Shown here: one piece after another, positions 1 to 64,000 of the stretch | Numbering within the stretch: position 1 is the first letter of the stretch | Layout of the letters: each line of letters begins with the position of its first letter | Assembly (NCBI RefSeq): GCF_000023885.1 | Contig: NC_013165.1 | Coordinates: forward strand, 1,364,001-1,428,000 | From: Slackia heliotrinireducens DSM 20476 | Lineage (GTDB): Bacteria > Actinomycetota > Coriobacteriia > Coriobacteriales > Eggerthellaceae | Direction: 5' to 3' | Length of the DNA: 64,000 bases | Notes under the pieces: generated by a model | Database searches by the model: none | What the model was told of the DNA's origin: nothing | The model's input: the letters and a program-made list of their open reading frames with translations, nothing else | Made by a program: the position numbers and the translations under genes

Positions 1-62
1 CAACGAACGGACAATACCCTCCGTCCCCGTCGTCCCGCCCGTCGTCCCGTCGTCCCGCAAAC
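1..62. repeat. Edge of a dispersed intergenic repeat
   Basis: The left edge holds CCGTCCCCGTCGTCCC-like sequence with repeated CGTCCCG units. The wording 'cggacaat..ctccgtcccc' recurs near 40.6 kb, so this is probably one member of the GGGAC/GTCCC repeat family found in other spacers of this window. It is cut by the window edge. Confidence 0.4.
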
Positions 63-77
63 GTCTCTCCGCGGAAG

Positions 78-1400
78 CTAGCTTGCCATGCGTACTTCCT
101 CCAGGTCAGAGCCGGCACTGGGGTCGTTGAACTTGCCTAAGTCCACGCAGCCTTCCTGCTTGGCCACAACTATGGTGCACACTGCGTCGCCCGTGATGTT
201 CACGGCGGTGCGGCACATGTCCAGAATTCGGTCGATGCCCATGATAAGCGCGATGCCCTCAAGCGGCAGGCCGATGGAATTGAACACCATGGACAGGGTG
301 ATCAGGCCGACCGACGGAACGCCTGCGGTGCCGATGGATGCCAGCGTGGCGGTTGCGATGACCGTGACGTACTCGACGGGGCCCAGCGGCACGCCGAACA
401 GCTGCGCCGTAAATATGACGGCCACGCCTTGCATAATGGCGGTGCCGTCCATGTTGATGGTCGCGCCCAGGGGAATGGTGAACGAAGATATGCGGCGGTC
501 GACGCCCATACGCTTCTCCAACGTCTCGATGTTCAGCGGGATGGTGGCGTTGGACGTTGCGGTCGAGAACGCGAACAGCATGACCGCCACGAACTTCTTC
601 ATGAATTTGAAGGGACTGACGCGGGCCAGCACGAACAGCAGGATCATGTAGGTCAAAAACAGCTGGCACGCCAGCGCGATAAGCACGCCCAATACGTATT
701 TGACCATGGGCAGAAACGCGCTGAACCCGATGTTGGCGAAGGTGCGTGACAGCAGGCAGAACACGCCGAAGGGTGCGACGTGCATGACCATGGAGGTCAT
801 CTGCATCATAATGTCGTTGAACTGCGTGAAGAACTTATGCACGGTTTCGACGCGGCGGCCCAGGATGGCCAGGATGATGCCCACGAACAGCGCGAAGAAG
901 ATGACGCACAGCATGTCGCCGTTGGCGGCTGCACCGATGGGGTTCTTCGGGATGATGTTCAGCAGCGTCTCGGCGATGGAGGTTTCGCTGGCGGTTGCCA
1001 GAGTGCTCGGGTCGCTGGATGCGATCGAGGACATGTCCACGCCGCGCCCGGGGTTGATGATATTGCCCACGGTCAGGGCGATCGAGATGGCCAGCGCGGT
1101 GGTGCACAAGTAGAACAGCAGGGTCTTCACTCCGACGGTGCCCAGCGTTTTCACGTCGCCGATGGCGGCGGCACCGCATACGATGGAGCAGAACACCAGG
1201 GGCACGACCAACATCTGCAGCAGGCGGATGAAACCTTGGCCGATAACGTAGAACACGCCGTCTACCAGCAGAGCGTCGCGTACGAACCCGCCGGGCATGA
1301 AGTAATGAATCAGCACGCCGCAGACAATGCCCAGGCCCAGCGAAATCAAAATGACGCTTGTCAGGCCAAGCTTCCTTTTCTTGGTTTCGGTCTCTGTCAT
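78..1400 (-). CDS. Dicarboxylate/amino acid:cation symporter (DAACS family)
   Basis: Cytoplasmic-membrane symporter of the GltP/DctA type, expected to import a dicarboxylate or acidic/neutral amino acid with Na+ or H+. The 440-residue length is normal for the family. Hydrophobic segments run through the whole protein, and the hallmark regions of the transport core are present: SSFTIPLGATINMDGTA at residues 305-321 (unwound helix containing NMDGT) and the Ser/Gly-rich SIGTAGVPS near 355-363. A good Shine-Dalgarno sequence (AGGAG) sits 6 bases before the ATG. The gene starts 9 bases after the reductase gene upstream and is probably co-transcribed with it. The exact substrate cannot be read from sequence. 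Confidence 0.93.
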   Translation of the reverse strand: MTETETKKRKLGLTSVILISLGLGIVCGVLIHYFMPGGFVRDALLVDGVFYVIGQGFIRLLQMLVVPLVFCSIVCGAAAIGDVKTLGTVGVKTLLFYLCTTALAISIALTVGNIINPGRGVDMSSIASSDPSTLATASETSIAETLLNIIPKNPIGAAANGDMLCVIFFALFVGIILAILGRRVETVHKFFTQFNDIMMQMTSMVMHVAPFGVFCLLSRTFANIGFSAFLPMVKYVLGVLIALACQLFLTYMILLFVLARVSPFKFMKKFVAVMLFAFSTATSNATIPLNIETLEKRMGVDRRISSFTIPLGATINMDGTAIMQGVAVIFTAQLFGVPLGPVEYVTVIATATLASIGTAGVPSVGLITLSMVFNSIGLPLEGIALIMGIDRILDMCRTAVNITGDAVCTIVVAKQEGCVDLGKFNDPSAGSDLEEVRMAS

Positions 1401-1409
1401 TGCTCACTC

Positions 1410-2267
1410 CTAACCTAAGAGTCTGTGGTTGCGCATATATTCTTCCAGGTCGTCTTTCCAAGAAGGCATCTTCGCAAGGCCGGTCAGACGGATCATCATG
1501 TTGTCCAGCTCCACGTGGAAAGCCTTGTCGGGATCGTAGGTGCCAACCATGTTGACGGTGGAGGCGCCTGCCAGTTCCAGCGCGCGTTTGATGAACTCGT
1601 ATCGGCTGCACAGCCCCTCGCAGGACAGATGGAAGGTGCCGTACTCTCCGGTCTCCATGATGGACATCAGCACCTTGCAGAAGGTATCGGAGCTGGTGGG
1701 GGAGCCGAACTGGTCGGCCGGTACTTCGATTTCCCTACCGGCTTTGGCATCGGCGATATGCATGCGCAAAAAATCGTCCTTCCGGGCGGTGTAAATCCAG
1801 GACGACCTCAGGATGACATGGCGCGGGTTAAGCTCGCGCACGAGCACTTCGCCCGCCTCTTTGGACTTTCCATACGTGAAAGAGGGGTTGGTGCGCTCGA
1901 ATTCGCTCAACGGCGCTGAGTTCGGCTTGGTGGAGCGGAACACGTCGTCCGTGGAGATCTGAATGATGGTGGCCCCCAGGTAATGGCTGGCCACGGCCAG
2001 ATTACGCGCGCCCAATGCGTTTACCCGATAGGCTTCGTCGGGGTTGGCCGCGCAGACGTCCTTGTCGGCGATGCCGGCGCAGTTGATGATGAATTCGGGT
2101 CGGTATGATTCTGCGAACGTGGTGACCATGTCAAGGTTGGTGACGTTCAGCTCCCTGTCCGTCGTGTGAATTGAGTAAGTGTCATGGTCAAGATGGTATT
2201 CGATGGACCGGCCAAGACGTCCCGTTGCACCCGCTATCCAAACCACGCGTTTCGGTCCGAACGTCAT
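1410..2267 (-). CDS. RmlD-like NAD(P)-dependent sugar-nucleotide reductase
   Basis: Extended short-chain dehydrogenase resembling dTDP-4-dehydrorhamnose reductase (RmlD). Visible features are an N-terminal Rossmann glycine motif GATGRLG (residues 13-19), the NCAG stretch typical of RmlD, and a catalytic YxxxK as YGKSK in mid-protein. Length of 285 residues fits the family. No other rhamnose-pathway genes (rmlA, B, C) are adjacent, so the substrate is open; the neighbour downstream is a symporter. RBS GAAAGGAGTGAACT precedes the ATG. Family call is firm, precise reaction is not. Confidence 0.85.
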   Translation of the reverse strand: MTFGPKRVVWIAGATGRLGRSIEYHLDHDTYSIHTTDRELNVTNLDMVTTFAESYRPEFIINCAGIADKDVCAANPDEAYRVNALGARNLAVASHYLGATIIQISTDDVFRSTKPNSAPLSEFERTNPSFTYGKSKEAGEVLVRELNPRHVILRSSWIYTARKDDFLRMHIADAKAGREIEVPADQFGSPTSSDTFCKVLMSIMETGEYGTFHLSCEGLCSRYEFIKRALELAGASTVNMVGTYDPDKAFHVELDNMMIRLTGLAKMPSWKDDLEEYMRNHRLLG

Positions 2268-2637
2268 AGTTCACTCCTTTCGGTCGATTGCCGCGTACGA
2301 GAAAACGCTGAGCGTCGCCTGACGGCTTGTATTAGGCCTATGTAGTGCTTGATAAGAGGCATCCTGCACGCGGGATTGCATACGATGTCATTCATGATAC
2401 ATGCAGATGCCTACATCAAAAGTAACAATGCAGCGACTTTTACCCCTGGCGGGACGTTGTAAATAGGGTAATGAACTGCAGAAACTCTACGCTAACAAAC
2501 GTTTTGCGAATTGCCCACGCATGACGAAGCCGGCATGCAAGCAGAACGGCATATGCATATTTGGGTCGAGTCTGCGTATACTCAAGATTTTGACTACAAT
2601 GGTCCAGTCATCGTTTCGGAAGAAGAAAGGTTTCGCC
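2268..2637. other. Divergent intergenic region with a possible promoter
   Basis: This spacer lies between the minus-strand reductase gene and the plus-strand small membrane protein. It is richer in A+T than its surroundings. A TATACT hexamer at 2577-2582 could be the -10 of the downstream gene, but no convincing -35 is seen. No coding sequence is supported here. Confidence 0.35.
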
Positions 2638-2958
2638 GTGGCAGATTACAATCAGCAGCAATACTATCAGCAGCCCCAGCCCCAGCCGCAGTACTATCAG
2701 CAGCCGCAACCCTACTACCAGCAGCCTGTCGAAGTGCCTGTCTCAACGGGCGATTGGATGCTCACCATGTTCCTGACGGCCATTCCTCTGGTAGGCTTTA
2801 TCCTGCTTCTGGTCTGGGCATTCGGCTCCACCACGCCGTTGTCCAAAAAGAACTGGGCCCGCGCGGGCCTCATCTGGTGGGTCATCGCCATGGTGCTCAG
2901 CATCCTCTTGACCGTGGCGCTCGGCATGCTCGGCTACTCGACCTACGAAACCGTCTAA
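2638..2958 (+). CDS. Small Gln/Tyr/Pro-rich membrane protein
   Basis: A protein of 106 residues. The GTG at 2638 is chosen because GAAGAAAGG lies 7 bases upstream; in-frame codons further upstream have no ribosome site. The N-terminal 35 residues are low complexity (repeats of YYQQPQPQ), followed by two membrane segments (near residues 42-64 and 77-100) separated by a short polar loop with KKNW. Such a proline/glutamine-rich cytosolic tail plus two helices resembles small DUF4870- or interferon-induced-transmembrane-like proteins of actinobacteria. No function can be assigned. Confidence 0.75.
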   Translation: MADYNQQQYYQQPQPQPQYYQQPQPYYQQPVEVPVSTGDWMLTMFLTAIPLVGFILLLVWAFGSTTPLSKKNWARAGLIWWVIAMVLSILLTVALGMLGYSTYETV

Positions 2959-3600
2959 TGGGACAATGGGGACCGGCACCTGGTCCCATTGTGTCAGTAG
3001 GGACGTTTCCTTCTGACTCATTTTTGCGCCACTGGGGACAGATCTGCGCCGGGACATAGGGGGCTCCGATGCCCCCAATGTCCTGCGCTATCGACAACCG
3101 CCGGAGGCGCCTGGGGTTGGCGTCTTAGGCGGTCCAAAAAATCGTCCGCACCCCGCCTTTGTCTCATTTTGGCAGGCGGGAATGCGGGCGCTATCCCTCC
3201 GCATCCCGCTCCTTAGCCCGGGACAAAGAGGACAGGCACCTTTGTCCCGTCGGCTCATTCTGCTCGGCGGGCGTGTAACTTTAACGCATCCCGCTCCTCG
3301 GTCCGAAAACCTCGTTTTCCGCCAGGAAAATCAAGTAGTGTACGACCTGCTTGAGCGTTAATTTCCAACCCCAAATACTGCAACGGTTTGACCAGGGGTT
3401 TTCTGAGAGGCATTCGCGAAGCGGCCGAAGCGCGGTGCCGATGCGGCTCCCAAGTCGTACATTACTTGTTTTTCTTGGTGCGAAAGCCCGTTTTGGGCTT
3501 GAGGAGCAGGCCGGAGCGGCGGGGGAGCGCCCCTGCCGGGGCATAGCGGGACAAAGGGCTCCGTCCCCAAAGTCCACCCCCATTCTGCCACCTATAAGCG
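2959..3600. repeat. Repeat-rich spacer (REP-like GGGAC family)
   Basis: About 640 bases without a supported gene. It contains several pieces of the dispersed repeat family: GTCAGTAGGGACGTTTCC near 2993, GGGGACAG near 3035, GGACAGGCACCTTTGTCC near 3229 and GGGACAAAGGGCTCCGTCCCC near 3548. Two imperfect repeats of GCATCCCGCTCC(T) occur near 3204 and 3286. Short open frames here are Arg/Pro-rich in all phases and look like noise. Confidence 0.6.
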
Positions 3601-3635
3601 ATTCTGATGCTCCCTTGTGAAAATCTTAACTGCTC

Positions 3636-3664
3636 TTCTATTGGTGCGTTTCGCAAGGTATAAT
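3636..3664 (+). promoter_or_regulatory. Promoter of the pyr operon
   Basis: A perfect -10 hexamer TATAAT lies at 3659-3664. The hexamer 17 bases upstream (TTCTAT, 3636-3641) is a poor -35. A start near 3671 would place the PyrR-binding hairpin at the very 5' end of the transcript, which fits the layout of known pyr leaders. Confidence 0.65.
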
Positions 3665-3671
3665 CAAGCGG

Positions 3672-4443
<772 letters not shown>

Positions 4444-4446
4444 CGA

Positions 4447-5391
4447 ATGGCCTTCGACCATAAGCACCTTATCGATATCACAGAGTATTCCGATACCGAT
4501 ATCATGACTATCCTGGAGACCGCCAAAGCGTTCTCGTCCGTGAACGAGCGCAAGATCAAGAAGGTCCCCACGCTCAAGGGCATCACCGTCGTGAACATGT
4601 TCAACGAGCCCTCGACCCGCACCCGCAGCTCCTTCGAGCTGGCTGAAAAGCGCCTGTCCGCCGACTGTCTGAACTTCGGCGGCTCGTCCACCTCCTCGGT
4701 CAAGGGCGAAAGCCTCATCGACACGGTGGAAACCCTGAACGCATACAAGATCGACGCCGTGGTCGTGCGCGACAAGCACGCAGGCGCCCCCTACATCGTC
4801 TCGCAGCACACCCCGGCTTCGGTCATCGACGCCGGCGACGGCAAGCACCAGCATCCCACCCAGGCGCTGCTGGACCTCTACACCATCTGGGAGCACAAGC
4901 AGGACTTCAAGGGCCTGAAGGTGGCCATCGTCGGCGACGTGGGGCATTCCCGCGTCTGCGGCTCTCTGGTCCCGGCCCTCAAGATCATGGGTGCCGAAGT
5001 CACCTTGGTCGCACCGGGCACCCTCATGCCGCCGCGCCCCGAGGTGCTGGGCGCCGACCACGCCACGCCCTATCTGGACGAGGTGCTGCCCGACATGGAC
5101 GTCGTGTACATGCTGCGCGTCCAGCGCGAACGCCTCGAAGGCGCGCCGTTCCCGAGCCTGACGGAATACCACGAGCTCTTCGGCCTGACCAAGAAGCGCG
5201 AGAAGCTCATGAAGCCCGACGCCATCATCTGCCACCCTGGCCCCATCAACCGCGGCGTCGAATTCGACAGCTACATGGCCGACCATCCGCAGCGTTCGGT
5301 CATCCTCGAACAGGTCTATGCAGGCATCTGCGTCCGCATGGCCGTCCTGTATCTGCTTTTGGGAGGTGCTGATAATGGCCTTAATTCTTAA
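4447..5391 (+). CDS. pyrB: Aspartate carbamoyltransferase, catalytic chain
   Basis: Second step of de novo pyrimidine synthesis: carbamoyl phosphate plus L-aspartate to N-carbamoylaspartate, in the cytosol. The 314-residue length is typical. The carbamoyl-phosphate-binding motif STRTR is at residues 56-60, and the aspartate-side motif HPGPINRG is near the C-terminus. No regulatory chain gene (pyrI) follows, so the enzyme is probably the unregulated or PyrC-associated type. The end overlaps the pyrC start by 17 bases, indicating tight translational coupling. Confidence 0.97.
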   Translation: MAFDHKHLIDITEYSDTDIMTILETAKAFSSVNERKIKKVPTLKGITVVNMFNEPSTRTRSSFELAEKRLSADCLNFGGSSTSSVKGESLIDTVETLNAYKIDAVVVRDKHAGAPYIVSQHTPASVIDAGDGKHQHPTQALLDLYTIWEHKQDFKGLKVAIVGDVGHSRVCGSLVPALKIMGAEVTLVAPGTLMPPRPEVLGADHATPYLDEVLPDMDVVYMLRVQRERLEGAPFPSLTEYHELFGLTKKREKLMKPDAIICHPGPINRGVEFDSYMADHPQRSVILEQVYAGICVRMAVLYLLLGGADNGLNS

Positions 5392-6667
5392 AAACGCCCA
5401 CATCGTCGACCCCGCTGCCCAGCTTGACGGTGTCGCCGACGTCCTTATCGAAGGCGGCATGATCGCCAAGGTTGCCGAAAACATCGAGGCGGAAGGTGCC
5501 GAGGTCCGCGACCTGACGGGCAAGTACCTCATTCCCGGCCTGGTTGACCTGCACGTTCACTTCCGCGATCCGGGTCTGGAGTATAAAGAAACCATCGAGA
5601 CCGGCTCTCGCGCGGCTGCCCACGGCGGATTCACCGACGTGTGCACCATGGCCAACACCGACCCCATCTGCGACACCGGCGCCACGGTTGCCTACCAGAT
5701 CGCCCGCGGCGAAGAGGCCGGCAAATGCCGCATCCATCCGGCGGGCTCGTGCACGAAGGGCCTGAAGGGCGAGATCATCTCCGAGATGGGCGATATGGTC
5801 GCAAACGGTGCCGTGGCCTTTACCGATGACGGCCGCGGTGTCCAGGACGCCGGCATGATGCGCCGCGTCATGGACTACGGCAAGATGTTCGACAAGGTGG
5901 TCATGAGCCACTGCCAGGACGAAGGCCTGGTGGGCGACGGCCAGATCAACGAGGGTGCCGTCTCCACGCGCCTCGGCCTTCTGGGCTGGCCCGCCGCCGG
6001 CGAGGAAATCCAGATCGGCCGCGACATCGCCATCGCCGAGCTCACAGGCTGTCCGCTGCACATCCAGCACATCACCACGGCCGCAGGTCTTGACATGGTT
6101 CGCCGCGCCAAGGCCAAGGGTCTGGAAGTGACCTGCGAAGTCACGCCGCACCACCTGTTCCTGAGCGAAGAGGACCTGGACGTCACCTACGACACCAACC
6201 TGAAGGTGAACCCGCCGCTGCGCACCAAGGAAGATTCCGCAGCGCTGCTGGAAGGCATCCTGGACGGCACCGTGGACTGCATCGTGACCGACCACGCACC
6301 CCATGCCGCCTGGGAGAAGGCCCGCGAGTTCGAGCTGGCGCCCTTCGGCATGACCGGCCTTGAGACCAGCCTGGCCCTCATCCTGACCAACCTGGTGGAC
6401 AAGGGCGTCATCGACTACGCCAAGATGGTGGAACTCATGTCCATCCGCCCGCGCGAGATCCTGCGCATCGCGCCTGTGAGCATCGCCGAGGGCAACGTGG
6501 CCGACATCACCGTGTTCGACCCCAATGCGGAATGGACCGTGACCGAGGACATCTTCGAGTCCAAGGCCGCCAATTCCGGCTTCTTGGGTGCGCAGCTCAA
6601 GGGCCGCGCGACCGACGTCTACCTGGCGGGCGTTCCCACCATGGTCGACGGAGTTGTAACCGACTAA
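5375..6667 (+). CDS. pyrC: Dihydroorotase
   Basis: Third pathway step: reversible cyclisation of N-carbamoylaspartate to dihydroorotate. Class I dihydroorotase of 430 residues with the metal-binding motif HVHFRDPG at residues 60-67 and the later metal-ligand region around DHAPH. The ATG at 5375 is chosen because GGGAGGTG lies just upstream, inside the pyrB 3' end; longer in-frame starts would only extend into pyrB. The amidohydrolase fold with a C-terminal KGRATDVYLAG strand is complete. Confidence 0.96.
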   Translation: MALILKNAHIVDPAAQLDGVADVLIEGGMIAKVAENIEAEGAEVRDLTGKYLIPGLVDLHVHFRDPGLEYKETIETGSRAAAHGGFTDVCTMANTDPICDTGATVAYQIARGEEAGKCRIHPAGSCTKGLKGEIISEMGDMVANGAVAFTDDGRGVQDAGMMRRVMDYGKMFDKVVMSHCQDEGLVGDGQINEGAVSTRLGLLGWPAAGEEIQIGRDIAIAELTGCPLHIQHITTAAGLDMVRRAKAKGLEVTCEVTPHHLFLSEEDLDVTYDTNLKVNPPLRTKEDSAALLEGILDGTVDCIVTDHAPHAAWEKAREFELAPFGMTGLETSLALILTNLVDKGVIDYAKMVELMSIRPREILRIAPVSIAEGNVADITVFDPNAEWTVTEDIFESKAANSGFLGAQLKGRATDVYLAGVPTMVDGVVTD

Positions 6668-6679
6668 TAGGAATTCATC

Positions 6680-7474
6680 ATGTGCATTACTCCGAATTCG
6701 GAGCACTTTGAGGAAAGGGCCCGGATCTGCTCCAACGAGCAGGTCGGGCCTGGCCTGTTCAAGATGGTGCTCCATTGCCCGCGCTCCGCGGCGGCCATCA
6801 AACCCGGCCAATTCATCCACATGCGCCTCGACGGCTTCGAGGCCCACATCCTGCGCCGTCCCTTCTCCGTGTACAAAGCCGACACGCAGGAAGGCACCAT
6901 GGACATCATCTACCAGGTGGTGGGCACGGGCTCGCAATGGATGACCGGACTTGAGCCCGGGCACACCGTATCCATCATGGCGGCGCTGGGCAACACCTGG
7001 CAGCCCGTGGACGGCAAGTTGCTGCTGGTCTGCGGCGGCGTTGGTGCGGCGCCCCTGTTCATGTTCGCGCAGCAGCTCAAGGCCGAAGGCCGCGACTTCG
7101 AGGTCATCCTGGGCGCGCGCACGGCCGACATGCTGGTCACGAAGGCCGACTACACGGCGCTTCTGGGCCGCGAGCCGATCATCGCCACCGACGACGGCAC
7201 CGAAGGGTTCTCCGGGTTCGCCACCGTGCCCATGCAGCAGCAGCTCGAAACGGGGGAGTACTCCGCGGTGTACTGCTGCGGGCCCGACCCGTTCATGCGC
7301 ATCGTGTCCGGCATCGTGGCCGACGCGGGCATCGACTGCTGGATCTCCGAGGAGAAGCGCATGGCCTGCGGCATCGGCGCGTGCCTGTCCTGCGTGGTGG
7401 AAACCGTGGACGGCAAGAAGCGCTCCTGCGTGGACGGCCCCGTTTTCAACGCGAAGGATGTGGTGTGGGCATGA
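6680..7474 (+). CDS. pyrK: Dihydroorotate dehydrogenase B, electron-transfer subunit
   Basis: FAD and [2Fe-2S] subunit that passes electrons from PyrD to NAD+. 264 residues. The FAD-binding motif RRPFSVY lies near residues 58-64, a GGVGAAPLF nucleotide-binding loop near 115, and a C-terminal four-cysteine cluster (CGIGACLSC followed by C at about 250) binds the iron-sulfur cluster. The stop overlaps the pyrD start in an ATGA arrangement, as expected for a stoichiometric PyrK-PyrD complex. Confidence 0.95.
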
Positions 7475-8385
7475 GTGTGAACATGCAAGTAAACCTGGGC
7501 GGGCTGGTCATGGCCAATCCGGTGACGGACGCTTCCGGCACCTTCGCTGCAGGTAGGGAATACGCCGATTTCGCGGATGTGTCCCGGATGGGCGCCATCA
7601 CCACCAAGGGCGTTTCGCTCAACGGGTGGGAAGGCAACGCCGCGCCCCGCATCGCCGAGACACCCAGCGGCATGCTGAACTCCATCGGATTGCAGAACCC
7701 TGGCGTCGCGCACCTGTGCGAGGTGGACCTGCCGTGGATCAAATCCATCGGTGTGCCGGCCATCGTCAACGTGTCCGGCCACAGCCTGGAGGAATACGTC
7801 GCTGTGGTCGAGGCTCTGGAGGCTGACGGCCAGGCGGACGCCTACGAGATCAACATCAGCTGCCCCAACGTGGATGCGGGCGGGCTCACCTTCGGCACGC
7901 ATGTGCCCAGCGTGGAGGCCGTTGTCGGCGCATGCCGAGCAGCCACGAAGCGCCCGATGATCGTCAAGCTGACGCCCAACGTGACCGACATCACCGAGAT
8001 CGCCCGAGCCGCCGAAGCATCCGGCGCCGACGCGCTTTCCATGATCAACACGCTTCTGGGCATGGCCATCGACGTGCGCACCCGCAAACCCGTGCTGTCC
8101 CGCGTGGTGGGCGGCCTTTCCGGCCCCGCGGTCAAGCCCGTCGCCCTGCGCATGGTGTGGCAGTGCCACAACGCGGTTTCCATCCCCATTTTGGGCATGG
8201 GTGGTATCATGACGGGTGAAGACGCCATCGAGTTCATGCTGGCCGGCGCCACCGCCATCGCCGTGGGCACTGCGAACTTCGTCAACCCAACGGCCGTCAC
8301 GGACGTGCTCGACGGCATGATTGCTTATTGCGAACAGAACGGCGTCGAAGATGTCAACGAATTGGTTGGAGGATTGCAATGCTAA
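7471..8385 (+). CDS. pyrD: Dihydroorotate dehydrogenase B, catalytic subunit
   Basis: Class 1B, NAD+-linked dihydroorotate dehydrogenase (dihydroorotate to orotate). 304 residues from the ATG that overlaps the pyrK stop. Features include the FMN barrel start [11 protein letters not shown]-like segment (here [11 protein letters not shown]), the active-site loop [10 protein letters not shown] with the class 1B cysteine, and the glycine-rich phosphate site [10 protein letters not shown] near residue 245. Its partner pyrK lies directly upstream, supporting the 1B assignment rather than a quinone-linked class 2 enzyme. Confidence 0.96.
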
Positions 8386-9089
8386 CCGTGTTCGATTCCG
8401 TACCGCGCTCGGACCGCATCATCGTGGCCCTGGACTGCGATCGTGCGGAGGCGCTGTCGCTGGCCAAACAGCTGCAGGGCAAGGCGAAATGGATGAAGGT
8501 CGGCATGACCCTGTATTACGCCGAAGGCCCCAACATCGTGGAAATCCTGGGGCTTCTGGGGTACAAGGTGTTTCTGGATCTGAAGTTCCACGACATCCCG
8601 CATCAGGTGGCGGGTGCCGCCGAGTCCGCCGTTTTGGCCGGTGCCGACATGATCACCATGCATGCCATCGGCGGCATGCAGATGATGGAAGCCGCCCAGA
8701 GGGCGGTGGACGAGTCCGGTTCCGACGCCGCAACGCTGGCCATCACGGTTCTGACCAGTATGGATGAGGAGCAGCTTCATCAGACCGGCGTGAACCGCAC
8801 CATCCCCGAGCAGGTGCAGGCGCTGGCAACACGTGCATCCGACGCAGGGCTTTCCGGCGTGGTGGCTTCGCCTCAGGAGGCGGGAATGCTGCGAAGGCTT
8901 CTGGGACCGGATGCATATATAGTTACGCCCGGCGTGCGTCCCGCAGGCGCCGACCGCGGCGATCAGAGCCGCGTGGCTACGCCGAAGGAGGCCTTCGACG
9001 CGGGAGCTTCCCACATCGTCATCGGCCGCCCCATCACTCAGGCCGAAGATCCTGTGGCGGCGTTCGAGGCCATCGCAGCCCAGCTATAG
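8379..9089 (+). CDS. pyrF: Orotidine 5'-phosphate decarboxylase
   Basis: Final step to UMP. 236 residues from the ATG overlapping the pyrD 3' end by 7 bases (GGAGG at 8368-8372 is the ribosome site). The catalytic motif DLKFHDIP is at about residue 64, and the C-terminal phosphate-binding region reads VTPGVRP followed by IVIGRPIT. This is the bacterial PyrF type I family. It closes the operon; pyrE (orotate phosphoribosyltransferase) and carAB are not in the window. Confidence 0.97.
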
Positions 9090-9099
9090 AACGGAGCCA

Positions 9100-9130
9100 A
9101 TGGCCGCAATTCGCTGACAATTGCGGCCAT
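9100..9130 (+). terminator. Terminator of the pyr operon
   Basis: A perfect 12-bp stem (ATGGCCGCAATT with AATTGCGGCCAT) with a 7-base loop follows pyrF by 10 bases. A weak run of T (CCCTTTT) comes several bases later. Confidence 0.75.
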
Positions 9131-9219
9131 ATCTGTCCCTTTTGCACCCATAACGCTATTAAAAGCACAGGTCAAGAGCCAATATAGTGCATATTTTTTG
9201 AAGCATTGCCCCGAATCGT

Positions 9220-9248
9220 TTGGGAAGTCGGGCAGCTTGTGCCATAAT
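9220..9248 (+). promoter_or_regulatory. Promoter upstream of mihF
   Basis: TTGGGA (9220-9225) and CATAAT (9243-9248) are separated by 17 bases. A second -10-like TTAGTAT lies about 20 bases further on. The start codon of mihF follows after about 65 bases. Confidence 0.5.
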
Positions 9249-9314
9249 GGCCTGCGTTGTGTTAGTATCCCTTCGCTGCTAAACCGAGCAGCGTTAAATC
9301 TAAAGGAGTGAAAA

Positions 9315-9623
9315 ATGGCAATTCCTCAACTGAGTGCTGAAGACCGCAAGGCCGCCCTCGAGAAGGCAAAGGCTGCCCGCACCAAGCGCGCCGAGATTCG
9401 CGAAGAGCTGAAGGCCGGCAAGCTGAGCCTCAAGGAAGTCCTGGACATGAAGGACGATCCCGTCATCGGCCGCATGAAGGTCTCCACCCTCATCGAGACC
9501 CTGCCTGGTTACGGCGAGGCCAAGACCGCTAAGATCATGGACGAGCTGAAGATCGCCGAATCCCGTCGCCTGAAGGGCCTCGGTGCTCGCCAGGAAGCTG
9601 CTCTCCTCGAGCGTCTTGCCTAG
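9315..9623 (+). CDS. mihF: Integration host factor, actinobacterial type (mIHF)
   Basis: Small nucleoid-associated DNA-binding protein of the actinobacterial mIHF family, unrelated in sequence to proteobacterial IHF. 102 residues. The C-terminal half holds the helix-two-turn-helix-like core with LPGYGEAKT near residues 57-65, which matches the DNA-contacting glycine-containing turn. AAAGGAGTG precedes the ATG. Its position directly before gmk and rpoZ is the conserved actinobacterial arrangement and supports the taxonomic reading of the window. Confidence 0.93.
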   Translation: MAIPQLSAEDRKAALEKAKAARTKRAEIREELKAGKLSLKEVLDMKDDPVIGRMKVSTLIETLPGYGEAKTAKIMDELKIAESRRLKGLGARQEAALLERLA

Positions 9624-9639
9624 TCTGTTGAGGTAACTC

Positions 9640-10212
9640 GTGCGCAAAGGGAACCTTTTCATCATTTCCGGACCTTCCGGAGCAGGTAAAGGTACTCTCG
9701 TGAATCTGGCCATGCACCGTGTAGGCGATGCATGGCTTTCCGTTTCTGCCACCACGCGCAAACCGCGCAAGGGGGAAGTGGACGGGCAGCACTACTTCTT
9801 CGTGTCCAACGATGAATTCGACGCCATGGTCGAACAGGACCGCCTGCTGGAGTGGGCACAGGTCCACGCCAACCGTTACGGCACTCCGCGGGAAACCGTT
9901 GAGCAGCACATTGCGGCTGGCAACCAGGTCATTCTGGAAATCGACGTCCAAGGCGCCCTGCAGGTCCGCGAGAAGATGCCTTCCGCAAAGCTGGTGTTCA
10001 TCGAGCCGCCGTCCATGGACGTGCTGGAAAGCCGCCTGCGCGGCCGCGGAACCGAAGCGGAGGACGTCATCGCCCTGCGGATGAAGAACGCGGAAACCGA
10101 GCTTGCGCTCAAAAACGAGTACGATATCAGTTTCATCAACGACGACCTCGACGAATGTGCCGATGCTCTGGTAGCATACATAGAGCAGTCGGCCGAAGAG
10201 AAGGACGAGTAA
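9640..10212 (+). CDS. gmk: Guanylate kinase
   Basis: Phosphorylates GMP to GDP with ATP. 190 residues starting at a GTG preceded by TGAGGT. The Walker A loop GPSGAGKGT is at residues 9-17, SATTRKPRKGEVDGQHY forms the GMP-binding segment, and the lid arginines occur in SRLRGRGTE. The gene ends two bases before the ATG of rpoZ, which suggests co-transcription. Confidence 0.96.
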   Translation: MRKGNLFIISGPSGAGKGTLVNLAMHRVGDAWLSVSATTRKPRKGEVDGQHYFFVSNDEFDAMVEQDRLLEWAQVHANRYGTPRETVEQHIAAGNQVILEIDVQGALQVREKMPSAKLVFIEPPSMDVLESRLRGRGTEAEDVIALRMKNAETELALKNEYDISFINDDLDECADALVAYIEQSAEEKDE

Positions 10213-10213
10213 C

Positions 10214-10474
10214 ATGACTATCATCGAGCCCAGCATTGACTCCCTGTTGGCGCAGACCGATAACGACAGCTTCCTGCTGTGCGCCATCGCCTCGAAGCGC
10301 GCCCACGACATCAACGACATGATGCGCGGCCAGCGCGAACGTGCCATTCAGCTTTCCAGCGCCGTGGAAATCGCCAAGGCAACCGACAAGAAGGCCCTTT
10401 CCATGGCCTTCGAGGAAGTTTCCCGCGGCGAGGTTTCCTACGACCCTGCCACCATCGACGCCAAGGTTCACTAA
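10214..10474 (+). CDS. rpoZ: RNA polymerase omega subunit
   Basis: Omega chain that helps fold and hold beta-prime in the core polymerase. 86 residues. The family core is visible as SFLLCAIASKRAHDIND near residues 19-35 with the invariant A..RA..I pattern. Gene order mihF-gmk-rpoZ is typical of actinobacteria. A strong hairpin terminator follows. Confidence 0.93.
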   Translation: MTIIEPSIDSLLAQTDNDSFLLCAIASKRAHDINDMMRGQRERAIQLSSAVEIAKATDKKALSMAFEEVSRGEVSYDPATIDAKVH

Positions 10475-10505
10475 ACCGTCGACGGTTGCTGAATAACAGG
10501 AATGC

Positions 10506-10533
10506 AAGGCCCGCCTGAGCGGGCCTTCTCTGT
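10506..10533 (+). terminator. Terminator of the mihF-gmk-rpoZ unit
   Basis: A 9-bp perfect stem, AAGGCCCGC with GCGGGCCTT around a CTGA loop, is followed by CTCTGTGT. The T run is weak, but the stem lies 31 bases after the rpoZ stop. Confidence 0.7.
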
Positions 10534-10582
10534 GTCGGGGCCGAAGCAGTGCCTGCGGCACCGACGAGCATAGGAGCATGAC

Positions 10583-11845
10583 ATGACCTCTTACCAGCGC
10601 ATCTGCTTGGTGCATTACCACGAACTCGGCCTGAAGGGCCGCAACCGCAACACCTTCGAGCGCCATTTGATGCGCAATGTGGAGGCGCTGCTCGAACACG
10701 AACCTGTGGAGAAGGTGACCCGCATTTCGGGACGCGTTCTGGTGCTGCTTTCCGCCCAGGCCGACCTTCAGGCGGGTCAGCGCGCGGTGAACATCCTGCG
10801 CAAGGTGCCGGGCGTCGCCCGCGTCAGCTGCGGCTACCGCTGCGAGCGTGAGATGGACCAGATCAACGACGCAGCCCACAAGGCCTTGTCCGAGGTGGAC
10901 GGCTTCTATACCTGGAAAGTGGTGGCCAGGCGCAACCACACCGACTTCCCGATCGACTCCATGGAGCTCAACCGCTTGGTGGGGGCGTACCTGTGCGACC
11001 GGTTCCCCGAGAAAAAGGTCCAGATGAAGGGCGCCGACGTGGAGGTGCACGTCGAGGTGGTGCAGGGCTATGCGTACGTGTACGCGCTCACCATCCCCGG
11101 CATCGGGGGCCTGCCCATCGGCACGGCGGGCAAGGTGGTGTGCCTGCTCAGCTCCGGCATCGACTCGCCGGTTGCTACCTGGCGTATGGCGCGTCGCGGC
11201 GCCACCTGCATCGGCGTCCACTTCTCCGGCCGCCCGCAGACCCAGTCCACATCGGAATACCTGGTGGACGATATCGCGCACGTGTTCGAGGAGTTCGGCG
11301 GCATCGCGCGCATCTTCACCGTTCCCTTCGGCGACCACCAGCGCAAAATTGCGGCTTTGGTGCCGCCGGCGCTGCGAATCATCATCTACCGCCGGTTCAT
11401 GATGCGCGTGGCCGAACGCATCGCCCGTGACGAAGGCGCCAAGGCGCTCGTGACGGGGGAGAGTCTGGGTCAGGTGGCCTCGCAGACGCTGGACAACATC
11501 AACTGTACGAACGCCGTGGTGAAGATGCCTGTGCTGCGGCCGCTCATCGGCAGCGACAAGCTCGAGATCATCGCCGACGCCAAGAAGATCGGCACCTACG
11601 ACATTTCCAGCAGCCCGGCACCGGATTGCTGCACGCTGTTCATGCCGCGCAGCCCCGAGACCCATGCGAAGCTGGCGGATGTGGAGGCGGCCGAGGCGGA
11701 GCTGCCTGTGGACGAGTGGGTGAGCGAGCTCATGTCCAAGGTCGAGTTGCGGGAATACCGCTGCCCGTCGTCCTACGACAGCAACCATCACGGGCGTGCC
11801 GAGGCCAAAGCGGCGGTCGATGATAACGTAACGAAACTGAACTAG
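10583..11845 (+). CDS. thiI: tRNA 4-thiouridine synthase ThiI
   Basis: Transfers sulfur to U8 of tRNA; in many bacteria it also supplies sulfur for thiamin thiazole. 420 residues: ferredoxin-like/THUMP region in the first 165 residues, then the PP-loop ATP pyrophosphatase domain with LSSGIDSP near residue 190. A conserved CC pair (SPAPDCC) is near residue 350. There is no C-terminal rhodanese domain, so the short Gram-positive form must take its sulfur from a separate cysteine desulfurase. It is transcribed separately from rpoZ. Confidence 0.95.
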   Translation: MTSYQRICLVHYHELGLKGRNRNTFERHLMRNVEALLEHEPVEKVTRISGRVLVLLSAQADLQAGQRAVNILRKVPGVARVSCGYRCEREMDQINDAAHKALSEVDGFYTWKVVARRNHTDFPIDSMELNRLVGAYLCDRFPEKKVQMKGADVEVHVEVVQGYAYVYALTIPGIGGLPIGTAGKVVCLLSSGIDSPVATWRMARRGATCIGVHFSGRPQTQSTSEYLVDDIAHVFEEFGGIARIFTVPFGDHQRKIAALVPPALRIIIYRRFMMRVAERIARDEGAKALVTGESLGQVASQTLDNINCTNAVVKMPVLRPLIGSDKLEIIADAKKIGTYDISSSPAPDCCTLFMPRSPETHAKLADVEAAEAELPVDEWVSELMSKVELREYRCPSSYDSNHHGRAEAKAAVDDNVTKLN

Positions 11846-11900
11846 CGTTATCGCCCCAGGAAAAATTTATACGCTGTAGAAAATAAATTGGCATTTTCGC

Positions 11901-11928
11901 TTGTGTATTATCCGTAAGTGAGTATAAT
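11901..11928 (+). promoter_or_regulatory. Promoter of a candidate small RNA
   Basis: TTGTGT (11901-11906) and a perfect TATAAT (11923-11928) are 16 bases apart. The predicted start at about 11935 begins a stem-loop and is followed within 90 bases by a strong terminator. Confidence 0.65.
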
Positions 11929-11934
11929 AAAGCC

Positions 11935-12021
11935 GTGCTCGAAACAACTTCCTTCTCGCAGAGCACTGATATCTCGCTTAGGCCGGAACGTCATCTCCCC
12001 CCGACGTGTCCGGCCCTTTTT
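11935..12021 (+). ncRNA. Candidate small RNA or leader, about 87 nt
   Basis: The segment runs from a consensus-like promoter to an intrinsic terminator. A first stem pairs GTGCTC 11935-11940 with GAGCAC 11961-11966. The terminator pairs GGCCGGA 11981-11987 with TCCGGCC 12009-12015, continues with ACGTC 11988-11992 and GACGT 12003-12007, and ends in CTTTTTCT. No recognised RNA family was matched. It could be a free small RNA or an attenuated leader in front of the tRNA genes, although those have their own promoter. An overlapping short open frame is cut by the terminator and is not credible. Confidence 0.55.
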
Positions 12022-12094
12022 CTGCTCCATCGGGTTGGAGTTTTGAAGAAACTGCGATGGATTGGGCACTTTGAAACTAATTTCGTAATAATGC

Positions 12095-12123
12095 TTGCGC
12101 TATGGGGAAGGTTTGGCTAATAT
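12095..12123 (+). promoter_or_regulatory. Promoter of the tRNA-Val/tRNA-Gly pair
   Basis: TTGCGC (12095-12100), a 17-base spacer and TAATAT (12118-12123). The -10 region continues ACTTCCTCGC, which is identical in the promoter of the second tRNA pair. Confidence 0.7.
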
Positions 12124-12154
12124 ACTTCCTCGCTGGTTCGAAACCAGTGCATGT

Positions 12155-12229
<75 letters not shown>

Positions 12230-12232
12230 CTT

Positions 12233-12308
12233 GCGGACATGGCTCAGCTGGTAGAGCACCACCTTGCCAAGGTGGGGGTCGCGGGTTCGAACCCCGTTGT
12301 CCGCTCCA
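12233..12308 (+). tRNA. tRNA-Gly (anticodon GCC), copy 1
   Basis: Acceptor GCGGACA pairs with TGTCCGC; anticodon stem CCACC/GGTGG encloses TTGCCAA (anticodon GCC); T arm GGGTTCGAACCCC. CCA is encoded. It is identical over 76 bases to the second copy near 14.6 kb. Confidence 0.95.
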
Positions 12309-12317
12309 TAAATTCAC

Positions 12318-12348
12318 AAGGGTCGCCTTCGGGCGGCCCTTGCTTTTT
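12318..12348 (+). terminator. Terminator after the tRNA-Val/Gly pair
   Basis: A 10-bp stem AAGGGTCGCC/GGCGGCCCTT (one G-T pair) with a TTCG tetraloop, followed by GCTTTTT. Confidence 0.88.
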
Positions 12349-12350
12349 GT

Positions 12351-12442
12351 GTCACTAGGGACGTTTCTCTTTGGTGTGCCACTAGGGACGTTTCTCTTTG
12401 GCGCATTTTTGTGTCACCGGGGACACATGGACCCCGGGACCG
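12351..12442. repeat. REP-like repeat block, 27-bp tandem pair
   Basis: CACTAGGGACGTTTCTCTTTGG occurs twice with a period of 27 bases (from 12353 and 12380), followed by GTGTCACCGGGGACAC. The same words are found in the spacers near 3.0, 34.9, 41.2, 43.4 and 45.7 kb. Confidence 0.7.
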
Positions 12443-12635
12443 TCCCATCTTCCCCTTTGCCCCATCTTTCTACCGACACGTTTCCTCCGCCTTTCTTCCA
12501 GCTGGGACATGTGTCTCATTCTCTTCCGCACGCAGAAGTGTCGGTCGCACGGAGCCTATGCCGAAGCAGGCGCATGATAGACTCAAATCGTAGGCAGGCA
12601 GCACTATGAGCGAGTCTAAAAGGAGCGTGGAAGCC

Positions 12636-14372
12636 ATGTTACGCACCTCCGTCATTCCTCCCTGGAAAAACGCCCTAGCTCGTCAGGAGGTGAAGTCTGC
12701 GCCCTGGCGCGCAATGCTCGCGATGCTCGCGTGCATGGTGGCGATAGCGTGCGCGGTTTGTTCGGCGCAGCCGCGCGAGGCCTATGCAGCGTGGGAACAG
12801 AGGACTGACCCGACTATCAACGAGTACATAAAGTCCGGTCTGAACAGCGACGGCACCGTCGATGCATTCGTGGAGATCGACTTCGACGACGTGGGCTACG
12901 CCAACAGCAATTCCGGGCTCGCCGACGCCTACGACCACAGGGCCTTGTATGTGCAGTTCTGCTACCGAAGCGCGGTGAGCTCGCAGGATCCGGAGTATTC
13001 CCAAGAGTACGAGGCAGGGTTCTGCCCCTATTACTATATTCCAGAGTCTCTACTGGGCGGGACCTTCTGGATCGAAATAGAGGACTACAGCTACTCGCGC
13101 ACGTACGTCTCCGAGCCTATAACGGTGAACCCGTCGGGCGATGACGGGGGCAACCTCCGCTGGTCCTTTAGCCCGGCGAGCAGGACGCTCACGATCTCCG
13201 GCGTGGGCGACATGACCGAATTCGAGGGCGAGACCCCTTGGATGGGCATGTACCACGACACCGATGCCGTCGTGATCGAGGACGGCGTCACCTCCATCGG
13301 CGACTATGCGTTCTACGGCTTCGAGGGCCTCAGGCTGGTCGACGTTCCCAAGTCTGTGACGTCGATTGGGACCAGAGCGTTTTGGCTTTGCGGCCACGAC
13401 TTGGTGATCCGCGGCTACGCTGGCACCGAAGCGGCCCACTTCGCGCACGATAGCGGACGGCTCTTCGACTGCGTCGACGGCGACCTTGGTGCGATGACAA
13501 TCGACCTTACCGCAGGCGGCGTTACATATGATTACTCCAGCGCCAAGAAGGCTGCCCCTAACAGTACGTTTTACTCCTTGAGCTGGACCGACTTGAATGG
13601 CGACGAGCTTATCGATTGGAGGCCGTCCGACACCGGCGACGATGACGATGGCTACGACCTGGACAAAGACGGCAATGTCGACGTGACGGAGTCGTGGAAG
13701 GACGCGCGCTACGTGACGTTCAAGAAGGCTCCCGCCTGCAGCTTAGAGGGTTCGGTGACGTACAAGCTCACGCCCGAGCGCAGGTACCTAGCGGCAAGCC
13801 TCAACCCCGAGGGCTACTTCCACAGCGAGCTCACCGTGGTGCTGTCCTACAAGCAGGGCTGGAACAAGGTGGACGGCTCGTGGTACTACATGACCGACGC
13901 CAAGGGCACCAAGGCCAAGGGCTGGAAGGCGATAGGCGGGCGCTGGTACTTCTTCGACAAGTCTTCGGGCGCCATGAGGACCGGCTGGCTGAAGGACGGC
14001 GGCACCTACTACTACCTGGCCCCTGCGAAAACCTCGGCGGGCGACCCGCAAGGCGCCATGCTGAAGGGATGGCAGAAGGTGGGCGGCAAGTGGTACTACC
14101 TCGGCACCGACGGCAAGATGGTGACGGGCTGGAAGACCATCGGCGGCAAGCAGTACTGCTTCAAGCCCTCGGGCGCCATGGCGGCGGGCGAGTGGTACGG
14201 CGGCTGGTGGCTGAGTGGCAGCGGCGCCTGGACCTACCCGTACAAGGGCTCGTGGAAGCAGAGCTCGAAGGGGTGGTGGTTCGGCGACACCAGCGGCTGG
14301 TACGCGAAGAACCAGACGCTGAAGATCAACGACAAGAACTACACCTTCAACTCCGCAGGTTACATGGTATAG
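12636..14372 (+). CDS. Secreted BspA-like protein with C-terminal cell-wall-binding repeats
   Basis: Predicted surface or secreted protein of 578 residues from the ATG at 12636 (AAAGGAGCG upstream); an ATG 30 bases earlier has no ribosome site. A signal peptide with core AMLAMLACMVAIACAVCSA covers about residues 25-45. A BspA-type leucine-rich-repeat segment (AFYGFEGLRLVDVPKSV and related) lies near residues 215-255. About five glucan/choline-binding-type repeats (GWKAIGGRWYFFD, GWQKVGGKWYYLG and others) occupy residues 405 to about 570. The repeats should hold it non-covalently to wall polymers. It is inserted between two tRNA pairs, each followed by its own terminator. Ligand unknown. Confidence 0.88.
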   Translation: MLRTSVIPPWKNALARQEVKSAPWRAMLAMLACMVAIACAVCSAQPREAYAAWEQRTDPTINEYIKSGLNSDGTVDAFVEIDFDDVGYANSNSGLADAYDHRALYVQFCYRSAVSSQDPEYSQEYEAGFCPYYYIPESLLGGTFWIEIEDYSYSRTYVSEPITVNPSGDDGGNLRWSFSPASRTLTISGVGDMTEFEGETPWMGMYHDTDAVVIEDGVTSIGDYAFYGFEGLRLVDVPKSVTSIGTRAFWLCGHDLVIRGYAGTEAAHFAHDSGRLFDCVDGDLGAMTIDLTAGGVTYDYSSAKKAAPNSTFYSLSWTDLNGDELIDWRPSDTGDDDDGYDLDKDGNVDVTESWKDARYVTFKKAPACSLEGSVTYKLTPERRYLAASLNPEGYFHSELTVVLSYKQGWNKVDGSWYYMTDAKGTKAKGWKAIGGRWYFFDKSSGAMRTGWLKDGGTYYYLAPAKTSAGDPQGAMLKGWQKVGGKWYYLGTDGKMVTGWKTIGGKQYCFKPSGAMAAGEWYGGWWLSGSGAWTYPYKGSWKQSSKGWWFGDTSGWYAKNQTLKINDKNYTFNSAGYMV

Positions 14373-14453
14373 CGACGATGGCTTGGCCGTTGGCTTTGGC
14401 CCAAGGCGTTATGTGTCGATGGGAAACTGATTCTTGAATTTTCAGGGGAGGGC

Positions 14454-14482
14454 TTGCATCGACGCGTTCGGTTCTGTAATAT
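14454..14482 (+). promoter_or_regulatory. Promoter of the tRNA-Cys/tRNA-Gly pair
   Basis: TTGCAT (14454-14459), a 17-base spacer and TAATAT (14477-14482), then ACTTCCTCGC exactly as in the promoter of the Val/Gly pair. Confidence 0.7.
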
Positions 14483-14495
14483 ACTTCCTCGCGCT

Positions 14496-14569
14496 GGCGA
14501 GATGGCCAAGTGGTAAGGCAGGGGCCTGCAAAGCCCTCATCACCGGTTCGAATCCGGTTCTCGCCTCCA
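14496..14569 (+). tRNA. tRNA-Cys (anticodon GCA)
   Basis: Acceptor GGCGAGA pairs with TCTCGCC; anticodon arm GGGGC-CTGCAAA-GCCCT gives anticodon GCA with one G-T closing pair; T arm CCGGTTCGAATCCGG. CCA is encoded. Confidence 0.95.
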
Positions 14570-14573
14570 GCAT

Positions 14574-14649
14574 GCGGACATGGCTCAGCTGGTAGAGCAC
14601 CACCTTGCCAAGGTGGGGGTCGCGGGTTCGAACCCCGTTGTCCGCTCCA
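14574..14649 (+). tRNA. tRNA-Gly (anticodon GCC), copy 2
   Basis: Identical over its full 76 bases, including CCA, to the copy at 12.2 kb. The two copies flank the wall-binding protein gene together with their partner tRNAs. Confidence 0.95.
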
Positions 14650-14661
14650 TTAACGTTACGT

Positions 14662-14685
14662 GAGGGCCGCCTTCGGGCGGCCCTC
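14662..14685 (+). terminator. Terminator after the tRNA-Cys/Gly pair
   Basis: A 10-bp perfect stem GAGGGCCGCC/GGCGGCCCTC around TTCG. It is closely related to the hairpin after the first tRNA pair, but its T run is poor (GCTGTTG). Confidence 0.7.
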
Positions 14686-14741
14686 GCTGTTGATGCTGCA
14701 AGCCCAAACCCGCTATGCACGAAAAATGACCCCAGCAAAAC

Positions 14742-14767
14742 AAAAAGAGCCGCTCGTAGAGCGGCTC
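14742..14767 (-). terminator. Terminator of the minus-strand membrane-anchored protein gene
   Basis: Read on the minus strand, GAGCCGCTC/GAGCGGCTC forms a 9-bp stem with a short loop and is followed by TTTTTGTTTTG. Confidence 0.85.
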
Positions 14768-14786
14768 AGAGGGTTTGGGGAGGGTT

Positions 14787-15569
14787 CTAGTCGGTAATGT
14801 GCAGGCCGACGTAGGAGGCGTTCTCGGGCATGCCGGAGATGTCGTAGATCGACGACATGGGACAGGAGCTGATGGTCCAGGTGAACGTGCCGGCGTCGGT
14901 GTACAGGGTGCCGGTCTGGTAGTTGTTGCCTACGCTGTCGACGCCTTCTTCATCAACGGTCACGTTCTCGTTGTCGGTCCAGCCCAGGGCATCCTTGGTG
15001 GAGCCCACGGCGGATTCCTGGTCCTGCGAATTCAAATCCACGAACCGCAGGCGGATATCGGTGCCTTCTTCGGTAACCGAGCGGGTCAGCTGGTAGTAGC
15101 CCGGCAGATAGAACGACGCGGTCACGGCGTCCATGGTGTTGATGCCGGAATCCATGATCTCCTTGGCCTCGGCGGCGTCCGCGTCGGAGGGGAGCTTCAC
15201 AATCTTCAGGCCTTCTTGCTCGGTCGAGTAGTCGATGTAGGGAATGCCCGCCTCGTCAAGCGACGCTTTGAAGGTTTCGTCGTCCATGGCCGTGAACGCG
15301 GCCACATCGGGAAGCTCGAGCGACGCCTCGCGGGTGAGGTTGCCTTGGATTTCTTCCGCCACGTGCTCGCTGTGGTGCAGGATGTAATCGGACGCCTGCA
15401 AGAACACCTTGCCGCCCATGAAAAGCGCAACAACCGCAACAATCAAGGCGAAAATCTTCACATAAATGGGAATCTTGAAGTCCTTCAGAAGGGCGGAGCC
15501 GTCCATATAGCGAACGGTCTGGCCCTCCTCGGCCGGCGCAAGCGTGTGAAACTGCGTATGATTTGGCAT
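14787..15569 (-). CDS. Membrane-anchored extracytoplasmic protein of unknown function
   Basis: 260 residues from an ATG preceded by GAGGAGACGG; a longer in-frame start has no ribosome site. One hydrophobic segment (IYVKIFALIVAVVALFMGG, near residues 34-52) follows a basic cytosolic tail of about 33 residues, and the rest is a hydrophilic acidic domain, so a type II membrane topology with an external domain is likely. Not recognised as a named family. A TATAAT in the reverse direction at about 15602-15607 could be its promoter, divergent from the terC riboswitch. Confidence 0.75.
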   Translation of the reverse strand: MPNHTQFHTLAPAEEGQTVRYMDGSALLKDFKIPIYVKIFALIVAVVALFMGGKVFLQASDYILHHSEHVAEEIQGNLTREASLELPDVAAFTAMDDETFKASLDEAGIPYIDYSTEQEGLKIVKLPSDADAAEAKEIMDSGINTMDAVTASFYLPGYYQLTRSVTEEGTDIRLRFVDLNSQDQESAVGSTKDALGWTDNENVTVDEEGVDSVGNNYQTGTLYTDAGTFTWTISSCPMSSIYDISGMPENASYVGLHITD

Positions 15570-15651
15570 TCCGTCTCCTCTGTGATGAAAGTTAGCCGAT
15601 TCATTATAACAAAGCGCAACGCACATGATGATGTGGTAGCATCATCAGAAC

Positions 15652-15780
15652 CTTGGGGGAGTAGTTGGCACCTATCCCGGTGTGGCACGTCAACAATCTC
15701 GGCGCAAGCCTGGCGTGTCTTAAACGACGAGACCTGCGGTGCATTGGTAGAAGTGCATCTGGTCCCAGTCGTGGCCGATT
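15652..15780 (+). promoter_or_regulatory. Mn2+-sensing riboswitch (yybP-ykoY type) before terC
   Basis: The leader contains the conserved blocks of the yybP-ykoY class in order: GGGGGAGTAG at 15656-15665, CACGTCAACA and CTCGGCGCAAGCCTGG around 15686-15713, and CGAGACCTGCGG near 15728-15739. These form the two Mn2+-binding loops in known members. The terC start lies about 65 bases after the last block. The class is well known upstream of TerC-family and Mn2+ exporter genes. Confidence 0.88.
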
Positions 15781-15804
15781 GCGCGTGGAAAGGAAAGGTG
15801 CCTA

Positions 15805-16707
15805 ATGGATTTATCAATCTTCACCACCCCGGAGGCTTGGATCAGCCTCGTGACGCTCATCTTCCTGGAGATTATCTTGGGCGTCGACAACATCGTATTC
15901 ATCGTCATCACCACCGACCGCCTGCCCGTTAACAAGCAGCACATCGGCCGTAAGCTCGGCCTTGCCGGCGCGTTCATCATGCGCTCGCTGTTTTTGTGCT
16001 TCGCGTCGTTTTTGGTGCATCTGGTCGACCCGTTGTTCTCGATCGACCTTGGGTTCTATGCGCACGGGTTCAGCATCCGCGACCTGGTGCTGTTCGCTGG
16101 CGGCGTGTACCTCATTTATAAGGGCGTTTCCGAAATGCGCTCGATGTTCACGCTGAACGACCTGGTGCCTGGAGAGGTGGCCGACCCCGACAACCTCACC
16201 CGCAAGATCAGCCTGCCGCAGGCCATCGCCACCATCATGGTCATGGATATCGTGTTCTCCATCGATTCGGTCATCACCGCGGTTGGCATGGCGAATCACC
16301 TCATCATCATGATTCTTGCGGTCATGTTGGCCATCATCCTCATGATGGTCTTCATCGACACTATCTCGAAATTCATCAACAGCAACCCGGCCATTAAGCT
16401 GTTGGCCCTGAGCTTCATCGTCATGATCGGCATCCTGCTGACTCTGGACGGCCTGGGCATCAACTCCGGCATCGAGGTGCTGGACATGCACATGGAGAAG
16501 CTGATGGTCTACTTCGCCATGGTGTTCTCGATCTTTACCACCATGCTGGGCATCAGCTACCGCCGCAAGGCCGTGGGCTACCTGAAGGAAGAGCACCCCG
16601 AGTTGATGTACGTTCCCGCCGACGACGATTCGGACGAGGACGGCGGCCAGCTTCACATCAAGGACGTGAAGCCGGAGCAGGCTGCGGTTTCGGGAGGAAC
16701 CCAGTAA
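15805..16707 (+). CDS. TerC family integral membrane protein
   Basis: Membrane protein of the TerC/Alx/YkoY family, associated with manganese export or metalation of secreted proteins. 300 residues with about seven to nine membrane helices. Characteristic acidic membrane motifs are present: LEIILGVDNIVF near residues 21-32 and MDIVFSIDSVITAVG near 149-163. The C-terminal 30 residues are acidic and cytosolic. GGAAAGGTG precedes the ATG. The Mn2+ riboswitch upstream supports a role in manganese homeostasis. Confidence 0.93.
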   Translation: MDLSIFTTPEAWISLVTLIFLEIILGVDNIVFIVITTDRLPVNKQHIGRKLGLAGAFIMRSLFLCFASFLVHLVDPLFSIDLGFYAHGFSIRDLVLFAGGVYLIYKGVSEMRSMFTLNDLVPGEVADPDNLTRKISLPQAIATIMVMDIVFSIDSVITAVGMANHLIIMILAVMLAIILMMVFIDTISKFINSNPAIKLLALSFIVMIGILLTLDGLGINSGIEVLDMHMEKLMVYFAMVFSIFTTMLGISYRRKAVGYLKEEHPELMYVPADDDSDEDGGQLHIKDVKPEQAAVSGGTQ

Positions 16708-16900
16708 AGGCTTTTCGGCTCGGCGTGCAACGCGTCATTCGAAGGCGGCGTCAGGTTTCGGCCTGCGCCGCCTTTTTTTGCAGCGAGGTGGCGAGCTGCG
16801 ACCTGCGGTTGGAGCGTAGTCGGGGCCCCATCGTGAGTTGGGCCTTAATTGAAGCACGATTGGGGGCTGGTTGTGCCGTAAATCGTGCTCGACCGCCCGT

Positions 16901-17120
16901 CGTGCAACGAGATTCCGAAATTCTGTGCACTTAACGGGATAATCGGTAAATCAGAGGGTCCGATGAGGCATGTCGGAGGAGTGTATGCTGGTTTGGGGCC
17001 AAAGATAAGCCACATAACGATATAAAGTGTGGCGTAATGAGTACGACATTGTTTTCTCGAAGGCGCTGTAGTTACCGATTATCCCCTTAAGTGCACACGA
17101 AAATGATTTCTCGTTGCACG
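16901..17120. mobile_element. 220-bp MITE-like element with 49-bp terminal inverted repeats
   Basis: The ends are imperfect inverted repeats of 49 bases. The inner 25 bases (16925-16949 and 17072-17096, starting GTGCACTTAA) match with one mismatch and the outer 12 (CGTGCAACGAGA) match exactly. The centre has no credible open frame but contains a smaller dyad GCCACA/TGTGGC around TATAAA. It lies between the convergent terC and lipid kinase genes. No clear target-site duplication is visible. A long bidirectional terminator or protein-binding dyad is the alternative. Confidence 0.6.
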
Positions 17121-17162
17121 AAGCCGCGGAACGACCGTTTGAAACGGGAAATCGCCTGCTGG

Positions 17163-18068
17163 CTACGAGAACAGGGCGCGGGTGTCGTCGTCGACTACGA
17201 TGCAGGCGGCTCCGGGCAGGATGCGCGCGGTCACCGGCGAGGTTACGTCCAACGGTTCGCCGTCGTATTCCAAGCTCAGCGGTGGGTCGGTGACCACCTT
17301 GATCTGGCGTCCCGAGTAGATTTCCATGGCGTCGGTGCGGCCAGGGTAACTGCCATCGCGGTCGCGCATGGCAGCGAATACGACCGGCAGCAGCTCCACG
17401 GCGTATTTCGCCTTGAGGACGACGACATCGAGCTTGCCGTCGCGGGGCTGGTTGTTGTGGGTGAGCGAAAGGTCGAACTGGATTTTCGAGAAGTTGACGA
17501 AGATCACGCCGATGCCGTCAGTGTTGATGACCTTGCCGTCGATGTCCAGCTTGATGTCGGCGTGCTGCGGCTCGAGGTTTGCGCCCGCGGCCAGGAAGTA
17601 TGCCAGCTCGCCGAAGACCTCCTTGCCGGCCTCGGCCATCTGCATGATGGAAGCGTCGTATCCGATGCCCGACATGATGGAGAAGCCGAAGGTGCCTGCC
17701 GAGGTCTCGAGCTCGGCCAGGTCGAAGTCCAGCGTCTGCCCGTTTCGGGCCAGTTGCGCCAGGGCATGGGTCTCGGTGGGCTGCTCCAGGTTGAGCGTGA
17801 GCAGGTTGGCGGTCCCGGCGGGGAAGGGCAGGACGGGCGTGTCGGTGTTGCGGAGCCGATGGAGCACCGTGGTGACGGTACCGTCGCCGCCGGATGCGAC
17901 CACCAGGTCGAACGACTCGGCGTCGTCCAACATGTGCTCGATGCGCGTGTGGCCGTCGGTGGTGCGCATGACCACCTCGTCGCCGTCGCGGTTGAACGCC
18001 CGCACGAAGTCGTAAATGGTGCCTTCGTTGTGGCCCGAAGAAATATTGTTGATGACGAGGATCCTCAT
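17163..18068 (-). CDS. Diacylglycerol kinase family lipid kinase
   Basis: Soluble or peripheral lipid kinase of the DagK/YegS family that phosphorylates diacylglycerol or a related lipid. 301 residues from the ATG preceded by CAGGAGCGG; upstream in-frame codons extend into sequence rich in Pro and Cys without a ribosome site. The nucleotide-binding motif SGGDGT is near residues 64-69 and PFPAGTANL near 89-97 is the family's PxGTxND-like loop, here TAN. A C-terminal beta-sandwich with DGKLDVVVLK follows. Confidence 0.9.
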   Translation of the reverse strand: MRILVINNISSGHNEGTIYDFVRAFNRDGDEVVMRTTDGHTRIEHMLDDAESFDLVVASGGDGTVTTVLHRLRNTDTPVLPFPAGTANLLTLNLEQPTETHALAQLARNGQTLDFDLAELETSAGTFGFSIMSGIGYDASIMQMAEAGKEVFGELAYFLAAGANLEPQHADIKLDIDGKVINTDGIGVIFVNFSKIQFDLSLTHNNQPRDGKLDVVVLKAKYAVELLPVVFAAMRDRDGSYPGRTDAMEIYSGRQIKVVTDPPLSLEYDGEPLDVTSPVTARILPGAACIVVDDDTRALFS

Positions 18069-18680
18069 GTCCGCTCCTGCCCTTTTTGCGATACATGTCC
18101 ATGGTAGGCCTGCAGGCGCCTCGGGTGCAATGAACGAATGCGTAACGAACGGATGCGGCGCGGGGCATGAGGGCGTTGTGGAGCAGCGGGCGATAGTCTG
18201 GCGTCGCGACGGGCATGCGGCGACGCAGCAGGCGAGGGATTGGTGAGGCGGCGGGATCAACTGCGGCCAGGACGGCCGTTTGGGATGATGCACGGCGGGC
18301 AAGGCGCTTTAGGACGGTTGCGAATTTATAACAAACCGCGATAAGTTAGACTAGCCTTTTGGGTGCAAATATGGCAGGATACAGCTATCAAAAGCCGCCT
18401 AAGACAACAACGCTCGAACGGCGGAAGGGGGTTCAAGCGGGCCGTATGGCGTTTCCGCAAGAAATTTGCGAAGTTGATGAAACAGCATGCGTGCTCCGAT
18501 TAAAACGTGTCGGCGGTCCGACGTGCAACGCGCGGGCAGCGGATGCGAAAACCCCCGACTGGGCGGTGGCGAAACCGCCATCGGCCGCAACGTTGCCTTC
18601 TGCACCGGTGCGTCTTGCCGGTGAAGCATAGGAAAGAATGAACGAATTCGTGCCGACCAATCCGAATAGGGGGATTAACA
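18069..18680. other. Spacer with no supported gene
   Basis: Between the divergent lipid kinase and rubrerythrin genes. A hairpin GGCGGT/ACCGCC lies near 18562-18579. A 90-codon open frame in the second half lacks a ribosome site, and its composition gives no family resemblance. A plausible but weak promoter (TTGCGA near 18315 with an A/T-rich stretch after it) is present. Nothing else is recognised. Confidence 0.4.
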
Positions 18681-19346
18681 ATGGCCAAATACAAGTGCAA
18701 GATCTGCGGAAAGATTTTCGAAGTCGCCGACGGCGAAACCCCGGTGTGCCCGCTGTGCGGCGCGACCGGCGACAATCTTGAGCTGATCGAGGATGCCCCG
18801 GCTGAAGCCACCAACAAGTATGCCGGCACCCAGACCGAGAAGAACCTGCAGACCGCCTTCGCCGGCGAATCCCAGGCTCGCAACAAGTACACCTACTTCG
18901 CATCCGTGGCGCAGGGCGAAGGCTACGAGCAGATCGCTGCCATGTTCCTGAAGACCGCCGACAACGAGCGCGCCCATGCGCAGATGTGGTTCACCGAGCT
19001 GGGCGGCATCGGTGACACGGCCGCCAACCTGAAGGCCGCCGCTGACGGCGAGAACTACGAGTGGACCGACATGTACGACGGCTTCGCGAAGACCGCCGAG
19101 GAAGAGGGCTTCCCCGAGTTGGCTGCCAAGTTCCGTCTGGTCGCCGCCATCGAGAAGCATCATGAGGAGCGTTACCGCGCACTGCTGAAGAACGTCGAGA
19201 CCGCCCAGGTGTTCTCGAAGTCCGAGGTCAAGGTGTGGGAATGCCGCAACTGCGGTCACATCGTCGTGGGCACCAAGGCCCCCGAGGTGTGCGCGGCCTG
19301 CGGATACTCCAAGAGCTTCTTCGAGGTCCATGCCGAGAACTACTAA
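18681..19346 (+). CDS. rbr: Rubrerythrin with rubredoxin-like domains at both ends
   Basis: Non-haem diiron peroxidase that reduces hydrogen peroxide in anaerobes. 221 residues. N-terminal CKICGK...CPLCGA (residues 6-27) is a rubredoxin-like or zinc-ribbon domain; the central four-helix domain contains GESQARNKY and DNERAHAQ near residues 55-100, then EEEGFPE and IEKHHEERY, giving the Glu/His diiron ligands; the C-terminal CRNCG...CAACG (near 190-210) is a second rubredoxin domain. Classical rubrerythrin has only the C-terminal one and reverse rubrerythrin only the N-terminal one. A strong terminator follows. Confidence 0.93.
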
Positions 19347-19372
19347 GGCGAGCGGCACACAGTGCTGAACGG

Positions 19373-19398
19373 AAGGCTCCCTGCGGGGAGCCTTTTTT
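19373..19398 (+). terminator. Terminator of the rubrerythrin gene
   Basis: A 9-bp perfect stem AAGGCTCCC/GGGAGCCTT with a TGCG loop and a run of six T that begins in the stem. Confidence 0.92.
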
Positions 19399-19410
19399 CG
19401 TTGGGGAGCG

Positions 19411-19596
19411 GGGGCTGCGGGAAGCGTGGGCGGTGTTGGTTGGGTCGCGGGGCGGCGGGGCACCGCGGGTTGAGCCGAGCGGGGGGCCGCAGGTTGGGAA
19501 GCTGGGGCTGCTGGAAGCGTGGGCGGTGTTGGTTGGGTCGCGGGGCGGCGGGGCCCCGCGGGTTGAGCCGAGCGGGGGCCGCAGGTTGGGTCGCGG
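19411..19596. repeat. GC-rich tandem repeat, two units of 93 bp
   Basis: Two near-identical units start with GGGGCTGC at 19411 and 19504. They differ at only a few positions (for example GGCACCGCGG against GGCCCCGCGG). A partial third copy (GGTGTTGGTTGG) lies near 19633. The block has strong G-over-C strand bias. It sits in the spacer between the rubrerythrin terminator and the adhesin promoter, and no coding sequence is supported. Confidence 0.8.
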
Positions 19597-19741
19597 GCGC
19601 GGGGCCCGCAGGCGGGATCGGGTGATGGGACGGTGTTGGTTGGAGGTCGCTCGGCGCCAAAAGAAGTGCAGTGGGGTGTTGGAAACGGGGCAGGTGGGCG
19701 GCATGGCGTCGCTTCAACATCACACTTTACACACGTCCATA

Positions 19742-19770
19742 TTGGTTATGGGTTTGTGGCGGTCTGTTAT
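19742..19770 (+). promoter_or_regulatory. Promoter of the adhesin operon
   Basis: TTGGTT (19742-19747), a 17-base spacer and TGTTAT (19765-19770), about 120 bases upstream of the start codon. Confidence 0.5.
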
Positions 19771-19890
19771 TTTCCACGTGATTGTCTGGGATGGATGTGT
19801 CGATGGTGACTCCGCGGGTTAACGGGTCTTTCGCAATCCATTCTGGAGTGAAACGGAACGGAAGAAATCGAAGACCCTGACGGAGGAGCC

Positions 19891-22800
19891 ATGGACGTTA
19901 GCAAAAGAACGCTCAACATCGTTTCGATACTCATGAGTTTTCTGCTGGTTCTGAATTGCTTCGGAGCAACAGGCATTGCCTTTGCAGAAGACGGCGATGT
20001 GGACGCGGTTGGCGCCGCTGAGGAGCAAACTGTGGCGGCCCTTGCCGATGGCGAGGCCGAATCCGCCGAAGAACCCCAGGTAGAAGCATCCGATCCCGCA
20101 GTCGGGGAGGATCCTGCCACCGAGCAAGAGCCCTCTGCCCAAACAGAAGGTTTCGAAACCGTCCAGGCTCCGCGGGCACAAGAGGCAACGGACACAGCCG
20201 CAGCCGAAGCGGTCGAGCCTCAGCCTGACCAAGAGGTCCAACCCTTGGCCGAGCCTGAAACGGAGGCCGAGGCTACCAGGGCCAACGCGGGTGACGTGCG
20301 ATCCCAGACGAGCACCGATCTGGAAAACTTCCTGGTCAACGTTACAATCGATGCGCCCACGGATGATAATGGCGCATATATCATCAAGCCTAACAGCACC
20401 TACGAAATAGAGATGCGCTTCGCCGAGAACGAGGACCTTCAGTTCGACGACGATGCCGTGCTGACATACGACTTTCCCGCGGGCATGGCTGTTGCCGACG
20501 CGGCTGCCACCACCTTCTCCATCGCAGTGACCGACAGCACCGGCACCGCCACCGTTGAAGGGAACACCTTCGAAATCGTCGACGGGCAGCTCCGCGTGCG
20601 GTTCAACCAGAGCGACCCGAACTTCGACAAGCTTTCCGCCACGTCGAACGTTAAATTCGACATCAACGTCGCTTCCACCTTCGAGCAGGTGGAAGGGCAG
20701 CTTGAATTCGCACCGTCCATCATCAAGGACTTCGTGTTCGACACCACTGCCGACGTCACCATCGACAAGAGCGTCGTGTACGATGCCGACTCGGACACCG
20801 CGCGCTACACGCTGCGCATCGCATCCACGGGCACGAATGAGAACGTGGTCATCGAAGACAGGCTGACAGGCACGGCGCTCGTCTTCAACCAGGACGTCTC
20901 CGTGGTGTCGAGCGTCGCGGGCGCACTGTCGGTTACCCCGGACTACGGCTCGGTGCCTAACGGGTTCCGCGTCGAAATCCCCAGCATGGTCGACGGCGAG
21001 GAGCTGACGCTCACCTATACTGCCGCGGTCGACAACACGAAGATCACCGCCAACGGCACCGTTGCCCAGACGAACAACACGGCCACTGTGGATACCGACC
21101 AGATTCCCGACCCCAAGTCCGACAGCGCTGATTTCTCCGGACAGGTCAAGTTCAACCGTATCGACAAGGAGCCGGCCGGGAAACCGGTCCAGATCGGGGA
21201 AGGGCTTTACGAGCAGACCTGGACCATCACGGTGAACGGCGATCACAAGATGCCGATGGGTGGAACGTACATTTCGGACTGGATCGTCCAGAACAGCCGC
21301 CCGTTCATGCAGTTCACGGGCGACGGCATCAGCGTGGCCGTGACCATGGAGAACGGAACCACCGAAACCAGGAACGTGACCTGGGATGACTTGAGGTTGT
21401 ACACCAGCGAATACGGCACCTATGGTTGGGGATACCTGACGCCCGCATCCGACGGCAAGGCGTCCTACGTCATCACGTGCAAGACGATCATCAACACCGA
21501 GGGCGCGCTGGGCGACCTTACCCTGCGCAACGGCGCCCAGGTTTACAGCGCATACGACGAAGCCAGCGTCACCATGGAAGGCATCGGCGAAGGTACCTTC
21601 GACATCGACAAGACCGCCGAAGGAACGACCGCCGAACAGACCGACTGGAAGATCACCGTTACGGTGCCAGGCTCCGGCCTGCCTGACCTGCGGGTGGTCG
21701 ACGACCTGCCTAGGCTTACCTACGAAGGCCAGGAGTACGTGGACACATACATCGAGGATTCGATGACCGTCGAAGGCCTGCTGGAAGGCGAGTCCTGGTC
21801 GCTGTACGTGGGTACGGAAAAGAAGAGCTACACCCTGACCATCTACCAGGACGAAGCGCAGACCCAGCCGGGCGCGCGGCCGACGGCCAACGGCGAACCG
21901 CGCGACATCGTGGTGCGCTTCAAGACCGCCGTGAACCAGGATTGGCTGTCGCTTGCCACGGCGGACGGCTACAACAGCAGCACGCTTCGGACCCACACCA
22001 ACGTGGCGAACGCCAGGTCGGGCTCGTACCGCACGGATAACGCGCAGGCCTCCGTGGTCCCCTTGAAGCCGGACTTCGAGAAGGGCTTCCTCGAGCGCAC
22101 GGAGTCGCAGGTGGACGGCGTGACCTACCCTGCGTTCACCTATAAGCTGCAGCTGCTGGGCGTCTACGAAGACGGCGCCGCGATCCAGGACAGCTTCGAC
22201 ACCACGTATCTCAAGTACGACGAAGCGTCCGGCATCGTGGTGCGCGGCGGCATGAGCTCCGGCGCGACCAACCTGGTCACGGGCGGATCGGCAACGGCAA
22301 CGCCGAACGCCGAGGGCATGCAGATCAACGTGGCGTCGTTCCCCAAGCAGGCCAACGGGAATTTCTACCCCTACTATGAGATCGAATACACCTTGATGGT
22401 GAAGGATGAAGCCGCGCTTGCCGCGTTGAACGAGGCGGCAGCGTCTGCCCAGGGCGGCGTGTATCTTGACAACACCGCTACCTGGAACGACCTGACCTCG
22501 GACGAATCGGTCAACTACACCTATTTCCCCTATGTGGATAAGGAGCTCACGCAAAGGCCTTCTTCCGACAACGGATACGTGGCCGAATTCAAGGTGCTGA
22601 TCAACCAGTACGCCGAGGATCTGGACCCGACGTCCGAAACGCTGACCATTCTGGACGAGCTGTCGCCCAACCTGCGGTTCCTGCCGGATTCGCTGACCAT
22701 TACCCCTGCGAACGACTCGATCGGCGTGCAGCACGACAGCGCCACGAACACGTTGACCTTTACGAACGTTCCCGACAACACGGCCTACGAGATTACCTAT

Positions 22801-24579
22801 CAGGCCAGGGTGCTGGGTGCTGGTAACGTGTCGTATTCGAACACGATCAAGTTCGGCAAATACGAGAAGACGGTCGAAGAGACCACGACCGTATCCCATT
22901 CGGGCGGCGGCACGGCAAGCAACCCGAGCATCACGCTGGTCAAACGCGATGCTGAAGACCAGACGGCGACCCTTGCAGGCGCCACGTTCGAGCTCTATTA
23001 CATGCGGGGCGACGTGCGCGTGCCGGTGACGGACAGCAACGGCAACGCGGTCTCGTTCACCACGGATGGCGCGGGCCAGGTCCTGATTGCCGGCAACCAG
23101 CAGAGCCTTGGTTGGACGCTGTGGACCGACAGGACGTATTGCCTGGTAGAAACGGCGGCGCCGGCCGGTTACGAAATCAACGCCGAACCGGTGTACTTCG
23201 TGCTTACCGAAACCCCGACAAGCCAGATGGATTTCGACATCGTGGGCGACACGCTGAACGTGAACAACGAGCGCATCAAGACCCAGGTCGCGGTCACCAA
23301 AGAATGGAAGGGCCCTGCTGTTTCCAGCGCGCGTGTGAACCTGCTGGCCAACGGTGAAATCGTCGACAGCGCAACGCTGGATGACGCCAATGATTGGACC
23401 TATGTTTTCGAAGGTCTGGACGCATACGACCGCGACGGCATCGAGATCGCATACACGGTGGAAGAGGAGCCCGGCGACGCATTCCGCCTGATTTCCATCG
23501 AAGGTAACGCGACCGAGGGCTTTACTGTGACCAACCTGAACGCGGATACGGTGAACGTGCCCGTGCAGAAGGAATGGGTCGGTCCTGCGGCCGAATCCGT
23601 CACCATGAACCTGCTGGCGGACGGGACCATTGCGGATTCCGTGGTGCTGGATGAGGCAGGCGGCTGGAGCCACACGTTCGAAGGCCTTCCCAAATACGAC
23701 GCTTCCGATGGCCATGAGATTGTGTACACGGTGGAAGAAGACTCCTTGGAGGGCTACTCGTCCGAAATTTCGGGCGATGCGGAAACCGGATTCGTGGTGA
23801 CGAACACCAACGACGCCGTGACGGAAATTAACGGAACGAAGACCTGGGACGATGCAGACAACCAGGACGGCGTGCGCCCCGACAGCATAACCGTGCGCCT
23901 GTTGGCCGACGGTGTTGAGGCGCAGGTTTTAACCGTGACGGCCGATGACGACTGGGCATGGTCGTTCCCGAACCTGCGCGTGTACGACGCCGAAGACGGC
24001 CACGAGATCATATATGCCGTTACTGAGGATACGGTGCCGGGGTATTCGACAAGTTATGACGGATTCGATATTGTGAATACCCATGAACCTGGGAAGACGA
24101 GCCTTACCGTAACCAAGGCTTGGGACGACAAGTCCGACAAGGATGGCATTCGTCCTGATAGCGTTACCATTCGCCTGTTTGCGGACGGTGCGGACACCGG
24201 ACAAACCCTTGTGCTGAGCGCCGAAAACGGCTGGACGGGAAGCTTCGAGAACCTGGACGAAATGAAGTCCGGCGCCAAGATCAGCTACACCGTTGAAGAG
24301 GAGTCCGTCCCGGGTTACACGGCGTCGATTACCGGCGATGCCGAAACAGGCTTTGTGGTAACCAATTCCCACGACCCGAAGGACGACACGCCTAAGGACA
24401 GCGTGACCAAATCCAAGTCCAAGCCCAAGCCTGCGAATCCCGCACCGAAGTCCAAGCCTTCGGTTCCCAAGACCGGAGACGGGACGTTGCCTGTCATCTT
24501 GCTGGCTGGCGGGCTGGCGGTTGCGGCTATTGCGGCCCTGATTATCGCTTTGAGGGCCAAGCGCAAGAAGAAGGCGTAA
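19891..24579 (+). CDS. Large Cna-B/SpaA-type surface adhesin with VPKTG sorting signal
   Basis: Wall-anchored adhesin of 1562 residues with GGAGGAG just before the ATG. In order: signal peptide (1 to about 32), an acidic Glu/Ala-rich stretch to about 135, several isopeptide-forming fimbrial-type beta domains (to about 1000), a SpaA-like prealbumin domain starting NPSITLVKRD near 1011, and four Cna-B repeats starting near 1131, 1220, 1312 and 1402, each ending in a GF.VTN strand. A Lys/Pro/Ser stalk leads to VPKTG at 1525-1529, a hydrophobic helix and the tail RAKRKKKA. VPKTG replaces the usual LPXTG. No sortase gene is in the window. The kinase and regulator downstream follow closely and probably share the transcript. 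Confidence 0.93.
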   Translation: MDVSKRTLNIVSILMSFLLVLNCFGATGIAFAEDGDVDAVGAAEEQTVAALADGEAESAEEPQVEASDPAVGEDPATEQEPSAQTEGFETVQAPRAQEATDTAAAEAVEPQPDQEVQPLAEPETEAEATRANAGDVRSQTSTDLENFLVNVTIDAPTDDNGAYIIKPNSTYEIEMRFAENEDLQFDDDAVLTYDFPAGMAVADAAATTFSIAVTDSTGTATVEGNTFEIVDGQLRVRFNQSDPNFDKLSATSNVKFDINVASTFEQVEGQLEFAPSIIKDFVFDTTADVTIDKSVVYDADSDTARYTLRIASTGTNENVVIEDRLTGTALVFNQDVSVVSSVAGALSVTPDYGSVPNGFRVEIPSMVDGEELTLTYTAAVDNTKITANGTVAQTNNTATVDTDQIPDPKSDSADFSGQVKFNRIDKEPAGKPVQIGEGLYEQTWTITVNGDHKMPMGGTYISDWIVQNSRPFMQFTGDGISVAVTMENGTTETRNVTWDDLRLYTSEYGTYGWGYLTPASDGKASYVITCKTIINTEGALGDLTLRNGAQVYSAYDEASVTMEGIGEGTFDIDKTAEGTTAEQTDWKITVTVPGSGLPDLRVVDDLPRLTYEGQEYVDTYIEDSMTVEGLLEGESWSLYVGTEKKSYTLTIYQDEAQTQPGARPTANGEPRDIVVRFKTAVNQDWLSLATADGYNSSTLRTHTNVANARSGSYRTDNAQASVVPLKPDFEKGFLERTESQVDGVTYPAFTYKLQLLGVYEDGAAIQDSFDTTYLKYDEASGIVVRGGMSSGATNLVTGGSATATPNAEGMQINVASFPKQANGNFYPYYEIEYTLMVKDEAALAALNEAAASAQGGVYLDNTATWNDLTSDESVNYTYFPYVDKELTQRPSSDNGYVAEFKVLINQYAEDLDPTSETLTILDELSPNLRFLPDSLTITPANDSIGVQHDSATNTLTFTNVPDNTAYEITYQARVLGAGNVSYSNTIKFGKYEKTVEETTTVSHSGGGTASNPSITLVKRDAEDQTATLAGATFELYYMRGDVRVPVTDSNGNAVSFTTDGAGQVLIAGNQQSLGWTLWTDRTYCLVETAAPAGYEINAEPVYFVLTETPTSQMDFDIVGDTLNVNNERIKTQVAVTKEWKGPAVSSARVNLLANGEIVDSATLDDANDWTYVFEGLDAYDRDGIEIAYTVEEEPGDAFRLISIEGNATEGFTVTNLNADTVNVPVQKEWVGPAAESVTMNLLADGTIADSVVLDEAGGWSHTFEGLPKYDASDGHEIVYTVEEDSLEGYSSEISGDAETGFVVTNTNDAVTEINGTKTWDDADNQDGVRPDSITVRLLADGVEAQVLTVTADDDWAWSFPNLRVYDAEDGHEIIYAVTEDTVPGYSTSYDGFDIVNTHEPGKTSLTVTKAWDDKSDKDGIRPDSVTIRLFADGADTGQTLVLSAENGWTGSFENLDEMKSGAKISYTVEEESVPGYTASITGDAETGFVVTNSHDPKDDTPKDSVTKSKSKPKPANPAPKSKPSVPKTGDGTLPVILLAGGLAVAAIAALIIALRAKRKKKA

Positions 24580-24615
24580 TCCGGTTTGCGCCGTGCACGT
24601 ATCGGAGGTGTACTG

Positions 24616-26139
24616 TTGGCTCAAGGAAACACGGAGCCTATTCCATATGAAGTGCTCGCGAATGCAATGGCGGAAGTGTACGAAGCCATCTACGACATAG
24701 ACCCGGAGACGGGCGCGTACGACATGTACTACATGAGCGATTCGTACCGGGGCCTGAACCTTGCCAAAAGCGGCCCGGACTTCTTCAAGGCGCTGCCCGA
24801 AGGAGTCAAAAGGGTTGTGGCCCCGGACGACTTCAGCTACGTGGTGTACATGCTCTCGAGAGAGACGCTGTTGCCCAGCGTCGCGGACGGCAAGAAGCAC
24901 ACGTTGGTCTACCGCATCAGGAAGAATGACAGGCTAGTCTATCATCAGCTGCGTGCGGTGCTGGTCGAGACCGACGGACGGCAGCACCTACTTATGGGCG
25001 TGCGGGACATCGACGACGTCATGCGCCAGATGCTTCGGCGTGATGAGGAGCTGTATTCGGAACGCCAGAGGTCCGAAAACTACCTCGGCGCCATTCTGGG
25101 CACCGCCGCCGCGTACATCGACGCGAACCTGACCAAGGACCTGCTTGCCGCGCATTCGAGCAACAAGGACGCCTACGGGAAAGGGGTTCTGGAGCAGGTG
25201 CCCGACATGGAGAAGATCACCTGCTACACCAAGTTCCAGAACTGGGTTTCCGAACACCTGGTGTGCGGGAACGTGGATGCGTACAAGCGGATCAGCAGCC
25301 GGGAATACCTTCTGGACTGCTACAACCGCGGGTGCCGCAGGGCGGCGGTCTCGTTCTCCATCGCGGCAGAGGGGAAGGACCCGGTCCCGTGCCGCGCTTT
25401 GTACTACCTGTATCGCGAGAAGGCCACCGACGACATCCGCCTGCTGTGCGTGATGTACGACCGGACCGAGCAGCAGCGTACGGAAGAGAAGATGGACGAG
25501 ATGCGCACGGCCCTGCGAATGAGCCGCATCCGCAACTCGGCAAGCCAGATGAAGCCTCATTTCCTGTACAACGCGCTGGGCTCGATCCAAGAGGTGATGG
25601 TGGAAGACCCTTCCCGGGCCGCAAGCCTGCTGGACGATTTCACGGTGCATCTGCGCAGCTGCATACGCGCCATGGACAACGACGAGCCCATTCCCTTCGA
25701 AACGGAACTGGAGTACGTCCGCGCGTACACCCACATCGAGGCGATGCGGCTCGGCGATCGGCTGAAGATGAACTACGAGTTGGAAGAAACGGCTTTCTCC
25801 ATACTGCCGCTGAGCGTGCAACCGCTGGTTGAGAACGCTATCAGGCACGGCGTCTACCGCCGAGGCAAGCAGGGCGGCACCGTCACGCTGCGTACCAGAT
25901 CGGAAGGTGGGTTCTGGGTGGTAGAGGTGGAGGACGACGGCATCGGATTCGATGTGGACGGGTACGAACGCGCGGTCATGTACGGCGGTTCGGATTCCAC
26001 CGGCATTAAGAATATACGTTTCAGGTTGGAAAAGATAATGGGTGCTCAGCTTGAAGTTGCAAGCGTTCCTGACAAAGGGACTTTGGCTACGGTGAGAATC
26101 CCCAAGGAAGGAGCGGGTTTTGAGAGCTATTTTGGTTGA
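24616..26139 (+). CDS. LytS-type sensor histidine kinase (soluble)
   Basis: 507 residues. TTG at 24616 is chosen because GGAGGTG ends 5 bases upstream. The N-terminal 300 residues look like tandem PAS-type sensory domains, with no membrane segment. The His_kinase (LytS/YehU family) motif is QMKPHFLYN with the phospho-acceptor at about H315, followed by an HATPase domain with N box VQPLVENAIRHG near residue 402 and G box DDGIGFD near 441. It follows the adhesin gene by 36 bases and overlaps the regulator gene by 20 bases, so the pair is coupled. Confidence 0.9.
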   Translation: MAQGNTEPIPYEVLANAMAEVYEAIYDIDPETGAYDMYYMSDSYRGLNLAKSGPDFFKALPEGVKRVVAPDDFSYVVYMLSRETLLPSVADGKKHTLVYRIRKNDRLVYHQLRAVLVETDGRQHLLMGVRDIDDVMRQMLRRDEELYSERQRSENYLGAILGTAAAYIDANLTKDLLAAHSSNKDAYGKGVLEQVPDMEKITCYTKFQNWVSEHLVCGNVDAYKRISSREYLLDCYNRGCRRAAVSFSIAAEGKDPVPCRALYYLYREKATDDIRLLCVMYDRTEQQRTEEKMDEMRTALRMSRIRNSASQMKPHFLYNALGSIQEVMVEDPSRAASLLDDFTVHLRSCIRAMDNDEPIPFETELEYVRAYTHIEAMRLGDRLKMNYELEETAFSILPLSVQPLVENAIRHGVYRRGKQGGTVTLRTRSEGGFWVVEVEDDGIGFDVDGYERAVMYGGSDSTGIKNIRFRLEKIMGAQLEVASVPDKGTLATVRIPKEGAGFESYFG

Positions 26140-26902
26140 TGACGAGCGGCTTATGTTAAGGCGCTTCATGCGTCTGGCTGAGGGAATCGACGACTTGAAG
26201 GTGATCGGCTCGTTCGACGACCCCTTCGACGCGCTGGATTTCGCGGAGGAGAACGACGTCGACGTCGCGTTTCTGGATATCGAGATGCCCGAGATGGACG
26301 GAATCGAACTGGCACGCAGGCTGCGCGCCATACGGCACGACATGCTTATCGTGCCGGTGACCGCCTACGAGTCCTACATTCACGAATCCAACCGGATCGG
26401 CGCCGATTACTTCATCGTGAAGCCTTATACCGAGCAGGTCCTGAAGACGGCTATGGAGAAGCTGCGCCTGCTCGCGATGAAGCAGGACAAGGACGTGCGC
26501 ATCCAGATGTTCGGCCGCTTTTTGGTGAAGAAGAACGGCCAGCCTGTTCCGCTTACCGGCAAGGCGAAGGAAATTCTGGCCCTGATCGTGACGCGTCGCG
26601 GGAAGGAAATCAGCAACGAGGAGATCTACACCACCATTTGGGAAGGCCGCCCTTGCGACAACGCCTCGATGAGCGTGTACTACAACGCCCTGAAACGGCT
26701 CAGGGTGGCGCTTGACCAGGCCGGACTCAGCGGACTTCTGGTGTCCACGCGCCGCGGCCAGACGGTGGACACGTCGCTTTTCGACTGCGACTTCTACGAT
26801 TGGAAGGACAAGACGGCCGACTCCAGAAGCAAGTTCGAAGGCGAGTTTCTGCCCGAATACACCTGGAGCGAATATCTCATCGGCGAGGTCATGACGTTCT
26901 AG
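26120..26902 (+). CDS. Response regulator with winged-helix (not LytTR) output domain
   Basis: 260 residues from a TTG preceded by AAGGAGCGGG. The receiver domain is complete: acidic pair D7/D8, phospho-acceptor D53 in FLDIEMPEMDG, and K101 in VKPYTEQ. The C-terminal half (about 127-235) has the pattern of an OmpR/SARP-type winged helix (MFGRFLVKKNGQPVPL...KEILALIV...ISNEEIYTTIWEG), resembling SARP/BTAD-related regulators. LytS-type kinases normally pair with LytTR regulators, so this pairing is unusual. Likely target: the adhesin operon upstream. Confidence 0.9.
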   Translation: MRAILVDDERLMLRRFMRLAEGIDDLKVIGSFDDPFDALDFAEENDVDVAFLDIEMPEMDGIELARRLRAIRHDMLIVPVTAYESYIHESNRIGADYFIVKPYTEQVLKTAMEKLRLLAMKQDKDVRIQMFGRFLVKKNGQPVPLTGKAKEILALIVTRRGKEISNEEIYTTIWEGRPCDNASMSVYYNALKRLRVALDQAGLSGLLVSTRRGQTVDTSLFDCDFYDWKDKTADSRSKFEGEFLPEYTWSEYLIGEVMTF

Positions 26903-26923
26903 CGCGCCATGTAACGCCAGTTG

Positions 26924-26964
26924 CAAGCCCCTACGCGGAAAACGCCTGCGTAGGGGCTTGTTTT
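26924..26964 (+). terminator. Terminator of the adhesin/two-component operon
   Basis: A 13-bp perfect stem, CAAGCCCCTACGC with GCGTAGGGGCTTG, loop of 11, then TTTTG. Confidence 0.88.
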
Positions 26965-27077
26965 GCATGCGGTGTTGGTTGTGCGTGAACCCTTCTGTCT
27001 ATCATGGTTGCATTGCGTGTTTCGTCCAGGGCGATACCTGGCAGGCCCGGCGATACATAAGAGACAGGAGAAGCGAT

Positions 27078-27773
27078 ATGAGAAAGTATGTATCCGAATG
27101 CATCGGCACGTTCGTCCTTGTGTTCTTGGGATGCGGTACAGCCATGCTTGTGGGAACCAGCCCTGACGGAGGGTATCTCCTGACGGCGCTGGCCTTCGGC
27201 CTTGCCATCGTGGCGATGGCCTACAGCATCGGCAACGTGTCGGGGTGCCATGTGAACCCGGCCGTGTCGTTGGCGGTGTTCGTCCGCGGCGACATGAGCG
27301 GAAAGGACCTGGCGGGCTACATAATCGCGCAGGTCATTGGCGCTTTTCTGGGTGCCTGCCTGCTTTGGCTGCTGTTCTTGATAGGCGGTGTGACCGACAT
27401 GACCGGCGGTTTGGGCGCAAACGGCCTGGCCGGCGTGGGCGGACGGGCCTCGGTGGGGCTGGCCGTCGAAATCGTACTCACCTTCGTGTTCGTGATGGCG
27501 GTGCTGGGCGCTACGTCCAGCAAGTACGACCACAAACCCGTTGCGGGCCTGGTCATCGGTCTTTCGCTCGTGCTGGTGCACATCTTGGGCATCGGGCTCA
27601 CGGGTACGTCCGTCAACCCCGCCCGAAGCCTTGGACCTGCGGTTATGGCGTTCATCACGGGTAACGCTGAGCCTTTGTCCAGCGTGTGGGTGTTCATCGT
27701 GGCGCCTCTGATCGGCGGTTTGTGCGCAGCCCTTCTCTACGATGCGATCGAGGGACGCAAGCACGAGGAGTAG
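27078..27773 (+). CDS. Aquaporin / MIP family channel
   Basis: Membrane channel of 231 residues with six helices and the two NPA boxes that define the family: HVNPAVS near residue 61 and SVNPARS near 184. The Arg after the second NPA is the selectivity-filter residue. Length and short loops fit the AqpZ (water) subgroup better than the longer glycerol facilitator subgroup, but selectivity is inferred. ACAGGAG lies 7 bases before the ATG. A bidirectional terminator follows. Confidence 0.92.
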   Translation: MRKYVSECIGTFVLVFLGCGTAMLVGTSPDGGYLLTALAFGLAIVAMAYSIGNVSGCHVNPAVSLAVFVRGDMSGKDLAGYIIAQVIGAFLGACLLWLLFLIGGVTDMTGGLGANGLAGVGGRASVGLAVEIVLTFVFVMAVLGATSSKYDHKPVAGLVIGLSLVLVHILGIGLTGTSVNPARSLGPAVMAFITGNAEPLSSVWVFIVAPLIGGLCAALLYDAIEGRKHEE

Positions 27774-27800
27774 AAACCGAAAAAAACATTCCCATTCTTA

Positions 27801-27843
27801 CGAAACGCGCCGGAGCACTTGACCACTGCTCCGGCGCTGTTTC
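27801..27843. terminator. Bidirectional terminator between aquaporin and hydrolase genes
   Basis: GCGCCGGAGCA pairs with TGCTCCGGCGC (11 bp), extended by CGAAAC/GTTTCG with one bulge. It serves two convergent genes. Confidence 0.8.
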
Positions 27844-27874
27844 GTTCGCACATGTTTTCGGTTGTCGGTGCGGG

Positions 27875-28897
27875 CTAGCCGTGCCAGGCGGCAAGGTGGT
27901 CGAAGAGGATGTCCGTAGAGTCCTCGAAAGCCGCGGCCGAACCCTCGGCGGTTCCTCCGAACATGATTTCCCAGCCGGTGCCGAGCCTGTCGACGTCGTC
28001 GGTAAACACATGTCCGGCATCGGGGTAGATGTAGGCTTCGAAGCGCTCGCTTTGGGCGGCGAGGTTTTCGGCCGCAACCTCGCTTTGCCACATGGCGTCC
28101 GCGGCTCCTGCGAAGAACAGGGCGTTGCCTTCGAAGCTTGAAAGGTCGATGCGTCCGAGTTCGCCGGAGTCTTCCGCCGCGGATTCATAGGTCGCGCGGT
28201 ACGAAGGCGGATATCCGGTCATCATGTCCCACATGAGCTTCGCCGAGGTGCCGATGCCGATGGTACGCTGCGAGGCGAAGGGCACGGGCTCGCCGCGGTA
28301 GGTGAAGCTCGGAAGCTCGTCTCTGCTCGTGTAGTCGAGCCCGAAGTAGGTGTGGTCGGCCGGAGCGAAGTTGACCAGGTTGTCGATGGCGAAGCCGTGT
28401 GCTGCAAGTTCAGCACTGAATTCGGCACCCTTCGACGTCCCGATGACGGTGATGGGGGTCGGCTGCTCGACGTTCTTCTGGATATATGCTTCCACCTCGT
28501 CGAACTGTTCGAGCGGCACGTTCGCCAGCGTTGGCGCCTGGCCGTCCTGGCCCCAGAAATACAGAGCCAGCACCTCGTAGCCCTGGTCCGCGATCATCTT
28601 CGCCTGCCAGTAGTTCGGCGAACCTTCGGATCCTCCGTACACGACCACGGTGCCCGGGTGCGTACGCTCCACAGGGCTGAAACGATAGCCTTTCATATAG
28701 TCGCCTTCGATGTATATGACCTGTTCGTTGGTCTCATAACGGGTGCTGCCGTCCATGGACGAGCCCTGCATGATCGTGTAAGTGCTGCTGTTGAACCGAT
28801 TCAACACAGTAATTGCGATGCCTGCGACGGCGATGACGACTATGACGGTGATGACGATCTTGATGATCATTTTCAAAACCTTTCCTGTCGATTCCAT
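27875..28897 (-). CDS. Membrane-anchored alpha/beta hydrolase (BAAT/acyl-CoA thioesterase-like)
   Basis: 340 residues if started at the ATG at 28897 (AGGAGG 13 bases upstream); an ATG at 28870 with AGGAAAGG at 8 bases is an equally good start. An N-terminal helix (VITVIVVIAVAGIAITV) should anchor it. The alpha/beta-hydrolase nucleophile elbow is GTSKG, with a later Asp (GAADAMW) and His (DAGHVF) completing the triad. The C-terminal fold resembles the BAAT_C domain of bile-acid acyltransferase/acyl-CoA thioesterases. Substrate unknown. Confidence 0.8.
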   Translation of the reverse strand: MESTGKVLKMIIKIVITVIVVIAVAGIAITVLNRFNSSTYTIMQGSSMDGSTRYETNEQVIYIEGDYMKGYRFSPVERTHPGTVVVYGGSEGSPNYWQAKMIADQGYEVLALYFWGQDGQAPTLANVPLEQFDEVEAYIQKNVEQPTPITVIGTSKGAEFSAELAAHGFAIDNLVNFAPADHTYFGLDYTSRDELPSFTYRGEPVPFASQRTIGIGTSAKLMWDMMTGYPPSYRATYESAAEDSGELGRIDLSSFEGNALFFAGAADAMWQSEVAAENLAAQSERFEAYIYPDAGHVFTDDVDRLGTGWEIMFGGTAEGSAAAFEDSTDILFDHLAAWHG

Positions 28898-29039
28898 AGG
28901 TGTCGGTATTCCTCCTTGGGTGGTCGGGGAGTTCTTTCCGCACGGCATATCGGTGCAGCATGCTAAAGGCGTGCATGGTAGCAGAGCACCACACACGCCT
29001 TACTGTTGTCGGGCTGGGTTTGAGCGCAGGTCGAAGCCG

Positions 29040-29285
29040 TTAGCTTACTTGGTGCTTCGAGAATACCGAAGCCGAAAGGGGGATGCAGACTGCGGCCAGG
29101 CTTGAGTCGGCCTCGACGGCGGCCGCGCCGCGTATCCGCTCGCCGGTGGCGATGTCGCGCGTCTGGATCATGGCCAGGTTGAGCACGTTTGCGAACACGA
29201 GCATGAGCAGGACCAACACGCATGCAACCATGCCGGGCCTGTTGCCCAGGATCTTTTTCAGCTCGTATCTAATCAGCGTTGCCAT
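29040..29285 (-). pseudogene. Truncated ABC-2 type permease remnant
   Basis: 81 codons starting with a typical ABC-2 permease N-terminus (MATLIRYELKKILGNR) and one membrane helix near residues 17-37, then a stop. Complete permeases of this class have several hundred residues and six or more helices. No continuation was found in any frame before the neighbouring hydrolase gene, so the 3' part seems deleted. The start overlaps the ATPase gene by 17 bases, as expected of a former operon partner. Confidence 0.75.
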
Positions 29286-30168
29286 TTGGAACCCCCTGAT
29301 TGCCGTCGGTCCGGAACACATACAGGTACAGGTCCTCGAGCGTGGGGTCCACCGCAACGGCGCCTTCCATCGGGGACGTATCGGTCACAACGCGCACCAC
29401 CGCATGCCCGTCCGGCGCGTACCGGACGTTCGCTACGGGCATCTGCTCGGTCATCTCTTCGGCCTGCTGCGCATCCACGGTGCATTCCCACACTTTGCCT
29501 GCAGCCTGCGCGACCACGTGTTCCGGCGCGCCGTCCATAATGAGCATGCCTTCGTTCATGACGAGAATCCGGTTGGCCGCAAACTCGATGTCGTTTACGA
29601 TGTGGGTCGACAGAAGCACGATCCGGTCCTGCGCGAAGCCTGCGATCAGGTTGCGGAAGCGCACCCGTTCCTTGGGGTCGAGGCCCGCCGTGGGTTCGTC
29701 CAGCACCAGGATGGCAGGGTTTCCAAGCATGGCCTGGGCGATTCCCAACCGCTGCTTCATGCCTCCCGAAAACGTTTTCACCTTGCGGTGCACGTCGTCG
29801 CCAAGGCCCACTTCCTCCAGCAGCTTCGCGCCGGCCTCGCGCGCTTCGCGTTTGTCGAACCCCTTGAGCGCGCCCATGTAGCACATGAAGTCCAGCGCGG
29901 TGAACGAGGGGTAGTATCCGAAATCCTGGGGAAGGTATCCCAACAGGGAGCGGTACGCGGGTCCCAGCTCGCGGATGTCTTCGCCGTCGTAAAGGACCCG
30001 TCCGCCTGTCGGCTGCAGGATGTCGCAGATTATGCGCAGCAAGGTTGTTTTGCCGGCTCCGTTGGCGCCGAGCAGCCCCGTCACGCCGGGGACAAGGGTT
30101 GCGGACACGCCGTTGACGGCGGTTTTCCCGCTGTAGGACTTGGTAATTCTATCCAGTATGAGCTTCAC
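29269..30168 (-). CDS. ABC transporter ATP-binding protein
   Basis: ATPase of 299 residues with Walker A GANGAGKTT near residues 35-43, signature FSGGMKQRLG near 132-141, and Walker B ILVLDEPTAGLDP near 153-165, followed by a C-terminal domain of about 80 residues. It resembles the export-type DrrA/CcmA ATPases that work with an ABC-2 permease. The permease gene that follows is truncated, so function with that partner is doubtful unless another permease exists. It belongs to an operon with a membrane protein and an ECF sigma factor. Confidence 0.92.
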   Translation of the reverse strand: MKLILDRITKSYSGKTAVNGVSATLVPGVTGLLGANGAGKTTLLRIICDILQPTGGRVLYDGEDIRELGPAYRSLLGYLPQDFGYYPSFTALDFMCYMGALKGFDKREAREAGAKLLEEVGLGDDVHRKVKTFSGGMKQRLGIAQAMLGNPAILVLDEPTAGLDPKERVRFRNLIAGFAQDRIVLLSTHIVNDIEFAANRILVMNEGMLIMDGAPEHVVAQAAGKVWECTVDAQQAEEMTEQMPVANVRYAPDGHAVVRVVTDTSPMEGAVAVDPTLEDLYLYVFRTDGNQGVPNGNAD

Positions 30169-30181
30169 GAGTCAGCTCCTT

Positions 30182-30982
30182 TCACGACGTTGCGGACGTC
30201 CTGCGGTGCGGCAGCGTTCCGAAGCCCTCGGCCGTCCGGCGGATCAGGGCGATTGTTTCTGCAACCATCCAGATAAACGACACCGCGAACGCGAACGCCC
30301 ACACGGCAAGCGCCGCCTGCCCGTAGGCCAAGGGGAACATCTTCGCCATGGCCAGAAGAGCGGTGCAGAACAGGGCCGTCAGGGCCACGCAGGCCGGGGG
30401 AGCGTCTTCGGGGCGAAGGCTCCTGAGCAGCACAAGCGATCCCGCGGTGCACAGGAAAAACGGCGGGCAGGTCCAAAGGACCGCGGACAGCAAGCCGATG
30501 TTTGTCCACGTGCAGGCTGCGGCAATCAGCAGGGTCAGGCAGAAGACGCTGGCGCAACCCAGTATGAGCAGGCGCGCCATAAGCACGTTGGCCGCATTGT
30601 TCTGGCACGATTGTTCAAGCTCGTCAAGTCGGTAGGTCCTGCTTGAGCAGAGCGAAGGCATGCAGGCCAGCACGCAGATGGAAGCCATCATGCCCAGGGC
30701 CCAGGGCATGCCCGAGGCGGTGTCGGAGTACCGGCTTGCGACGAACACCAGGACAACCACCGCCGCCAGAGTCAACCACACCCAGGCCGGTATGTAGCGC
30801 ACTTGGCTGCGAACGAACCACGCGAACCCCCTCTGCCGCCTGGCGTCTTCGCGCGCCCACTTGTCTTCCTCAACCATCATCAGGGCCAGGACGTCCATAT
30901 GCTCGTATGCGGTTTCGGGCTTCTGGTCGTCGAAGCATTTGCGTATCGATATCTTCATCCGTGCGGTGTTGCTTTCCTCCAT
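30182..30982 (-). CDS. Six-helix membrane protein of unknown function
   Basis: 266 residues. The first 55 are cytosolic and charged, followed by about six membrane helices in three pairs with a cytosolic loop (SSRTYRLDELEQSCQNN) between the first and second pair. AAGGGGTGAGAACCG lies before the ATG. It follows the sigma factor gene after 6 bases and precedes the ABC ATPase by 13, so it may act as the membrane anchor or anti-sigma partner; this is inferred from position only. Confidence 0.75.
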   Translation of the reverse strand: MEESNTARMKISIRKCFDDQKPETAYEHMDVLALMMVEEDKWAREDARRQRGFAWFVRSQVRYIPAWVWLTLAAVVVLVFVASRYSDTASGMPWALGMMASICVLACMPSLCSSRTYRLDELEQSCQNNAANVLMARLLILGCASVFCLTLLIAAACTWTNIGLLSAVLWTCPPFFLCTAGSLVLLRSLRPEDAPPACVALTALFCTALLAMAKMFPLAYGQAALAVWAFAFAVSFIWMVAETIALIRRTAEGFGTLPHRRTSATS

Positions 30983-30988
30983 CGGTTC

Positions 30989-31474
30989 TCACCCCTTCAA
31001 TTCCTCGTGCAACAGCTCGAGCGCTTTCTTGATCTTCCTGCGTGTTGCATAGCGGCTTTCGTCGAACATGCGCGCTATCTCGTTGACCTGCAGTCCGAAG
31101 CCGTACCGCATCTCCAGAAGCTCGCGGGGCTCATCGGGCAGCGATTCCAAGGCCTTGCGGACGTCCGCGCAGAACTCGTCTTCGGGATCTGCGGGTTCGA
31201 AATCCAGCGGCACCGTTTGCAGCCGGTTTTTACGGCCGGCGTCGATGCAGACGTTTCTGGCTATGGTCATGAGATACGCTATGGGCCTTCCGCGGTCTTG
31301 GTAGCTTCGCGTGCGGACGAACCGCAAAAACGTCTCCTGGGCCAGGTCGGCCGCTTCGTAGCCGGCCGGGGCATGGCGGGTGCAGTACGCCAAGATGCTA
31401 TCGTAGCATTCCTCAACTATGTGCCGCGCTTGCTCGTAATCCAGGTTGCTTTGCTTTCTGAGCGGCAAAGCCAT
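30989..31474 (-). CDS. ECF-type RNA polymerase sigma factor
   Basis: 161 residues. Region 2 is visible as DLAQETFLRFVRTRSYQDRG near residues 43-62, and region 4 as LPDEPRELLEMRYGFGLQVNEIA near 112-134 with a helix-turn-helix. The ribosome site GAGGAGGTG abuts the ATG at 31474 with only 2 bases spacing; a TTG two codons further (31468) has ideal spacing and may be the real start. It heads the operon with the membrane protein and ABC ATPase, which it may control. Confidence 0.85.
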   Translation of the reverse strand: MALPLRKQSNLDYEQARHIVEECYDSILAYCTRHAPAGYEAADLAQETFLRFVRTRSYQDRGRPIAYLMTIARNVCIDAGRKNRLQTVPLDFEPADPEDEFCADVRKALESLPDEPRELLEMRYGFGLQVNEIARMFDESRYATRRKIKKALELLHEELKG

Positions 31475-32294
31475 CACCTCCTCTAACCATGACAACGCGA
31501 AATGGCCGCCGAATGTGCGGATGGATTTCGTTTTCAGGGGGCTTTCCATCTTGTTTCCATCGTCGGTCGACGTTGGCCCTGCGGTGCCGGTGCATGGATG
31601 TCTTCGATTATGTTGGAGTGCAACCGACCCGCGACAAACGCGCACATAGATGCGACATGGGAAAACGCGCTTCTGCGTGGCGCGCAGGGCGTGACGAGTG
31701 AGGCCGCGCGACTTGGGAGTCGATGGTTCGACGTTCGTCGTTGCGGCTTCGGGCGTGTTCGGTGTGAGGAGTATTCTCGTCTCAGGCGGCGACGCCACAG
31801 CGGGGGAATCGTGCACGTTCTGGACCGCGACGCCACAGCGGTGGGGAGAAGAACAGTCGCGCAGCGGACGCCCGTGCCAGAACGGTGGGAAATTGGGCGG
31901 CGGCCCCTTTGCATGCTCTGACTGTGGGCTGTTTGCGACTGTAAGGAGTCAGCCGCGATGGGTATAAGGACAGCTGCGAAGTCGGAAGTCTGGGAAACGT
32001 AGTGGCATGTGTTGGGTACTGCAACCGGGACCGCCTAAGGGTGTATTAAACCGTAACGTTCCCAACGCTCCACCAACGCACGGCGTACGTGCGTGCGCAG
32101 GGCTCGGCGGATCTGCGGTGCGGATGTTCGGCAGAAGCTTAGGGTGACCAGCGATGATGATTTCTATATATGCACGGTGCGCGCGCCGGCCACGACAAGA
32201 AACACAAAACTTGCCGGTCTTTTCCGGCGGGGCTGTTGGGAAGGTGCCGTGGCGGCAAACGAAAGGAGGCCCCCCGAAAGGGCCGTGCCGGCAG
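31475..32294. other. Long spacer without a supported gene
   Basis: About 820 bases. Several 60-130 codon open frames overlap on both strands but are rich in Arg/Ser/Pro and have no ribosome sites. GCGACGCCACAGCGG occurs twice, near 31787 and 31829. A 36-bp imperfect tandem repeat starts at 32246 and 32282 and runs into the terminator of the dehydrogenase gene. The region probably contains the sigma operon promoter (minus strand), but no convincing hexamers were seen. Confidence 0.4.
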
Positions 32295-32325
32295 ACGAAA
32301 GGAGGCCCCCCGAAGGGAGCCTCCT
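32295..32325 (-). terminator. Terminator of the malate/lactate dehydrogenase gene
   Basis: On the minus strand AGGAGGCTCCC pairs with GGGGGGCCTCCT (11 pairs, one G-T) around TTCG and is followed by TTTCG. A second, similar hairpin lies 36 bases further in the repeat unit. Confidence 0.7.
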
Positions 32326-32423
32326 GGTTGGTGCATGCAGATCGCGGCCGTTTCGTTCGGCGCGTCGGCTTTGCCGTGCGGGCTGCGTGGTGCCAAGGTC
32401 TTGGCGAGCCTGGGTGCTGGGCG

Positions 32424-33533
32424 TCAGTCCTCGAAGGGGAACCGGTAGTCCAGGTTGCACGTGTCGCGCAGGTACAGCAGCTCCTTCTGGACGGATTCGC
32501 CCACGGGGCAGCCTTTGTCTTTACGTTCCTGCCAGGCGTCCCATTCCTTTTCGCCGGCGGTGTAGATTCGCTCGGCGCCGGGGGCTTTCTGCGAGGCGCG
32601 CAGCTCTCGGCAGATCCCGCCCGCCGTTTCGCGGAACGTGTCCAGCCCCATGAAGAACTCGGGGTTGATGACGAAGAAGAAATGTCCCAGGCGGTACATC
32701 TTGTTGGAGCCGTCGGGGTTCTTGCCGGACAGCTCCTTCATGTAGGGGCCGCCTGCCAGCGCCGCCGACAGGATCTCGACGATCGTTGTGAAGCCGTAGC
32801 CCTTGTAGCCGCCGGTGTCTTCGCCCAGCCCGCCCAAAGGCGTTAGCGCGCACTGGCCCTGTCGCATGTCGCGCAGAATCTGCCCGGAGTCGGTCATGGT
32901 GCCGCCGTCGGGGGTTACCACCAGGCCTGCGGGCGTGGGCTTGCCGATGCGCTCGTAGTATTCGATCTTGCCGTTCTGCACGGTGCTCGTGGCGCAGTCG
33001 AAGTTGAAGGGGAACTCCTCGTCGGTGGGCATGGTGAAGGTGAGCGGGTTGGTGCCCATCATGGGTTCGACGCCCCAGGTGGGAGCCACGGACGGGCGTG
33101 CGTTGGTGCCCGTGATGCCGATCATGCCGGCACGCTCGGCCATGCCGGTCCAGTAGCCGGCTATGCCGTAGTGGGTCGAGTTGAACACGGTGCCGCCGGC
33201 CATGCCGTAGGTGCGGGCCTTCTCGACGAGCATCTCCATCATGCGGTAGCTTGCCACCATGCCCATGCCGTTGTTGGCGTCCATGACCACCGTGGTGGGC
33301 GTCTCCTTCACGATGTCTATCTTGGTGACAGGCAGCAGCGTGCCGTTTTTGATGCGGTCCAGGTAGATGGGCTTGAAGCGGTTGCAGCCGTGGCTCTCGA
33401 TGCCGCGCCGGTCGCTTTCGATCAGCACGTCGGCGCAGATGGCGGCGTCTTCTTCGGGCACCCCGTAAGCCTTGAACACGTCGATCATGAACGAGTTCAG
33501 CATGTCCCAGGGGATGTAGGGGCGGGTTTCCAT
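32424..33533 (-). CDS. Malate/L-lactate dehydrogenase family oxidoreductase (Ldh2)
   Basis: NAD(P)-dependent 2-hydroxyacid dehydrogenase of the Ldh_2/YlbC/AllD family, which includes malate, sulfolactate and ureidoglycolate dehydrogenases. 369 residues; the ATG at 33533 follows GGAGG at 4 bases. Family landmarks: RRGIESHG near residue 48, NGMGMVASY near 90, the HYGIAGYW catalytic region near 120, and GYKGYGF in the C-terminal half. The substrate cannot be fixed. It is monocistronic between two convergent or unrelated genes. Confidence 0.88.
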   Translation of the reverse strand: METRPYIPWDMLNSFMIDVFKAYGVPEEDAAICADVLIESDRRGIESHGCNRFKPIYLDRIKNGTLLPVTKIDIVKETPTTVVMDANNGMGMVASYRMMEMLVEKARTYGMAGGTVFNSTHYGIAGYWTGMAERAGMIGITGTNARPSVAPTWGVEPMMGTNPLTFTMPTDEEFPFNFDCATSTVQNGKIEYYERIGKPTPAGLVVTPDGGTMTDSGQILRDMRQGQCALTPLGGLGEDTGGYKGYGFTTIVEILSAALAGGPYMKELSGKNPDGSNKMYRLGHFFFVINPEFFMGLDTFRETAGGICRELRASQKAPGAERIYTAGEKEWDAWQERKDKGCPVGESVQKELLYLRDTCNLDYRFPFED

Positions 33534-33592
33534 GGGGCCTCCTTCAGCGGTCGGTTCGGGTCTTTTGGCGGCGCGTGCGCCTTGCAACAAGG

Positions 33593-34462
33593 CTATTCGG
33601 TTTCCAGGCGCACCTTGCAGACGGCCATGGTTTCCAGGTCTTCTTCCGAGACGGTGGGGTATTGCGGGTTTATGTCCTCAAGCGTGGCCAGCAGCGCTTC
33701 GCTTACCAGGTAGCGGGCGTACCACTTCTGGTCGGCGGGAATCACGTACCAGGGGCAATGCTTGGTGGACGTGCCGTTGATGGCGTCCTCGAAGGCCTCC
33801 ATGTACTTCGGCCACAAGGGGCGTTCGTCAAGGTCGGCGGGGGAGAACTTCCAGTTTTTGGCTGGTTCGTCGATGCGTGCGATGAAGCGTTTCTTCTGTT
33901 CGTCCATTCCCACGTTCAAAAACACCTTGACCAGGCGATATCCGTTTTCGTAGAGGTGCTTCTCGAAGCCGGCGATGTGCTTGTAGCGCGCCGCGAAGAA
34001 GTCCTTTTCGGACATGTCGAGGCAGCGTTTCGGCATGTTGTAGTCGTGCCACAGGCCGTGGGTGCGCACCACCAGCACGTCCTCGTAGTAGCTGCGGTTG
34101 AACACGCCGATGTTGCCGCGTTTGGGCAGGTGGGAATAGGCGCGCCACAGGTAGTCGTGGGCCAGTTCCTCCTTGGACGGGGTTTTGAAGCTGTATACTT
34201 CGACGCCTTGCGGGTTCATGCCGCTCATGACGTGCTTGATGGTGGAGTCCTTGCCGGCGGCGTCCATGGCCTGGAACATGACCAGCACGCCTTCGCAACC
34301 TTGGGCGTACAGGCGGTCCTGCAGCTCGATTATGCGCTGGCGGTTGGCATCGGTGAGCTCCTCGTAGTGTTCGCGTTCGGATTTCGGGATCTTCGCCGAA
34401 GTGGGCGCGTCGGCGATATGGAAATGCTTCGAGCCGTCGACGATGCAGTCTTTGAGTTCCAT
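33593..34462 (-). CDS. ppk2: Polyphosphate kinase 2 family protein
   Basis: Transfers phosphate from polyphosphate to a nucleoside mono- or diphosphate (or the reverse). 289 residues, single-domain PPK2. Walker A is in MDAAGKDST near residues 69-77 and Walker B/lid motif in VFNRSYYEDV near 118-127. The ATG at 34462 has AGGAGA at 5 bases. Class (I, II or III) and preferred nucleotide cannot be decided by eye. Confidence 0.9.
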   Translation of the reverse strand: MELKDCIVDGSKHFHIADAPTSAKIPKSEREHYEELTDANRQRIIELQDRLYAQGCEGVLVMFQAMDAAGKDSTIKHVMSGMNPQGVEVYSFKTPSKEELAHDYLWRAYSHLPKRGNIGVFNRSYYEDVLVVRTHGLWHDYNMPKRCLDMSEKDFFAARYKHIAGFEKHLYENGYRLVKVFLNVGMDEQKKRFIARIDEPAKNWKFSPADLDERPLWPKYMEAFEDAINGTSTKHCPWYVIPADQKWYARYLVSEALLATLEDINPQYPTVSEEDLETMAVCKVRLETE

Positions 34463-34621
34463 TCGAGTCTCCTTCGTAGTTCTGATAGTGCGAAACCAGT
34501 ATAACGCTAGGGCTGGGGGAGCGGGACGAGCGTTTGTTGCCATATGGTTGCGCTGAGCTAGCGCGGGGGCGTGCGCGGGCGTGCTATACTTGCGGACGTT
34601 TCTGCGAGAGGAGGTGACCAT

Positions 34622-35119
34622 ATGGCTAGCAAGAAGCATAAACCGCAGAAAAGCGGTGCGGTGTGGCATCTGTCCGCCGAGGAGGCGACGCTTGCCGGCA
34701 AGCCGCGTTACAACGGTTTCGCCTGCGGGCATGGGGCCCACGGCGATGCCAAGTACAACCGCGCGAAGTCGAAACGCGCCTGGCGCAACGAGCTGAACAG
34801 GGAGGGGATCCGCAAGGGTCCCCTCTTTTTTGTGTGGGACCAGGCCCTTGTCCCACTGTGTCAGCAGGGACGTTTCCGTTTGACTCAATTTTGTGTCAGC
34901 AGGGACAGATCCGCGGTTGCGAGACGGTCCCCTTTGTCCAACCCCTGGAATACGGCCGCGGTCGGATGGGCGGGGAAGCCGTGCAAGAGGGGCAAATTGA
35001 CATGCCGGAAAGAGGGACAGAAGGCTCCGTCCCCAAAGTCCCGGGGGCGCGTACATATTGGGATTTCGGGAGGTTCGGGCACAACATCTATATGGCAAGC
35101 GGCCGTCGTACTACAATAG
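34622..35119 (+). CDS. Small Lys/His-rich conserved-looking protein; reading frame runs through its own terminator
   Basis: The ATG has a perfect ribosome site (AGGAGGTG, 5 bases). The first 60 residues look like a genuine small protein: basic N-terminus MASKKHKPQKSG, then a core with FACGHGAHGDAKYNRAKSK containing one Cys and clustered His/Gly. At codon 61 the frame enters an intrinsic terminator (34802-34835) and then repeat sequence, with no stop until 35119. The biological product is probably about 65-70 residues. Either the natural stop was lost by repeat insertion or a frameshift, or the mRNA ends without a stop. Function unknown. Confidence 0.6.
   Translation: MASKKHKPQKSGAVWHLSAEEATLAGKPRYNGFACGHGAHGDAKYNRAKSKRAWRNELNREGIRKGPLFFVWDQALVPLCQQGRFRLTQFCVSRDRSAVARRSPLSNPWNTAAVGWAGKPCKRGKLTCRKEGQKAPSPKSRGRVHIGISGGSGTTSIWQAAVVLQ
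34802..34835 (+). terminator. Intrinsic terminator inside the small-protein reading frame
   Basis: GAGGGGATCC pairs with GGGTCCCCTC (10 pairs, one G-T) around GCAA and is followed by six T. The structure is as strong as any in the window, but it lies in frame within the gene upstream. Confidence 0.85.
34836..35100. repeat. REP-like repeat block
   Basis: Contains GGGACCAGGCCCTTGTCCC near 34838, GTCAGCAGGGACGTTTCC near 34860, GTCAGCAGGGACAGATC near 34893 and GGGACAGAAGGCTCCGTCCCC near 35015. These are the same words as in other spacers. A TACAAT at about 35112 may be the -10 for the RNase D gene. Confidence 0.65.
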
Positions 35120-35147
35120 CGAATCAACCGACCAATAAGGATTTGCA

Positions 35148-36329
35148 TTGTTGATTACCGAACAGACCCAGCTCGACGCATTCGTGGAGCATGCCCGCGC
35201 TCACAAGGTGCTGGCCATCGACACGGAATTCATGCGCGAGAAGACATATTGGCCCAAGCTGTGCCTGATTCAACTGGCCACGCCGGAGCGTGCCGTGGCG
35301 GTGGATCCGCTGCGCCTGCACGATCTGTCGGCGCTCAACGTCCTGTTCCAGGACGAGAACATCCTCAAGCTGTTCCACGCCTCCCGTCAGGACCTGGAGA
35401 TCATCAACATCGAAATGGGCTGCCTGCCCGCGCCGATTTTCGACACGCAGATCGCCGCCGCGCTGCTGGGCCACACCACGCAGATCGGCTACGGCCCGCT
35501 TGTCATGAACGAGTTGGGGGTCCACCTGAAAAAGGCCGACTCCTACACCGACTGGTCCCGTCGTCCGCTCACGAAATCCCAGCTCCAGTACGCGCTCGAT
35601 GACGTCATCTATCTGCCGAAGCTCTACGACAGCATGTCGCGCAAGCTCAAGAAGCTCAACCGCATGGACTGGCTGGCCTCGGATTTCCGCGACCTGTCCG
35701 ACCCGTCCAACTACGAGAAGCCGCCCGAGGAGCGCTTCTTGCACCTCAAGCGCGTCAACCAGCTCAACCAGCAGCAGCTGGCGTGCGCGCGCAACGTGGC
35801 CGCATGGCGCGAACGCAAGGCCATGAAACGCAACATCCCGCGCAAGTGGGTGCTCACCGACGAGCAGCTGGTCGAAATCTGCAAGCGCGAGCCGCAAAGC
35901 ATCGACGAGCTGTTCATGGTGCGCGGCGTGGATCGCATATTGAAGCTGGACGATGCCCGCGAGGTGCTGCGCGAGTGCCAGGCCGCCTACCGCGAGGACC
36001 CGGAAACCTGGCCTGAGCTGCCGCGTCCTGCGAAGAGCGAACGCAACGTGGATGCACAGGTTGACCTGATGACCGCGTTGGTGCGCCTGCGCGCCCGCGA
36101 GAACAACGTGGCCTTCCAGGTGCTGGTGTCCCACGACGAACTGGTCCACATCGCCCGCGGCCACTACGAGCGCTGCGACGTGCTGAAGGGATGGCGCAAG
36201 CGCATGGTTGGCGACGAGCTCTTGAAGCTGGTCAACGGGGAGCTGGCCCTGCGCATCGAAGACGGCAACCTGAAGGTAACGCGCCGTTCACGGTCGTCTT
36301 CCCGAAAGCCAAAAGGCCCCGACGCCTAA
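35148..36329 (+). CDS. rnd: Ribonuclease D
   Basis: 3'-5' exoribonuclease that trims tRNA and other small RNA 3' ends. 393 residues. DEDD-family motifs: Exo I as IDTEFMRE near residues 24-31, Exo II as FHASRQDLEI near 77-86, Exo III as YALDDVIYL near 148-156. An HRDC domain follows (MVRGVDRILKLDDA). The start is TTG (35148 or the adjacent TTG at 35151) with weak AATAAGG upstream. Confidence 0.9.
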   Translation: MLITEQTQLDAFVEHARAHKVLAIDTEFMREKTYWPKLCLIQLATPERAVAVDPLRLHDLSALNVLFQDENILKLFHASRQDLEIINIEMGCLPAPIFDTQIAAALLGHTTQIGYGPLVMNELGVHLKKADSYTDWSRRPLTKSQLQYALDDVIYLPKLYDSMSRKLKKLNRMDWLASDFRDLSDPSNYEKPPEERFLHLKRVNQLNQQQLACARNVAAWRERKAMKRNIPRKWVLTDEQLVEICKREPQSIDELFMVRGVDRILKLDDAREVLRECQAAYREDPETWPELPRPAKSERNVDAQVDLMTALVRLRARENNVAFQVLVSHDELVHIARGHYERCDVLKGWRKRMVGDELLKLVNGELALRIEDGNLKVTRRSRSSSRKPKGPDA

Positions 36330-36352
36330 CCCGAAGTCTGGCGCAACAGCCG

Positions 36353-36358
36353 TATAAT
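36353..36358 (+). promoter_or_regulatory. -10 element before the YugP-like gene
   Basis: A perfect TATAAT lies 38 bases before the start codon. No -35 of quality is seen. Confidence 0.45.
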
Positions 36359-36395
36359 AGACAAGATACAAACGCCTCGACCAAGGAGGACCCAA

Positions 36396-37070
36396 ATGGG
36401 CTTTTACATGTTCACCATGTTCATCACGCTGGTCATCGGCGGTAGCGCGTCGCTGTATGTGAACCACATGTTGAAGAAATACAGCAACGTGCCCACCACC
36501 ACCGGACTGACGGGCTCGCAGATGGCGCGCCGCATGACGCTTGACAAGGGAATTCCCCAGGTCGGCATCTTGCCGGGCGGACCCAACGTGGACCATTTCG
36601 ACCCACGCACGAACTCCGTCACGCTGGGCACCGAGGCCTACAACGTGCCGTCGGTCACGGCCATCGCCACCGCCGTGCACGAGGTGGGCCACGCCTGCCA
36701 GTACGCCGAGGGCTACACCTTCATGAAACTGCGCAGCGCCATGGTGCCGGTGGTCAACCTGGCATCCAACGGCTGGATGATCGTCTTCTTCATCGGTCTG
36801 GCCATGGGTGCATCGGGCATGGGCACGGCAATGGTCAAGCTGGGCATCATCATGTTCGCAGCCGTGTTGGTGTTCCACCTGGTCACGCTGCCGGTGGAAT
36901 TCGACGCCTCCCGCCGCGGCCTGGCGTATCTGCAGCAGATCGGCGTGAACCAGACCGAGCTCCAGGGAGCCCACGGCGTGCTGCGCGCCTGCGCCCTGAC
37001 CTATGTGGCGGCCGCACTTACGGCGCTGCTGCAGCTGCTCTACATGCTGGCCATCTCCCGCGACAACTAA
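36396..37070 (+). CDS. Membrane zinc metallopeptidase, YugP-like
   Basis: 224 residues with an N-terminal membrane helix, the zinc-protease motif HEVGHA near residues 96-101, and two or three more helices (VVNLASNGWMIVFFIGLAM and following). Overall pattern fits the YugP/neutral zinc metallopeptidase type 2 family. AAGGAGG lies 7 bases before the ATG. The gene ends 3 bases before xseA, suggesting a shared transcript. Confidence 0.88.
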   Translation: MGFYMFTMFITLVIGGSASLYVNHMLKKYSNVPTTTGLTGSQMARRMTLDKGIPQVGILPGGPNVDHFDPRTNSVTLGTEAYNVPSVTAIATAVHEVGHACQYAEGYTFMKLRSAMVPVVNLASNGWMIVFFIGLAMGASGMGTAMVKLGIIMFAAVLVFHLVTLPVEFDASRRGLAYLQQIGVNQTELQGAHGVLRACALTYVAAALTALLQLLYMLAISRDN

Positions 37071-37073
37071 CCT

Positions 37074-38633
37074 ATGGCCTATCGCAAAGCGCCGCACACA
37101 GGCGCCTCAACTGGCTATTTGCCGAACCTGACCTCTTCGGCCGGCGACTCGCGCGCCGATGAGCCCCAAGCGGCCGACGGCAAACGGCCGCTTACCGTGT
37201 CCGAGGCCATGAACCTGGCCAAGGGGGCGCTCGAGCACATCACGGTGACCATCGTGGGCGAAGTGTCCGAAGTCAACGTGAAGCGCGGCTACAAGGCTGC
37301 GTACTTCACGGTGAAGGACGCGTCGGCCGCGTTGCCGTGCATGATGTGGTTCAACCGCTATGACAAGACCGACGGTGTGACCATCGGCATGAAGGTCGAA
37401 ATGACCGGCCGGTTCACGCTGTATCCCAAGCAGGGCCGCATGAACTTCGACGTGTTCACGCTGAAGCAGGCGGGCGAAGGCGACCTGCGCAAAAAGGTGG
37501 CCGATTTGGCCCGCAAGCTTCAGAACGAAGGCCTGATGGACCCGGCGCGCAAGGTGCCGGTGCCGGCGTTTCCGGAACGTATCGGCGTGGTCACGTCCCC
37601 TCGGGGCGACGCCGTCCACGACGTGCTGCGCACCCTGCGCCGCCGCTTCCCAGTGGCAACCGTGCAGGTGGCGGGCGTGCCGGTGGAGGGCGAGCACGCC
37701 GCCGAATATATGATCGAAGGCCTGCGGGCATGCTATCGCGCCAAAGTGGACGTCATTTTGCTGGTGCGCGGCGGCGGGTCCTTCGAGAACCTGATGCCTT
37801 TCAACGATGAGGCGTTGTGCCGGGCCATCGTGGCCTGCCCGATTCCCATCGTCACGGGCATCGGACACGAACCCGACACCACCATCGCCGACATGGTGGC
37901 CGACGTGCGCCAATCCACGCCCACGGGTGCGGCGCTCTTCGTGTCGCCGAGCCAGGACATGCTGGAGGAAACGTTCGGCACCTATGCGGCGTCGCTGGCT
38001 TCGGGCGTGCAGTACGCCATCGACCGCGCTGCCATGAACGTGCGTCGCGCCGAGGACCGGCCGCTGTTCAAGGATCCGCACACCTTGTTCGCCACCGACG
38101 AGCTCACGCTGGACATGACCCAGGACCGCCTGGAGCGCCTGTTGGCAGGCGCCACCGTTCCCTTCGCTACGCAGGTCGACACGGCGGCTGCGCGCCTGGC
38201 CCGCTCGCTTGAGGCCACCACCGCGCCGCACCGCAACCAGCTGGACGTTGCGGCGGGCCGTCTGACCCGCTCCTTAGCCGGAGCCACCACGCCCTTCGAG
38301 CGGGACCTGGAGGTCACGTCCGCCCGTCTGGCCCGGGCGCTTCCCTTGGGAATCTCCCGCGACAAGACGGCCGTGGACACGCTGGAAGCCCGCATGCGCA
38401 CGGTGGCCGGCGGCATGCTGGACCCCTTCAACCACGAGCTGGCCCTGTCGGCCGGACGCATGCACGACCTGTCGCCGCTCACGGTGTTGTCCCGCGGCTA
38501 CGCCATGGCGACCGATGGGGAAGGGCACGTGGTCAAGAACGTGGACCAGGTCAAACCCGGCGACCGCATCGAAGTCCGCGTGTCGGACGGTTCGCTCGAC
38601 TGCACCGTCGACGCGCTGCAACCTGCTGAATAA
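37074..38633 (+). CDS. xseA: Exodeoxyribonuclease VII large subunit
   Basis: Catalytic subunit of the single-strand-specific exonuclease VII. 519 residues. An OB-fold domain lies near residues 40-140, then the catalytic domain with PERIGVVTSPRGDAVHD near 165-181, GGGSFENL near 228 and GIGHEPDTTIAD near 262. A long coiled-coil region follows, here made of visible internal repeats of LARSLEATT/LTRSLAGATTPF type. No ribosome site of its own is evident; coupling to the upstream gene is likely. Confidence 0.94.
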   Translation: MAYRKAPHTGASTGYLPNLTSSAGDSRADEPQAADGKRPLTVSEAMNLAKGALEHITVTIVGEVSEVNVKRGYKAAYFTVKDASAALPCMMWFNRYDKTDGVTIGMKVEMTGRFTLYPKQGRMNFDVFTLKQAGEGDLRKKVADLARKLQNEGLMDPARKVPVPAFPERIGVVTSPRGDAVHDVLRTLRRRFPVATVQVAGVPVEGEHAAEYMIEGLRACYRAKVDVILLVRGGGSFENLMPFNDEALCRAIVACPIPIVTGIGHEPDTTIADMVADVRQSTPTGAALFVSPSQDMLEETFGTYAASLASGVQYAIDRAAMNVRRAEDRPLFKDPHTLFATDELTLDMTQDRLERLLAGATVPFATQVDTAAARLARSLEATTAPHRNQLDVAAGRLTRSLAGATTPFERDLEVTSARLARALPLGISRDKTAVDTLEARMRTVAGGMLDPFNHELALSAGRMHDLSPLTVLSRGYAMATDGEGHVVKNVDQVKPGDRIEVRVSDGSLDCTVDALQPAE

Positions 38634-38657
38634 CCCCTGTTCAAGAAAGGTGTTACT

Positions 38658-38909
38658 ATGTCTGATGAAATGACCGCCATCGAAGAGCTCAGCTTCCGCG
38701 AGGCCATGTCCGAACTGGATTCCATCGTGGCGAAGCTGGAAAGCAACACGCTGGAGCTGGAGCAGAGCCTGAAGCTGTACGAACGCGGCATCCAGCTGCT
38801 GTCGTCGCTCAAGGGCCGCCTGACCGAGGCCCAGCAGAAAGTGGACGTTTTGATGGGGCAACTGGACGTTAGCGCCGACGATGCGACCACTGACACCACT
38901 CTTTCGTAA
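38658..38909 (+). CDS. xseB: Exodeoxyribonuclease VII small subunit
   Basis: 83 residues. The two-helix XseB core is visible: SFREAMSELDSIVAKLE near residues 12-28 and ELEQSLKLYERGIQLL near 33-48. AAGAAAGGTG precedes the ATG. It follows xseA by 24 bases, the standard arrangement. Confidence 0.94.
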   Translation: MSDEMTAIEELSFREAMSELDSIVAKLESNTLELEQSLKLYERGIQLLSSLKGRLTEAQQKVDVLMGQLDVSADDATTDTTLS

Positions 38910-38975
38910 CGTTCGCCGCGCATTCCCGTATCATTAACAACGCACATCAACACGCGTTTAGGGAGGCGGAGCACC

Positions 38976-39320
38976 ATGTCCGACTGCATTTTCTGCAAGA
39001 TTGCCAACGGAGAGATCCCGACCACGGTGGTTTACGAAGACGACCTGGTCATGGCCTTCGAGGACGCCAACCCGCAGATGCCCGTGCACACGCTCATCGT
39101 GCCGAAGGCTCATTACGCGAACATGAACGACGACATGCCTGACGAGCTGATGGGGCACCTGTTCAACACCGTGAAGAAAGTTGCCGAGATCAAGGGCGTG
39201 GCCGAAAGCGGCTATCGCGTGATCGTCAACACCGGCGAAGACGCCCAGCAGGTCGTGAAGCATCTGCACATCCATGTGCTCGGCGGCGCCAAGATGAACG
39301 AAGGATCGCCGGCACTGTAA
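38976..39320 (+). CDS. HIT family nucleotide-binding protein (first copy)
   Basis: Histidine-triad hydrolase or transferase of the HinT type, acting on adenosine phosphoramidates or similar nucleotides. 114 residues with CIFCKIANGEIPT at the N-terminus (a zinc-type CxxC) and the triad HLHIHVLGG near residues 98-106. GGGAGGCGGAGC precedes the ATG. A paralogue lies on the other side of ackA. Confidence 0.92.
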   Translation: MSDCIFCKIANGEIPTTVVYEDDLVMAFEDANPQMPVHTLIVPKAHYANMNDDMPDELMGHLFNTVKKVAEIKGVAESGYRVIVNTGEDAQQVVKHLHIHVLGGAKMNEGSPAL

Positions 39321-39341
39321 GGGCGACAGGAGATCAAGCAC

Positions 39342-40541
39342 GTGAACATCCTCGTAATAAACGCGAGCTCTTCATCGTTGAAATACCAGCTCATCGACGC
39401 AGACGGGCCGGTTACCCTGGCGAAAGGGCTCTGTGAACGCGTGGGCTGCGACGAGCCCTGCGTCAAGCACGGCGCCGATACGCTCGAGCGCATTTTCGAC
39501 CAGCGGTTCGACGATCACGAAGAGGCCCTGGGCGCGGTGCTGGCCGAACTGACCGCAGGCGAAAAGCCCGCCGTGGCCAGCCTTGACGAGATCGATGCCA
39601 TCGGGCACCGCGTGCTGCACGGCGGCGACGTTTTCAGTAAATCGGTGCTGATCGACGACGATGTCATCGCGAAGATCGACGGCCTGTCCGAGCTTGCGCC
39701 GCTGCACAATCCGCCGGCTCTGGCCTGCATCGATGCGTGTAAGAAGCTGCTGCCCGGCCTGCCGCAGGTGGCCGTTTTCGACACGGCGTTCTTCCAAACG
39801 CTGCCGCCCAGCACACATATGTACCCGCTGCCGTACGAGCTCGCCAAGGAGCACCGCATCCGCAAGTACGGCGCGCACGGCACCTCGCACCGCTACATCG
39901 CACAGCGCTGCGCCGCGCTTTTGGGTCAGCACGTCGAGGACCTGAAAATCGTCACGTGCCATTTGGGAAACGGATGCTCCATGGCGGCCGTCGACCACGG
40001 CATCGCGGTGGACACGTCCATGGGTTTCACGCCGCTGGACGGCCTGATGATGGGCACGCGCTGCGGCTCAATCGACCCGGCCATCGTGACGTACCTGATC
40101 AAGGCGGGGTATTCCGCCGACGAGGTCGAGGACATCATGAACCGCCAGTCGGGTCTGCTTGGCATTTCGGGGATTTCAAACGACGTGCGCGACATTACCG
40201 AGGCGGCGTCGAAAGGCGATGCCCGCGCGTCGCTGGCATACGACATGTACGCGCACTCCATCAGGAAATACCTGGGCCAGTACATCGTGGAAATGGCCGG
40301 CGTGGATGCCATCGTGCTGACCGCAGGCGTTGGCGAAAACGCCGAGATCATCCGCCGACGCGTGTTCGCGGGCCTGCAGCCGCTGGGCATCATTCTTGAC
40401 CAGGAGAAGAACCGCACCCACAACAATGGCCATGAGCGCATCATCTCCCGAGACGATTCCCCCGTGAAGATCATCGTCATCCCCGCCGGCGAAGAGTACA
40501 TGATCGCCGCCGACACCCAAGAGATCGTCTCGGCCCTCTAG
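39342..40541 (+). CDS. ackA: Acetate kinase
   Basis: Converts acetyl phosphate plus ADP to acetate plus ATP, the energy-yielding last step of acetate fermentation. 399 residues from a GTG with GACAGGAG upstream. Motifs: phosphate-binding NASSSSLKYQL at residues 6-16, HRVLHGG near 89-95, FDTAFFQTLPP near 147-157, the HLGNGCSM segment near 207-214. Its partner pta is encoded 3 kb downstream on the other strand. Confidence 0.96.
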   Translation: MNILVINASSSSLKYQLIDADGPVTLAKGLCERVGCDEPCVKHGADTLERIFDQRFDDHEEALGAVLAELTAGEKPAVASLDEIDAIGHRVLHGGDVFSKSVLIDDDVIAKIDGLSELAPLHNPPALACIDACKKLLPGLPQVAVFDTAFFQTLPPSTHMYPLPYELAKEHRIRKYGAHGTSHRYIAQRCAALLGQHVEDLKIVTCHLGNGCSMAAVDHGIAVDTSMGFTPLDGLMMGTRCGSIDPAIVTYLIKAGYSADEVEDIMNRQSGLLGISGISNDVRDITEAASKGDARASLAYDMYAHSIRKYLGQYIVEMAGVDAIVLTAGVGENAEIIRRRVFAGLQPLGIILDQEKNRTHNNGHERIISRDDSPVKIIVIPAGEEYMIAADTQEIVSAL

Positions 40542-40548
40542 GCAGGGT

Positions 40549-40725
40549 GGTGGACAACGGGGACGGAGCCTTCGTCCCTTCGCTGACGCATACGCCAATC
40601 TGGCAGCGAACGGACAGAAGGCTCCGTCCCCATTGTCTGTTCGCTGACGCATGCGTCGACGTGTCGCCGAATGGACAATGGGCTGCGTCCCCTAAGTCCC
40701 GAGGGCCACGCGCGCGGTCGGATCC
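40549..40725. repeat. REP-like repeat block
   Basis: Alternating copies of GACAACGGGGACGGAGCCTTCGTCCC, ACAGAAGGCTCCGTCCCC and GGACAATGGGCTGCGTCCCC, separated by CGCTGACGCAT words. Local inverted pairs GGGACG/CGTCCC could form hairpins and may double as the ackA terminator. Confidence 0.6.
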
Positions 40726-40818
40726 GAAAACACTTTATCAAGCTATAGTGAAGCTGCTCACAGGGCGGCGTTCTTGCATTAGAATGTGCGGAACTGAAAA
40801 CTCGAGAAAGGTTCTGCC

Positions 40819-41211
40819 ATGCAAGACGAGAACTGCATTTTCTGTAAGATAGCCAAGGGCGAGGTGCCCACGAGCAAGGTCTACGAGGACGATACGTGCA
40901 TCGTGTTCGACGACAACGACCCGCTGATGCCCGTGCATACGCTGATCATCCCCAAGGACCACTACGCCAACATCGGCGACGGCGTGCCCGAGGAAACGCT
41001 GGGCCATGTGTTCGGCCTGGTCGGCAAGATCGCCGAGATGAAGGGCGTGACCGAGGGCGGCTACCGCGTGCTGGTGAACACCGGCGACGATGCCAGCCAG
41101 AGCGTGAAGCATCTGCACGTGCACATCCTGGGCGGCGGGCACATGCCGCGTCCCAACGACCAGGACTGGGGCCCCGCTGCCACCAACGCCGCCAAGTACG
41201 GCTACTGCTAA
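40819..41211 (+). CDS. HIT family nucleotide-binding protein (second copy)
   Basis: 130 residues with the same build as the copy before ackA: CIFCKIAKGEVPT near the N-terminus and the triad HLHVHILGG near residues 95-103. It has an extra C-terminal tail of about 20 residues ending in AAKYGYC. GAGAAAGG lies 8 bases before the ATG. The two copies probably arose by duplication; whether they differ in substrate is unknown. Confidence 0.92.
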   Translation: MQDENCIFCKIAKGEVPTSKVYEDDTCIVFDDNDPLMPVHTLIIPKDHYANIGDGVPEETLGHVFGLVGKIAEMKGVTEGGYRVLVNTGDDASQSVKHLHVHILGGGHMPRPNDQDWGPAATNAAKYGYC

Positions 41212-41213
41212 GA

Positions 41214-41275
41214 CCATGTGTCAGCAGGGACGCGTCCGTTCGACACGTTATTGCGTCAACGGGGACAAGTCTGCA
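41214..41275. repeat. REP-like repeat copy
   Basis: GTGTCAGCAGGGACGCGTCCG and GCGTCAACGGGGACAAGTC reproduce the two halves of the dispersed repeat immediately after the HIT gene. Confidence 0.65.
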
Positions 41276-41455
41276 CAGCTCAAATCACGCCAAGGACAGG
41301 CCGCAAGCGCTCGGAAATCCGGGCGCTTTCGCTATGGGCGTAATTTGCGAATCGCCGGAATTCGCACAGGGTTCGATAGGCGATGGGGAACGCTCGGCGT
41401 TGCGCATCATGAAGCATGCTGCGTCCGATTTCGCCAATGAGGCCGTTGACCATAA

Positions 41456-41995
41456 TTGGATGCGGACAACGAGGCTGCGATTCTGACCGATTCGGCAGAG
41501 GATTCTGGCGATGGTGCGATTGCAGGAGCCAATGATGACCAAATCGCCGAACCGAATCAACGTCACTCCGACCTCCCAACTGGAACACCTTGCCATGGTC
41601 GGTGCAGGTTCACGCCGTCTTCCCCAGGGAAGGTAAACATGGCGTTCGGTTCAGGCTGCGGCGATTGGGGGATTCCGGAATCTGAGACCGCACGATGCCA
41701 ACCAGAAGCAAATCCGGTTCTGCAGATGCTACGCAAACCGGCTCAAGGATGAGGCGTGCGCGTCGATCGGACCGCCGGCGGGAACGCATTGCATCCAGGT
41801 AGGAACTTCGTATGGCTTCTCCAACAGGATAAGCCGCCGTTTCAAGACGGCCACCCAAAGAGCTGTCGGCAGGAGATTTCAGGCAAATGGCACCACTTCG
41901 ATTCGAAAGGGTATATGCAAACGGGTCGGCTGTAATCCGGTGGTAAGCGGTGTCGCCTGACCATGTCCGGTGCAATGGCAACTTGCTGGACCCAA
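41456..41995 (+). pseudogene. Decayed cell-wall-binding-repeat protein
   Basis: One frame retains recognisable pieces but is broken by stops at 41750 and 41933. An acidic linker (DSAEDSGDGAIAGANDDQ) comes first. After the first stop the frame reads GKWHHFDSKGYMQTGRL, a stop, then SGGKRCRLTMSGAMAT, which is the typical wall-binding repeat seen intact in the 12.6-14.4 kb gene. No start codon with a ribosome site remains. The rest of 41276-42108 shows no intact gene. Confidence 0.65.
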
Positions 41996-42108
41996 GCGGC
42001 TCTCAAACGGCATTGCGTGAATTCCAGCAGCGAAACGGCTTCGGTCCGCCCCGTCGATTTGCTGGATCTGGAGATTGGATTTACGCTTATGGCGCCGCAG
42101 AGGACCCT

Positions 42109-42837
42109 TTAAACCGCTGGGAACAGACGATTAAAGGCGTCTATTGTAGACTTGCGGCGTCTGCGGCTGATCGGAACGGTCGTCCCATCCTGAAGAACGA
42201 GGTCGCTGTTGGTGATTTCGCGAATGTAGCTCGAGTTGACTATGAAGCTCTTGTGGCACTGGATGAACGTGTCGGGTAGCTTCGCAGAGAACTCCGAAAG
42301 CGTGGCGTATGTTTTGATGACCTCGTCCGCAGTATGGATGTTGACGATGCGCAGGTCGCTTTCCATATAAAGGATGTCGCCGGTGTCGATTGCGTACACC
42401 GAGGAGCCGTTCTTCACAACCAGCGTTTGCCTGTCTTGCCGTCTCAGATTGCGGAATGCTAGCTCAAGGGCCAATTGCAAGTTGTCGATTTCAATCGGTT
42501 CGCTAACGAACCCTGCATGAGGAACAAGGTAGACGCGCGTGTGGTCAGCAGGCTCGTTTCCGACGAAGATGACTTGCGTGCTATCCAACGGGTGCGCGTT
42601 GAGAAGCCCGACGACATCGGTTTTGTCGGGAAGCGTTGTCTTCGTGATAAGGATGCTCGGTTGAGGGAAGCCGTTCGCGGTTTCGAGCGCTCGCACGAAT
42701 TCGTCGGGGGTTTGCGGAACGATTTCCGCGTCGGCAAGAGGGAATTGCTCCAAAAGAGGTTCGAAAAGTTCCGATGTGCGGCGGAAATCGTCTGTCGTGA
42801 CGACAATGCGATATGTGGTTCTCTCAAGTGTCGACAT
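42109..42837 (-). CDS. LytTR-type transcription regulator with degenerate receiver domain
   Basis: 242 residues from the ATG at 42837; a GTG at 42882 could add 15 residues, and neither has a clear ribosome site. The C-terminal 100 residues form a LytTR DNA-binding domain (GDILYMESDLRIVNIHT, then FIQCHKSFIVNSSYIREI). The N-terminal 120 residues are receiver-like, but the position of the phospho-acceptor is Lys66 (SILITKT) and the conserved Lys before Pro is Glu (VSEPIE). It should therefore act without classical phosphorylation. No kinase is adjacent; its neighbour is a decayed surface-protein gene. Confidence 0.8.
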   Translation of the reverse strand: MSTLERTTYRIVVTTDDFRRTSELFEPLLEQFPLADAEIVPQTPDEFVRALETANGFPQPSILITKTTLPDKTDVVGLLNAHPLDSTQVIFVGNEPADHTRVYLVPHAGFVSEPIEIDNLQLALELAFRNLRRQDRQTLVVKNGSSVYAIDTGDILYMESDLRIVNIHTADEVIKTYATLSEFSAKLPDTFIQCHKSFIVNSSYIREITNSDLVLQDGTTVPISRRRRKSTIDAFNRLFPAV

Positions 42838-43327
42838 ACTCGTTTTTGATTTACTGCCGTAAGCTTGCGGCTTTCGGCGCACTGCATCCCATCCCTGGTT
42901 TTCGTGATTGGGATATTTTAAGGATAGAGGTGGTTTACATCATCATCCAGATATGACGGATAACCTGCCGACAATAACAAAGCGCCTGTTAAGATTGGTG
43001 AAAATCACTTTTTGCCAAGGTCTCACAGGTGAAGGAGCCCGCTTGGCAACGGTATGCGGTTTGGCATGATCGCATTGGCCGGATAATCCAAATTGCATCG
43101 GACGACAAGCAGGATTTACGCTTCGTATATCCGGTGGTTGCCGCACGAAAAAACGCGGCTTTTGCTGTCTGGGTTGAACCTGCGCGTCGGAGGTCCCTGC
43201 GCGCCTGTTTTCGTTCTCTGGTCGGATATGGCTGTCGGCTTAGGCAATGCGAGGGTAGGCGACCGCGTTGGCGCAGAAAAGGGGCGATGGGTTGTGGGGA
43301 TGTCGACGAAGTGTTGCAGAGCCGGGT
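42838..43327. other. Spacer without a supported gene
   Basis: Upstream region of the LytTR gene, A/T-rich near 42900-43010. It may hold that gene's promoter, but no clear hexamers were identified. Short open frames on both strands lack ribosome sites. Confidence 0.35.
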
Positions 43328-43518
43328 TGGGACAATGGGGACTGTCCCTTTTGTCCCAAAGAGAGACCCTCTCGGGATGTTCGAGAGGGTCTCTTTGCTT
43401 GGTGGCATATGTGGTTCGTCGGTGTCGGATGTGTCCCTACTGGCGCAGAAATGTGTCAGTAAGAAACGTCCCTACTGGCGCAGAAATGTGTCAGTAGGAA
43501 ACGTCCCTAGTGACACAC
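43328..43518. repeat. REP-like block with 35-bp tandem repeat and a terminator-like hairpin
   Basis: Starts with GGGACAATGGGGACTGTCCC. A perfect 12-bp hairpin follows, AGAGACCCTCTC (43362-43373) with GAGAGGGTCTCT (43383-43394), which could end transcription in either direction, including from pta. A 35-bp unit starting CCCTACTGGCGCAG repeats from 43435 and 43470, with a third partial start at 43505 close to the pta stop. Confidence 0.7.
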
Positions 43519-43525
43519 TGACGCG

Positions 43526-44521
43526 TTAGACGCCGGCGCAGTGGGCCTGGACGGAGGTGATGGCAACGGCTCCCACGATGTCGTAAGCCACGCAGCCGCG
43601 GGACAAATCGTTCATGGGCATGGCCAAACCCTGGGTGATGGGGCCGAAGGCGTCGGCCTTGGCCAGGCGCTGGGCCATCTTGTAGGCGATGTTGCCGGCA
43701 TCCAGGTCGGGGAAGATCAGCACGTTGGCGTGGCCTGCGATCTTCGAACCCGGGGCCTTGGATTCTCCCACATGGGGAACGATTGCCGCGTCGCCTTGCA
43801 GCTCGCCGTCGATGGCCAGATCGGGGGCCTTCTCCTGGGCCAGGCGTGTGGCTTCGATAACCTTGTCGGCGTCGGCGTCCTTGGCGCTGCCCTTGGTGGA
43901 GTGCGAAAGCATGGCCACGCGCGCGGGCTTCTGCACCAGGTCCTCGAAGGAGTGCGCGGCGGCGATGGCGATCTCGCTCAGCTCCTCGGCGGAGGGCTGA
44001 ATCACAACGCCGCAGTCGCTGAACATGAACAGGCCGTCTTCGCCGTAGGGGCAGTCGGGAACTTCGATCATGAAGAAGGAGCTCACGGTCTTGGTGCCGG
44101 GCGCGGTGCGGATGATGCGCAGTGCCGGCTTCAGCACGTCGGCGGTGGAGTGGGCCGCGCCGCTGACCAGGCCGTCAGCGCGGCGGGTCTTGAGCAGCAT
44201 GGTGCCGAAGTAGTTGACGTCGTCCATGAGTGCCATGGCGTCCTCGGGGGTCATGCCCTTGTTCTTGCGAATCTCGTAGAGCTGCTCGGCCAGCTCGGCA
44301 CGCAGCTCGGACGTGGTGTTGTCGATAATCGTGGCGCCTTCCAGGTTGCGTCCGCTGGCGACGATGTCGGCCTCGTTGCCGATGATGATCAGGTCGGCAA
44401 TCTTCTCGGCCAGGATGATCTCGGCGGCCTCGAGCGTGCGGGGGTCGGCGCCCTCGGGAAGCACGATGGTCTTCACGTCGGCTTTGGCGCGCTCGATCAT
44501 GAAGTCGTTGAACTTTGCCAT
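43526..44521 (-). CDS. pta: Phosphate acetyltransferase
   Basis: Converts acetyl-CoA plus phosphate to acetyl phosphate, which AckA uses to make ATP. 331 residues, the short catalytic-domain form without the N-terminal DRTGG extension. Features: LPEGADPRTLEAAE near residues 21-34, SGAAHSTADVLKPALRI near 140-156, and the C-terminal NVLIFPDLDAGNIAYKM near 273-289. AAAGGATATTCCTA lies upstream of the ATG. It is separated from ackA and read on the opposite strand, unlike the usual pta-ackA operon. Confidence 0.95.
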   Translation of the reverse strand: MAKFNDFMIERAKADVKTIVLPEGADPRTLEAAEIILAEKIADLIIIGNEADIVASGRNLEGATIIDNTTSELRAELAEQLYEIRKNKGMTPEDAMALMDDVNYFGTMLLKTRRADGLVSGAAHSTADVLKPALRIIRTAPGTKTVSSFFMIEVPDCPYGEDGLFMFSDCGVVIQPSAEELSEIAIAAAHSFEDLVQKPARVAMLSHSTKGSAKDADADKVIEATRLAQEKAPDLAIDGELQGDAAIVPHVGESKAPGSKIAGHANVLIFPDLDAGNIAYKMAQRLAKADAFGPITQGLAMPMNDLSRGCVAYDIVGAVAITSVQAHCAGV

Positions 44522-44645
44522 TAGGAATATCCTTTCGGTACATAAATGTGCATAAATCGTATCTGGTGTTCCGATGATATAGCACTACGGGCGGCACAGC
44601 GACAGTTACAATGTCACGTGTTCGAAATTGTCGGCAAGGAGCCTC

Positions 44646-45674
44646 ATGAAGACCATCACATTCGCTATTCCGTGTTACAACTCGGCCGAGTACATGGACA
44701 AATGTATCGAATCCATCCTGGCCTGCCGCGACGAGCAGGACGATTTGGAAATCATCATCGTCGACGATGGGTCGTTCAAGGACGACACCCCGGCGAAGGC
44801 GGACCAGTGGGCCGCGGATTATCCCACCACGATTCGCGCGATCCATCAGGAAAACGGCGGCCATGGACAGGCGGTCAACACCGGCTTGGCGAACGCCACG
44901 GGGCTGTATTTCAAGGTGGTGGACTCCGACGACTGGCTGGACAAAGACGCACTGCAGCAGGTGATAAACTACGCCCGCACGCAGGTCGAAGTCTCCGACC
45001 CGACCGACCTGATCATCGCGAACTACGTGTACGAGAAGGTGTACGAGGGCACTTCGACCACCATCCGCTACACCAACGTGTTCCCGCAGGGCCGCGAGTT
45101 CGGCTGGGACGACATCAAGCGCTTCAACCCGTCGCAATACCTGCTCATGCACTCGGTCATGTACCGCACGCAGGTGCTGCGCGACTCCGGCATCAAGCTG
45201 CCGGCGCACACGTTCTACGTGGACAACATCTTCGTGTACGTGCCGCTGCCGTATGTGGGCACCATCTACTACCTGGACGTGGACATGTACCGCTACTTCA
45301 TCGGCCGCGAGGACCAAAGCGTCAACGAGTCCATCATGTACAAGCGCCGCGACCAGCAGGTACTGATCACGCGCGTGATGATCGATTCGGTGGACGTGGA
45401 CGCCGTGGAGTCCAAGAAGCTGCGCAAATACATGCTGAGCTACCTGTCCATGATGATGTGCATCTGCACGGTGTTTTTGCGGATGAAGCGCACGAAGGAG
45501 AACACCCGCGAGCTGAATTCGCTGTGGGGCTACCTGCGCGACGCGAGGCCGGACATGTACCTGCCGGTGCGTGCGAACATCCTGAACCTGGGCATGAACC
45601 TGCCCACCGAACTGGGACGACGCATTGGCCTTGGCGGCTACCACGTAGCCCAGAAGATCTTCAAGTTCAACTAA
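44646..45674 (+). CDS. Family 2 glycosyltransferase
   Basis: 342 residues with a GT-A fold N-terminus: ITFAIPCYNSAEYMDKCI near residues 4-21, IIIVDDGSFKDDT near 38-50, and the DxD motif in VVDSDDWLDKD near 97-107. CAAGGAGCC precedes the ATG. The C-terminal third is helical. It is isolated from the glycan locus at 50-64 kb and divergent from pta. Substrates unknown. Confidence 0.9.
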   Translation: MKTITFAIPCYNSAEYMDKCIESILACRDEQDDLEIIIVDDGSFKDDTPAKADQWAADYPTTIRAIHQENGGHGQAVNTGLANATGLYFKVVDSDDWLDKDALQQVINYARTQVEVSDPTDLIIANYVYEKVYEGTSTTIRYTNVFPQGREFGWDDIKRFNPSQYLLMHSVMYRTQVLRDSGIKLPAHTFYVDNIFVYVPLPYVGTIYYLDVDMYRYFIGREDQSVNESIMYKRRDQQVLITRVMIDSVDVDAVESKKLRKYMLSYLSMMMCICTVFLRMKRTKENTRELNSLWGYLRDARPDMYLPVRANILNLGMNLPTELGRRIGLGGYHVAQKIFKFN

Positions 45675-45680
45675 CCAGAT

Positions 45681-45703
45681 AGAGCCCCGCCCGGGGCTCT
45701 TTT
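45681..45703 (+). terminator. Terminator of the glycosyltransferase gene
   Basis: AGAGCCCC pairs with GGGGCTCT around GCCC, then TTTT. Confidence 0.88.
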
Positions 45704-45706
45704 CGT

Positions 45707-45772
45707 AATGTGTCAGTAGGGACGTTTCCTTTCGTCTCATTTTTGCGCCAGCGGGGACACATCTGGCCACGT
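45707..45772. repeat. REP-like repeat copy
   Basis: GTGTCAGTAGGGACGTTTCC followed by CTCATTTTTGCGCCAGCGGGGACACATC, nearly the same as the copy near 2990-3045. Confidence 0.75.
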
Positions 45773-45794
45773 CTGAGAGGCGTCGATACGCGCG

Positions 45795-47018
45795 CTAGAC
45801 CCTTGTCAGCTCGTATGCAGGCGACTCGGCTTGTGCCTGCGGGTCGACGAACCAGCAATCATCGGGCGCAACATCAACAGGGAAAACGTTGTTGAGCAGC
45901 TTACGGTTGCGCGCCTGGTGGAACCTGACCAGCACAGGCGTGCGCTCGGCGGAAGCACCGCTCGAACCAGCATCCTGCGCATCGGCCGCCGCGCCTTGTG
46001 CACCCAAAGGCCCCAGCAGCTCGATCTTGCCGGCGTCGTGGGACATGATGTAGCGGAAGCTCTTGGCCAGGCCGCTCAGCTGGGCGCGCGCCTGCGCAAC
46101 AATGTTGCAGCCCGTAAGAATGGGCACCTGGAAGCGGTTCTTGACGCCCACGGTGGGCCGGCACTGGAACACGTAATACGGCACAATGCCGATTCCGACT
46201 AGGTCGTCCATCAGGCGTGCAAGCGTCTCGGGGGTGTCGTTCACGCCCTTCAGGAGCACGGTTTGGTTGCGCACAGGAATGCCCAGTTCAAGCAGTATGC
46301 GAATAGCGTCGCGCGACTCGGGCGTAATCTCGTTGGGGTGGTTGAACTGCGTCACCACATGCAGCTGCACTATATGGTTGAAGCCGGAAAGCAGGTCGAT
46401 AAGCCCGGGGTCGTCCGTGATGCGCTGCGGCAGAACCACGGGAATGCGCGTGCCCAGGCGGATGGTTTTAAGATGCGGGATGGGGGCGAGCGCCTCAAGA
46501 TAGCGGAACAGCGTCTCGTTGCTGTTCATGAGGGCGTCGCCGCCGCTGATCAGGACGTTCGTGATCTCCTCGTGGTCGCGGATGTAGTCGGCCACGGCGT
46601 CGATGTTTCGCACCGTCTCGTCGGCGTCGCGCCCTACAAGCCGCCTGCGGAAACAATGCCGACAGTACATGGCGCACTGGTTGGTGGAAAGAACCAGCGC
46701 AGTCTCGGCATATTTGTGCTGCAGACCAGGCAAAACGGTGCTCTTGGATTCGCCGCTCGTGTCCGCCAGCCCGGAGAAATCCAGCTCCTCGGCCGCAGGG
46801 ATGCACATGCGCCTGACGGGGTCGTCCGGGTCGTTAGGGTTCACCAACGACAGGTAGTACGGGTTGACCAGCAAGGGGTAGTTCTCCTGAATGGACTCCA
46901 GCATCGTGGAATCCGCGTCCGAAAGCTGCAGGAAGTCGCGCAGCTGCTGAATGTCGCTGCAGGACTCGGCCAAAATGCCCTGCCATCCGTCGTTTTTCCT
47001 TACGGTTGCGTTTGCCAT
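45795..47018 (-). CDS. KamA family radical SAM aminomutase
   Basis: Radical SAM/PLP enzyme of the lysine 2,3-aminomutase family. 407 residues from an ATG with GGAGG at 5 bases; longer starts are unsupported. The cluster motif CAMYCRHC gives Cys115, Cys119 and Cys122. GGDALM (near 165) and the later PYYVFQCRPTVGVKNRFQ match the PLP-binding and C-terminal core. Length fits KamA (about 410-420) better than EpmB (about 340). Substrate (lysine, glutamate or other) is not settled; no lysine-fermentation genes are adjacent. Confidence 0.85.
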   Translation of the reverse strand: MANATVRKNDGWQGILAESCSDIQQLRDFLQLSDADSTMLESIQENYPLLVNPYYLSLVNPNDPDDPVRRMCIPAAEELDFSGLADTSGESKSTVLPGLQHKYAETALVLSTNQCAMYCRHCFRRRLVGRDADETVRNIDAVADYIRDHEEITNVLISGGDALMNSNETLFRYLEALAPIPHLKTIRLGTRIPVVLPQRITDDPGLIDLLSGFNHIVQLHVVTQFNHPNEITPESRDAIRILLELGIPVRNQTVLLKGVNDTPETLARLMDDLVGIGIVPYYVFQCRPTVGVKNRFQVPILTGCNIVAQARAQLSGLAKSFRYIMSHDAGKIELLGPLGAQGAAADAQDAGSSGASAERTPVLVRFHQARNRKLLNNVFPVDVAPDDCWFVDPQAQAESPAYELTRV

Positions 47019-47560
47019 GGGAGCCTCCAAGCGTGTTTCGGATCGGACGTGAGTGTGCGGAAGCGCCGCTCGTTCGATCGCGTGTCGTGCGAAGCGTGCG
47101 GCGGCGCTGCATGTTGGAAAAGTGGGCTCCTGGAAGTCTGCTGGGTGTTGCGGGTAGAAACCCACTAGACGGGGAGCGTGTTAGAGATTCCATGGTCCCA
47201 GGAGCCAAAGGAATCGTATAGGAAGGGGAGCAACGCCCCACAAACGCGACGTGCGCCGAAAAACGTACGAGTTTGCAATCGAATCAACATCGCCGCAGGT
47301 GAGCGACGTATACGGAAACGCTGGTCTCTGCGCCTTGGAGGAATTGTGTTGCGAAAACCACGGACGAAGCACGCAAAAGGCGCCCGCAGGGCAAATGTGA
47401 ACGCGCTACAAATCAGGTTTGTATGCGGTTGGTGTTGCTCTGTTAGGATGCACCCCGTTGGCCTGATGACACCCTTGCAAAAGGCTGACTTAGGCGGGAG
47501 GATGCCATATCGGCCAGGAAGGCTCTTGTGCCAGTTTTGAATCGAGAAGCCAACCGTGTC
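47019..47560. other. Spacer upstream of the KamA-family gene
   Basis: No gene is supported. A possible plus-strand promoter for the structured RNA further on is TTGTAT near 47419 with TAGGAT about 19 bases later, but it is weak. Confidence 0.3.
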
Positions 47561-47567
47561 CTCTACG

Positions 47568-47835
47568 CAGGCCCCGTCCGCGTGTCGCAAAACCGAATGA
47601 GATCAGTTGCGAAAGTCCGTATCCATAAGTCCCTACCCACTTTCGTGCCTGGACGGGGCCTGAAAACCGCCACTCGAGATGATGCCGAAGTCGATTCGTG
47701 ATGACGGCGCTGGCCGCCTGAACCAGCGTCCGGAGTCATGAATACAGTCGTGGTCGACGACGGCATTGCCTGCGGGTCGATGCAGGACAAGGCCGCCTGA
47801 AGATTTATCGGAGCCAGGCGGCCTTCTCGTTTTTT
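47568..47835 (+). ncRNA. Candidate structured RNA ending in an intrinsic terminator
   Basis: A run of strong dyads on the plus strand: CAGGCCCCGTCC (47568-47579) with GGACGGGGCCTG (47651-47662), 12 perfect pairs enclosing 71 bases; ATGAC/GTCAT plus CGCTGG/CCAGCG between 47701 and 47739; CCTGC/GCAGG near 47769-47786; and finally an 11-bp terminator stem AAGGCCGCCTG/CAGGCGGCCTT followed by CTCGTTTTTT. No plus-strand gene follows for 1.6 kb, so a free transcript of about 270 nt is the simplest reading. No known RNA family was recognised. Confidence 0.5.
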
Positions 47836-48300
47836 ATGGTCGAGAATCACAGCAGGGTGGATTCGTGTTCATAAAGGTTCGCGATGTGGTCTACTGAAGA
47901 AATCCTCAGGGAAATAGGTGCATGATTCCACGGCGCATCGGTGTGCGGTTTCGCAAGCCTTCGGTGTGCACTGATGCGTGTCCCAAGTCCGGCATCGCTG
48001 GGTTTTTCCTTTATAGAATCGACGTCGGTGGCTCAGATGGCACTCCGGGGCCATGGAGAGATAGCGAAGAGTAGTCAAGCACAAAGGGGTGCAGGGGCTA
48101 AGGGCGATGGGGCGAGCCCGAAGAGCATTGACCATTCGTGCGGGTGTGCGCCGTCGACTGTGCAGGAAGTCGAGAAGCGGATACGTGTGTCCGGGGCCGG
48201 GCGGCCTCTGCTATTCGACGCTCGGCCGCGACGTACGCCCGCTCAGCGGCGACGACGGAGCCTCCGAGCGGGCGTACATGACATGATGCTATCCGTCGCG
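47836..48300. other. Spacer with two hairpins, no gene
   Basis: Contains a dyad CGCATCG...TGATGCG near 47934-47978 and a perfect 12-bp inverted repeat GTACGCCCGCTC (48233-48244) / GAGCGGGCGTAC (48266-48277). The latter lies just after the bile salt hydrolase stop on the minus strand and may stop its transcript, although no T run follows. Confidence 0.4.
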
Positions 48301-49248
48301 CTACACGATGACGAGGTCGCAGCCTTGCGCATCGTAATCCGACAAGGAAACCGAGCGTATGGCGGGATCGTCGTAGGTCGAGTAGTAATAGGTGTTGGTG
48401 CGGCATGAAACGCCGCCCGTATAGATGGTCAGCTCGAACTCTCCGTTGGTCATGCGGGCGGCGCCGTCGACCATCGAAACGCCGCCGAGCGTGTGGAACA
48501 GGCGGCTCACGTTTTCCTCTTCGGTGTCCTTGCGGGGGTAGTGCGCGTTGAGGTAGGCCACGCGCACGAATCGCGACGGCGAATAATAGTCGCCAGGCAG
48601 CCCCCGCATCCCGCCGCCCGAGCCGTAAGCGGTCAGCTCGCCTGCGCCCCACGAAAGCGGACCGGGAACACCGGGCGTCACGTTGATGTAGTTGCGGAGG
48701 TTCTCAGCATGCCACGCGAATCCGGGTTGGTTTGTCAGCACGTCGAATTCGTCATGGAACACCTGCATGCCGTCGGCGGTGTATTCGACGACTATCGAGC
48801 GCTTCGCGTCGCCGATAATCCAATGCAGAAGCGACGAGGGATACTTCTCGTTGATGGGCTCATCGACGATCGCGACATGCGCAAGGGCGGCTTCCACTTC
48901 GTCGACCGTCCGGAAGCTCGCGGTCACCCACAAGGGGAACTCATACGCCGCAACGTTGGTCTTGCCGTCTATGGCGTTCGGAGCGTATTGCGCATAGCCC
49001 GGAAAGTTCAGGCCCGCGACGGCCAGCCCGGCGTCATTCGCGCAGTCGAAATACAGCGGGACATGTTGCTGGACAATGCCCATGCCGAATACGGCGTGCT
49101 TGATTTCGGTTATCGCGTTGAAAGGCGAAACAGGCGTGTAGCCGGTGGGCGTGATGACGACCTGCTCGCCGTAGGAGCAGCTCCAGTCGAGATTGCGTCC
49201 GAAATACATGTTGCCGTCATTGTCGACGAATCTAATCCCTGTGCACAT
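48301..49248 (-). CDS. bsh: Bile salt hydrolase / choloylglycine hydrolase family
   Basis: Ntn-type amidase that removes glycine or taurine from conjugated bile salts (penicillin V acylase is the sister activity). 315 residues. The start is fixed by Met-Cys: after Met removal Cys2 becomes the nucleophile, and GTGAGG precedes the ATG. Arg18 and Asp21 (FGRNLDW) match the catalytic positions of known enzymes. The later conserved segments AGLNFPGYA (near 80), LTNQPGFAWHAENLRNY with the TNxP Asn (near 172-188) and a YYSPSRFVR Arg (near 230) are also present. Bile salt versus penicillin V preference is not certain. Confidence 0.92.
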   Translation of the reverse strand: MCTGIRFVDNDGNMYFGRNLDWSCSYGEQVVITPTGYTPVSPFNAITEIKHAVFGMGIVQQHVPLYFDCANDAGLAVAGLNFPGYAQYAPNAIDGKTNVAAYEFPLWVTASFRTVDEVEAALAHVAIVDEPINEKYPSSLLHWIIGDAKRSIVVEYTADGMQVFHDEFDVLTNQPGFAWHAENLRNYINVTPGVPGPLSWGAGELTAYGSGGGMRGLPGDYYSPSRFVRVAYLNAHYPRKDTEEENVSRLFHTLGGVSMVDGAARMTNGEFELTIYTGGVSCRTNTYYYSTYDDPAIRSVSLSDYDAQGCDLVIV

Positions 49249-49489
49249 GGCGTACCTCACTTTCCCCGTCCGTGTGCAGTTAGCGACGCAGCCATTATCG
49301 TGCATCGCTGGAACAGGTGGCCATAAGGGCAACGCAGGTTTTCGATTCGCGGCTGAAAAGGCTGCTTGGTCGTTCCCAATCCCATACGGCACTTTGCGCG
49401 AAGCGGGCTTTTGACTTTTGCTTTCCTGTAGGCAGGCAGGGCGTCTCTTGAGCGTGTACAATGGGCACGATGGGAAACGGGGTGGACAA

Positions 49490-50002
49490 ATGGATGACAT
49501 GCCTGAAAACAATGCGGTTGACAAAGACGGGGGCTTTCTTGTGCGCAAGGTGGCCGGGCGCACGCGTTTCGTCGCAACGGTGCCTGCGGTGGGCCTGCTG
49601 ATCTCTTCGGTCGTGCTGGCGTTAGAGACGCTCGTCGCGCTGGTCGTCTCGTCGGGCGAATACCTGATGGGCGAAATCAGCCTGCACGACCTGACCATCG
49701 ATTTCATCGAGGACGCCGACGCGTTCCTGCTCGCCGTTGCGCTGTACATACTGTCGATCGGCCTCGTGAACCTATTCATTAGCGAGAACATCCCTCTTCC
49801 CAAATGGCTCGAGTTCAGAGATTTCGACGACCTGAAGGAGCGGTTGACCGGCGTCATCGTTGTGATGATCGGCGTGTTCTTCCTGGGCCACGTGCTGAAA
49901 GGGGCTCAGGGCATCGATACGCTATGGATCGGGCTGGGCTGCGCCGCAATCATCATCGCCCTGTCGGTCTTCATGGGGACGGTTTTCAAGCACGGAGATT
50001 AG
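49490..50002 (+). CDS. YqhA/UPF0114-like membrane protein
   Basis: 170 residues from the ATG at 49490 (GGGGTGG upstream); an ATG three codons later is an alternative. Three or four membrane helices: VATVPAVGLLISSVVLALE near 29-47, a second near 85-100 and two at the C-terminus. The pattern of a long amphipathic stretch with PLPKWLEFRDFDDLKERL between helices is typical of the YqhA family. Function unknown in any organism. Confidence 0.82.
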   Translation: MDDMPENNAVDKDGGFLVRKVAGRTRFVATVPAVGLLISSVVLALETLVALVVSSGEYLMGEISLHDLTIDFIEDADAFLLAVALYILSIGLVNLFISENIPLPKWLEFRDFDDLKERLTGVIVVMIGVFFLGHVLKGAQGIDTLWIGLGCAAIIIALSVFMGTVFKHGD

Positions 50003-50042
50003 CGAGCAGGGAAGTATCGTAATATACCTGTGACATCGAGGG

Positions 50043-50066
50043 CCGCGCGCTTCATCTAGCGCGCGG
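50043..50066 (+). terminator. Hairpin after the YqhA-like gene
   Basis: CCGCGCGC/GCGCGCGG, an 8-bp stem with 8-base loop, followed by CTTCTTG; a moderately good terminator. Confidence 0.6.
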
Positions 50067-50773
50067 CTTCTTGCGGTGTGTGAGGCACGACAAGGATTAT
50101 CGCTCATTTTGCTGCTGTGTCTGCGGCGATGTCCAGGTGCACAGCTTTGCGTAATGGGTGAAGAAAGTACCGATACTTATAAATGTGAGCAATAGGACAC
50201 ATTGCGCATGCCGGAGGGCTCTCCAGTGAGCCAGCAGAATGTGTGCCAAGTAGGTTCTATTGCCCGAAAGGCCAAACCTCGTCGTAGCGTCCGCCTGCGC
50301 GGCTCATCCGGCTTGGACCCATCGCCTGCGAGCAAAACCTGTAGCCAGTCCAAACAATGAACAACTATCGTCTCAATGCATGCCGCCATACCATCCTTGG
50401 CAAGAGCTCGGCAGGCCATCGCTAGCGCAAACACTCAAACCCAAAGCAGATGCACCCCTTCGCTAAAGCACCCGAATGCCCACCTGAAATGCGGTTAGGA
50501 GCCATCTGGAAGCCAGTTTTAGTGGTTGGATATACCCATCATGGCGGCAACTGGGTCGTTTCTTGCGGCTACAAGCCCGTTTGCGCTACATTTTCGCTAT
50601 CCATAAAACAATTAAAGCTAACTCAAACTACAATACGCTCAGCAATTCGATCAACGACGTAGGGCGAATGAAGCGTTGTGGTTTCGCTCTTACGGAATTG
50701 TCGAATGGGGAACGTGACTGAGGGTATGCGGTCATGGCAACCATTGCAAAGTTGCCAAACCAAAAAGGACATA
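50067..50773. other. A/T-richer spacer at the left edge of the glycan locus
   Basis: No supported gene. Base composition shifts towards A+T here. GGCAAC/GTTGCC forms a small hairpin at 50738-50757, just before the first copy of the leader RNA element. A TACAAT near 50629 is a possible -10 for the long leader. Confidence 0.4.
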
Positions 50774-50892
50774 GCTTGGTTTCGCAGAATCGTCGCTTCG
50801 GCGCGTTCTGGCTGGGTCAAGAGGATGAATACAGCGCCAATAATGCAGACGTCGTAACGTCTGCATATAACGCAATTCACCCTTGACCAAGC
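50774..50892 (+). promoter_or_regulatory. Leader RNA element, copy A (LoaP-operon structured leader)
   Basis: A three-way junction can be drawn. P1: GCTTGG 50774-50779 with CCAAGC 50887-50892. P2 (50784-50812): GCAGAA, CG and CGC pair with GCG, CG and TTCTG/C around a TTCG tetraloop, with single bulges. P3: TCAAG 50817-50821 with CTTGA 50882-50886, GG/CC, TGAAT 50826-50830 with ATTCA 50875-50879, GCG/CGC. P4: a 9-bp perfect stem ATGCAGACG/CGTCTGCAT at 50843-50851 and 50858-50866. The P2 region is repeated exactly in copy B. Confidence 0.65.
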
Positions 50893-51254
50893 CGGAAACT
50901 GCAACTCGCACTACAGCCATGCCAATGTAGAAGCGCCGATGTTAAAACCCAGCCCAAAAGCTGCTTTTAACGAATCGGAGTCGAAGCGAAACCATACCAT
51001 TCAAGGTATATATGCCAGAGAACATAGGTACATATTACCATATTTGAATTCTATGTGTCAATTCACCTTCTAGACAAGTTCCTTGAATAGAGTTGGAGCG
51101 CGCTCAAACTAAAATTCTGTCGATCAATTTGTTAGATAAGCGTTCGTTTTACGTGCACCGCTGGGGTCAACGATTCTTGACGGCAAAGTGCTCGCAAAAA
51201 GGGCTGAATTCAGCCAGTTAGCCATTCATGTTGGCCAACTAACGGAAGGGACAT
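50893..51254. other. Spacer between the two leader RNA elements
   Basis: A/T-rich with several dyads: GTTAAAA...TTTTAAC near 50941-50970, the palindrome GGCTGAATTCAGCC near 51201-51215 and GTTAG/CTAAC at 51217-51243. A TTGACG near 51177 is a possible -35. No gene is supported; no clear intrinsic terminator with a T run was found. Confidence 0.4.
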
Positions 51255-51375
51255 AGCTTGGTTTCGCAGAATCGTCGCTTCGGCGCGTTCTGGCTGGTCA
51301 AGGGGATGAATACAACGCAGGATCGCGCGGCTGCCAGGCGGCCGCGTTAACAACGTTGTACTCCCTTGATAAGCT
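51255..51375 (+). promoter_or_regulatory. Leader RNA element, copy B (immediately before loaP)
   Basis: Same architecture as copy A. P1: AGCTTG 51255-51260 with TAAGCT 51370-51375 (one G-T). P2 is identical in sequence to copy A. P3: TCAAGGG 51298-51304 with CCCTTGA 51363-51369 and TACAACG 51311-51317 with CGTTGTA 51354-51360. P4: CGCGGCTGC 51326-51334 with GCGGCCGCG 51338-51346 (one T-G). P3 and P4 differ in sequence from copy A but keep pairing. It ends 27 bases before the loaP ATG. Confidence 0.68.
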
Positions 51376-51402
51376 GGAACGTCTGAGAAACCAACAATCA
51401 TT

Positions 51403-51912
51403 ATGTGGTACGTAATCCAAGTAGGAACCAATCAAGAAGACCGCGTCATCGGTCTCATTCGGTCGTTCGTCGGTAAGGATGTCCTGAAAGAGGCGTTTGT
51501 ACCCCAGGTCGAAGTCATGCGCCGTTCTAGGGGGCAATGGCAGAAGCGCAAGGAGCTTCTGCTACCAGGATACGTCTTTGTGATTGCGACAGATCCCGAA
51601 AAGCTAAATCAGGCGCTTATCGATGTACCGGCTTTTACGCGCCTCCTGGGTAATGACGTCTCTTTTACGCCATTGCTGGATGATGAGATTAAATTCCTCG
51701 AAGCTTTTACGGCCCCAGATCGACGGATTGTTCGCATGAGCAAAGGCGTGATCGAAGGCGATCAGATCATTATCAACGAAGGTCCGCTGAGAGGCCAAAC
51801 TGGCCTGATTAAGCGCATTGACCGTCACAAGCGTTTGGCGTATCTCGAGATGACGGTCATGGGTCGTAAGAAGATGATCAAAGTCGGTCTCGAGATTGTT
51901 TCCAAGAGTTAA
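51403..51912 (+). CDS. loaP: LoaP-type transcription antiterminator (NusG paralogue)
   Basis: Specialised NusG-family protein of 169 residues. The NGN domain begins MWYVIQVGTNQEDRV and contains KRKELLLPGYVFV near residues 44-56; the C-terminal KOW domain reads EGPLRGQTGLIKRIDRHKRLAYLEM near 126-150. LoaP proteins in Firmicutes and actinobacteria sit in front of polysaccharide or polyketide operons and antiterminate them using a leader RNA hairpin. Here it is the first gene of a long glycan operon and is preceded by two copies of a structured leader. Confidence 0.92.
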   Translation: MWYVIQVGTNQEDRVIGLIRSFVGKDVLKEAFVPQVEVMRRSRGQWQKRKELLLPGYVFVIATDPEKLNQALIDVPAFTRLLGNDVSFTPLLDDEIKFLEAFTAPDRRIVRMSKGVIEGDQIIINEGPLRGQTGLIKRIDRHKRLAYLEMTVMGRKKMIKVGLEIVSKS

Positions 51913-51962
51913 AGAGTGACACGCAAGCCTTCGCACAACCAGAAGATGACGAGGGCAGAGTT

Positions 51963-52871
51963 GTGAGCGCTCCTTTGATGGAGCGCTCGAAAGAAAAGGC
52001 TACAGAGGTTTTCCGCATGATTCCATCGATGAATGCTGCTTCTAAACAAGTAGAGTCAATGATAGATTCTGGAACACAAACAACTGGCAGTGATAATGTG
52101 ATTCGGATTTCCCGTGATGGCATTCTGCAAAATGTCGTCAATGCTGATGGTTTTGGAAATAGAGAAGTCGATTATCGTTCTTGTAATCTTTGCCCTGACG
52201 ACATGGGCCTTGCCGCGGTTGACGAAACAACTCAGGTCGAAAAGCCCGTAATCAAAAAACCGCTTTACTATCGGTTTATTAAACGGGTTTTCGATATATG
52301 CTTTAGCGCTTGCGTAATTGTGGTCGGGTTTCTTCCTGGCCTGATATTGAGTGGATTCATAATGAGGGACACTGGCGGAAGTCCCATTTATTCTTCCGAA
52401 CGCATTGGTCGTGGGGGCAAACCATTCAAGGTATACAAGTTTCGTTCGATGGTTGCTGATTCGGACAATCTCGAGAAGTATTTTACGCCTGAACAGCTTG
52501 AGCTTTGGCATCTCGAGCATAAGGTTGAGGACGATCCCCGGATTACCAAACTTGGCCGGTTTTTGAGGTCGTCGAGCATCGATGAGTTTCCCCAGTTCAT
52601 TAATGTGTTACTAGGTCAGATTAGTGTTATCGGACCACGTGTGATTACGGCTGAAGAAGTGGGATATTTTGGTAAGGATCGCGATTGCCTTCTTTCGGTC
52701 CCGCCGGGAATTACGGGACTTTGGCAGACAAGCGAGCGCAATAAGGCAACTTTTGAAAGCGGAGCTCGTCAGGAGCTCGAGCTCTTCTACGCTCGCAACT
52801 GCAGCTTGAAGACTGATGCCGAAATATTTCTAAAGACTTTTAAAACCATGATTGAAGGGACGGGGAAGTAG
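51963..52871 (+). CDS. Undecaprenyl-phosphate sugar-1-phosphate transferase (priming enzyme)
   Basis: Initiates repeat-unit assembly by moving a sugar-1-phosphate onto undecaprenyl phosphate. 302 residues from GTG 51963; the ATG at 52017 with AGAGG at 8 bases is a credible shorter start. After a variable 100-residue N-terminus come one membrane helix (DICFSACVIVVGFLPGLIL) and the bacterial sugar-transferase domain: YSSERIGRGGKPFKVYKFRSM near 140-160, DDPRITKLGRFLRSSSIDEFPQ near 190-210 and GITGLWQTSERN near 250. Short WcaJ/EpsL-type architecture. Confidence 0.92.
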   Translation: MSAPLMERSKEKATEVFRMIPSMNAASKQVESMIDSGTQTTGSDNVIRISRDGILQNVVNADGFGNREVDYRSCNLCPDDMGLAAVDETTQVEKPVIKKPLYYRFIKRVFDICFSACVIVVGFLPGLILSGFIMRDTGGSPIYSSERIGRGGKPFKVYKFRSMVADSDNLEKYFTPEQLELWHLEHKVEDDPRITKLGRFLRSSSIDEFPQFINVLLGQISVIGPRVITAEEVGYFGKDRDCLLSVPPGITGLWQTSERNKATFESGARQELELFYARNCSLKTDAEIFLKTFKTMIEGTGK

Positions 52872-52872
52872 C

Positions 52873-53655
52873 ATGCCTCATGAAGTCAATCGGAGGGATT
52901 TGACGATTGTAGTTGCTACTCACAAGCCCTACTGGATGCCGGATGACCCTTGCTATCTTCCCGTACAGGTAAATGCCGGCTCTATGCAGCCGATAAGAGG
53001 ATTTCAGCCTGATAATGTAGGGGATAATATTTCAGAAAAGAATCCAAATTACTGCGAACTCACGGCATTGTATTGGGCCTGGAAGAACCTCGAATCGGAA
53101 TACCTGGGACTTGCCCATTACAGACGTCATTTCGCAGCACGCAGGCTTGGAGATAAGAAATCTCGAGTTGCAAGTGGTGATCAACTTAAAAATGCTTTGT
53201 CGCATGTCGATGTGTTGCTGCCGACGCCGCGGAATTACTTTATTGAGACTAACTATAGCCAATATGTCCATGCCCACCACGAAGAAGATCTTGCCTTTAC
53301 CCGGGAGATCCTGACGGAGTATGAACCGCATCTCGTTGGTTTGTACGACGAAGTAATGAATCGCACGTACGGGCATAGGTTCAACATGTTTGTCATGAAG
53401 CGCACAGTGGCAGATGAGTGGTGCGAGTGGCTCTTTAAGGTTTTATTTGAGTTGGAGAATAGGCTGGACATCAGTAACTACAGCGCAAACGATGCTCGAG
53501 TGTTCGGCTTCGTGAGTGAGCGGCTACTGGATTATTGGGTCGAATCGCGAGGCATTGCATATGTAGAGATGCCCGTGGTAAACCTTGAGAGCCAGCACTG
53601 GTTTAAGAAAGGGGCTAGCTTCTTGGCTAGAAAGGTTGCTGGCAGTCGTGGTTAA
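52873..53655 (+). CDS. DUF4422-type glycosyltransferase
   Basis: 260 residues. Opens with LTIVVATHKPYWMPDD near residues 10-25 and contains the family signature YCELTALYWAWKN (near 59-71) followed by GLAHYRRHF (near 79-87). DUF4422 proteins are found in capsule and teichoic-type clusters and are predicted glycosyltransferases (galactofuranosyl or similar). The ATG lies one base after the stop of the previous gene, and the 3' end overlaps the next gene's start. Confidence 0.88.
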   Translation: MPHEVNRRDLTIVVATHKPYWMPDDPCYLPVQVNAGSMQPIRGFQPDNVGDNISEKNPNYCELTALYWAWKNLESEYLGLAHYRRHFAARRLGDKKSRVASGDQLKNALSHVDVLLPTPRNYFIETNYSQYVHAHHEEDLAFTREILTEYEPHLVGLYDEVMNRTYGHRFNMFVMKRTVADEWCEWLFKVLFELENRLDISNYSANDARVFGFVSERLLDYWVESRGIAYVEMPVVNLESQHWFKKGASFLARKVAGSRG

Positions 53656-54679
53656 GTCAGCTCTACACTTCGAAACAGCACCGAAGCCCACCATAAGCGT
53701 CGTCATCCCCTTCTACAACCTTGAGGCGGAAGCGCCTAGATGCTTGGATTCGGTTCTTTCGCAAACGTACGAAGACTATGAAATCATCTGTGTAGATGAC
53801 GGTTCTGTGGACGGCACCCCGGCCGTCCTTGATGCATATGCATCGGATCACGCTAGGATTCGTGTGATCCATAAAGAAAACGGCGGATTATCCGATGCAA
53901 GGAATTGCGGTGTGGCTGCATGCAGGGGAACATATGTCAGCTTTATAGACGGTGATGATGTCGTTTCACCCTGCTATCTCTCTTCTATGGCTCAAGCCAT
54001 GGAAGATGCGCCAGATAGGTTGATCATCGGGACTTGCTTAGACGTGAATGAGGATTGTGTTGCGGCTGCGCTTGAGAAGATGCCTGGCTCTACAGCTGCT
54101 AAAGATTTGTCGCACGAAGATGCATGCAAGGCAATATTAGCAAAGCGATTACCGACGTGTGCGCCGGCTAAGCTGTTCAACCTTCGCTATTACAAAGAGC
54201 ACCCGTTTCCTCTTGGCGTTCGTTATGAAGAGGTTCGAACGATAGGGAAACTGATGGCCTGCGCCAAAGAAGTGCGTGTGATTGAATCTCCTATCTATGG
54301 ATACGTCATCCGTGAAGGTTCGATAGTTCATGCGCAAAATGCCACCATTGAGCAAGGCACTGAGTATGTCGAAGCGATACAAACTGCATTAGATGACTTT
54401 AGAAGGCTTGGCTACAATTTTGAAAATGACCTCGCATTTTTCGATTCATTGATGCATGTAAGAGTTCATGATTTCACAAAACGCATGGCGAACGAATCGG
54501 AAGCACGAACGATAGACGAGATGGCAAGGGCCTCTGTCAAGGCGAGCTATCGGAAGGCGGTCCGTTGTGAACGTGCCAGTAGGGCGCAGAAGGCACGTTT
54601 GGCGTTGTTTAGGTATGCACCCATTCTATATGACGTAGCTATGCCAGTTTATAACCGTCTATTCAAAGGCGTGCTTTAG
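53648..54679 (+). CDS. Family 2 glycosyltransferase
   Basis: 343 residues from a GTG overlapping the previous stop by 8 bases (AAAGG upstream); starts further upstream lie inside the preceding gene. GT-A motifs: ISVVIPFYNLEAEAPRCLDSV near residues 15-35, IICVDDGSVDGTP near 46-58 and the DxD-containing FIDGDDVVSP near 98-107. A C-terminal helical region of 120 residues follows. Donor and acceptor unknown. Confidence 0.9.
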   Translation: MVKSALHFETAPKPTISVVIPFYNLEAEAPRCLDSVLSQTYEDYEIICVDDGSVDGTPAVLDAYASDHARIRVIHKENGGLSDARNCGVAACRGTYVSFIDGDDVVSPCYLSSMAQAMEDAPDRLIIGTCLDVNEDCVAAALEKMPGSTAAKDLSHEDACKAILAKRLPTCAPAKLFNLRYYKEHPFPLGVRYEEVRTIGKLMACAKEVRVIESPIYGYVIREGSIVHAQNATIEQGTEYVEAIQTALDDFRRLGYNFENDLAFFDSLMHVRVHDFTKRMANESEARTIDEMARASVKASYRKAVRCERASRAQKARLALFRYAPILYDVAMPVYNRLFKGVL

Positions 54680-54688
54680 TCTTAATGA

Positions 54689-55669
54689 ATGGATTTCAGA
54701 ATGAATAAGCTTTCTACGTTTGAAGCATTTAAGCATCTTCATGGCAAAGGTGCCTACAAGGTGGTTGAAGGTGACGATTTGCAAGCACTGCAAATCGTTT
54801 TGTTGGATATGATGTTGGATATTGACGCCGCATGCAAAAGAGCATGTATCGACTATATGCTATTCGCCGGAAGCTGTCTGGGGGCATACAGGGATGGTGG
54901 GTTCATCCCTTGGGATGACGATCTGGATATTGCAATGGATCGTATGAGCTATGAGCGTTTTTGCAAAGCCTTTAACGATGAGCTCGGTGACGGGTACATT
55001 CTACAAACCCCGCTCGATACGAAAGAATACGGATTGACGTTTGCACGCATTCGTAAGCGTGGAACAACTCTCAAATGTCGCGATGACCTACTAACTGATG
55101 GCGAATGCGGGGTCTACATAGACCTTTTTATATGGGAGTCGGCGCCTGATAATCCGATTCTTAGAGCGTTGCATGGATTTGGTTCACTAGCGATAGGGTT
55201 CTTGTATTCCTGCAGGCGGTTCGCATGGTATGGCGATACGTATCTGAACATGGCCCAAGGCGACGCTCAGCTATCGCGCGTATTCAAGCTGAAGAATGCC
55301 ATTGGCAAAGTGCTTTCATTTGCAAGCATCGACGCATGGACCCATGCTTGGTATCGTTGGAACGCATTATGCAAAAACGAAAAGTCGCGATTACTGACTA
55401 TCCCCAATGCACGTAAGAAGTATTTCGGGGAGATTTACGAGCGGTCGGTAATTCTTCCAATGCGCAGACTGGATTTTGAAGGAAAGCTTCTTATGGGGCC
55501 GAACTCCATAGAGGATTATCTGGCGCAAGCTTTCGGGGCGGATTACATGACTCCACCGCCTCCGGAGGCTCGTGAAAAGCACATTGTATTTGAATTTGAT
55601 TTGGGAACCGCTGTCGAAGACGCAATTGCGAAACGAGATATGACATCGGGCTTTCCCGAAGGAGATTAA
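54689..55669 (+). CDS. LicD family phosphotransferase (first of three)
   Basis: 326 residues. The LicD core is LLDMMLDIDAACKRACIDYMLFAGSCLG (near 38-65) and DGGFIPWDDDLDIAMDR (near 69-85), the nucleotidyltransferase-type DxD that binds metal. LicD proteins transfer phosphocholine or another phospho-alcohol from a CDP donor to surface sugars. A second ATG at 54701 is an alternative start. The stop overlaps the next gene's ATG by one base. Confidence 0.9.
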   Translation: MDFRMNKLSTFEAFKHLHGKGAYKVVEGDDLQALQIVLLDMMLDIDAACKRACIDYMLFAGSCLGAYRDGGFIPWDDDLDIAMDRMSYERFCKAFNDELGDGYILQTPLDTKEYGLTFARIRKRGTTLKCRDDLLTDGECGVYIDLFIWESAPDNPILRALHGFGSLAIGFLYSCRRFAWYGDTYLNMAQGDAQLSRVFKLKNAIGKVLSFASIDAWTHAWYRWNALCKNEKSRLLTIPNARKKYFGEIYERSVILPMRRLDFEGKLLMGPNSIEDYLAQAFGADYMTPPPPEAREKHIVFEFDLGTAVEDAIAKRDMTSGFPEGD

Positions 55670-56682
55670 TGATGACAAGGGATTATGACATTGATTTCGT
55701 GATACCTTGGGTTGATGGAAGTGACCCTGCTTGGCTTACTGAGAAAGCCAACTATTCCGGTTCTGACATGGGGATTGAGGATAGCATTGCGCGCTATCGC
55801 GATTGGGGTCTTCTGCGTTATTGGTTTCGAGGGGTCGAGCAATTCGCACCTTGGGTCCGCAAGATACATTTTGTAACATGGGGGCATTACCCCGAATGGC
55901 TTAACTTGGATCATCCGAAGTTGCATCTCGTCAAACACGAGGACTATATTCCCGAAGAGTATCTGCCTACGTTCAGTGCTAATACTATCGAGCTTAATTT
56001 TCATCGCATTGAAGGATTAGCTGACCGCTTTGTTTACTTCAATGATGATATGTTTCTGATTCGTCCGACGAAAGCGGAAGACTTCTTTGAAAAGGGTCTA
56101 CCAAAAATACCGGCAATTGGCACCCCTTTAAAGGTCGGCTATGGAGATTGGTTCTTTATGTCTATCGTGGACAATGCTGTGATAAACCAGCACTTCGATT
56201 TTCACGGCGTAGTCAAGAGACACCCTCTTAAGTGGATCAATCCAAAATACGGCTTAAATGTGCTTCGAACGCTTACGGTTCTTCCCTATCCATATTTCTG
56301 CGGAATAATGGAGTTCCATCTTGCGAACCCACTTACCAAGAAAGCTTACCTTGAGGTCTGGGAAAAAGAAGAGGCGCTTTTGGATTCAACGTGCCGCAAT
56401 CGCGTTCGAAGTACGTTCGATGTCAATCAGTATCTGGTAAAGAACTGGCAGCTTGCCAAAGGCGAGTTTATGCCTGGAAACCCAGCATTGGGTAAAGCGT
56501 TTCAGTTCAGGGATACCCCAATGATCACCTTGAAGGATATGGCAACATATATTGAGTCTGGGCATGGCAGAATGGTGTGCATTAATGATTCTGCAGTTAT
56601 CGAAAAGGCAGATCAGGTCATAGTCGGTTGCCAGCGTATTATGAAAAAACTATTACCCAACAAATCAGCATTTGAATTATAG
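55669..56682 (+). CDS. Stealth family sugar-phosphate transferase
   Basis: 337 residues with all conserved regions of Stealth proteins: CR1 [15 protein letters not shown] near residues 8-22, CR2 [29 protein letters not shown] near 43-72, CR3 [13 protein letters not shown] near 120-132 and the C-terminal CR4 region. Known members are hexose-1-phosphoryltransferases that build phosphodiester-linked capsules (for example meningococcal SacB). This supports a phosphodiester in the backbone of the polymer made here. Confidence 0.92.
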   Translation: [337 protein letters not shown]

Positions 56683-56690
56683 GTGAAAGT

Positions 56691-57914
56691 GTGCCTGCTC
56701 TTTTAGCCATTATTGCAATATTAATGCCTGCCATTGCGTTGTTTTTGCAGGTGGCAACTTATTCACGTAACTGCAATCCTGTATTTCTAGGCGTTGTGGT
56801 TGGTATTGCAATGTCGGGTATTGCGTTTGGGCTGTATAGCACGTCCATCTATAGCGATTTGACAACTTATACTAATCAAGCGATGCAAACAAGCGGTCTA
56901 AGTCTCGGGCAGTCCTTTGATTTGTTCTCCAGAACGCACATAAATGATACCCCATTGGCAATCGTGTGGTTTTGGTTGATTGGTCAATCTGGAAATGCTC
57001 AACTCTATCCTGCGAGCATAGCCTTTGTGGAGTATTCGATCATCGGATACATCTTCACTGATTACTCAACAACCCGTGGGTACAGTAGGCGTCAGTACGC
57101 GCTTCTTCTTGTCTTGTTGATTGTCTCTTTGCCACTCTATAATTCCGTTGCCTCTGTTAGGAGCACTCCAGCGATGGCGATCGGATTACTTGGCCTTTAC
57201 CTCGTTTTTGTTAAAGAGGTTAAAAACCCCTTGGTTTTCAGTCTTTTCATTGTGTCCATCCTTATTCATTCGGTAGGTTTCATTTTCATTCCGCTTGTCT
57301 TCTTATGTCAAATTGGGAAAAACAGGCCTATGATTGCGGTTCTATTGGCAATCGCGCTATTGCCGGTGGTCTTCTTTAGCGCTTATACGCTTGAGCCTAT
57401 TTTTTCTTATTTTGGCTTCTCCGTTGTGAACAAGGTTCAGGCATATGTGGGTGGCAGCGAAAGCGAATATGCCCTCCATGTTCTTAGCAGCGATTATCTT
57501 CAGGTCAAGAAATGGACTTCAATTGCGTGGGCTAGCGTCGCATTGGTTTTGCAGTGTCATATTGCTGCGAGGTTTTGTAAGAACGACGAACGGTTTGAGC
57601 ATCTTGTAATAATTGGAATAATGCTTTGTGCCAACGTTGTCAGCTTTGGAATACTGATCACCGTTCCTTCGTATGCGCGATTTCTATATACGGCTGTTCC
57701 CATTTCGATTCTTGTTGTCACTGGCGCAATCCTAAATACGTCTATTACTAACGATTTCGAACGAGGCGGTTTCTGGGGTTTAGTCACTGTTCTCTTCTTT
57801 GTGCTCTCCCTTGCGGTCATTGTGGTTGCTTTGTACGACGTGCCCAGACGCATTGCTATTGGATTGCTTATGAATCATGTGCTGTTGGGTTTCTTTGGAA
57901 CGATTCTGTTGTGA
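56691..57914 (+). CDS. EpsG/Wzy-like polysaccharide polymerase
   Basis: 407 residues from a GTG with AGGTGAAA upstream. Roughly ten to twelve membrane helices with a periplasmic loop containing TTYTNQAMQTSG near residues 57-68 and a second loop near 245-270 (GGSESEYALHV). This matches the topology of EpsG-family polymerases that join lipid-linked repeat units outside the membrane. Sequence conservation in this class is low, so the call rests on topology and cluster context. A+T-rich codon use. Confidence 0.82.
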   Translation: MPALLAIIAILMPAIALFLQVATYSRNCNPVFLGVVVGIAMSGIAFGLYSTSIYSDLTTYTNQAMQTSGLSLGQSFDLFSRTHINDTPLAIVWFWLIGQSGNAQLYPASIAFVEYSIIGYIFTDYSTTRGYSRRQYALLLVLLIVSLPLYNSVASVRSTPAMAIGLLGLYLVFVKEVKNPLVFSLFIVSILIHSVGFIFIPLVFLCQIGKNRPMIAVLLAIALLPVVFFSAYTLEPIFSYFGFSVVNKVQAYVGGSESEYALHVLSSDYLQVKKWTSIAWASVALVLQCHIAARFCKNDERFEHLVIIGIMLCANVVSFGILITVPSYARFLYTAVPISILVVTGAILNTSITNDFERGGFWGLVTVLFFVLSLAVIVVALYDVPRRIAIGLLMNHVLLGFFGTILL

Positions 57915-57924
57915 GGGGTTGCTT

Positions 57925-58650
57925 ATGCTATTTGAATTGAAGCGCTGTTCGTACTTGAGAATAAAAAAGATTGTTAATCGTTATTCTGTCCTCAAGAAAA
58001 TGAATACTATACGGCGAAGGATTCGTGGTTCAAAAGGGCGCAAGGCCGTAGAGCAGAATGGATTGAAGACGGCCTCCGCAGTAGTATCGATTATGGAAAA
58101 TTCAGGATTCGAACCCGTTCTTTCGTTCGGAACTTTATTAGGTGCTGTTCGCGAACATGATTTAATTCATGGGGACAACGACATTGATCTTGGTATTATC
58201 GTTGATTATAACGACGACGAAACGTGGCGCAAGGTTCGTAGCGTACTGGAAGAAGGCGGTTATCAACTGCTCAGGCAGTATTCGTATTCCGGTAGTATCA
58301 CCGAGCAAGCGTATGGCGCGGATGGCTTCTCGTTTGATGTTTGGGGGTTTTTGCGCGAACCCGATGGTAGGCATTTGCGGTCTTTCTACCATTGTCGTAT
58401 AGACGAAGGTGTGTACCATTCTGATAGAGACAGGTCAATCAAGTACATTGACATGCCAGTTTTTGAAAATCGGAGGTACACAAAGGTTGGTGAGTACCAA
58501 CTCCCTGTGCCGATTAATGCAGAACAAATGGTTGCAGCTGTGTATGGTGATGACTGGCAAACGCCCAATCCGAATTTCGTAGCGGGTACGGGGTTTACGC
58601 TTGTAGAGGGCGTTGTCGAAACGTACCAAGAATTTATGTCTGGTCATTAA
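57925..58650 (+). CDS. LicD/fukutin-like phosphotransferase (second of three)
   Basis: 241 residues from the ATG at 57925 (GAGGGG upstream). The core reads SFGTLLGAVREHDLIHGDNDIDLGI near residues 71-95, where DNDID replaces the usual DDDxD, and FSFDVWGFLREPDG near 140. The protein is divergent from the two other LicD proteins here and closer to the fukutin-like branch. A phospho-alcohol or phospho-sugar transfer is expected. Confidence 0.83.
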   Translation: MLFELKRCSYLRIKKIVNRYSVLKKMNTIRRRIRGSKGRKAVEQNGLKTASAVVSIMENSGFEPVLSFGTLLGAVREHDLIHGDNDIDLGIIVDYNDDETWRKVRSVLEEGGYQLLRQYSYSGSITEQAYGADGFSFDVWGFLREPDGRHLRSFYHCRIDEGVYHSDRDRSIKYIDMPVFENRRYTKVGEYQLPVPINAEQMVAAVYGDDWQTPNPNFVAGTGFTLVEGVVETYQEFMSGH

Positions 58651-58686
58651 AATTGGCATAGCATTTTTCGCGTAAATGGCTTCAAG

Positions 58687-59961
58687 ATGGATATTCAACG
58701 TAAATCTCTAGCAAACAATACGCTCATGCTTTTCCTGTTGACAGGGTCGAATTATGTGTTCGGCCTTATCACGGTCCCATATCTCACGCGTGTTCTCGGT
58801 GCCGATTTGTATGGACAAATTGGGTTCGGCAGCGCATTTTACACGATAGCCCTGCTGTTCCTCGATTTTGGATTTCTATTGTCGGGCACGTTAGAAATAG
58901 CGAAATGTGGAGACGATCGCGATTCGATAGAACGCGTTTATTCTGCTGTATTGTCTGCGAAAGTGATGGTGGCTATTCCCGTAACTATCGTAGCAAGCGT
59001 AATTATATTGTTTGTCGACCGTTTCAACACCGATCCCGTTTTTTATTTCTGGTGGTATTTCTACGCGGTCTCGAATTCAATGGTTCCAGATTTTCTGTAC
59101 CGTGGACTTGAGAACATGTCTTCTGTAACCATTCGAAACGTCATTGTTAAAGCGGTGTTCGCTGCATGCATATTTCTGTTCGTGCAATCGCATAGCCAGT
59201 ATATGCTTGTCCCTGTGTTTCATTTTGTGGGAGCCGCCGTCGCGCTCATTATCATGTATGTGCATGTGCGCAATCATTTAGGTCTCCATGTGCGTAAAGT
59301 ACCCTTTCGGGACGTATGGGATCAAGTTAAAAAATCCTCGCTGTATTTCCTGTCTAGGATTGCCGGGACGGTATTCTCAAGCATGAACACTATGGTGCTT
59401 GGCTTCATTGCCCCGACAGGTCCGACGCTTGGATACTACACAGCTACTAATACCGCTATTCATGCTGGACAGCAGGCCATAACGCCTGTGACAGGTAGCC
59501 TATTCCCGAACATCGTACGCACGAAGAACTATAAGATGGTTTTAAAGGTAGCGTTTTGGGGTGAGGTTATTCTGATTTCTGGCTGTGTTGCAGTCGCGAT
59601 CATTGCTGAGCCTCTTTGTATATTTGTATTCGGCCCAGAGTATGCCGGGATGACTTCTATGCTTCGAATAATGTTGCCTATGATTCCGATTACGTTGCTT
59701 ACGTATCTATTTGGTTGGGCAGGTCTCGGCTCCATGGGTAAAGACGTCGTAACTAACGTCTCCGTTATCGTGGGCGCCGTTTTTCACGCATCTGTTTTGG
59801 CGGTCTTGTTCTTGTTTGGCTATTTGGACGTTTATACGATGTGCATTGCCACAGTTGCTACGCAGATGCTAATTCTGGCCATTCGCGCATTTGCGTTCGT
59901 AAAGGGGCTTCTTGACTTGAAGCGCCGTAGCTCGTCTGCTGGGGTGGAATCCTTATGGTAG
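58687..59961 (+). CDS. Wzx-type oligosaccharide flippase
   Basis: 424 residues with about twelve membrane helices. N-terminal SLANNTLMLFLLTGSNYVFGLITVPYLTRVLG is the typical Wzx/RfbX start (MOP superfamily), moving lipid-linked repeat units across the membrane for polymerisation. With the EpsG-like polymerase and the priming transferase it completes a Wzx/Wzy pathway. Its stop overlaps the next gene by 7 bases. Confidence 0.9.
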   Translation: MDIQRKSLANNTLMLFLLTGSNYVFGLITVPYLTRVLGADLYGQIGFGSAFYTIALLFLDFGFLLSGTLEIAKCGDDRDSIERVYSAVLSAKVMVAIPVTIVASVIILFVDRFNTDPVFYFWWYFYAVSNSMVPDFLYRGLENMSSVTIRNVIVKAVFAACIFLFVQSHSQYMLVPVFHFVGAAVALIIMYVHVRNHLGLHVRKVPFRDVWDQVKKSSLYFLSRIAGTVFSSMNTMVLGFIAPTGPTLGYYTATNTAIHAGQQAITPVTGSLFPNIVRTKNYKMVLKVAFWGEVILISGCVAVAIIAEPLCIFVFGPEYAGMTSMLRIMLPMIPITLLTYLFGWAGLGSMGKDVVTNVSVIVGAVFHASVLAVLFLFGYLDVYTMCIATVATQMLILAIRAFAFVKGLLDLKRRSSSAGVESLW

Positions 59962-60740
59962 AGATGACGCTGGATGAGATCCATGAAGCTGAGCTAGGGA
60001 TGTTGGAGTGCCTGGATGCGTTCTGTGAGCAGCACGATATTTCATATTACCTTGCTTACGGAACGCTGCTTGGTGCAATAAGACATGGGGGATTTATCCC
60101 GTGGGATGACGATGCTGATGTATGGTTACTTCGAAAGGATTACGATCGTTTCCTAAGTTTATTCGAAGAGGATGAGACATACAGATTAATTCGTCCTTTC
60201 CAGCCTGAATATGGCTTCGGATGGGCGAAGATTCTTGACAAGAGGACAGCCTATAGGCACGAAAGCGTCGTTAGGCCTGATGATTATGGACTTACAATAG
60301 ATTTGTTTCCCCTCGACTGTGATGGGGGAGAAGCATTCTTCCAAAGAATGCAGAAGTTATCGAGATTGAGGAAGATTAAGTGGTATAAGCATAAGGCTGG
60401 CAGCGTTCAGGGGCCAAAACGGATACTAAAGAAAGTCTTAGCTAGGTTTGTACCCGAACGTCTTATTGATGAACGAGGCTTTCAAGCCGCGCTTGATAGC
60501 GGGCAGAAAAATGGCCGGGTCTTAAACTGTTTCTCGCGTTACACCTATAAGCAGGAGAGTGCGGATGCGAGCCATTTTGTGCCTGGTTTAAAACTGGCTT
60601 TTGAAGGCGAGCATCATTTCTCTGTGCCACGAGATCCCGAAAGGGTTTTAGAGCGAATCTATGGAAAAGACTGGAGGGTTCCTGTCGTCGATTCGCATCC
60701 GACAAAGGTTTTTTGGCGAGATGGGTTTCCGTCGAAGTGA
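59955..60740 (+). CDS. LicD family phosphotransferase (third of three)
   Basis: 261 residues, a classical LicD: MLECLDAFCEQHDISYYLAYGTLLGAIRHGGF region near residues 16-47 and IPWDDDADVWLLRKDYDRF near 48-66. C-terminal VYGKDW-type ending (RIYGKDWRVP) is also typical. It overlaps the flippase gene by 7 bases and its TGA overlaps the GTG of the next gene. Confidence 0.93.
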   Translation: MVEMTLDEIHEAELGMLECLDAFCEQHDISYYLAYGTLLGAIRHGGFIPWDDDADVWLLRKDYDRFLSLFEEDETYRLIRPFQPEYGFGWAKILDKRTAYRHESVVRPDDYGLTIDLFPLDCDGGEAFFQRMQKLSRLRKIKWYKHKAGSVQGPKRILKKVLARFVPERLIDERGFQAALDSGQKNGRVLNCFSRYTYKQESADASHFVPGLKLAFEGEHHFSVPRDPERVLERIYGKDWRVPVVDSHPTKVFWRDGFPSK

Positions 60741-61702
60741 CCATCGCCACTAATATCAAACTCCGCCGTCTTGAGCTTGGTCTTACGCAGGACCAGCTTG
60801 CGCGCGCAATAGGTTACAGATCGCGTTCGGCGGTTGCGAAGATCGAATCTGACGCGACCGACTTGCCGGTATCGAAGCTTCTTTTGTTGGCTCAGGCACT
60901 TGATACAACGCCCGAACGCCTATTGGAGGGTGCGGGCGAGTTTTCGTATTCCGATGCTGGTAGCGAGAGCCGTGCGACTCGAGTGGACCATGGTCAGCCG
61001 CGAGTCGCGGCGGTAATCCTGGCTGGGGGACGTTCTTCAAGAAACATGCGAAACGTTCCGAACCAGTTCATCAGCATTCTTGGTAGGCCCGTAGTGGACT
61101 ATTGCATGGAGGCCTACCAATCTCATCCAATGGTGGATGAGATTTACGTTGTATGCCTTGAGGGCTTTGAGGACATTATGAATGCTTACGCCAGAAGGCG
61201 TAAAGTTACTAAGCTCGTCAAGATTCTGCCCGCAGGTAAGACAGGGGTGCTCTCTGCACGCAAGGGTTATCAGGCGCTTTGCGACAAAGGGTACAGGCCT
61301 AGCGACATAGTTGTGTTCCAGGAATCAACGCGCCCATTCGTAACCGAAGAAATGATTACGGGACTCATACAGGCAACGAGAGAAAAAGGCAGCGTCATAA
61401 CGGGTGAAGTCAGATCGGATAACGTTCAATTCTTTCAGGATGACAATGGCGGGCTGAAGTATCTCGATCGCAATAAGATCATAGACCTTCAGTCTCCGGA
61501 TGCGCACAAGATTTCAGTAGTTAGAGATGTATTCAAGCGTGCAGACAATGAAGGTCATGAGCTGGTTGAGAGCAACATTGGCATGCTTATGTACAATCTC
61601 GGATTCACTCTTAATTTCAGAGAAGGCGCTCGCAACAACATAAAAATCCTCAGGGAAGAGGACGTTGCTGTTGCTACGGCTCTATTAAAGCAGCAAGGTT
61701 AA
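60737..61702 (+). CDS. XRE helix-turn-helix fused to an IspD/TarI-type cytidylyltransferase
   Basis: 321 residues from a GTG overlapping the preceding TGA. Residues 5-62 form an XRE-type helix-turn-helix (IKLRRLELGLTQDQLARAIG, then AVAKIE). After a linker, residues 89-320 form an IspD-like nucleotidyltransferase: AAVILAGGRSSR retains the loop Arg, but the invariant Lys of the PKQ motif is Asn109 (VPNQF). The acidic site reads QESTRPF instead of DAARP, and NIKILREEDV near the C-terminus is normal. It may be a regulator that senses CDP-alditol or a modified enzyme. DNA-binding plus sugar-nucleotide enzyme in one chain is rare. Confidence 0.85.
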   Translation: MTIATNIKLRRLELGLTQDQLARAIGYRSRSAVAKIESDATDLPVSKLLLLAQALDTTPERLLEGAGEFSYSDAGSESRATRVDHGQPRVAAVILAGGRSSRNMRNVPNQFISILGRPVVDYCMEAYQSHPMVDEIYVVCLEGFEDIMNAYARRRKVTKLVKILPAGKTGVLSARKGYQALCDKGYRPSDIVVFQESTRPFVTEEMITGLIQATREKGSVITGEVRSDNVQFFQDDNGGLKYLDRNKIIDLQSPDAHKISVVRDVFKRADNEGHELVESNIGMLMYNLGFTLNFREGARNNIKILREEDVAVATALLKQQG

Positions 61703-61876
61703 GCGGAGCGGCCTCCTTTCGAGGCTGTTTCCTGACAGTGACGCATTGTTTCTCTGCTTGCCGCACAGTATGTCGCTCCAACTGGATTCGCCGGCCATTC
61801 GCCAATGATGAATATTCAAGCAAATACAAAGAAATAGACTCGCCATGTTTGCAGGCAGCTACTGGAGGTTATGATC
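61703..61876. other. Short spacer in the glycan locus
   Basis: The only sizeable gap within the biosynthetic cluster. A weak promoter (TTGTTT near 61746, 17 bases, TATGTC) may restart transcription for the nucleotidyltransferase genes. A short hairpin CGGCCTCCTTTCGAGGCTG lies just after the preceding stop. Confidence 0.35.
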
Positions 61877-62605
61877 ATGATTGTGGCTATGGTGCTTGCT
61901 GGCGGCACGGGAAACCGTGTTGGCGCTGGTATGCCGAAGCAGTTCATTAAGGTTCTTGGCAAGCCGGTGCTTGCGTATACCCTCGAAGAGTTCCAGAAGA
62001 ACGAAAACATAGATGCAATAGAGCTGGTGTGTCATGCCGAATGGATTGATGAAGCAAAGTCCATTATCGAGCAATATGGCATCACCAAGGCGAAATGGAT
62101 ATGCCGAGGCGGCGATACCTATCAGGGTTCGACAGCAAATGGCGTGCTCAATCTGAAGGATGTGCTTGCGGATGACGACATCCTTGTGAGCGCATTCGGC
62201 GCAGCTCCTATGGTTGCCCAAGAGGATATTGATGACTCCATCCGTGTTTGCAAGCTGCACGGCAACGGTATTTCTTCAACTGACATCGATTTGTGCACAT
62301 GCGAAAAGGCTGATGAAGAGTCTTCGACGGTAAGCGTTGTGAGAGAAACGCTTAAGGGCTTCGCGAATCCCTGGACCTTCCGCTACGGGGAATTGAGGGA
62401 TGCCTATGAGCACGCGATTGCAACTGGAATGCTTGACGAACTCGAGCCCCATACGACATCGCTGTACTTCGCACTCGGCAAGCGTATCTGGTTCTCAAAG
62501 TTCACCTCGCCGCAGGTGAAGATCACTCGAAAATCCGACATCGACTTTTTCGAAGGCTGGCTCCTGCTGCAAGAGCGCAGGAAGAACCAAGCTTCCGAAG
62601 GATGA
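61877..62605 (+). CDS. IspD/TarI-like cytidylyltransferase
   Basis: 242 residues. The ATG at 61877 is chosen because GGAGG is 8 bases upstream; an ATG at 61871 has only 2 bases spacing. CTP-binding residues are intact: LAGGTGNRVG (Arg14) and MPKQF (Lys21), with VKITRKSDI near the C-terminus. The alditol-phosphate site, normally DAARP, is FGAAP (107-111), lacking Asp and Arg. A housekeeping IspD is therefore unlikely; a CDP-alditol-forming enzyme for the surface polymer is favoured. Confidence 0.82.
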   Translation: MIVAMVLAGGTGNRVGAGMPKQFIKVLGKPVLAYTLEEFQKNENIDAIELVCHAEWIDEAKSIIEQYGITKAKWICRGGDTYQGSTANGVLNLKDVLADDDILVSAFGAAPMVAQEDIDDSIRVCKLHGNGISSTDIDLCTCEKADEESSTVSVVRETLKGFANPWTFRYGELRDAYEHAIATGMLDELEPHTTSLYFALGKRIWFSKFTSPQVKITRKSDIDFFEGWLLLQERRKNQASEG

Positions 62606-62685
62606 TGCGGACAGAACGCAGGCAGAAACTTGAGCCATAGCCGGCTTTAATCATACCGATTAAAAAGTGGGTAAGGAGACTGGGG

Positions 62686-64000
62686 ATGATTACGTATAAG
62701 GAATTCGAAGTCGTAAAGGCGCTGCTCGACGGTACCGTCAAAGACGCAGAGCAGATTTACAAGCAGACGCGACACTATGTGTTTAAGGACGCTGACGAGG
62801 TGTCCGAGCTGATGCGCGGGCTTGAAGCCAAGGGTTATCTCGCCGATGGCAAGCTGACTGAATCCGGAATGGCCGAAATCGAGCCCTGCAAGGTTCGCAA
62901 TGCGGTCATCCTTGCTGCTGGCGGTGCGGACATTACTGCAAAGTCTGTTTACAACATGCCCAAGGGTCTGTTCATGAAAGACGGCGAGACGCTTATCGAA
63001 CGTCAGATCCGCCAGTTGAAGGAAGTCGGCGTCGACGACATTACGGTCGTGATTGCTTACAAGCAAGAGCTGTACTTCTTCCTGCAGGACAAATGGGGTG
63101 TGACACTTGAAATCAACCCTGATTTGAAGAAGAACAACATCCATTCGCTGTACACGGTTCGCGACCGTTTGGGCGGAACCTACATCTGCAACTGCGACAA
63201 TTACTTCGAAGAGAATCCATTCTCTTCCTACGAATACAATTCCTTCCACGCAACGGTGTTCAAGGAGGATGCTACCGATGAGCTGGTCGTTCGTACGAAC
63301 GAAAGCGGTCGAATCCTGAAGGTCGAAAGCTGTGCGAAAAGTGGTGAATGCATCTACGGGCATGCTTATATGGACCCCGCGTTTGCAGCTCGCTTCGTCC
63401 GCTTTATGGAAGAAGAGGAGCCTGACTTCCGCATCTCCCATTTGTTCTGGGAGGAATTCGTTTCGCGTCATGTGGACGACTTGGACATGTACGCGCACGA
63501 ATACCCGGCCGACATGGTGCTCGAATTCGACCACATCCAGGAGATCCAGAACATTGAAGGCCTGTTCCTTGGCAACGTGAGCGGTCGCATCAACTCGAAG
63601 ATATGCGAAGTGCTGGATTGCACCGAGGATGAGATCGCTGATATCGTGGTACTTGAAAAGGGTCTTTCGAACATCTTGTTCACGTTCGTAGTTCGCGGCG
63701 AGCGCTACATTTTCCGCTATCCTGGAGACTCCACAGCATTCTTCATCTACCGTAAGAACGAATGCCTTGCTCAGAAGCTGGGTGCGGCTGCCCATGCGGA
63801 TGATACATATGTCTACATTGACGAGACCGGCCTTAAGATCTCCAAGTTCCGCGAGAACTGCATCGACCTGCACGGCGTGTACTATGAAGACGTCGAATTG
63901 ATGAAGCGCGTGGCGAAGAAGATCCGTGCGTTCCACGATGAGGGTTGTGGCCTGGAGAATTGGGAAGAGTACAACTACGACCCGATTTATCAGACGGAGC
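62686..64000 (+). CDS. Winged-helix / LicC-like nucleotidyltransferase / choline-kinase-like fusion (3' end outside window)
   Basis: At least 438 codons, still open at the window edge. AAGGAG lies 7 bases before the ATG. Residues 1-66 form a winged helix (ALLDGTVKDAEQIYKQTRHYVF, LMRGLEAKGYL). Residues 70 to about 300 are a LicC-type nucleotidyltransferase (NMPKGLF, LIERQIRQLKEVGVDDITVVI, ICNCDNYFEENP), but the GxGxR loop reads GGADITA without its Arg. From about 310 the start of a LicA/choline-kinase domain is seen (LEKGLSNILFTFVVRGERYIFRYPG); its catalytic loop lies beyond the window. Predicted role: choline (or similar) phosphorylation and CDP activation for the LicD enzymes. Confidence 0.85.
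   Translation, partial: MITYKEFEVVKALLDGTVKDAEQIYKQTRHYVFKDADEVSELMRGLEAKGYLADGKLTESGMAEIEPCKVRNAVILAAGGADITAKSVYNMPKGLFMKDGETLIERQIRQLKEVGVDDITVVIAYKQELYFFLQDKWGVTLEINPDLKKNNIHSLYTVRDRLGGTYICNCDNYFEENPFSSYEYNSFHATVFKEDATDELVVRTNESGRILKVESCAKSGECIYGHAYMDPAFAARFVRFMEEEEPDFRISHLFWEEFVSRHVDDLDMYAHEYPADMVLEFDHIQEIQNIEGLFLGNVSGRINSKICEVLDCTEDEIADIVVLEKGLSNILFTFVVRGERYIFRYPGDSTAFFIYRKNECLAQKLGAAAHADDTYVYIDETGLKISKFRENCIDLHGVYYEDVELMKRVAKKIRAFHDEGCGLENWEEYNYDPIYQTE

Follow-up and report, generated by a model that had tools for sequence, protein, structure and literature searches.

A doubled leader RNA linked to loaP, with competing arms, upstream of a glycan gene cluster in Slackia heliotrinireducens

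Why should the leader of a single glycan gene cluster carry the same RNA element twice, and what might such an element do for the antiterminator gene that stands behind it? The question is raised by a stretch of 64,000 nucleotides from Slackia heliotrinireducens DSM 20476 (hereafter the window), which lies within one 3.17-Mb contig and in which a leader of 1.4 kb, between a UPF0114 gene and loaP, holds both copies of the element (Table 1). The original prediction had placed these copies in front of a LoaP-controlled glycan operon, and the genes it expected are indeed there: the protein encoded belongs to LoaP by the curated cut-off of NF033641, and glycan genes follow it, as listed from a Pfam scan in which two frames in between were left out. 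Within the glycan cluster we also observed, by Pfam, a helix-turn-helix domain fused to an IspD-type cytidylyltransferase (60713-61702). As for the leader itself, Rfam at gathering score returned only four tRNA matches for the window, none of them at the element, and a permissive threshold added a single hit in the leader, on its other strand and short of the gathering score. A scan of 50000-51420 on the + strand found neither a sigma-70-type promoter nor a terminator-like site.

The two copies, predicted to lie about 480 bp apart, form a direct repeat of 52 nt with 98% identity (50764-50815 and 51246-51297), 482 nt from start to start, and the spacing thus stood. The extent did not: the repeat is longer than had been described, with a weaker similarity (score 33, reached by 2 of 200 shuffles) that precedes each copy for some 160 nt and further similarity into the arms, and therefore points to a duplicated module of about 300 nt, whose upstream parts (50605-50634 and 51086-51115) are possibly promoter regions. 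The P2 segment is identical between the copies, as had been claimed, and beyond these two the genome holds no instance of the 38-nt identical stretch over it, even when as many as three mismatches are allowed. We found no plasmid DNA similar to the window leader, and a search of genome contigs with the LoaP protein gave one relative, in a Gordonibacter assembly. The duplication, which the original prediction took to be undescribed, is real and rare, the window being alone in having two elements at one loaP among the 93 loaP genes with an element in the class sample.

Table 1. Features of the window leader and of the genes around it (positions within the window).
Feature	Position	Strand	Basis and remarks
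UPF0114 gene	ends at 50002		Upstream border of leader; ORF list and Pfam
Upstream part of duplicated module, copy 1	50605..50634	+	D2 repeat, 70%, spacing 481; putative promoter region (possible)
LoaP leader RNA, copy 1 (modelled core)	50766..50843	+	R1 E 7.0e-15, 67.6 bits; also among the 34 seeds
Copy 1 P1, 5' strand CUUG	50775..50778	+	Partner CAAG 50818-50821; class-wide P1
Copy 1 P2 hairpin	50785..50810	+	Two single-U bulges around CG/CG step; UUCG loop 50797-50800
Copy 1 3' half capturable by arm (P2 3' strand, P1 3' strand, GAUGAAU)	50806..50830	+	Duplex -31.8 kcal/mol, 0/200 shuffles
Copy 1 P1, 3' strand CAAG	50818..50821	+	Class-wide P1; position read from sequence
Copy 1 apical hairpin (P4 of the original prediction)	50844..50865	+	Folding
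Copy 1 competing arm (3' strand of P3 and P1 of the original prediction)	50875..50897	+	Duplex and folding
Upstream part of duplicated module, copy 2	51086..51115	+	D2 repeat; putative promoter region (possible)
LoaP leader RNA, copy 2 (modelled core)	51248..51324	+	R1 E 9.5e-14, 63.7 bits; also a seed
Copy 2 P1, 5' strand CUUG	51257..51260	+	Partner CAAG 51299-51302; class-wide P1; position read from sequence
Copy 2 P2 hairpin	51267..51292	+	UUCG loop 51279-51282
Copy 2 3' half capturable by arm	51288..51306	+	Duplex -24.2 kcal/mol, 1/200 shuffles
Copy 2 P1, 3' strand CAAG	51299..51302	+	Class-wide P1; position read from sequence
Copy 2 apical hairpin (P4 of the original prediction)	51326..51346	+	Folding
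Copy 2 competing arm	51361..51379	+	Duplex and folding
loaP, NusG-paralogue antiterminator	51403..51912	+	NF033641 165.2 bits against cut-off 125 (NCBIfam)
Bacterial sugar transferase, first glycan gene	51963..52871	+	PF02397; TIGR03022 below its cut-off
Glycan genes: DUF4422, GT2, LicD, Stealth CR1/CR2, EpsG-like, Polysacc_synt, HTH-IspD	52873..61702	+	Pfam and ORF list

What the two copies share with their relatives is a compact unit, namely a short P1 (CUUG with CAAG) set immediately around a two-bulge P2 hairpin and followed by a GAUGAAUA tail. A block upstream of loaP is shared among relatives, one simple pattern fitting 44 of 69 loaP loci. The 34 sequences from which the covariance model R1 was built come from loaP loci of the family; the alignment behind it omits two offset duplicates as well as rows nearly identical to others, and includes four rows added by hand. 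The elements were collected from 100 given sources, two of which (L034 and L084) had no match; 16 loaP loci presumed to be without the element had been kept out of this set, and the R1 search later matched one of them (L078). In the alignment fitted to the model (A2; 99 rows, 91 distinct), 93.1% of 1344 cells are paired and 13 of the 15 pairs show two-sided changes, while in P1 all five modelled pairs do so, with 90.5% of cells paired; a MAFFT alignment (A1) gave 92.1% paired and 12 of 15 pairs. None of 500 shuffles came as high as A2 on any of five measures, and controls in which the partners were slid by 1 to 3 columns were 30-66% paired. Class-wide, P1 is mostly YCUUG with CAAGR, and P2 runs from a lower stem through a one-nucleotide bulge, in most cases U, to a CG/CG step whose first C-G is replaced by G-C in L134 and L135; beyond this step lies a second bulge, usually U or A, and then the upper stem with its loop. 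Both window copies have a tetraloop of the UNCG type, UUCG; elsewhere in the class the loop is variable, and a UNCG loop is not general.

The element is closely linked to loaP. Among 138 genomes of the family, R1 had a match in 35 and loaP stood over its cut-off in 38, a recovery of the family's loaP loci that is by construction because the seed came from them; this does not apply to matches in the order's other families. The covariance search of class genomes, which the original prediction had proposed as a check, gave 101 matches in 71 of 396 genomes and, far from showing the repeat to be unconnected with loaP, placed 94 of the 101 on the same strand 18-563 nt upstream of it (median 95). Counted by gene, 93 of the 148 class loaP genes, the window's included, have an R1 element upstream and 55 do not. 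loaP over the cut-off was found in 68 of the 71 class genomes with a match and in 35 of the 325 without, counts that are not independent because the genomes are related. When 396 genomes of the phylum were searched, 16 had a match, 15 of them within the order, to which all 18 genomes with loaP over the cut-off also belong. Opposite the sole match outside the order (G718) runs a long frame with a masked stretch, which by eye resembles RNA polymerase beta'; this match was taken as chance, though the RNA model R2 gave it E 1.3e-4.

The seven class matches that fell outside our first loaP criterion are themselves informative. In three (L119, L160 and L116) the next gene is of the NusG type, with LoaP as its best NCBIfam model (125.3, 124.1 and 103.6 bits against 125); two (L117 and L129) precede broken loaP-like frames; and in L159 the contig ends after the element. 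The seventh (L115, G108:C1:2370790-2370867) stands before a PF02397 sugar-transferase gene, with no loaP there and loaP elsewhere in the genome, and as read from its sequence is likely a LoaP target in trans. Two elements of the family search (L118 and L120) also precede loaP-like genes, that of L120 with a masked stretch. Tandem loaP-like genes with the element between them were observed in L054, L058, L059, L060, L065, L079, L116, L118 and L119. R2 was searched in 30 sources, which comprised 19 loaP loci from among the 55 in the class that R1 had not matched, nine more loaP loci from the family, L163 and L083. Upstream matches were present at E <= 0.01 in 11 of the 19, four of these being a divergent form of the element with ACAUACCGUUCACGGUG, and at E <= 0.1 in 16, with none at E <= 1 in L179 and L180; among the nine further loci, L034 alone matched at E <= 1. 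Since loaP loci negative for R1, some of them negative for R2 as well, do occur, the element is common and not universal.

Is P2, then, the hairpin that LoaP would recognise, as the original prediction proposed? The linkage of 94 in 101 argues for it, and so does a comparison outside the class. In the plasmid record CP079755.1, loaP is divergent from a metallo-hydrolase gene (PF00753) and fabD, and AATCGATGTTTCGGCACGTT stands upstream of the latter two genes on their strand; judging by its genes, we take this leader to be dfn-type. AATCGATGTTTCGGCACGTT and the window's AATCGTCGCTTCGGCGCGTT have the same 20-nt two-bulge frame and 16 of 20 letters in common, one differing pair being compensated and another changed from C-G to U-G, so that the bulged stem is the same as in a loaP-linked hairpin outside the class. 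A 20-nt pattern drawn from these hairpins matches once in L083 and twice in the window, and in none of the shuffles of each. The plasmid leader of L083 shows a possible P1 in its predicted fold, in a stretch that folds no better than shuffles. The two-bulge pattern with a UUCG loop is absent from viral contigs and a looser one from L084, and a phage search with the LoaP of L083 gave seven weak NusG-like matches. PMC12691694 reports that LoaP binds a UNCG hairpin and that antitermination depends on this hairpin. The window leader element, judged by these likenesses, very probably recruits the cluster's own LoaP.

PMC12691694 also describes, in the dfn leader, a pause between the hairpin and a separate terminator, and reports that deletion of the 10 nt before the hairpin abolished antitermination, an effect it leaves unexplained beyond the authors' thought that the deletion might disturb hairpin function. 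The 5' strand of P1 in our element falls inside the corresponding 10 nt before P2, and P1 offers a possible reason for this requirement.

The remainder of each copy was described in the original prediction as a P3/P4 arm, and the complementarity is there in both: P3 pairs 50826-50830 with 50875-50879 in copy 1 and 51311-51317 with 51354-51360 in copy 2, and P4 pairs 50844-50851 with 50858-50865 and 51326-51331 with 51341-51346, respectively. This pairing goes beyond chance, the folds lying 4.9 sd (copy 1) and 2.6 sd (copy 2) below dinucleotide shuffles and the arm duplexes being equalled by 0 and 1 of 200 (Table 1). The P3 strand base-pairs with the tail and with the 3' strands of P2 and P1, and by capturing the latter it excludes P1; P3 is better read as a strand in competition with P1 and the lower part of P2 than, with P4, as a passive scaffold or second sensor. 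When P1-P2 is imposed on the full-length window RNA, the structure lies 15.0 (copy 1) and 14.5 kcal/mol (copy 2) above the minimum, and the full-length ensembles, computed with no protein, give P1 a probability below 1e-8 and the P2 pairs at most 0.40 (copy 1) and 0.02 (copy 2). An RNA that ends at GAUGAAUA is predicted to fold into a P2-like hairpin (-16.5 kcal/mol in copy 1, -16.9 in copy 2), from which the P1-P2 form differs by no more than 1.2. As the full-length RNA without protein prefers the arm, a scheme in which P1-P2 is the active form needs co-transcriptional order or LoaP.

Arms of this kind were sought across the class by pairing the 3' half of each element, from the 3' strand of P2 to GAUGAAUA, with the 130 nt that follow and comparing the duplex with 200 dinucleotide shuffles. 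Of the 99 aligned rows 97 entered this test, those that were repeats or had a short or masked stretch downstream being set aside. At p <= 0.005, that is, at most one of 200 shuffles, for which about one of 97 is the chance expectation, 14 of the 97 elements have an arm: ten from the genera g22, g27, g32 and g48, both window copies, L160 and L161. Nine of the ten arms in this clade have 14-18 uninterrupted pairs (G-U allowed) running from the P1 3' strand into GAUGAAUA, the tenth (L023) has two eight-pair runs split by a mismatch, and all ten have a U-rich run at the base, e.g., UUCUUUU or UUUUUUAUU; by its letters the clade arm is a predicted intrinsic terminator, with the P1 3' strand contained in its 5' arm. 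A predicted intrinsic terminator further along the leader is present in the L022-type clade and absent from the window leader, where the arms pair well and no U-tract follows either of them; such a terminator, although described for dfn, was not counted as defining for all LoaP targets. Because 83 of the 97 elements are without a comparable arm, a switch of this kind is not general.

We favour, with a probability of about 0.6, the reading that each copy is a LoaP-recruiting leader RNA whose P1-P2 would be captured early and whose arm would act as a late competitor. The nascent RNA leaving the promoter would fold first into P1-P2; LoaP would recognise the two-bulge P2 hairpin closed by P1 and board RNA polymerase; and the polymerase that bears it would read through terminators along the long glycan operon, of which loaP is the first gene, a position that would bring positive feedback. 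Without LoaP, the arm, transcribed about 45-50 nt later, would pair with the element's 3' half and remove P1 and part of P2. In the one clade the refolded hairpin would be an intrinsic terminator, which LoaP would block locally while modifying the polymerase for the rest of the operon, and P1 there would therefore be a LoaP-stabilised antiterminator. In the window, an arm without a U-tract would bring the time for loading to a close, or act via pausing or Rho, and the second copy may give loading another chance, or each copy may serve a start site of its own.

A further proposal, which we put forward tentatively, is loading in two parts: the LoaP-bound P1-P2 RNA would be joined, some tens of nucleotides later, by an ops-like consensus pause, GGCGAAGCCATG, so that LoaP would read the paused complex as well as the RNA; P1 would double, in some lineages, as the antiterminator of an overlapping terminator, and the window, being without the pause motif, would double the station instead.

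P1-P2 alone might, on the other hand, be the whole LoaP recognition element, the window arms being inert spacers or mRNA-stabilising hairpins and the duplication neutral. The many elements that have no comparable arm (83 of 97), the missing U-tract after the window arms and the doubling at only 1 of 93 loaP genes with an element would all sit well with this; yet both window copies, diverged as they are, keep pairing with the same 3' half, and comparable arms recur in L160, in L161 and in one four-genus clade, there with the U-rich run at the base, which leads us to regard it as rather doubtful. Far less probable is the three-way junction first proposed, in which a closing stem P1, P2 and a P3/P4 arm would form a scaffold or second sensor. 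The letters of that closing stem (GCTTGG/CCAAGC in copy 1, AGCTTG/TAAGCT in copy 2) are complementary in both copies, with changes, but together with P2 it lies 7.8 (copy 1) and 9.9 kcal/mol (copy 2) above the minimum, its highest pairing probability is 4e-5 and 1e-5, respectively, and the relatives conserve a different P1, pairing the 5' strand, with covariation, to the CAAG just after P2; folding thus lends this P1, and with it the three-way architecture, no support. A metabolite riboswitch, or another regulatory RNA merely near loaP, would fit in size and covariation but is hardly credible in view of the lack of an Rfam match, the close linkage to loaP and the match of P2 to a loaP-linked hairpin outside the class.

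Several other motifs were observed around the elements. GGCGAAGC (logo AUGGCGAAGCCAUG) occurs within 200 nt 3' of 65 of the 99 elements (e.g., L040, L050 and L074), 62 of the 65 lying 9-38 nt after the modelled element end; its reverse complement was found in 2 of 99, and the motif itself in the 350 nt upstream in 4 of 99. No GGCGAAGC-like motif is present 3' of either window copy. Its GG...TG spacing is that of ops (GGCGGTAGCGTG), which PMC5995543 describes as a consensus pause read by RfaH; GGCGAAGCC is a putative pause site in relatives. The possibility that GGCGAAGC is a covarying hairpin was tested and dropped, as it does not covary. Additionally, GGAAACTGC, mostly as GCAGGAAACTGC (a stem with a GAAA loop), lies 24-173 nt upstream of 21 of the 99 elements (e.g., L025, L049 and L147), and the window has one GGAAACTGC 3' of copy 1, at 50894-50902.

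A 16-bp repeat is found at the megabase capsule inversions of Eggerthella lenta, which the preprint PMC13174815 links to phage escape. We observed this repeat some 105-122 nt past the point where the loaP match ends in G064 (L185), G063, G066 and L025, lying in the first of these (G064:C1:2865367-2865382) inside the start of the next sugar-transferase frame (PF02397). With the repeat just after loaP, the leader RNA and loaP would form a fixed expression site for swapped capsule operons; near the other two 16-bp repeats of G064 there is no R1 match. An invertible site at the window locus was considered and dropped because the repeat is absent there, up to three mismatches being allowed.

In the open-access literature on LoaP, NusG paralogues, Eggerthella, Collinsella and the structured RNAs of Coriobacteria we found no description of a covarying LoaP leader element; the primary papers on the LoaP hairpin, beyond that scope, may show leaders of the class. 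The 91 distinct aligned sequences give a consensus for the LoaP leader, which lets LoaP targets, those in trans too, be found by search, and the class alignment suggests that the UNCG loop is dispensable. Furthermore, the element concerns the capsule-type clusters of gut bacteria, including the kind inverted in Eggerthella lenta (PMC13174815).

Among known systems, the element is a variant of the LoaP hairpin leader and not a separate kind of system. ANTAR and TRAP systems are attenuators with a protein-controlled antiterminator, and their likeness to it lies in the mutually exclusive P1 and terminator hairpin seen here in one clade; in contrast to them, the protein presumed to bind here is a NusG paralogue of the processive kind, which should move along with the polymerase. 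RfaH (PMC5995543), too, is a NusG paralogue recruited in a leader, and many members of the class carry a GGCGAAGCCATG-like motif that shares with ops the TG at positions 11-12; RfaH, however, reads non-template DNA, and the window copies are without the motif. The UpxY capsule leaders of Bacteroides (PMC7819879) share with this locus a NusG paralogue that starts a glycan operon and acts, at this locus by prediction, within the leader ahead of its own gene. UpxY is nevertheless a different subfamily, the window protein scoring 51.8 bits against the UpxY cut-off of 100. With the dfn-like leader of CP079755.1 the likeness is the two-bulge frame of P2. The dfn/mln leader of Bacillus velezensis (PMC12691694) has in common with the locus the NusG paralogue LoaP and, at the 5' end of a long operon, a leader that contains a UNCG hairpin. 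Set against dfn, the hairpin here is flanked by a covarying P1 and a GAUGAAUA tail, and its loop need not be UNCG; in one clade the element overlaps a terminator, whereas the dfn terminator is described as separate, with a pause between; and here the element precedes loaP itself and, in the window, is doubled.
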